Assembly: GCA_005800405.1 (NCBI GenBank)
Contig: SYFN01000175.1
Location: forward strand, 1 to 21,724
Length of the DNA: 21,724 bases
Source of the DNA: Burkholderiales bacterium
Lineage (GTDB): Bacteria > Pseudomonadota > Gammaproteobacteria > Burkholderiales > Burkholderiaceae_D
Direction of reading: 5' to 3'
Numbering within the stretch: position 1 is the first letter of the stretch; the number at the start of each line of letters is the position of its first letter. Made by a program: the position numbers and the translations under genes. The notes under the pieces are model-generated. The model was not told where the DNA came from, did not search any database, and worked only from the letters and a program-made list of their open reading frames with translations. Below, in pieces: positions 1 to 21,724 of this stretch.

Positions 1-1
1 C

Positions 2-109
2 GCCTACATCATCAATCAGGGTTCGGTACTGGCTTCGGGCAGCCCGGCCGACATCATTACCAATGAGTCGGTTCGCCGCGTGTATCTTGGCGAAAATTTC
101 CGAATGTAA
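2..109 (+). CDS. lptB: LPS export ABC transporter ATP-binding protein LptB, 3' end only
   Basis: Only the last 35 codons are in the window; the gene begins before base 1. The translation runs from AYIINQGSV through ASGSPADIITNE to the terminal VRRVYLGENFRM. This matches the conserved C-terminal tail of LptB, the cytoplasmic ATPase that powers LptFG-mediated lipopolysaccharide extraction from the inner membrane. The Walker and signature motifs lie upstream, outside the window. The TAA stop is 12 bases before the rpoN start, and the lptB-rpoN order is a classic proteobacterial arrangement, so the two are probably co-transcribed. Identification rests on the tail motif plus synteny and is strong for such a short piece. 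Confidence 0.88.
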   Translation, partial: AYIINQGSVLASGSPADIITNESVRRVYLGENFRM

Positions 110-121
110 GGGCCAGCCTAG

Positions 122-1594
122 ATGAAGCAGACCCTACAGCTCCGCGTTTCACAGCATCTGGCGTTAACGCCACAGCTGCAACAATCGATACGATTGCTGC
201 AGCTGTCTACGCTGGAACTACATCAGGAGCTGGAGCAAATGCTGACTGATAATCCTTTACTGGAACGGCTCGACGATCCACTTGACCACTCGATCCGCCT
301 GCTCGGCGATGGTGCGATCAGCCAGGCACCCACCGCGCCTTCAACCGAGGCTGAATCCAATGCGGATGCCAGCGCCGCTTCCGAAGGCACTTTCGATACG
401 CCCGCGCAGAGTGAGGAAAGCGGCGGCACTGAAGCCGAATGGGGCTTTGATGATGTGGCCCGGTCTACCAAGGCGCCTGAAGACGATGATTCGCGTCCGC
501 AACTCGAAGCACATGAATCCACGCTACGTGAGCATCTGCTGGAACAGCTCTCGGTCACGGTAGACAATCGCCGAGACCGCGCACTGGTGGAATTACTGAT
601 CGAAGTGCTGGATGACAATGGCTATCTGGAAGAGCCTCTGGAAGAGATTCACGGCCGCCTTCCCGAAGAGCTCGATATCGATATGGATGAAATGCAGGTG
701 GCGCTCAAGCTGCTGCAGAGTTTCGACCCGGCCGGGGTTGGCGCGCGCAATGCCTCGGAATGCCTGTCCTTGCAGATCCGGCGTATGGAGAAAGTTCCCT
801 TCGTCACGCGGCGCATGGCGCTGACTCTGGTAGAAAAATATCTTGAACTATTCGCTCAGCGCGAGTTCAACAAGCTTAAGAAGGCCTTGGATTGTGATGA
901 TGAGGACTTGCGCGAAGCGCAAGCGGTGATCAAGGCGTGCAACCCTCACCCAGGCGCGCCATATGCGGGTGACGCGTCGGATTATGTGGTGCCGGATGTG
1001 ATTGTCAAACGGGCAAAGAACGGCTGGCAGGTAACACTGAACAGGGACGTCATGCCTAAGCTGCGGGTCAATGCTATGTATGCCAATATCCTCAAGCAAA
1101 ATAAAGGCGAGGGATCACTCACTTCGCAGCTTCAGGAAGCCAAATGGCTGATCAAAAATATGCGCCAGCGCTTTGACACGATCCTGCGGGTAGCACAGGC
1201 GATAGTAGAGCGACAACGTAATTTCTTCTCGCATGGCGAAGTCGCGATGAAGCCACTTGTACTGCGGGAAATTGCTGATACACTAGGTCTTCATGAGAGC
1301 ACGATTTCTCGTGTTACCACGCAAAAATACATGCTGACGCCTCATGGCATGTTTGAATTGAAATACTTCTTTGGCAGCCACGTGGCCACGGAAGCCGGCG
1401 GTGAGGCATCGTCGACCGCTATACGTGCTTTGATAAAACAACTGATAGGAGCTGAGGAACCCAAGAACCCGTTTTCCGATAGCAAAATTATGGATATGCT
1501 GGCTGAACAGGGAATGGTTGTCGCGAGACGTACGGTCGCAAAGTACCGCGAAGCCTTGAAAATTCCTCCTGTCAACCTGCGAAAGTCCCTTTAG
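122..1594 (+). CDS. rpoN: RNA polymerase sigma-54 factor RpoN
   Basis: Encodes a 490-residue alternative sigma factor that directs RNA polymerase to -24/-12 promoters and needs enhancer-binding ATPases for open complex formation. The glutamine- and leucine-rich Region I is at residues 1-50 ([18 protein letters not shown], then DNPLLE). A poorly conserved acidic Region II spans about 55-135. The core-binding region follows, then the DNA-binding part with the helix-turn-helix stretch [15 protein letters not shown]. The RpoN box [10 protein letters not shown] is intact at residues 468-477. Length is normal for the family. The ATG at 122 is chosen because the protein begins exactly at the conserved MKQTLQLR start. 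It ends with TAG, which shows that TAG is a real stop in this genome. It lies 12 bases after lptB and about 100 bases before hpf. Confidence 0.97.
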
Positions 1595-1611
1595 CTTCCC
1601 GAGTTTTTAAC

Positions 1612-1670
1612 CGTTGCTGTAAGTCCTTCGAATGCGTCTTCGGTCATTCACTGAAGAAACGGCAGCAACG
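1612..1670 (+). promoter_or_regulatory. nested stem-loop in the hpf leader
   Basis: Two nested stems lie between the rpoN stop and the hpf ribosome binding site. The outer stem is CGTTGCTG (1612-1619) with CAGCAACG (1663-1670), 8 perfect pairs. The inner stem is CTTC-GAATG (1626-1634) with CATTC (1645-1649) and GAAG (1653-1656), 9 pairs with a 3-base bulge and a 10-base loop. No U-run follows, so it is not a standard intrinsic terminator. It ends 7 bases before the Shine-Dalgarno sequence. A leader element controlling hpf translation or mRNA processing is possible; function is inferred only. Confidence 0.4.
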
Positions 1671-1677
1671 CCATACC

Positions 1678-1683
1678 AAGGAG
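1678..1683 (+). promoter_or_regulatory. Shine-Dalgarno site that fixes the hpf start
   Basis: AAGGAG at 1678-1683 sits 8 bases before the ATG at 1692. It selects that ATG over the in-frame upstream ATG at 1632, which lies inside the leader hairpin loop region and has no comparable site. Confidence 0.8.
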
Positions 1684-1691
1684 CACTCTGT

Positions 1692-2042
1692 ATGAATCTG
1701 AAAATCAGTGGGCATCATCTGGAACTCACCCCTGCCTTGCGGGCTTATGTGGAAAGCAAGCTCGAGCGTATCAAGCGCCATTTTGACAACGTCATCGATA
1801 TTACCGTCACGCTCTCCGTCGACTCCCTGACCGAAAAAGAAAAACGCCAGCGGGCAGAAATCAACCTGCATTTACGGGGTAAGGATTTGCACGTCGAGAG
1901 CGAAGCCCAGGATATGTACGCAGCTATCGATCTGCTCATGGACAAGCTGGACCGACAGGTCTTGAAACACAAGGACAAGATTCAGAACCACCAGCACGAA
2001 GGTGTCAAGCGTTACTCAGGCCCGGAGATAGAAGCAGCCTGA
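1692..2042 (+). CDS. hpf: ribosome hibernation promoting factor (HPF/YfiA family)
   Basis: A 116-residue protein of the short HPF/YfiA family, which binds the 30S decoding region and stabilises inactive ribosomes during slow growth or stress. The N-terminus [21 protein letters not shown], the ERIKRHFD helix, the [21 protein letters not shown] strand pair and [17 protein letters not shown] are characteristic of the beta-alpha-beta-beta-beta-alpha fold. There is no long-form C-terminal dimerisation domain. The start is the ATG at 1692, preceded by AAGGAG. A longer reading from 1632 would add 20 residues without family similarity. It follows rpoN, the usual location in proteobacteria, and is closed by a strong terminator, so ptsN/hprK do not follow here. 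Confidence 0.93.
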
Positions 2043-2062
2043 TTGACGCCACTATCTGGCCC

Positions 2063-2087
2063 GGGGCGCAATCGCGCCCCTTTTTTT
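2063..2087 (+). terminator. intrinsic terminator after hpf
   Basis: GGGGCGC (2063-2069), loop AATC, GCGCCCC (2074-2080): a perfect 7-pair GC-rich stem followed by seven T (2081-2087). It starts 21 bases after the hpf stop and closes the lptB-rpoN-hpf unit. Confidence 0.95.
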
Positions 2088-2103
2088 CGCCTCAGTTTTG
2101 GCG

Positions 2104-2121
2104 CATCGCCATCGCCATCGC
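2104..2121 (+). repeat. short tandem repeat (CATCGC)x3
   Basis: Three perfect hexamer copies, CATCGC, followed by the degenerate CACGCC, in the intergenic region before the crotonase gene. No function is apparent. The rest of 2088-2238 shows no promoter I could defend. Confidence 0.7.
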
Positions 2122-2238
2122 CACGCCGAAGCGGACTATCCCTGCGCAAAAGACTGGCTTTCTCGCCTCCAAAGCGCAGCGTGAAGCATACCCGATAAAC
2201 TCATGCCTTCCAAGTCACCACCTGCCTGAGCACACCTC

Positions 2239-3330
2239 ATGAGCGACCTCGTATTGGCCGACATTAGCGGTCACACCGGCATCATCACGCTGAACCGCCC
2301 CAGCGCCCTGAATTCACTTACACTCGATATGGTGCGCACCATGACCAGCACGCTGCTGGACTGGCGCGATCAGTCGGGGATTCATTACGTGATGGTTCGC
2401 AGCAGCAGTGAAAAAGTCTATTGTGCAGGCGGTGATATCCGTTTTTTCCATCAGAAGGGTAAAGCGACGGCGACTGAAGGCGCGGCACTGATCGAAGATT
2501 TTTTCACCGAAGAATATGCGCTCAACCATTTGATTCATCAATATCCCAAACCGTATATTGCGCTGATGGATGGTGTCGTGATGGGGGGCGGCATGGGTAT
2601 TGCTCAGGCAGGTCCGGCGGCTCGCATCCGTATCGTGACTGAACGCACAAAAATGGCCATGCCTGAAGTCGGCATTGGACTTTTCCCGGACGTGGGCGGT
2701 GGATACTTTTTATCGCGCGCAAACGGACAGCTCGGGACTTATCTCGGGGTTACAGGCGAGATGATCGGCGCCAGTGACGCACTGTATGCGGGGCTGGCCG
2801 ATGTGTTTGTACCCGCTGCTGAACTGCCTGCCCTGCAGGCAGTCATTATGTCGTCTTCAGCAGACCGTCTGCGCGATGCGATCACCCACTTCGCAATGCC
2901 TTTCGCTTCTCAAGCAGATCCCACGAACAGTCGTCTTGCAGGAATGCGAGCGTCAATTGACCAACATTTTTCGAGCGACTCCATGAACGAGCTCATGACA
3001 TCGCTCTCGGCAGACGCCAGCAAATTTGCGGGCAAGACTCTGGAGATTATGCGCAAGCGCTCGCCGCTGATGATGAGCGTCACCCTGTCTCAGCTGCGCC
3101 GCGCCGCCACGATGACGATTGGCGAGTGTTTGCGCATGGAGCGAACGATGGTCAGACGCTGTTTCGAGCATGGCGAGGTCATCGAGGGTGTGCGTGCTCT
3201 GGCGATAGACAAGGACCACGCGCCGAATTGGAATCCGGCAACGCTAGCCGTGGTTACACCAGAAATGGTAGCGCACTTCTTTGAAAGTGCATGGCCAGCG
3301 TATGCGCATCCACTACGCGCGCTAAACTAG
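2239..3330 (+). CDS. 3-hydroxyisobutyryl-CoA hydrolase-type enoyl-CoA hydratase/isomerase family protein
   Basis: A 363-residue crotonase-fold enzyme of the HIBCH (ECH_2) branch, predicted to hydrolyse 3-hydroxyisobutyryl-CoA in valine breakdown. The oxyanion-hole segments are CAGGDIR (residues 62-68) and VMGGGMG (114-120). The catalytic pair typical of hydrolases is present as MPE (E143) and FPDVGG (D151), spaced 8 residues apart as in HIBCH. The C-terminal domain EGVRALAIDKDHAPNWNPA is the hallmark extension that distinguishes this branch from ordinary short enoyl-CoA hydratases, and length fits. The ATG at 2239 is used; the ribosome binding site is weak. No other valine-pathway genes are nearby, so the exact substrate is inferred from the family. 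It stands alone, convergent with dgt, and ends in TAG. Confidence 0.88.
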   Translation: MSDLVLADISGHTGIITLNRPSALNSLTLDMVRTMTSTLLDWRDQSGIHYVMVRSSSEKVYCAGGDIRFFHQKGKATATEGAALIEDFFTEEYALNHLIHQYPKPYIALMDGVVMGGGMGIAQAGPAARIRIVTERTKMAMPEVGIGLFPDVGGGYFLSRANGQLGTYLGVTGEMIGASDALYAGLADVFVPAAELPALQAVIMSSSADRLRDAITHFAMPFASQADPTNSRLAGMRASIDQHFSSDSMNELMTSLSADASKFAGKTLEIMRKRSPLMMSVTLSQLRRAATMTIGECLRMERTMVRRCFEHGEVIEGVRALAIDKDHAPNWNPATLAVVTPEMVAHFFESAWPAYAHPLRALN

Positions 3331-3340
3331 AGTGATGCTG

Positions 3341-3374
3341 AATCTGGTGGTTCAGGTGATTACCTGATCAGATT
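3341..3374. terminator. nested hairpin between convergent genes, possible bidirectional terminator
   Basis: Outer stem AATCTG (3341-3346) with CAGATT (3369-3374); inner stem TCAGGT (3352-3357), loop GATT, ACCTGA (3362-3367). It fills the 37-base gap between the crotonase stop and the dgt stop, and its right arm overlaps the dgt stop codon. Neither strand has a T-run after it, so termination is inferred from position and stability only. Confidence 0.45.
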
Positions 3375-4510
3375 TCGTCGACGACAAACAAGCGTCGATA
3401 CTCGCGCATCGCATAACGATCTGTCATACCCGCGATGTAGTCCGCCACCTCGCGCGCCTGCTCGTCTATATTCCCGCCGTTTATTTGATAATCAGGCGGC
3501 ATCAATTGTGGGCCTTCGAGAAAAATGTTAAACAAGTCAGTGACGATACGCCGTGCCTTGCTGGTCATGCGATTGACCACATAGTGCTGATAAAGATTCG
3601 CCCTCAGGAAGCGTTTAAGCTCTTGCGCTTCCTGTTTCATGGTGTCGGAAAACGAAATCAGCGCTGGCGAATTGCGTACATCATCAATCGACTTCACACT
3701 CGTATCACGTATCTGAGCACGCGAGGTATCGATCAGATCAACAACCAGGGAATTAATCATGCGACGGACCGTTTCATTAATGGCACGTCGCCCCTGAATG
3801 CCAGGAAACTCTTTCTGTACCAGCGACCAGTGACGCGCATAGAGGGTAACTTCATCCAGCTGCGCCGTAGTCAGCAAGCCCGAACGAAGACCGTCATCAA
3901 TATCATGGTTGTTATACGCAATCTCATCCGCCAGATTGGCCAACTGTGCCTCGAGGCTGGGTTGCTTGCGCTCGATGAAGCGGCGGCCAACCTCCCCTAA
4001 CTGCTCCGCATTCAGCAGTGAGCAGTGCTTGAGCACACCCTCGCGAGTTTCAAACATCAGATTCAGGCCATCAAACGCGCCATAACGCTGCTCCAGCTTG
4101 TCGATCACTCGCAGACTTTGGAGGTTGTGCTCGAAGCCGCCATAGGCTTTCATGCACACGTTGAGCGCATCTTGCCCAGCGTGACCAAAGGGCGTATGTC
4201 CCAAATCATGGGCCAGCGAGATCGCCTCGACGAGATCTTCGTTGAGTTGTAGATTGCGAGCGAGCGAGCGAGCAATTTGCGCGACCTCGATGCTGTGCGT
4301 GAGCCGTGTGCGAAACAAATCACCCTCGTGATTAACGAACACCTGCGTCTTGTACTCAAGGCGACGAAAAGCGGCGCAATGAATGATGCGGTCGCGGTCA
4401 CGCTGAAATTCACTGCGAGTATCAGAAGCGCCTTCCGCGAAATGACGTCCACGTGAAGTCGTTGAACGAGCAGCGTACGGCGCAAGATGCAATTCGAAAT
4501 CAGTCATCAT
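3368..4510 (-). CDS. dgt: deoxyguanosinetriphosphate triphosphohydrolase-like HD-domain protein
   Basis: About 380 residues of the dGTPase family (HD superfamily), which hydrolyse dGTP (or other dNTPs in the dgt-like branch) to the nucleoside and triphosphate. The metal site is complete: H in [10 protein letters not shown] (about residue 72), HD in [12 protein letters not shown] (101-102), then [12 protein letters not shown] and the distal [13 protein letters not shown]. Length fits the shorter dgt-like branch rather than the approximately 500-residue E. coli Dgt. The ATG at 4510 overlaps the aroB TGA as ATGA; a second ATG follows at 4507. An ORF extension to 4546 adds 12 residues inside aroB and is not favoured. 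It is the last gene of the pil-aro unit and probably translationally coupled to aroB. Confidence 0.9.
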
Positions 4511-5613
4511 GAAATCTGGCCGACGCAAGCCGCGAGCGTCGCCCATAGCATATCCTTGGGTACGCCCGTGATGACGGCCTGACCCAGGGGCTTGAGCAGA
4601 ATGAATTTAATTTCGCCTCCCTCGTTTTTCTTGTCGACCTCCATCAGCTCCAGCCAGCGATCGGTACCCAGATCGGGCGCCACCACAGGGAGACCAGCCG
4701 CCTTCACTAGTGCGGTAATGCGCGAGTTATCTCGCGCTGACAGATACCCCAGTCGATGCGACAAATCCGCTGCCATCACCATGCCACAACCTACGGCCTC
4801 GCCATGCAGCCACGAACCGTACCCCATACCCGCTTCAATGGCATGTCCGAAGGTATGGCCAAAATTCAGAATGGCGCGCAGACCTGATTCGCGCTCATCC
4901 TGTCGCACGACATCCGCCTTGATTTTGCAGGAACGCTGAATCCCATGCGCCAGCGCCGCATCATCACGTGCTATGAGTTCATTCATGTGTACTTCCAGCC
5001 AGCTGAAAAATTCAGCGTCGATAATGGCACCATGCTTGATGACCTCGGCGAGTCCTGCAGAAAGTTCGCGTTGCGGCAGCGTAGACAGGGTGGCAGTATC
5101 AACCAGCACCGATTGTGGCTGGTAAAACGCACCAATCATGTTCTTACCCAGCGGATGATTGATCGCGGTCTTGCCACCGACTGAAGAATCCACTTGCGCC
5201 AGCAGGGTTGTGGGGATTTGCACGAATGGCACACCACGCATATAGGTTGCAGCGGCAAAACCCGTCATATCGCCAATCACCCCACCACCTAATGCCGCCA
5301 GCGTGGTCTTTCGATCGCATTTATTCTCAAGCAGCGAATCAAAAATACGCATCAGATTATCGACATTTTTTTCTTCTTCTCCGTCGGGCAGCACGATAGC
5401 GAGACAATGCTTTCCAGCGGCCTCAAGCATGTCGGTCAAGCGCTGAAGATACAAAGGCGCTACGATGGTATTGGTAACGATAGCAACTCGTTTGCCGGGA
5501 ATGAGATGTGCAAAATCTGCATGGCCCAGCAAATGGCGGCCGATGATGATCGGGTAGCTACGCTCTATCAGAGATACGGTGAGATCTGTAAAAACAGAGG
5601 GGGTTGATATCAT
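4507..5613 (-). CDS. aroB: 3-dehydroquinate synthase
   Basis: A 368-residue cytoplasmic NAD-dependent enzyme that converts DAHP to 3-dehydroquinate, step two of the shikimate pathway. Seen motifs: DGEEEKN, the glycine-rich [52 protein letters not shown], and the metal-binding [11 protein letters not shown] and LHGEAVG. Length is normal and no key motif is missing. The ATG at 5613 overlaps the aroK stop by 4 bases (ATGA), and its own stop overlaps the dgt start in the same way, so aroK-aroB-dgt look translationally coupled. The pilQ-aroK-aroB order is widespread in gamma- and betaproteobacteria, which supports the assignment. Confidence 0.97.
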
Positions 5614-6209
5614 GGCAGTGAATCAGACTCGGCTTCGCGGATGTCGGCGTTAGTGAATGTTTCACTTTCAACCGGCGGGATCTTGGTGTTGCGCTGTAGT
5701 TGCGTCAGAATATTTTGAACAACGGAATGGACATTCAGCCTTCCGGTTTCAATAATAATGTGCGCGACTTCCTGATAAAGCGGCGCACGCTCACGCGAAA
5801 GTGTTTCTATCTTTGCTCGCGGATCGGCAGTTTGTAGCAGTGGGCGATTTTTGTCATGGCTGGTGCGCTGAAGAATACTGGCCACGGATGCGCGCAGATA
5901 AATCACCGTCCCACGCTCGCGCAGAAGCTGCCGGCTGGTTTCATTCAATACTGCGCCCCCACCCGTGGCCAATACGATGCCTTGCTGTGCAGTGAGGTCA
6001 CGTATGACATCAGCCTCTCGCTGGCGAAAACTGGCTTCGCCCTCGATTTCAAAAATGAGTGGAATGGACGCGCCTGTTCGTGTTTCGATTTGCTGATCGG
6101 CGTCGAGAAAACGCAAATTGAGTTTTTTTGCCAGCGAGCGTCCTATCGTGGTCTTGCCCGAACCCATCAGCCCAACCAGGAAAATGTTGTTTGTCGAATT
6201 CTGCATCAT
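5610..6209 (-). CDS. aroK: shikimate kinase
   Basis: A P-loop kinase of about 199 residues that phosphorylates shikimate at the 3-position in aromatic amino acid biosynthesis. Walker A is GLMGSGKTT; shikimate-contact residues are in FLDADQQIE and FRQRE; GGGAV forms the next conserved loop; NRPLL carries the lid arginine. About 25 residues of tail beyond the core (from roughly TKIPPVESE) extend it past the usual 170-175. Start is uncertain: ATG codons at 6209 and 6206 are preceded by GGTGG, while a TTG at 6218 is possible but less likely. It lies 96 bases after the pilQ stop and overlaps aroB by 4 bases. Confidence 0.94.
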
Positions 6210-6305
6210 CGCCACCAATCGGGTTCATTGCCCGGAAAGACGACAGTTTATCGCATTCGACAACTCAGGACGGACCCGATCTGGGCCGAGCTGAGCCCAT
6301 CCGGT

Positions 6306-7463
6306 TCAGCGCACGACAGGTGAATCCGTGACGATGCGGGGAGTGATGAAGATTAGCAGCTCGGCCTGGTCCCGTGTACGACGCGTGCTGCGGAACAGGC
6401 GACCTAAGACCGGAATGTCTCCCAGCACTGGCACCTTGAGCTCGCTGTCAATTTCGGTCTGGGTAAAAATTCCGCCCAGGACGACCGTACCGCCAATCTC
6501 CACCTGCACATTGGTTTTAACGTGCTTGGTATTGATGGCGAAGCTGGAGCCCACGGCAACACCTCGGGAATCTTTGGCGACATCGACGACCAGAATCACA
6601 TTGCCATCGGGCGTAATCTGAGGGGTGACCTCCAGTTTGAGATTGGCTTTTTTGAATTGAACCGAAGTCGCGCCGCTACTGGTCGTCTGTTGAAATGGAA
6701 TTTCTTCGCCCTGCTCGATCAGCGCCGGCTGCTGATCGGCGGTGACCACGCGTGGACTGGAGATGATTTTTCCTTTACCGTCGGCTTCCAGTGCGGACAG
6801 CTCAAGGTTCAGGAAGCGATTTGCATTGGCAGAGAAAAGGCTGATTCCCATACTCGCTGGTGCTGCGCCATTGATTGACGCTGCGGGTAAATTAACAAAC
6901 TGCGTGTTCGGCACGAAAGATTGCTGAGTCACGGTAGTCTGTGCGGTCTGCTCGCCCACACCCAGATAATTTCCGCTGACCGCAAGCCGACTGGATCCAG
7001 GCAAATTGATGCCAGGCGCTGCACCACGTGCACCACGAAGATCGGCAAAGCCGAGCTTTACACCCAGACTTTTGCTGAACGTATCATCTGCCTCGGCGAT
7101 ACGGGCTTCGATCATGACCTGACGTGTGGGTATGTCGGTCAGCTGTATCAGTTTGCGTACTTCTTCCAGACGGCTGGGTGTATCGGTCACGAACAGTTTG
7201 TTGGTGCGCGGCTCGGCAGATGCGCTGCCACGACATGACAAAATACTGCCACGCCCTACCTGACCATCCAGACCGAAGACCTGACGAAAAGCATCAGCCT
7301 TTTGATAATTCAACTGGAAGGTCTCGGTGATCAATGGCTCCAGCTCAGATATCTGCGCGCGCTGCTCCAGCTCCAGCCTTTCCTTGGTCAGCAATTCATC
7401 CTTGGGTGCGATCCAGAGCACATTACCGTTACGCCGCATATTCAGGCCCCGCGCCTGCATCAC
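6306..7463 (-). CDS. pilQ: PilQ C-terminal fragment: secretin core
   Basis: The 3' part, 385 residues from the first available ATG after the amber codon. It holds the rest of STN (MQARGLNMRRNGNVLWIAPKDELL), the N1 secretin domain (ETFQLNYQKADAF to about TDIPTRQVMIEARI) and the whole secretin barrel (IEQGEEIPFQQ, LEVTPQITPDGNVIL, VEIGGTVVLGGIF, VPVLGDIPVLGRLFR, LLIFITPRIV). Alone it has no signal peptide and the restart ATG has no clear Shine-Dalgarno sequence, so an exported secretin from this piece alone is improbable. All motifs are intact, with no further stops or shifts over 389 codons after the TAG. Confidence 0.75.
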   Translation of the reverse strand: MMQARGLNMRRNGNVLWIAPKDELLTKERLELEQRAQISELEPLITETFQLNYQKADAFRQVFGLDGQVGRGSILSCRGSASAEPRTNKLFVTDTPSRLEEVRKLIQLTDIPTRQVMIEARIAEADDTFSKSLGVKLGFADLRGARGAAPGINLPGSSRLAVSGNYLGVGEQTAQTTVTQQSFVPNTQFVNLPAASINGAAPASMGISLFSANANRFLNLELSALEADGKGKIISSPRVVTADQQPALIEQGEEIPFQQTTSSGATSVQFKKANLKLEVTPQITPDGNVILVVDVAKDSRGVAVGSSFAINTKHVKTNVQVEIGGTVVLGGIFTQTEIDSELKVPVLGDIPVLGRLFRSTRRTRDQAELLIFITPRIVTDSPVVR

Positions 7464-7475
7464 AATATCGAGTGC

Positions 7476-8420
7476 CTAATCCCAAGGGACATCCTTTAAC
7501 CTGAGCGTGAGATTGCCGCTCACGCTATCGCTAGCGACCACATTGAGTCCGGTGAAATCTGCAATCACCTGTAGCAATGCGCGCACTTCGATATTTTGAA
7601 AACTCATCGACAGCTTGTCACCACGATAGCCACGATTACTTGCCGCCGTTTTGCCATCATCCGGATTGACAGATCGTACTTCGAGCACCAGTCGTCGATC
7701 AGTCTGCCAAGCCAGATGCTCCCACTGGCCACGCGGCTCAATCAGCATGCGCACCGTGTCACCGTCTGCGCGTGTGGTGATGAATCGTACCGGAGTACCG
7801 AAATCGGCCACATCGAGTTTACGCCGAAGTACTTCGGGCAAACTGGTTTTCATGAAATCGACGATCAGTGACTGACCCTGACGGCGCACATCAATAGATG
7901 ATTGCGTTCTTGCCAAATCAATGATGATACGCCTGGCATCGCCATCACCCCGTCGAAAATCCATATCCACAATCGCGTTCTTTTCTGTCACTAGGCTTGC
8001 GGCACGTGCGCTTCGGTCTGAACCCACTTTATCGTCAGCCAGGGTCACCGTCAGCGTCTGTCCCGTCAAGCGCATGCTGAACTGCTGTGGACGCTTGAGA
8101 TTGAGCACAATACGCGTACGTCCTGCGGCTTGCACAAGATCGGCGTAACGCAGCTCACCGGCATCGAATACTCGCCGGGAATGCCCGGTGGCATTCAACG
8201 TGTCCGAAAAATCAAGCACGATTCTTGGCGGGTTGGCGGTAGAAAAGCTACCCGGCATTACAGCAGGTGCCTGGCGCATGGGAATACGCAAAGACAACAC
8301 CGATCCGGAATGACTGACCTCGATACCCGTGATCGCATTGAGCTCCGCCCTTGCGTTCGTGATCATGATCATTACGCAGCCCGTGAACCAGCGCCTTGCT
8401 TTTAACGTCACTGCATTCAT
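7476..8420 (-). CDS. pilQ: PilQ N-terminal fragment: signal peptide, two AMIN domains, partial STN
   Basis: The 5' part of the broken pilQ encodes 314 residues before the TAG. A signal peptide with a likely cleavage after NARA (about residue 24) is followed by a first AMIN domain (ITGIEVSHSG to about VTLADDK) and a second (IVDMDFRRG to about LVLEVRSV). These domains bind peptidoglycan or periplasmic partners. The STN/N0 domain begins at LSMSFQNIEVRALLQVIADFTGLNVV and is cut after KDVPWD. If translation stops here, the product would be a soluble periplasmic peptide with no secretin barrel. The ATG at 8420, not the TTG three bases earlier, has a good ribosome binding site. Confidence 0.8.
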   Translation of the reverse strand: MNAVTLKARRWFTGCVMIMITNARAELNAITGIEVSHSGSVLSLRIPMRQAPAVMPGSFSTANPPRIVLDFSDTLNATGHSRRVFDAGELRYADLVQAAGRTRIVLNLKRPQQFSMRLTGQTLTVTLADDKVGSDRSARAASLVTEKNAIVDMDFRRGDGDARRIIIDLARTQSSIDVRRQGQSLIVDFMKTSLPEVLRRKLDVADFGTPVRFITTRADGDTVRMLIEPRGQWEHLAWQTDRRLVLEVRSVNPDDGKTAASNRGYRGDKLSMSFQNIEVRALLQVIADFTGLNVVASDSVSGNLTLRLKDVPWD

Positions 8421-8986
8421 CAACGTTTCTCCTGCAATACTAGTCGCGCGCGTCGCTTGGCCCAGGTATTGCCAGCATCCTGCACCATTTCTTCGATTTC
8501 GATGGCGCCTTCGCTAATCCCTATCACTTTGCCCATATCAGGTCCGAGGTGACTACCCAGATGCACCTGATGAATGACTTTGTCCGCTTCAACCAGCACA
8601 ACCACCTGTCCCTGACGGCGCATATTCCCCACCAGCCTCAGGTTATCCAGCGGAAAGGACTCCAGCGGCTCTCGCGCACGGCGCGTATCCGGTTGCAATC
8701 CGGTTGCGTTGAGCTCGGCAGTGAGGGATGCGGAAATTTTGTTAGCATCAAATGGGTCCATGCGGCCAGACGCTTGATAGTGAAACTCCTCGAGTCCCGG
8801 GCGCGGCGGCAAGTCAACTGGTACCGGGTGCGACTGCTGCCGGACCTCGCTCATCCAAGCCCGCAAATCATTTTCAGGTACTTCGCCGCAGCCATTTAGA
8901 AGGAAGCTGATCGGAACCAGTGTTTTTATCAAAATGATTACTGCGCTAGAGCGTGAAGAATGGCAAGGACCTTGCGGGTATTTCAT
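8420..8986 (-). CDS. pilP: type IV pilus assembly lipoprotein PilP
   Basis: A 188-residue inner-membrane-anchored lipoprotein that links the PilMNO platform to the PilQ secretin. The N-terminus has a hydrophobic stretch (AVIILIKTLVPISFLLNGC) ending in a lipobox LNGC, so the mature protein starts at that Cys. A proline-rich linker (HPVPVDLPPRPGLEEFHY) is followed by MDPFD and the C-terminal beta domain (LRLVGNMRRQGQVVVLVEAD, VHLGSHLGPDMGKVIGI). Length is slightly above the usual 170-180 because of a longer N-terminus. The start overlaps the pilO stop by 4 bases and the stop overlaps the pilQ ATG by 1 base. This member of the operon looks intact. Confidence 0.9.
   Translation of the reverse strand: MKYPQGPCHSSRSSAVIILIKTLVPISFLLNGCGEVPENDLRAWMSEVRQQSHPVPVDLPPRPGLEEFHYQASGRMDPFDANKISASLTAELNATGLQPDTRRAREPLESFPLDNLRLVGNMRRQGQVVVLVEADKVIHQVHLGSHLGPDMGKVIGISEGAIEIEEMVQDAGNTWAKRRARLVLQEKR
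8429..8432 (-). promoter_or_regulatory. Shine-Dalgarno site for pilQ
   Basis: GGAG on the minus strand inside the last codons of pilP, 8 bases before the pilQ ATG (8420). It favours ATG 8420 over TTG 8423. Confidence 0.65.
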
Positions 8987-9438
8987 TTATTTTCCCGCCT
9001 CTTGCTATCTTCGGCTGTCTTTCTTTGGGATGCCATTTCAGCCTTGTCGAGGTAACGAAAAGTATGAATCACACCCTCAAAACTCTGCAGTCCTTCGCGC
9101 AACTGGGTAATCGCTTTGCTGTCGATCGTGACGGTGCGCTGCAAATTGGCGATATCACTCGTAAAACTCGCCAGCGCATGATAATTACCCGTGAGTTTGA
9201 TTTCGATCGGTAACTCTGCATAAAAATCATGCAATCTGACCTGACCCGAGGCCAGCGCCTCCCATTGTGCGGTCCACACCAGCCACCCCCCTGACATGAT
9301 GACCATCAGCGAAACTCCAAGCGCGCATAACAGCCGGGGAGCGGTAGGCCACGTACTCGGATGCCGACCTTGCAAGCCGTGAAACTGACTCGCAACAAGC
9401 TGCCAGTCGAGAGGCGTGCGACGTTGCATGGATATCAT
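8983..9438 (-). CDS. pilO: type IV pilus inner-membrane protein PilO, internally shortened
   Basis: A 151-residue PilO-like protein; PilO is normally about 200-220 residues. It has the N-terminal cytoplasmic segment (FHGLQGRHPSTWPTAPR), one membrane helix (about 36-57) and the conserved C-terminal ferredoxin-like segment (DFYAELPIEIKLTGNYHALASFTSDIA, then TFRYLDKAE). After ALASGQ near residue 66 it jumps straight to VRLHDFYAELP. The periplasmic coiled coil and first part of the globular domain that usually lie between (roughly 65-70 residues) are absent, with the frame kept. The DNA at the seam carries a tandem GGTCAGGTCA. The ATG at 9438 overlaps by 4 bases the stop of the restored pilN frame; its stop overlaps the pilP start by 4 bases. 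Confidence 0.85.
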   Translation of the reverse strand: MISMQRRTPLDWQLVASQFHGLQGRHPSTWPTAPRLLCALGVSLMVIMSGGWLVWTAQWEALASGQVRLHDFYAELPIEIKLTGNYHALASFTSDIANLQRTVTIDSKAITQLREGLQSFEGVIHTFRYLDKAEMASQRKTAEDSKRRENK

Positions 9439-9509
9439 GGGTGACTGCCCCCGGGTGGCGCAGCAATAGCCACATTGAATTCATAAATTTTCCTCGCTTC
9501 TTTTCCCTA
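9435..9509 (-). other. pilN: amber codon in pilN and in-frame continuation encoding the missing PilN C-terminus
   Basis: The codon at 9509-9507 is TAG. Continuing in the same frame gives 23 sense codons (GKEARKIYEFNVAIAAPP and then GGSHP) and a TGA at 9437-9435. The segment KIYEFNVAI resembles the last strand usually found in PilN. The TGA overlaps the pilO ATG (9438-9436) as ATGA, the junction also seen at pilM/pilN and pilO/pilP. The ancestral pilN therefore very probably spanned 9435-10001 (188 codons plus stop), and the TAG is an acquired or read-through codon. Confidence 0.78.
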
Positions 9510-10001
9510 GCCAAGGCTGGTGGCCTTGATCTCGACGAGCTCGGCTTTTCCAAGCCAGGGAGATGATTGCGACAGATTGTGTAGTAATTCAGAAACACGT
9601 GCATTCGACTGCGCAAGCCCCGTCAGGACAAGATGGTCTGTCTGTTTGATTGACTTGAGCGCGACACCGGAGGGTACGCGCGTGGCGAGCTCATCAAGTA
9701 AATGGACTGGCCGGGCTCGACCGGATTGCAGACTTTCAACCGCATGCTGCCTGGCCCTGAGGGCATCGATATCCTGGCGCAGTCCTTTGATTTCTCGTAA
9801 TCGGTTATCGAGAAGCCTGTTTTTGGACTGAAGTAAGGTACTGCGACTGTGCTGCGTTGACAGTTGTGCGGCATTCACCGCGCTGACGATCAAGACCACC
9901 ATCAGCCCGCACAATGCCGACAGAATCAGCAGGCTATTGAAAAAGCGCTCTCGCTCACGGCGCTGCGCTTCCCGCCATGGCAGCAAATTGAAGGAAATCA
10001 T
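9507..10001 (-). CDS. pilN: type IV pilus inner-membrane protein PilN, truncated by an amber codon
   Basis: Encodes 164 residues up to a TAG. PilN is a bitopic inner-membrane protein whose short cytoplasmic N-terminus docks into PilM and whose periplasmic part pairs with PilO. The PilM-binding motif is visible as ISFNLLPWREAQRR (residues 2-15). One membrane helix spans about 22-44, a coiled coil about 48-90, and the ferredoxin-like domain follows (HLLDELATRVPSGVALKSI, LTGLAQSNARVSELLHNL, SSPWLGKAELVEIKA). It stops at ATSLG, about 23 residues short of the usual end; those residues are encoded in frame after the TAG. The ATG at 10001 overlaps the pilM stop by 4 bases. Confidence 0.88.
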   Translation of the reverse strand: MISFNLLPWREAQRRERERFFNSLLILSALCGLMVVLIVSAVNAAQLSTQHSRSTLLQSKNRLLDNRLREIKGLRQDIDALRARQHAVESLQSGRARPVHLLDELATRVPSGVALKSIKQTDHLVLTGLAQSNARVSELLHNLSQSSPWLGKAELVEIKATSLG

Positions 10002-10996
10002 GTTGAAAAGCTCCGCAGTGCAAGACTACAGGCAACCAAAAAAGCGGGCGCATCCTCACGCAGCTGAACATCCATTGACGGCGCATGCATGCACGCAAAC
10101 GGATCGGGTAGTGAGCAGGGTATGCCCACTTGGTGCTCGACGAATGTGGCAAGATCAGCGCCGAGTGCCTGAATACTGCCGGCAACATAGAGGTGTGCAA
10201 CACGGGAATGCCGTGTCGATGTCGAGAAAAGCTGCAAAGCCCGTGTGAGTTCTTGGCAAATCGCTTCTCTGATCGACTCCATCGCAGCACGCGATTTTTC
10301 CTGATCGAATCTAGGTAAGGATAGGCCCATTTCACGCTCAAAAATCACTAGGCCATTGAGCATGACGTAGCAATGACTCCCATCAGTGCATAACTGCAGC
10401 AACGCGACTGGTTGGTTGTGATGCGTATCGCGGTCCGAATCGAGCAGCCCCAGCGACGCTGTCATTACCTGAGATTCGATATCGATCACCAGTGGGCGCA
10501 ATCCCATGGTTTCGGCCAGCGTGAATCTTTCATCAATCCGCTCCTTGCGCGCAGCCACCAACATCACGTCTACGTAACCCTCATGGGTCGCCGAGGGACC
10601 TACCGTGGCGAAATCAAGGCTGATGTCGTCCAGCGAGAATGGCAGCGTCTGACTCGCCTCAGCCTCGACCTGCATTTCCAGTTCCTCGTCATACATACTG
10701 GCAGGGAGGGTCAGCTTTTTTTTTATGACCGTACCAGAGGGCAACGCCATAGCCGCCGTTCTCAAGCGCGGTCCACTGCGCTTGAGCGTACGGCGCAATG
10801 ATTCTGTGAGAAGCTCCATCTGCGAAAAGCTTCCGTCACGAAAAGTACCCGCTGGCACAGACTCTTGGGCGCAGTGTGCTACCCGAAAATTTTTTCCCTC
10901 ACGAACGAGTTCCATGATGCGTATGCCTGCCGGGCTGACGTCGATGCCCAATACCGGTGTGTGATGGCGACGAAACCATGACCTCACAGAAAACAT
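9998..10996 (-). CDS. pilM: type IV pilus assembly ATPase-fold protein PilM, shortened
   Basis: A 332-residue actin-like (ASKHA) cytoplasmic protein that binds the PilN N-terminus and anchors the pilus alignment complex. It starts with VLGIDVSPAGIRIMEL (phosphate-1 motif) and continues with KRSGPRLRTAAMALPSGTVIKKKLTLP, DEELEMQVEAEASQTLPF and DVMLVAARKERID. Compared with the usual 350-360 residues, the loop after EREMGL runs directly to QEKSRAAMESIREAICQELTRAL, about 20-25 residues short. The second phosphate motif, normally VDIGA-like, reads LLQLCTDG, so ATP binding may be weak. The C-terminus ACSLALRSF is conserved. The ATG at 10996 has GGAG upstream. First gene of the operon, divergent from mrcA, the usual arrangement. 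Confidence 0.88.
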   Translation of the reverse strand: MFSVRSWFRRHHTPVLGIDVSPAGIRIMELVREGKNFRVAHCAQESVPAGTFRDGSFSQMELLTESLRRTLKRSGPRLRTAAMALPSGTVIKKKLTLPASMYDEELEMQVEAEASQTLPFSLDDISLDFATVGPSATHEGYVDVMLVAARKERIDERFTLAETMGLRPLVIDIESQVMTASLGLLDSDRDTHHNQPVALLQLCTDGSHCYVMLNGLVIFEREMGLSLPRFDQEKSRAAMESIREAICQELTRALQLFSTSTRHSRVAHLYVAGSIQALGADLATFVEHQVGIPCSLPDPFACMHAPSMDVQLREDAPAFLVACSLALRSFST

Positions 10997-11074
10997 TCAT
11001 GAACGCTCCGCCCAGGTGGTGTTACCATTTTTAAAATTTGACGCGGATGCTAATAAGTGCCTTTTCAGAATGTA

Positions 11075-11089
11075 AAGCCGCTTCGGCTT
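11075..11089. promoter_or_regulatory. palindrome in the pilM-mrcA divergent region
   Basis: AAGCCG (11075-11080), CTT, CGGCTT (11084-11089): a perfect 6-base inverted repeat with a 3-base centre, in the 234-base region between divergent pilM and mrcA. It could be an operator half-site pair or a small hairpin in the pilM leader. No regulator can be named. Confidence 0.35.
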
Positions 11090-11182
11090 GACGTTGCCAA
11101 ATACCCACGCAAATCAGCACATCATGGGCACTCAACACAGCAAGCTCTCGGCTGAGCAAGCTCAACGCGGCAGGCCGAACGC

Positions 11183-11188
11183 TATAAT
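11183..11188 (+). promoter_or_regulatory. -10 element of the mrcA promoter
   Basis: A perfect TATAAT at 11183-11188, 42 bases before the mrcA ATG, in the right orientation. The matching -35 at a 17-base spacing (11160-11165, GCTCAA) is poor, so an activator may be needed or the -10 may act with little -35 help. Confidence 0.6.
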
Positions 11189-11230
11189 TGGCGCGTTCAA
11201 GGCATTCATGCCTCCCTCTCCTCTCCACGA

Positions 11231-13585
11231 ATGAATTCATCCACTCCGAACAGGGATGCGCCCAAGGGCGAGCGCCCTTACATCCTGCCGGCACCACTCA
11301 AAATGGCGCTGAGTCTGTTGATCACGTTAGGAGGCCTTTTTTTGATCGGCGTGCTATTGGCGGGCTTCATCCTGATGATGGCTTACCCCAGCTTGCCGGA
11401 CATCGATGCGCTGGCTACTTATCAACCGAAAATGCCACTGCGCGTGTTTTCTGCAGATAACGTACTCATCGGAGAATTCGGTGAGGAAAGACGCAGCCTG
11501 GTACGTTATAAAGATATTCCCCCTGTGATGAAACAAGCGGTGCTGGCGATTGAGGATGATCGTTTTTACGAGCACGGCGGGGTCGACTACTGGGGGATTT
11601 TGCGTGCGATGATTAACAACACGTTTAGCGGCAGCCGTCAGGGTGCCTCAACCATTACGCAGCAGGTCGCGCGCAATTTCTTTTTATCCAGTGAACAGAC
11701 CATCAAGCGCAAGCTTTATGAAGTGCTGCTTGCCTGGAAAATAGAGAAGACACTGACGAAAAACCAGATTCTAGAGCTATACATGAATCAAATTTATCTG
11801 GGACAGCGAGCGTATGGCTTCGCCTCCGCTGCGCAGATTTATTTTGGCAAAAAACTACATCAGATCAGCGCTGCAGAGGCGGCAATGCTTGCGGGACTTC
11901 CAAAGGCACCCTCGGCCAATAATCCCGTGGTGAATCCCAAACGCGCCAAGGCGCGTCAACAATATATATTGCAACGCATGCATGATTTAGGCTACATCAC
12001 CACGACTCAATATGAACAGGCACGCGATGAAGAACTTCGAATCAAGATGGACAGCACGGATTTCGGCATTCATGCCGAATACGTGTCAGAAATGGCACGG
12101 CAGATGGTCTATGACCAATTTCGGGAAGATGCCTATACGCGCGGCCTGAATGTCTTCACCACGATCACCAAGGCCGATCAGGATGCTGCCTATCTGGCGC
12201 TGCGTCGTGGAGTGCTCGAGTATGAAAAACGTCAGCCTTATCGTGGTCCGGAAGGCTACATGGACATTCCGGCCAACAAATCCGAAGCAGAGGCCGCCAT
12301 AGAGTCCGAGCTCGCCGAGCACCCGGACAGCGACGGCATCATTGCTGCGGTGGTATTGTCTGCCGCTCCGAAAAGCGTGAACGCATTGCTGGCGTCGGGC
12401 GAGGAAATCACGATTGTCAATACCGAATTCGGTGCTGCAGCAGCGGCGCTCACTGATAAAATGCCGGCCAACAAACGCATACGACGCGGTGCGATCATCC
12501 GGGTGATGCAGGAAGGCTCGGGCTGGTCCATCATTCAACTGCCTGAGGTGGAGTCAGCCTTTATATCCATCAGCTCTGAGGATGGTCGCATCAAGTCGCT
12601 AGTCGGTGGCTTTGATTTCAGCCGCATAAAATTCAATCATGTGACGCAAGCCTGGCGCCAGCCGGGCTCGACCTTCAAGCCATTCATTTATTCGGCTTCA
12701 CTGGAAAAAGGTCTGTCACCTGCCACCATGATCAATGACGCGCCCATCGTATTCGATGCTGCCAAAACCGGTTCGCAAGCGTGGGAACCTAAAAATTATG
12801 ACGGTAAATATGATGGCCCATTATCCATGCGCAAAGGTCTGACGCGCTCCAAAAACATGGTGTCCATCCGAATTCTGGACCGCATCGGTGTCAATTACGC
12901 GCAGGAGTACGTGACCCGCTTTGGCTTTGACAGTGACAAAAATCCACCTTACTTGACAATGGCGCTCGGTGCCGGGGCCGTGACGCCGCTGCAAATGGCA
13001 GGCGCTTACGCCGTGTTTGCCAATGGCGGATACAAAATCAACCCTTACCTGATATCCAAGATTACTGATAACAGCGGTCGCACGCTGTTTCAGGTCACCC
13101 CCGAGCGTGCTGGTGATGAAAACCTGCGTGTCATTGATGCGCGCAACGCTTACCTGATCGACAGCATGCTTAAAGATGTGGTTAAACATGGCACTGCCAT
13201 GCGCGCCTTGGCGTTGAAACGATCCGATATCGCCGGCAAAACAGGTACCACCAATGATTCCATCGACGCCTGGTTTGCAGGCTATCACCCCAAACTAGTC
13301 GGAGTGGCATGGATAGGTTTCGACAAACCAAAAAATCTCGGCAGCCGCGAAACGGGGGGTGGCCTGGCTCTACCGATCTGGATAAGTTATATGCAAAAAG
13401 CGCTGCAAGGATTATCCGTTCAGGAACGCGCGATGCCCGAAGGTGTGACGACCTACGCCGGAGATTATGTCTACACCGAATTTGCTGATGGCAGCGGGGT
13501 CAACGCCATTGGACTTCTACCCTCTAGCGACGGAGATGGAGCAACCGAGAAAAAAGAGGATGAGCCCAAGAGCGAAATTTTCTAG
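11231..13585 (+). CDS. mrcA: penicillin-binding protein 1A, bifunctional transglycosylase/transpeptidase
   Basis: A 784-residue class A PBP that polymerises and crosslinks peptidoglycan at the inner membrane. One membrane helix (about 27-50) precedes the glycosyltransferase domain, with catalytic E108 in AIEDDRFYEHGG and GASTITQQ at 138-145. The transpeptidase has all three active-site motifs: STFK (S480 nucleophile), SKN (540-542) and KTGTT (K670). An insert between the two domains, with the PBP1A-type ODD/OB region, is present. The tail is acidic and lysine-rich. The ATG at 11231 has no Shine-Dalgarno site (the leader is pyrimidine-rich); an internal ATG at 11303 would shorten the cytoplasmic tail by 24 residues. 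A TATAAT lies 42 bases upstream. It is divergent from pilM, as in many proteobacteria. Confidence 0.95.
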   Translation: MNSSTPNRDAPKGERPYILPAPLKMALSLLITLGGLFLIGVLLAGFILMMAYPSLPDIDALATYQPKMPLRVFSADNVLIGEFGEERRSLVRYKDIPPVMKQAVLAIEDDRFYEHGGVDYWGILRAMINNTFSGSRQGASTITQQVARNFFLSSEQTIKRKLYEVLLAWKIEKTLTKNQILELYMNQIYLGQRAYGFASAAQIYFGKKLHQISAAEAAMLAGLPKAPSANNPVVNPKRAKARQQYILQRMHDLGYITTTQYEQARDEELRIKMDSTDFGIHAEYVSEMARQMVYDQFREDAYTRGLNVFTTITKADQDAAYLALRRGVLEYEKRQPYRGPEGYMDIPANKSEAEAAIESELAEHPDSDGIIAAVVLSAAPKSVNALLASGEEITIVNTEFGAAAAALTDKMPANKRIRRGAIIRVMQEGSGWSIIQLPEVESAFISISSEDGRIKSLVGGFDFSRIKFNHVTQAWRQPGSTFKPFIYSASLEKGLSPATMINDAPIVFDAAKTGSQAWEPKNYDGKYDGPLSMRKGLTRSKNMVSIRILDRIGVNYAQEYVTRFGFDSDKNPPYLTMALGAGAVTPLQMAGAYAVFANGGYKINPYLISKITDNSGRTLFQVTPERAGDENLRVIDARNAYLIDSMLKDVVKHGTAMRALALKRSDIAGKTGTTNDSIDAWFAGYHPKLVGVAWIGFDKPKNLGSRETGGGLALPIWISYMQKALQGLSVQERAMPEGVTTYAGDYVYTEFADGSGVNAIGLLPSSDGDGATEKKEDEPKSEIF

Positions 13586-13624
13586 CAGGCGTGCGCAAAC
13601 GGGGTTTTATCGCACACCAGCCTG
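13586..13624. other. bulged hairpin between convergent mrcA and cyaY
   Basis: CAGGC-GTGCG (13586-13595) can pair with CGCAC (13611-13615) and GCCTG (13620-13624) with a 4-base bulge and a 15-base loop. It directly follows the mrcA stop. There is no T-run on either strand, so it is only a candidate transcript end structure. Confidence 0.3.
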
Positions 13625-13652
13625 GAGATACCCGTTGCCATGAAGGAAGCAC

Positions 13653-14006
13653 TCATGCAGCGTCTGCCTGATCCTGCCTCAGATGCAGTATCGCGCCCGC
13701 CTGCGCACTAGCTAGCCGGGACAGTGCGGCAAAGAGCTCCGATCCATCCCGTGTATCTTTCCAACGCTGGTCGTCGGCCATGCGATAGTGAAATCCGCCC
13801 GCTCGAGCAGCCACCCAAATTTCCTGCATGGCCGCCTGCGTGTTCACGATGATTTTCGAGCCCTGATCAATAAACTCGATTTCCAGTACATTGCCGCTGC
13901 GACTGCATTCCAGATCGACATCAGTAGCATCGCCGGCCCGCTCCATGCCAATCTCTATCGCGTCCAACGCCGCCTCTGCGAGGGCCAGGAACTCAGATTC
14001 GCTCAT
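13653..14006 (-). CDS. cyaY: iron donor protein CyaY (bacterial frataxin)
   Basis: A 117-residue frataxin family protein, which binds iron and modulates the IscS/IscU Fe-S cluster assembly machinery. It begins MSESEFLALAEAALDAIE and has an acidic first helix, VDLECSRSGNVLEIEF, GSKIIVNTQAAMQEIWVAARAGGFHY and the terminal helix DGSELFAALSRLAS. Length is close to the typical 105-110. The ATG at 14006 is preceded by GGAG with a 6-base gap; the longer frame to 14063 adds 19 residues unlike the family. It is divergent from lptM-lysA with 73 bases between, a frequent proteobacterial neighbourhood. Confidence 0.92.
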   Translation of the reverse strand: MSESEFLALAEAALDAIEIGMERAGDATDVDLECSRSGNVLEIEFIDQGSKIIVNTQAAMQEIWVAARAGGFHYRMADDQRWKDTRDGSELFAALSRLASAQAGAILHLRQDQADAA

Positions 14007-14012
14007 GCTATA

Positions 14013-14016
14013 CTCC
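14013..14016 (-). promoter_or_regulatory. Shine-Dalgarno site that fixes the cyaY start
   Basis: GGAG on the minus strand, 6 bases before the ATG at 14006. It rules in this start over the in-frame ATG at 14063. Confidence 0.65.
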
Positions 14017-14079
14017 GATAGATTTTTTAACAGGCCACAGTCTTGAATAAAGGCGGTCATCAAGTCAACTGTTCACATC

Positions 14080-14244
14080 ATGTTCAGATTCGGCACCATT
14101 CTAGCGGCGATCGCATTGTCAGGCCTGAGCGCTTGCGGACAGACAGGCCCGCTCTACCTGCCCGATCGTCCTGCGCCCAGCACCAAGACCGACACTGAGT
14201 TCGATGCTCAGCCTGCCAAACCCGACACCACCCGCAAGCCCTGA
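14080..14244 (+). CDS. lptM: small LPS translocon maturation lipoprotein LptM (YifL/LppL family)
   Basis: A 54-residue lipoprotein. The sequence begins MFRFGTILAAIALSGLSACG: a short signal peptide with lipobox LSAC, mature Cys at residue 19. Directly after it comes GQTGPLYLP, the hallmark of the LptM family (formerly YifL), which in E. coli assists oxidative maturation of the LptD/LptE translocon. The remainder is a low-complexity, proline-rich, polar tail. It lies 5 bases before lysA and divergent from cyaY, exactly the location of this gene in many proteobacteria. No good ribosome binding site is visible. Small size makes it easy to miss, but lipobox, GPLY motif and context agree. Confidence 0.88.
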   Translation: MFRFGTILAAIALSGLSACGQTGPLYLPDRPAPSTKTDTEFDAQPAKPDTTRKP

Positions 14245-14249
14245 ACACC

Positions 14250-15539
14250 GTGAATACGCCGCATTTCCATTACCGTGATGGTGAACTTTTTGCCGAAGAT
14301 GTCGCGCTTAGCACCATAGCGAAGGCCTTTGGTACACCCAGCTATGTGTACTCACGGGCGAGCTTGACTGAAAATTTCCTCGCCTATGATCAAGCCTGCC
14401 GCGCGCATGGCCGTGGCGAAGGATCGGCGCTGATTTGCTATGCCGTCAAATCCAATGCCAATATCGCGGTTCTGAACCTGCTATCGAAACTGGGCTCGGG
14501 TTTTGATATCGTCTCGGGAGGCGAACTACAACGCGTGATCGCGGCGGGCGGCAATCCGCAAAAAGTGATTTTTTCCGGCGTAGGCAAAACGCGCGATGAG
14601 ATGCAACTGGCACTGTCGCACGACATCCTGTGCTTCAACGTTGAATCGATTCCTGAGTTACATCGGCTAAACGAGGTCGCATCGAGTATGGGAAAGCGTG
14701 CTCGTGTGTCGTTACGGGTGAACCCGGATGTTGATGCCAAGACCCATCCGTATATCTCCACCGGTCTCAAGGACAACAAGTTCGGTATTGCTTTTGAATA
14801 TGCGCTACCCACCTATCGGGTGGCGGCCAACCTAGCCAGTCTTGAGGTCACGGGTATTGACTGTCATATTGGTTCGCAGCTGCTTGATGATGCGCCGCTG
14901 CTCGAAGCGCTGGATAAGATCATTGAGCTTGTCGATCAACTCGCCTCGGAAGGCATCCTGCTGCATCATCTCGACATTGGTGGTGGCATTGGGATTTGCT
15001 ACGACCAGGAAAAGCCCGTGGCTGTCGGAGACTATCTGGCACGTCTGTTTGAACGTATTGATCGCTGGCGGGCCGATAAATATGACGGCAAGCCCTTGAC
15101 CATCATGTTTGAGCCGGGCCGATCTATCGTCGGCAACGCGGGTGTGCTCTTGACTGAAGTGCACTACCTGAAGCACGGCAGCTCGAAGAACTTCGCTGTC
15201 GTCGATGCTGCGATGAATGACCTGATGCGCCCGGCAATGTACGAAGCCTGGCATGGCGTTGAGGTTGTCAAACCGCAGTCCCATGAATCGCACATCTATG
15301 ATGTGGTGGGACCCGTATGTGAATCCGGCGACTGGCTCGCTCGCGAGCGAGCATTGGCCATCGCACCCGGCGACCTACTGGCCATCATGTCAGCCGGTGC
15401 CTATGGCATGACAATGGCATCCAATTACAACACGCGCGGTCGCGCAGCTGAAATACTGGTGGATGGCGATCAGTTCAGTCTGATCCGCCGGCGGGAGACA
15501 GCGGCTGAGCTATTCGCACTGGAATCCATTACAAAGTAA
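14250..15539 (+). CDS. lysA: diaminopimelate decarboxylase
   Basis: A 429-residue PLP-dependent, fold III decarboxylase that converts meso-diaminopimelate to L-lysine, the last step of lysine biosynthesis. The PLP lysine is K67 in ICYAVKSNANIAVL. Other motifs are GSGFDIVSGGEL, DCHIGSQL, HLDIGGGIGI (phosphate loop), FEPGRSIVG and GPVCESGDW (substrate-contact Cys). It starts with GTG at 14250, 5 bases after lptM; the translated N-terminus MNTPHFHYRDGELFAEDV aligns well with the family, so the GTG is preferred. It is convergent with msrQ, with only 5 bases between the stops and so no room for separate terminators. Confidence 0.96.
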   Translation: MNTPHFHYRDGELFAEDVALSTIAKAFGTPSYVYSRASLTENFLAYDQACRAHGRGEGSALICYAVKSNANIAVLNLLSKLGSGFDIVSGGELQRVIAAGGNPQKVIFSGVGKTRDEMQLALSHDILCFNVESIPELHRLNEVASSMGKRARVSLRVNPDVDAKTHPYISTGLKDNKFGIAFEYALPTYRVAANLASLEVTGIDCHIGSQLLDDAPLLEALDKIIELVDQLASEGILLHHLDIGGGIGICYDQEKPVAVGDYLARLFERIDRWRADKYDGKPLTIMFEPGRSIVGNAGVLLTEVHYLKHGSSKNFAVVDAAMNDLMRPAMYEAWHGVEVVKPQSHESHIYDVVGPVCESGDWLARERALAIAPGDLLAIMSAGAYGMTMASNYNTRGRAAEILVDGDQFSLIRRRETAAELFALESITK

Positions 15540-15544
15540 TCGGA

Positions 15545-16156
15545 TCATGGTCGGTGCAGAGAATCCCGACGCAACCAAATCAACCGTAGCGCCAGTAACA
15601 TAGCGACCACCGCGCCCATCACCAGTGGTTCGGCAAAATTGTTTTTCCCTGCCCGCATCCACCAGAAATGCAGCATCGCTAATATCGCAATCAGATAAAT
15701 CAGGCGATGCAGCATGGTCCAGCGTCTACCCAGTTTCTTCAACATAAAATCGTTACTAGTCATCGCTAGTGGCACCAACAACACGAAGGCTGAGAAACCC
15801 ATCGCAATGAAAGGACGCTTCAAGACATCGCGCATCATCTCGGCAACATCAAAAAAATGATCAAACCAAATGAAGGTCAGAAAATGTAGGCTGGAATAAA
15901 AGAAGGTAAACAAGCCCAGCATGCGACGAAATCGAATGAGGTCGTTGACACCTGTGAAGCGACGCAGGGGCATCACGGCGAGCGTAAGGCACAGAAAATA
16001 CAGCGTCCAGTCACCCGTGGCACGGGTAATGAATTCAATCGGGTTGGCGGTGAGCCTGTCCTGCGAACCCAAGGCAATCAGACGCAGTAGCGGCAGCAGC
16101 GAGAGCCCAAACACCATGCCCTTTGCCCAGAGAAGCTGTCGGGGAGCAAACCGCAT
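15545..16156 (-). CDS. msrQ: heme-binding membrane subunit MsrQ
   Basis: A 203-residue inner-membrane b-heme protein that passes electrons from the quinone pool or a flavin reductase to periplasmic MsrP. About six membrane helices are visible. Family signatures include NPIEFITRATGDWTLYFLCLTLAVMPLRRFTG, RRMLGLFTFFYSSLHFLTFIWFDH and WTMLHRLIYLIAILAMLHFWWMRAG, which supply the heme histidines. Length is typical. It starts 8 bases after the msrP stop, so the two genes form an operon. It ends 5 bases from the lysA stop. The ribosome binding site is weak, suggesting coupling to msrP translation. Confidence 0.94.
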   Translation of the reverse strand: MRFAPRQLLWAKGMVFGLSLLPLLRLIALGSQDRLTANPIEFITRATGDWTLYFLCLTLAVMPLRRFTGVNDLIRFRRMLGLFTFFYSSLHFLTFIWFDHFFDVAEMMRDVLKRPFIAMGFSAFVLLVPLAMTSNDFMLKKLGRRWTMLHRLIYLIAILAMLHFWWMRAGKNNFAEPLVMGAVVAMLLALRLIWLRRDSLHRP

Positions 16157-16164
16157 AGCAGCGC

Positions 16165-17130
16165 TCAGTAGAATTTTTTAAGGTCCATACCGGAGTACAG
16201 CGATGCTACTTCCGAGTAGCCATTGAACATCAGGGTCTTGCGCTTGCGCGTGAGAAAACCATCTTCGCCAATACGGCGCTCGGTGGCCTGCGACCATCGG
16301 GGATGACTGACTTCCGGGTTCACGTTGGAATAGAAACCATATTCGTCAGGTGCGACGCTGTTCCAGGCCGTTTTGGGCTGGGTTTCGGTGAAACGGATAC
16401 GCACAATCGATTTCGACGACTTGAACCCATATTTCCAGGGCACGATGATGCGAACCGGCGCCCCATTCTGATTGGGAAGCAATTGCCCGTACATGCCCAG
16501 ACTGAGTAACGTAAGCGGATGCATGGCCTCATCGAGACGAAGACCTTCGACATAGGGCCATGACAGAACCCGACTACCCAAGCCCGGCATTTGGGCCGGA
16601 TCGGCAAGCGTGGTGAATTCGACGAATTTCGCATTCCCCGTCGGTTCGACTTTGCGTATCAATTCGGCCAGCGAATAACCGGCCCAGGGAATCACCATAG
16701 ACCAGCCTTCGACACAACGCAGACGGTAGAGGCGCTCCTCCATGGGTGCAAGTTTCAGCAGGCTGTCGATATCGAGCGTTAGCGGCTTTTTGACTTCTCC
16801 ATCGACACGTACTGTCCAGGGTTTTGTTTTCAGCGACCCGGTGCGCAACACGGGATCACCCTTGTCTAGCCCGAATTCATAAAAATTGTTGTAACTGGTC
16901 GCATCTGCGATAGCTGTCGGTTTATCCGCTGCGGTATAGGCTGGATTGATGCGCGCCGGTAGACGCGCGCGCGATGCTGCCTCATTGGCCATGGCGGCGT
17001 CGGCCAAGGCGCTTGCTGACAAACTGCCCACAGCGAGCTGCGCCAGAAAATGGCGGCGTGATTGGAATTGCGCTTGCGGCGTAATCTCAGAGGGCCGTGG
17101 GTCGGTCGAACGAGGAAGTTTGATCAGCAT
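16165..17130 (-). CDS. msrP: periplasmic protein-methionine-sulfoxide reductase catalytic subunit MsrP
   Basis: A 321-residue molybdopterin enzyme that reduces methionine sulfoxide in periplasmic proteins after reactive oxygen or chlorine stress. A twin-arginine signal with SRRHFL (residues 24-29) precedes a hydrophobic segment, so it is exported folded by Tat. The molybdenum-binding Cys is C139 in [17 protein letters not shown]. The cofactor pocket motif [20 protein letters not shown] is complete. Also seen are YNNFYEFG and the C-terminal [19 protein letters not shown]. Length fits. The ATG at 17130 has GGAG 5 bases upstream. It heads the msrPQ operon and lies after ccsB on the same strand, separated by a strong hairpin. 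Confidence 0.96.
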
Positions 17131-17166
17131 GCTTGCTCCGTGATGCTATGCGGGTGTGACGTGAGC

Positions 17167-17198
17167 GCGCATGGGCTATTTTTAGACAGCCCATGCGC
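17167..17198. terminator. perfect 11-pair hairpin between ccsB and msrP
   Basis: GCGCATGGGCT (17167-17177), a 10-base loop, AGCCCATGCGC (17188-17198). It begins 8 bases after the ccsB stop on the minus strand and ends 37 bases before the msrP start. There is no T-run after it in the transcription direction. It could be a terminator or attenuator for resB-ccsB, an mRNA 3' stabiliser, or an operator for msrPQ. Confidence 0.55.
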
Positions 17199-17205
17199 AG
17201 GCTGT

Positions 17206-18360
17206 TTACAACTCGCCGTAAGAATGCAGGCCGGACAGGAACATGTTCACGCCCAGAAAAGCAAAGCTGGTAACGAGTAGGCCGCCGATCGCCCACCATG
17301 CAGCGACCTGTCCACGCAAACCCTTCATCAGGCGCATATGCAGCCACGCAGCGTAGTTGAGCCAGACAATCAGTGCCCAGGTTTCCTTGGGATCCCATGA
17401 CCAGTAACCACCCCAGGCTTCGGCAGCCCAGAGCGCACCAAGAATCGTAGCGATGGTGAAGAAAGCGAAACCAACGGCGATTGCCTTGTACATGATGTCA
17501 TCGAGTACCTCGAGCGAGGGCAAACGATCCACCAGTACGGATTTGGATTTCAACAAATAGGCGACACCCACCATGGCTGCCAGCGCAAACGTGCCGTAGC
17601 CGATAAAGTTGGCAGGTACATGGATCTTCATCCACCAGCTTTGCAGCGCAGGTACCAATGGCTGGATTTCGTGTGCATCTCGACTGGTCATATACCAGAG
17701 CAGAAATCCGACAGCTGCCGAGATCACCAGCAGGATGAAAGCACTCACCTGACGCGTCTCGTATTTTTCTTCATAAAAGACGGTAAACAACGCAGTAATC
17801 AGGCAAAACAATACGAAAACTTCGTAGAGATTCGACACCGGAATATGACCAATATCCGCGCCCAGCAGATACGATTCATACCAGCGCACCATCAAACCAA
17901 TGAAACCCAACAATATCGCAGCCCAGCACAAGCGGCTGCCGACGGCGCCACCGAAATCTGAACGGGAAAGCAAACCACTCCAGTGAAACACGGTAGACAA
18001 GCCGAACAGGAAACTCATCCACAAAATAGCAGACTGGCTCGATAGCAGGTACTTGAGGAAAAACCGAGATTGCGCCATCTCCAGATTGCCAGCATACAAA
18101 GAAATGGCCCATAAGGACAATCCAAAAATCAACAGCATCAGCACTCGCGAGGATTTCCAGTACCAGCCCAGTCCGGTAAAGACGGGCACTGCCGCCAGCA
18201 GGATCGCTTTTTCATAGATATCCATGAAATCGCCGTAGCGGTTCAACGCAAACAGCGCACCAGCAGCGAGTATCAGCGAAAAAATCCAATCAAACAAACT
18301 GGCGCTTTTAAATATGCCGGGATTTTCGGTGTAGGTTTGGTTTTCAGTGAGTTCCATCAT
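17206..18360 (-). CDS. ccsB: c-type cytochrome biogenesis protein CcsB (CcsA/ResC family)
   Basis: A 384-residue multi-pass inner-membrane protein of the System II cytochrome c maturation pathway, which carries heme across the membrane and, with ResB, attaches it to apocytochromes. The tryptophan-rich heme-handling motif WGGYWSWDPKETW is at about 316-328, followed by conserved H341 and H379. About eight membrane helices are visible. Two adjacent ATG codons (18360, 18357) follow GGAG; the second has the better spacing, so the start may be one codon shorter. It lies 89 bases after resB on the same strand; a TATACT at 18396-18391 could give it an extra promoter, but with no convincing -35. Confidence 0.94.
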   Translation of the reverse strand: MMELTENQTYTENPGIFKSASLFDWIFSLILAAGALFALNRYGDFMDIYEKAILLAAVPVFTGLGWYWKSSRVLMLLIFGLSLWAISLYAGNLEMAQSRFFLKYLLSSQSAILWMSFLFGLSTVFHWSGLLSRSDFGGAVGSRLCWAAILLGFIGLMVRWYESYLLGADIGHIPVSNLYEVFVLFCLITALFTVFYEEKYETRQVSAFILLVISAAVGFLLWYMTSRDAHEIQPLVPALQSWWMKIHVPANFIGYGTFALAAMVGVAYLLKSKSVLVDRLPSLEVLDDIMYKAIAVGFAFFTIATILGALWAAEAWGGYWSWDPKETWALIVWLNYAAWLHMRLMKGLRGQVAAWWAIGGLLVTSFAFLGVNMFLSGLHSYGEL

Positions 18361-18449
18361 TTTTCTCCGTGTACTGCAACGAGTCCGGCAAGTATAGTTC
18401 AGCCCCGACCGCCTTGCGCGCTGGAGTAAGAGCAGGGCTCATCGCAAGC

Positions 18450-20552
18450 TCATCGAGGATTCAATCGCGCTTTGAGTCGTTCAAATTCTTTGTCAAAGTC
18501 CAGACTACGTCGCTGCGAACTCATGGCCATGAGCGCATGTGTGCCACCGCCCTCTTTTGGGCGGATCCAAATCCACAGCCGGCGCTCGCGCACATAGAGC
18601 ATCGCGAAAACACCCAAGACCAGTAGTAAACATCCGAGATAAACCACATTTTTTCCGGGTGATTTGGTCACCTGCAGCACGGATGCTTTGACCTGCTCGA
18701 ATCCCTGGAGCTGCAAAAACACTGGCGCACCATAGAAAAAGCCATCAGCCAGCGCATTGCTAGCAACCTGCAGGAAGCGAGCGTGCTTTTTATCTGCCGT
18801 CACAGGTGGTAATCCGTCTTTTTCACGCGCAACCTGCCAGAGCTCCCAGAGGCTGCCGTTGAGTATCTCCATGAAGGCATCAGCGGCTTTCTCCTGCTGC
18901 TCTTCAGGCAGGGTACCGATGAAGCGCGCTATCGCGATGTACCCAGAGGATTCACGATCCCCGACGAAGATACTCATCGCGCGCAATGAGGATGCCTTGA
19001 TCTGATCCCGCAAGGATGTGTTGTCAGTCGAAGTCAGCGGCATTTTCTGTGCATAGCGAACTGATGCCTTTTCGCGCAGCGCGCCATCACTGATGGCAGC
19101 ACGCAAGCGCATCCATTCATTGACCGTACCCTTGTCGTCGGCAGGAATGCGTAGATAACGGAAACCTTCAGAAGGAGACTCGCGCAGCCCGGCCAGGAAA
19201 ACCTCACTACCGTCTAGCATCACCGGCAACATGTAGTTATTGAATTCGCGCGCTTGCCCCGTCCTGTCACGGAGCTTGTACTGAACACTGGGGCCGACGT
19301 TTTTCAGTTCTTTGGTTTTTTTGGTATTGGCGGCAGAGCCGAGTCTTTCGTCCAGTGTCGCGCTGAATTTTTCATTGAAGCTCTTGACTTGATTGACGGC
19401 GCGGACATCCTGACCATTCACACTGGTATTTTCCACATTGAACGGTCTGAATCCTGACCATTCAATGGTGTACTCGGCGCCACCACTGCTGACAAGCGGC
19501 GTGGATTTGCCGACCTCACCCTCAACCGGGAATGAGCCGCTAGCAGGCCCATTCATCGGATAACCCACGAGCTTCAGACGGCTTCCGCCATCTTCAAAGC
19601 TCGACTGGTAAACCGCCAAGCCCTTGTACATCAGGGGCTCGTTGACCTTGATGGTCGCTGGAAAGCTCTCGCCAGTTTCATGATCAGTCACGATAACGTT
19701 ACTGGCGAACAGCTTGGGCATGCCCGTTGAGTAAAAATCCACGACGAATTTTTCCAGCTGCAGGGTGAAGGGCAGTTCCTGAATCATCACGCCCTCACCG
19801 ACGGGTATGATCGCCGTCTTGCTGGCAGCGCCTTCGGGAATGAAGGTATTGCCACGGAAGGTCAGATTCCCCAGACCCAAACGATGACGCTCCGGAATTT
19901 CAGCAATAATGCCATTACCGATAAAGGCCTCTTTATCAAACAGCCATTGTTGCGCACGAATTGGCAGGCTGGAGTCGAGCAAACCGCCGACACAAATAAT
20001 CACAATGGCAGAGTGCGCAAAGATGTACCCCAGCTTGTTGGCCGCACCTTGCTTAGCGGTCAGTAGCGTTGCCTCTCCTTTTTGTACTAGCTTCACCTGA
20101 TAGCCATCGGAGGCAACAAGTCGCGCCGCTTGTGCAGCAAACTGCTCGCCGCCCTGCTGCGCGGACCACTCGGCATGATGATGAAAATTCCGCAAGGATT
20201 GTTCGCGCACGCTCTCGCGCCAGCTTTTCATATCCTTGAGCATTTTTGGCGCATTACGTGCGATGCACAAAGAGGTGGATGTCACCAGAAAGGCCATTAT
20301 CAGCAAGAACCACCATGCCGAATACACCGAGTAGATGGAGAAATGCGCAAAAATCTCGAACCAGAACGGACCGAACTGATTCACATAGTTCGGCATGGGT
20401 TCATTTTGCGTGACCACCGTGCCGACAATCGACGCGATTGATATGACCGTCAACAGGCTGATCGCAAACCGCATGGAAGACAAAAGCTCGACAGCCTCGG
20501 ACAGCCATCGGCGGCGGGTTTGCAGAACGATTCCCTCAGTGCTCGTAGTCAT
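18450..20552 (-). CDS. resB: cytochrome c biogenesis protein ResB
   Basis: A 700-residue ResB family protein (Ccs1 in plastids), partner of CcsB in System II heme delivery and cytochrome c ligation at the periplasmic face. Three membrane helices near the N-terminus (about 25-47, 75-96, 172-193) flank the family motifs ASIVGTVVTQNEPMPNYVNQFG and GYIFAHSAIVIICVGGLLDSS. A large periplasmic domain follows (about 195-635), and a last helix near 638-658 (KNVVYLGCLLLVLGVFAMLYV) ends in RERRLWIWIRP. Length is typical for betaproteobacteria. The ATG at 20552 has no obvious ribosome binding site. With ccsB and the adjacent cytochrome c4 it forms a functional neighbourhood. Confidence 0.94.
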   Translation of the reverse strand: MTTSTEGIVLQTRRRWLSEAVELLSSMRFAISLLTVISIASIVGTVVTQNEPMPNYVNQFGPFWFEIFAHFSIYSVYSAWWFLLIMAFLVTSTSLCIARNAPKMLKDMKSWRESVREQSLRNFHHHAEWSAQQGGEQFAAQAARLVASDGYQVKLVQKGEATLLTAKQGAANKLGYIFAHSAIVIICVGGLLDSSLPIRAQQWLFDKEAFIGNGIIAEIPERHRLGLGNLTFRGNTFIPEGAASKTAIIPVGEGVMIQELPFTLQLEKFVVDFYSTGMPKLFASNVIVTDHETGESFPATIKVNEPLMYKGLAVYQSSFEDGGSRLKLVGYPMNGPASGSFPVEGEVGKSTPLVSSGGAEYTIEWSGFRPFNVENTSVNGQDVRAVNQVKSFNEKFSATLDERLGSAANTKKTKELKNVGPSVQYKLRDRTGQAREFNNYMLPVMLDGSEVFLAGLRESPSEGFRYLRIPADDKGTVNEWMRLRAAISDGALREKASVRYAQKMPLTSTDNTSLRDQIKASSLRAMSIFVGDRESSGYIAIARFIGTLPEEQQEKAADAFMEILNGSLWELWQVAREKDGLPPVTADKKHARFLQVASNALADGFFYGAPVFLQLQGFEQVKASVLQVTKSPGKNVVYLGCLLLVLGVFAMLYVRERRLWIWIRPKEGGGTHALMAMSSQRRSLDFDKEFERLKARLNPR

Positions 20553-20661
20553 GGGTTTGATGCGCTTTGTCTTGGGTGGTCGCTGGCAGCCACATCAGCT
20601 TGTCGCAGCGTTTGGTTATGCGGCCATTTTATGCCTGCAAAGCCAGCTCACCATCCATATC

Positions 20662-20697
20662 CGGAGCCCTTGTAGGTCTTTATCGTTCAGGGCTCCG
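20662..20697. repeat. 9-pair inverted repeat between cytochrome c4 and resB
   Basis: CGGAGCCCT (20662-20670) and AGGGCTCCG (20689-20697) with an 18-base loop. It is 110 bases upstream of resB on the minus strand and 84 bases after the cytochrome c4 stop. No T-run follows. It may be a leader structure for resB or a 3' structure of the cytochrome transcript. Confidence 0.55.
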
Positions 20698-20710
20698 AAA
20701 CGTACCGCAG

Positions 20711-20740
20711 AAAACAAAAGGGGCGAATTCTCAGCCACCC
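20711..20740 (-). terminator. probable intrinsic terminator after cytochrome c4
   Basis: On the minus strand GGGTGGC (20740-20734) can pair, with a 2-base bulge, with GCCCC (20724-20720), followed by TTTTGTTTT (20719-20711). It lies about 40 bases past the cytochrome c4 stop. The stem is short and bulged, hence moderate confidence. Confidence 0.42.
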
Positions 20741-20780
20741 GCTCGCGGCCGGATGTCAGCCTGTTTTGCCCGCGCCGTAC

Positions 20781-21440
20781 TTACTTCAGACCAGCGATGT
20801 AGTCAGCCACTGCTTGCATCTCTTCGTCGGAGAGCCGCTTACCTATCGCCGTCATCTGCGCGCTGTTCGTACGCGCGCTGGTGCGGAAATTGGTCAGCTG
20901 GGCAACGGTGTAGTCCTGATGCTGACCAGCGACGCGGGCAAACTGGGCCGGAATACCAGCACCATTGGGGCTGTGGCACCCTGCACAGGCCGGTACATTC
21001 TTTTCAGCGATACCAGCACGGTAGATTTTCTTGCCGAGCTCAACTGTGTTCTTGTTGCGCGCCGCGCCGGGCGCAGGTTTCTGTTGATCCAAATAAGCAG
21101 ACAGGTTGCGGATGTCGTTGTCATCCAGTGCCTTGGCGATCCCGGTCATGATGGCATTGTTGCGGTTTGGGCCTTGAAAGTCATAGAGCTGCTTCTTGAG
21201 GTAGGCAGCATGCTGACCGGCCAGCTTTGGGTTTTGCGTGATCGTGGAATTACCTGCGGCTCCATGGCATGCAACGCAAGCGAGAACGCCGCGTGATGCA
21301 TCGCCGTTGGTGTAGAGATTGCCGCCCTTGACAGGGTCTGACTCGGCAGCAGGTTTCGAATCATTGGCGTGAGTCAAAGAGGCAGAGACCAACAGAACGA
21401 GAGATGCGAACTTCACAAACAGGGACGTGGCAGGTTTCAT
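20781..21440 (-). CDS. diheme cytochrome c4
   Basis: A 219-residue periplasmic diheme cytochrome c of the c4 family, an electron donor to terminal oxidases. A signal peptide (KFASLVLLVSASLTHA) ends near residue 25. Two homologous c domains follow, each with a CXXCH heme site (CVACH at 55-59, CAGCH at 152-156) and an axial Met (M98 in NNAIMTGIA, M196 in NSAQMTAIG). The duplicated spacers PKLAGQHAAYLKKQL and ARVAGQHQDYTVAQL are diagnostic. The ATG at 21440 is used; upstream TTGCAA/CAAAAT with a 17-base spacer may be its promoter. It is divergent from engB, and resB-ccsB downstream would mature it. Confidence 0.94.
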   Translation of the reverse strand: MKPATSLFVKFASLVLLVSASLTHANDSKPAAESDPVKGGNLYTNGDASRGVLACVACHGAAGNSTITQNPKLAGQHAAYLKKQLYDFQGPNRNNAIMTGIAKALDDNDIRNLSAYLDQQKPAPGAARNKNTVELGKKIYRAGIAEKNVPACAGCHSPNGAGIPAQFARVAGQHQDYTVAQLTNFRTSARTNSAQMTAIGKRLSDEEMQAVADYIAGLK

Positions 21441-21464
21441 TCAATTATCCGGGGCTTTGGATTG

Positions 21465-21493
21465 ATTTTGCTTGGCGCTTGCGGCTTTTGCAA
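21465..21493 (-). promoter_or_regulatory. candidate promoter of the cytochrome c4 gene
   Basis: On the minus strand, TTGCAA (21493-21488), a 17-base spacer, CAAAAT (21470-21465): 4 of 6 matches in each box with ideal spacing, 25 bases before the ATG. Found by eye only. Confidence 0.35.
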
Positions 21494-21567
21494 ACTGGCA
21501 TCGGTGCAGTACAAAACCGAACCGAGTTCAGCCCATTTGAAGCGCAATTTCGAGCCCGCGATTGTAC

Positions 21568-21573
21568 TACAAT
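21568..21573 (+). promoter_or_regulatory. candidate -10 element for engB
   Basis: TACAAT (5 of 6 to consensus), 42 bases before the engB ATG. No good -35 at 16-18 bases upstream. Confidence 0.3.
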
Positions 21574-21615
21574 GCCCGTCTTTTCTTTGTACGCGCCTCT
21601 GCTGCACGTCGCCTC

Positions 21616-21724
21616 ATGTCTCTTCTCTGGCAAGCCCGCTTTTTCACCACGGTTAATCGACTTCCGGATTTGCCAAAATATAAAGTTCCCGAGATTGCCT
21701 TCGCCGGTCGCTCGAACGCCGGCA
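21616..21724 (+). CDS. engB: ribosome biogenesis GTP-binding protein EngB (YihA/YsxC), 5' end
   Basis: The first 36 codons of the gene; it runs off the window end. The N-terminus [20 protein letters not shown] and the following [12 protein letters not shown] match the TRAFAC-class GTPase EngB, with GRSNAG being the beginning of its G1/P-loop (GRSNAGKSS). EngB acts in large ribosomal subunit assembly. The ATG at 21616 is the only sensible start in this frame. It is divergent from the cytochrome c4 gene, an arrangement common in beta- and gammaproteobacteria (engB next to cytochrome c4), which supports the call despite the truncation. Confidence 0.9.

Follow-up and report, generated by a model that had tools for sequence, protein, structure and literature searches.

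Type IVa pili require PilQ for crossing the outer membrane and PilB for extension of the pilus. Loss of type IV pili through gene decay is already known, and the case described here is ordinary in kind. Aeromonas salmonicida A449 reportedly carries frameshifted genes or gene deletions in all three of its type IV pili (PMC2556355); A449 is a fish pathogen with an isolate genome, whereas the DNA analysed here comes from an environmental bin in which T2SS genes are damaged as well. Xanthomonas fuscans 4834-R resembles the present case in being a natural strain with a broken pilQ, there by a frameshift, but differs in that a single gene is reported as affected, and the pilus is argued in that study to be possibly still functional (PMC3826837). 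In a study of phage-selected Pseudomonas aeruginosa mutants (PMC13170266), pilQ reportedly carries a nonsense mutation, as here, and pilT a frameshift; those mutants arose in the laboratory, whereas the decay described below is natural and spans several genes. The gene itself corresponds to PilQ of the type IVa pilMNOPQ operon, with the same gene order, the same AMIN, Secretin_N and Secretin domains and 90% identity to an intact relative, but the copy is interrupted by a TAG codon and its neighbours pilN and pilO are damaged.

The stretch of DNA analysed (the window, 21,724 nucleotides) is the entire contig C139 of an assembly, termed G000 here, that comprises 2.16 Mb in 284 contigs and is 71% complete. 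Its public relatives are betaproteobacteria, the nearest being Oxalobacteraceae metagenome bins; one locus (L064) shares 93% identity with the C-terminal piece of the window's pilQ. The DNA thus most likely belongs to an environmental, uncultured member of the Oxalobacteraceae. No pilQ copy from the same species, intact or broken, was seen among the relatives compared. No publication on the genus was found by title among the matches listed for literature on Oxalobacteraceae, freshwater type IV pili and pseudogenes.

The in-frame TAG lies on the minus strand at 7476..7478 (7478-7476 in reading direction), flanked by RLKDVPWD before and ALDIVMQARGL after. The frame is open for 345 codons upstream of the TAG (314 counted from the ATG at 8420) and for 389 codons downstream. 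The N-terminal piece (7479..8420, minus strand, 314 codons) contains the AMIN region, with an additional N0 match below the Pfam cut-off, and the C-terminal piece (6306..7475, minus strand, 389 codons plus stop) contains Secretin_N and Secretin, assigned, like the AMIN region, by Pfam and codon alignment. Thus, all three domains expected of PilQ are present in a pilMNOPQ operon, and what the gene lacks is a single unbroken frame. The initial annotation had reported this stop and an intact secretin part downstream, both of which were recovered here, and had expected glutamine at the stop position. The alignment to PilQ of relatives that it called for confirmed the glutamine: in the codon alignment, 75 of 80 public genome_contigs loci carry Gln and the other 5 His, and the position is Gln in all 19 same-genus genomes in which it was readable. 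These tallies count each locus once, with 2 of the 19 genomes also among the 80; of the 121 loci in which the codon was read, 3 represent the window, and the majority of same-genus genomes contribute two entries. With an intact relative as query, 724 of 724 residues aligned to the window with one TAG inside the match. The same query against 21 same-genus genomes gave a long stop-free pilQ match in 17, one TAG in G000 and one TAA in a second species, G001. In G017, the gene is divided between two contig ends. In G009, the query matches other secretins only, and pilP ends 18 bases before the contig end; since the contig ends there, the missing pilQ was not scored as a loss.

A gene split into two cooperating pieces by a restart after the TAG, or a reversible switching-off of the pilus, could in principle retain function. 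GTG and ATG codons lie 5 and 6 codons past the TAG, and the X. fuscans strain reportedly combines a frameshifted pilQ with an apparently working pilus (PMC3826837). Yet a separately made C-terminal piece would have no signal peptide and would not be expected in the outer membrane, no split like that of the window occurs in any relative whose codon at this position was read, and pilN, pilO and pilT are damaged too. This explanation is therefore very improbable. The TAG is most likely real, and we assign a probability of about 0.86 to the reading that it is a true nonsense mutation, belonging to a set of recent lesions that have inactivated the type IVa pilus in this species of Oxalobacteraceae. 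The pilQ frame is broken where relatives are intact, and further lesions lie in the same machine, in pilN, pilO, pilT and presumably pilB.

The remaining genes of the operon, all on the minus strand, bear on this reading. Two of them, pilP (8420..8986) and pilM (9998..10996), are open frames in which Pfam and comparison with relatives revealed no lesion. The pilO gene (8983..9438) carries an in-frame deletion of 216 bp (72 codons), as seen by Pfam and by alignment to the relative G002, along which the window aligns over its full length except for these 216 bp. The junction lies at approximately 9240-9248, where nine bases fit both edges. PilO is accordingly 151 residues long in the window versus 226 in G002, and its Pfam match begins at profile position 73, compared with position 2 in the intact PilO of G006. 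Among loci with a PilO match, some of which contain just part of the gene, a two-segment match was found only in the window and its own copies (L084 and L104). In pilN, an in-frame TAG (9507..9509, read 9509-9507) removes 23 codons and shortens the gene, identified by Pfam and relatives, to 164 codons (9507..10001). Nine of the nine relatives printed have a sense codon and a continuing frame at this position, eight of them Gln, and the window's own frame stays open for 23 more codons beyond the TAG to the next stop. The alternative that G006 had instead lost a stop was rejected, as the nine relatives place the lesion in the window. Three of the five pil genes of the window are thus damaged, versus none of the ten other genes of the window that were aligned with their G006 counterparts (p = 0.02); the long window gene for PBP1A is free of stops in 21 of 21 genomes. 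The absence of accumulated decay noted in the initial annotation accordingly holds within pilQ but not for the operon. Likewise, its proposal that type IV pili were abolished by a very recent nonsense mutation stands as the best-supported option, although not as a single event, given the lesions in pilN, pilO, pilT and probably pilB.

Lesions are also present on other contigs of G000. In pilT, an in-frame TAA replaces residue 303 of 347 and removes only the last 45 residues. The first 65 codons of pilB are followed by a different sequence at the start of contig C247. Contigs C249 and C36 match the same relative sequence as C247 at equal distance from their starts, and the repeated sequence weakly resembles the start of a transposase (PF01527, E = 0.08, below the cut-off); it may represent an insertion sequence. 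That pilC and the greater part of pilB and pilD are missing was not scored as loss, the assembly being 71% complete with contigs that end inside pilB and pilD. In the T2SS, gspL carries a TAA, gspJ and gspG a TAG each and gspM a frameshift, and small indels occur in gspF, with a frameshift at residue 35, and in gspN. No stop lies within the gspD and gspE matches of G000, the latter of which is cut by contig ends. Across the genus, gspL has a match in 19 of 21 genomes, two of them partial, and a stop in G000 alone. Among the Tad genes, tadA has a TAG at a distance of 100 bp from the end of its contig, cpaB has a TGA, and rcpA has a 327-bp gap relative to G006. Filament families were named by Pfam on the intact G006 copies, except for gspG, which is probably this gene by its motif, and gspJ, in which Pfam finds only the pilin N-methylation motif and whose name follows from its position. 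The gap in rcpA, the Tad secretin gene (L141 5661-5668, contig C146), has approximately eight bases that fit both edges; it resembles the pilO deletion, and both are multiples of three. In addition, gspN and gspD form one fused frame of approximately 1,000 codons in G000 (L140 1009-3999, contig C120) and two frames in G006. Genus-wide, the only T2SSE-family matches above the cut-off that contain stops are tadA of G000 and pilB and pilT of G001; three weaker matches, in G003, G004 and G008, each also contain a TAG.

Under the preferred reading of a decaying pilus, translation of pilQ would end after the AMIN region, at residue 314, so that the outer-membrane secretin would not be made. With PilO lacking half of its Pfam domain, the first half, and PilN its last 23 residues, the alignment complex would be damaged. 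The motor genes pilT and probably pilB are broken elsewhere, and the assembly also contains damaged T2SS and Tad genes. The pilO deletion is in frame, however, and the pilT stop lies near the end, so either alone might be tolerated. The reading presumes that the assembly is correct at each lesion site, and predicts that no pilus is produced and that selection on it was recently relaxed or reversed; any cause proposed for this is equally presumptive.

The initial annotation had also considered amber decoding, in which suppression or reassignment of the TAG would allow full-length PilQ to be produced. Both TAGs of the window's pil operon fall at positions that are mostly Gln in relatives, and the gspJ stop behaves alike. 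However, the same gene classes are also hit by TAA and TGA, the reference residues replaced include Gln, Glu, Tyr and Trp, and pilO and rcpA carry deletions. Three genes of the window terminate with a TAG common to relatives, so that TAG does not encode an amino acid throughout. Reassignment, an idea also raised by the in-frame TAG of tadA and dropped in view of the TAA, TGA, frameshift and deletion lesions, fails because TAG, TAA and TGA all serve as lesions and TAG ends normal genes. None of the five tRNA genes found reads TAG, a weak argument as the assembly lacks the majority of its tRNA genes. Amber decoding, suppression included, is thus extremely improbable.

The distribution of lesions was assessed by a census of 39 G000 contigs (318 kb) against 82 stretches of G006 (1.18 Mb), which yielded 106 comparable genes. 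A lesion was counted when it lay between 15% of the reference length (and at least residue 40) and 90%. Mid-gene lesions were found in 9 of 22 type IV filament genes versus 4 of 84 others (Fisher p = 6e-5), a comparison in which gene class was assigned once the lesions were known and in which lesions of one cluster may be non-independent. With the pilN stop and the non-filament ORF L251 left out, the counts are 8 of 22 versus 3 of 84 (p = 1e-4). Four of the census contigs had been picked for carrying a filament family rather than for lesions, with the tadA TAG already visible at that point. Stops nearer the gene ends, most of which resemble start-site differences, were left uncounted, as were a tadZ stop at residue 5, also present in G018, and a tadV stop at residue 14 in G018; the lesions in gspF, rcpA, gspN, gspG and pilB were found through other comparisons and stand outside the nine. 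The reverse census, in which G000 ORFs were sought in G006, flagged 2 of 24 filament-locus ORFs versus 1 of 84 others, and both of the former reflect G000 events, namely the pilO deletion and the gspN-gspD fusion. A reference-free scan for stops with open stretches on both sides, which lists many intergenic stops and served as a lead only, pointed to pilQ, pilT, gspG, gspL, gspJ, cpaB and a response regulator gene. The last, presumably a response regulator by its motif, carries an in-frame TAG (L182 6178, contig C267).

The census also bears on whether the TAG is a base-call or assembly error, in which case low coverage of the bin would have produced an incorrect consensus base and the organism would have an intact pilQ. 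Some assembly error is possible, because the bin is fragmented and 71% complete and 4 of 84 non-filament genes carry lesions: sodC, uvrD, a 132-residue ORF and an ORF that is broken in G006 as well (L251). Random hits, however, should follow gene length, yet in-frame stops number 7 in 6,921 filament codons versus 1 in 26,995 other codons (p = 1e-4). A 216-bp deletion in the same operon is no base-call error, and comparable lesions occur in the same genes of G001. An erroneous TAG is accordingly improbable. Stops, deletions and frameshifts are present in the assembly, absent from the relatives compared and concentrated in filament genes. Regarding the non-filament genes, uvrD has a 1-bp deletion relative to G006 that shifts the frame at approximately residue 514 of 716 (L180 6540-6720, contig C101), which, if real, could have raised the mutation rate in the lineage, and sodC, which encodes a Cu/Zn superoxide dismutase, is interrupted by an in-frame TAA at residue 89 of 197 (L138 4122, contig C15).

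To gauge the age of the loss, codon changes confined to a single branch were counted among G000, G006, G018 and G002. In the pil genes, amino-acid-changing and silent changes number 40 and 115 on the G000 branch, compared with 19/80, 22/102 and 16/109 on the others. The corresponding values for six control genes of the window are 32/191 versus 12/157, 24/242 and 18/200, and those for the Tad genes, which are not raised, are 52/236 versus 35/205 and 57/187. The amino-acid-changing excess on the G000 branch relative to G006, which would be a mark of relaxed selection, is not significant in the pil genes (p = 0.29) and reaches p = 0.02 in the controls (32 to 191 versus 12 to 157). This slight excess is unspecific to pil genes and may include a share of error, and its occurrence in the controls speaks for the error explanation. 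As changes on the G000 branch are mostly silent, the loss looks recent, and the counts suggest that selection along this branch was mostly purifying until recently.

The same lesions could also have been selected by phages that use the pilus as receptor, instead of following relaxed selection after a change of lifestyle. In the P. aeruginosa study, mutants with a pilQ nonsense mutation, a pilT frameshift or a pilB mutation reportedly emerged under selection by a phage that targets pili (PMC13170266), and the losses in G000 look recent, as such selection would have it. A single lesion would be enough to escape a phage, yet several pil genes are broken. Furthermore, the T2SS, which is not known as a pilus-phage receptor, is broken as well. 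We consider a phage cause unlikely. A shared cause can be proposed tentatively, as a possible but doubtful extension: the G000 lineage may be losing the type IVa pilus, the T2SS and the Tad machine together and recently, through a change in lifestyle or the loss of a shared part such as the prepilin peptidase PilD, in a genus that repeatedly discards surface-appendage machines, as pilQ and pilT in G001 and possible flhA breaks in G001, G009 and G020 would indicate.

A second case within the genus is provided by G001, which belongs to another species. Its pilQ has a TAA at residue 379 of the G002 protein, its pilT a frameshift and its pilB a TAG near the end; no stop was found in its pilM, pilN, pilO and pilP. 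Since the pilQ stop lies elsewhere in the gene than that of the window, it is a separate event. What seemed an isolated stop now points to the ongoing loss of an entire class of machines in a genus of uncultured Oxalobacteraceae. As selection seems to have been largely intact until recently, this genus could show pilus loss in progress, and phages, host association and open-water life are candidate drivers that could be separated within it. The interest of the case is moderate and lies in the decay covering three systems and recurring in the genus.

Two further observations concern these genomes. Of the flagellar export gene flhA, G001 has the C-terminal part alone (contig C34), and the gene is split over two different frames in G009 (C48) and G020 (C18); it was not found in G000 and G017, both of which are incomplete. 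The breaks hint that flagella have been lost more than once within the genus. Finally, in a region of G006 (L268 6000-15001), short stretches, approximately 30 to 230 bases in length, have matches at dozens of G000 sites (59 matches), which suggests a dispersed family of intergenic repeats.
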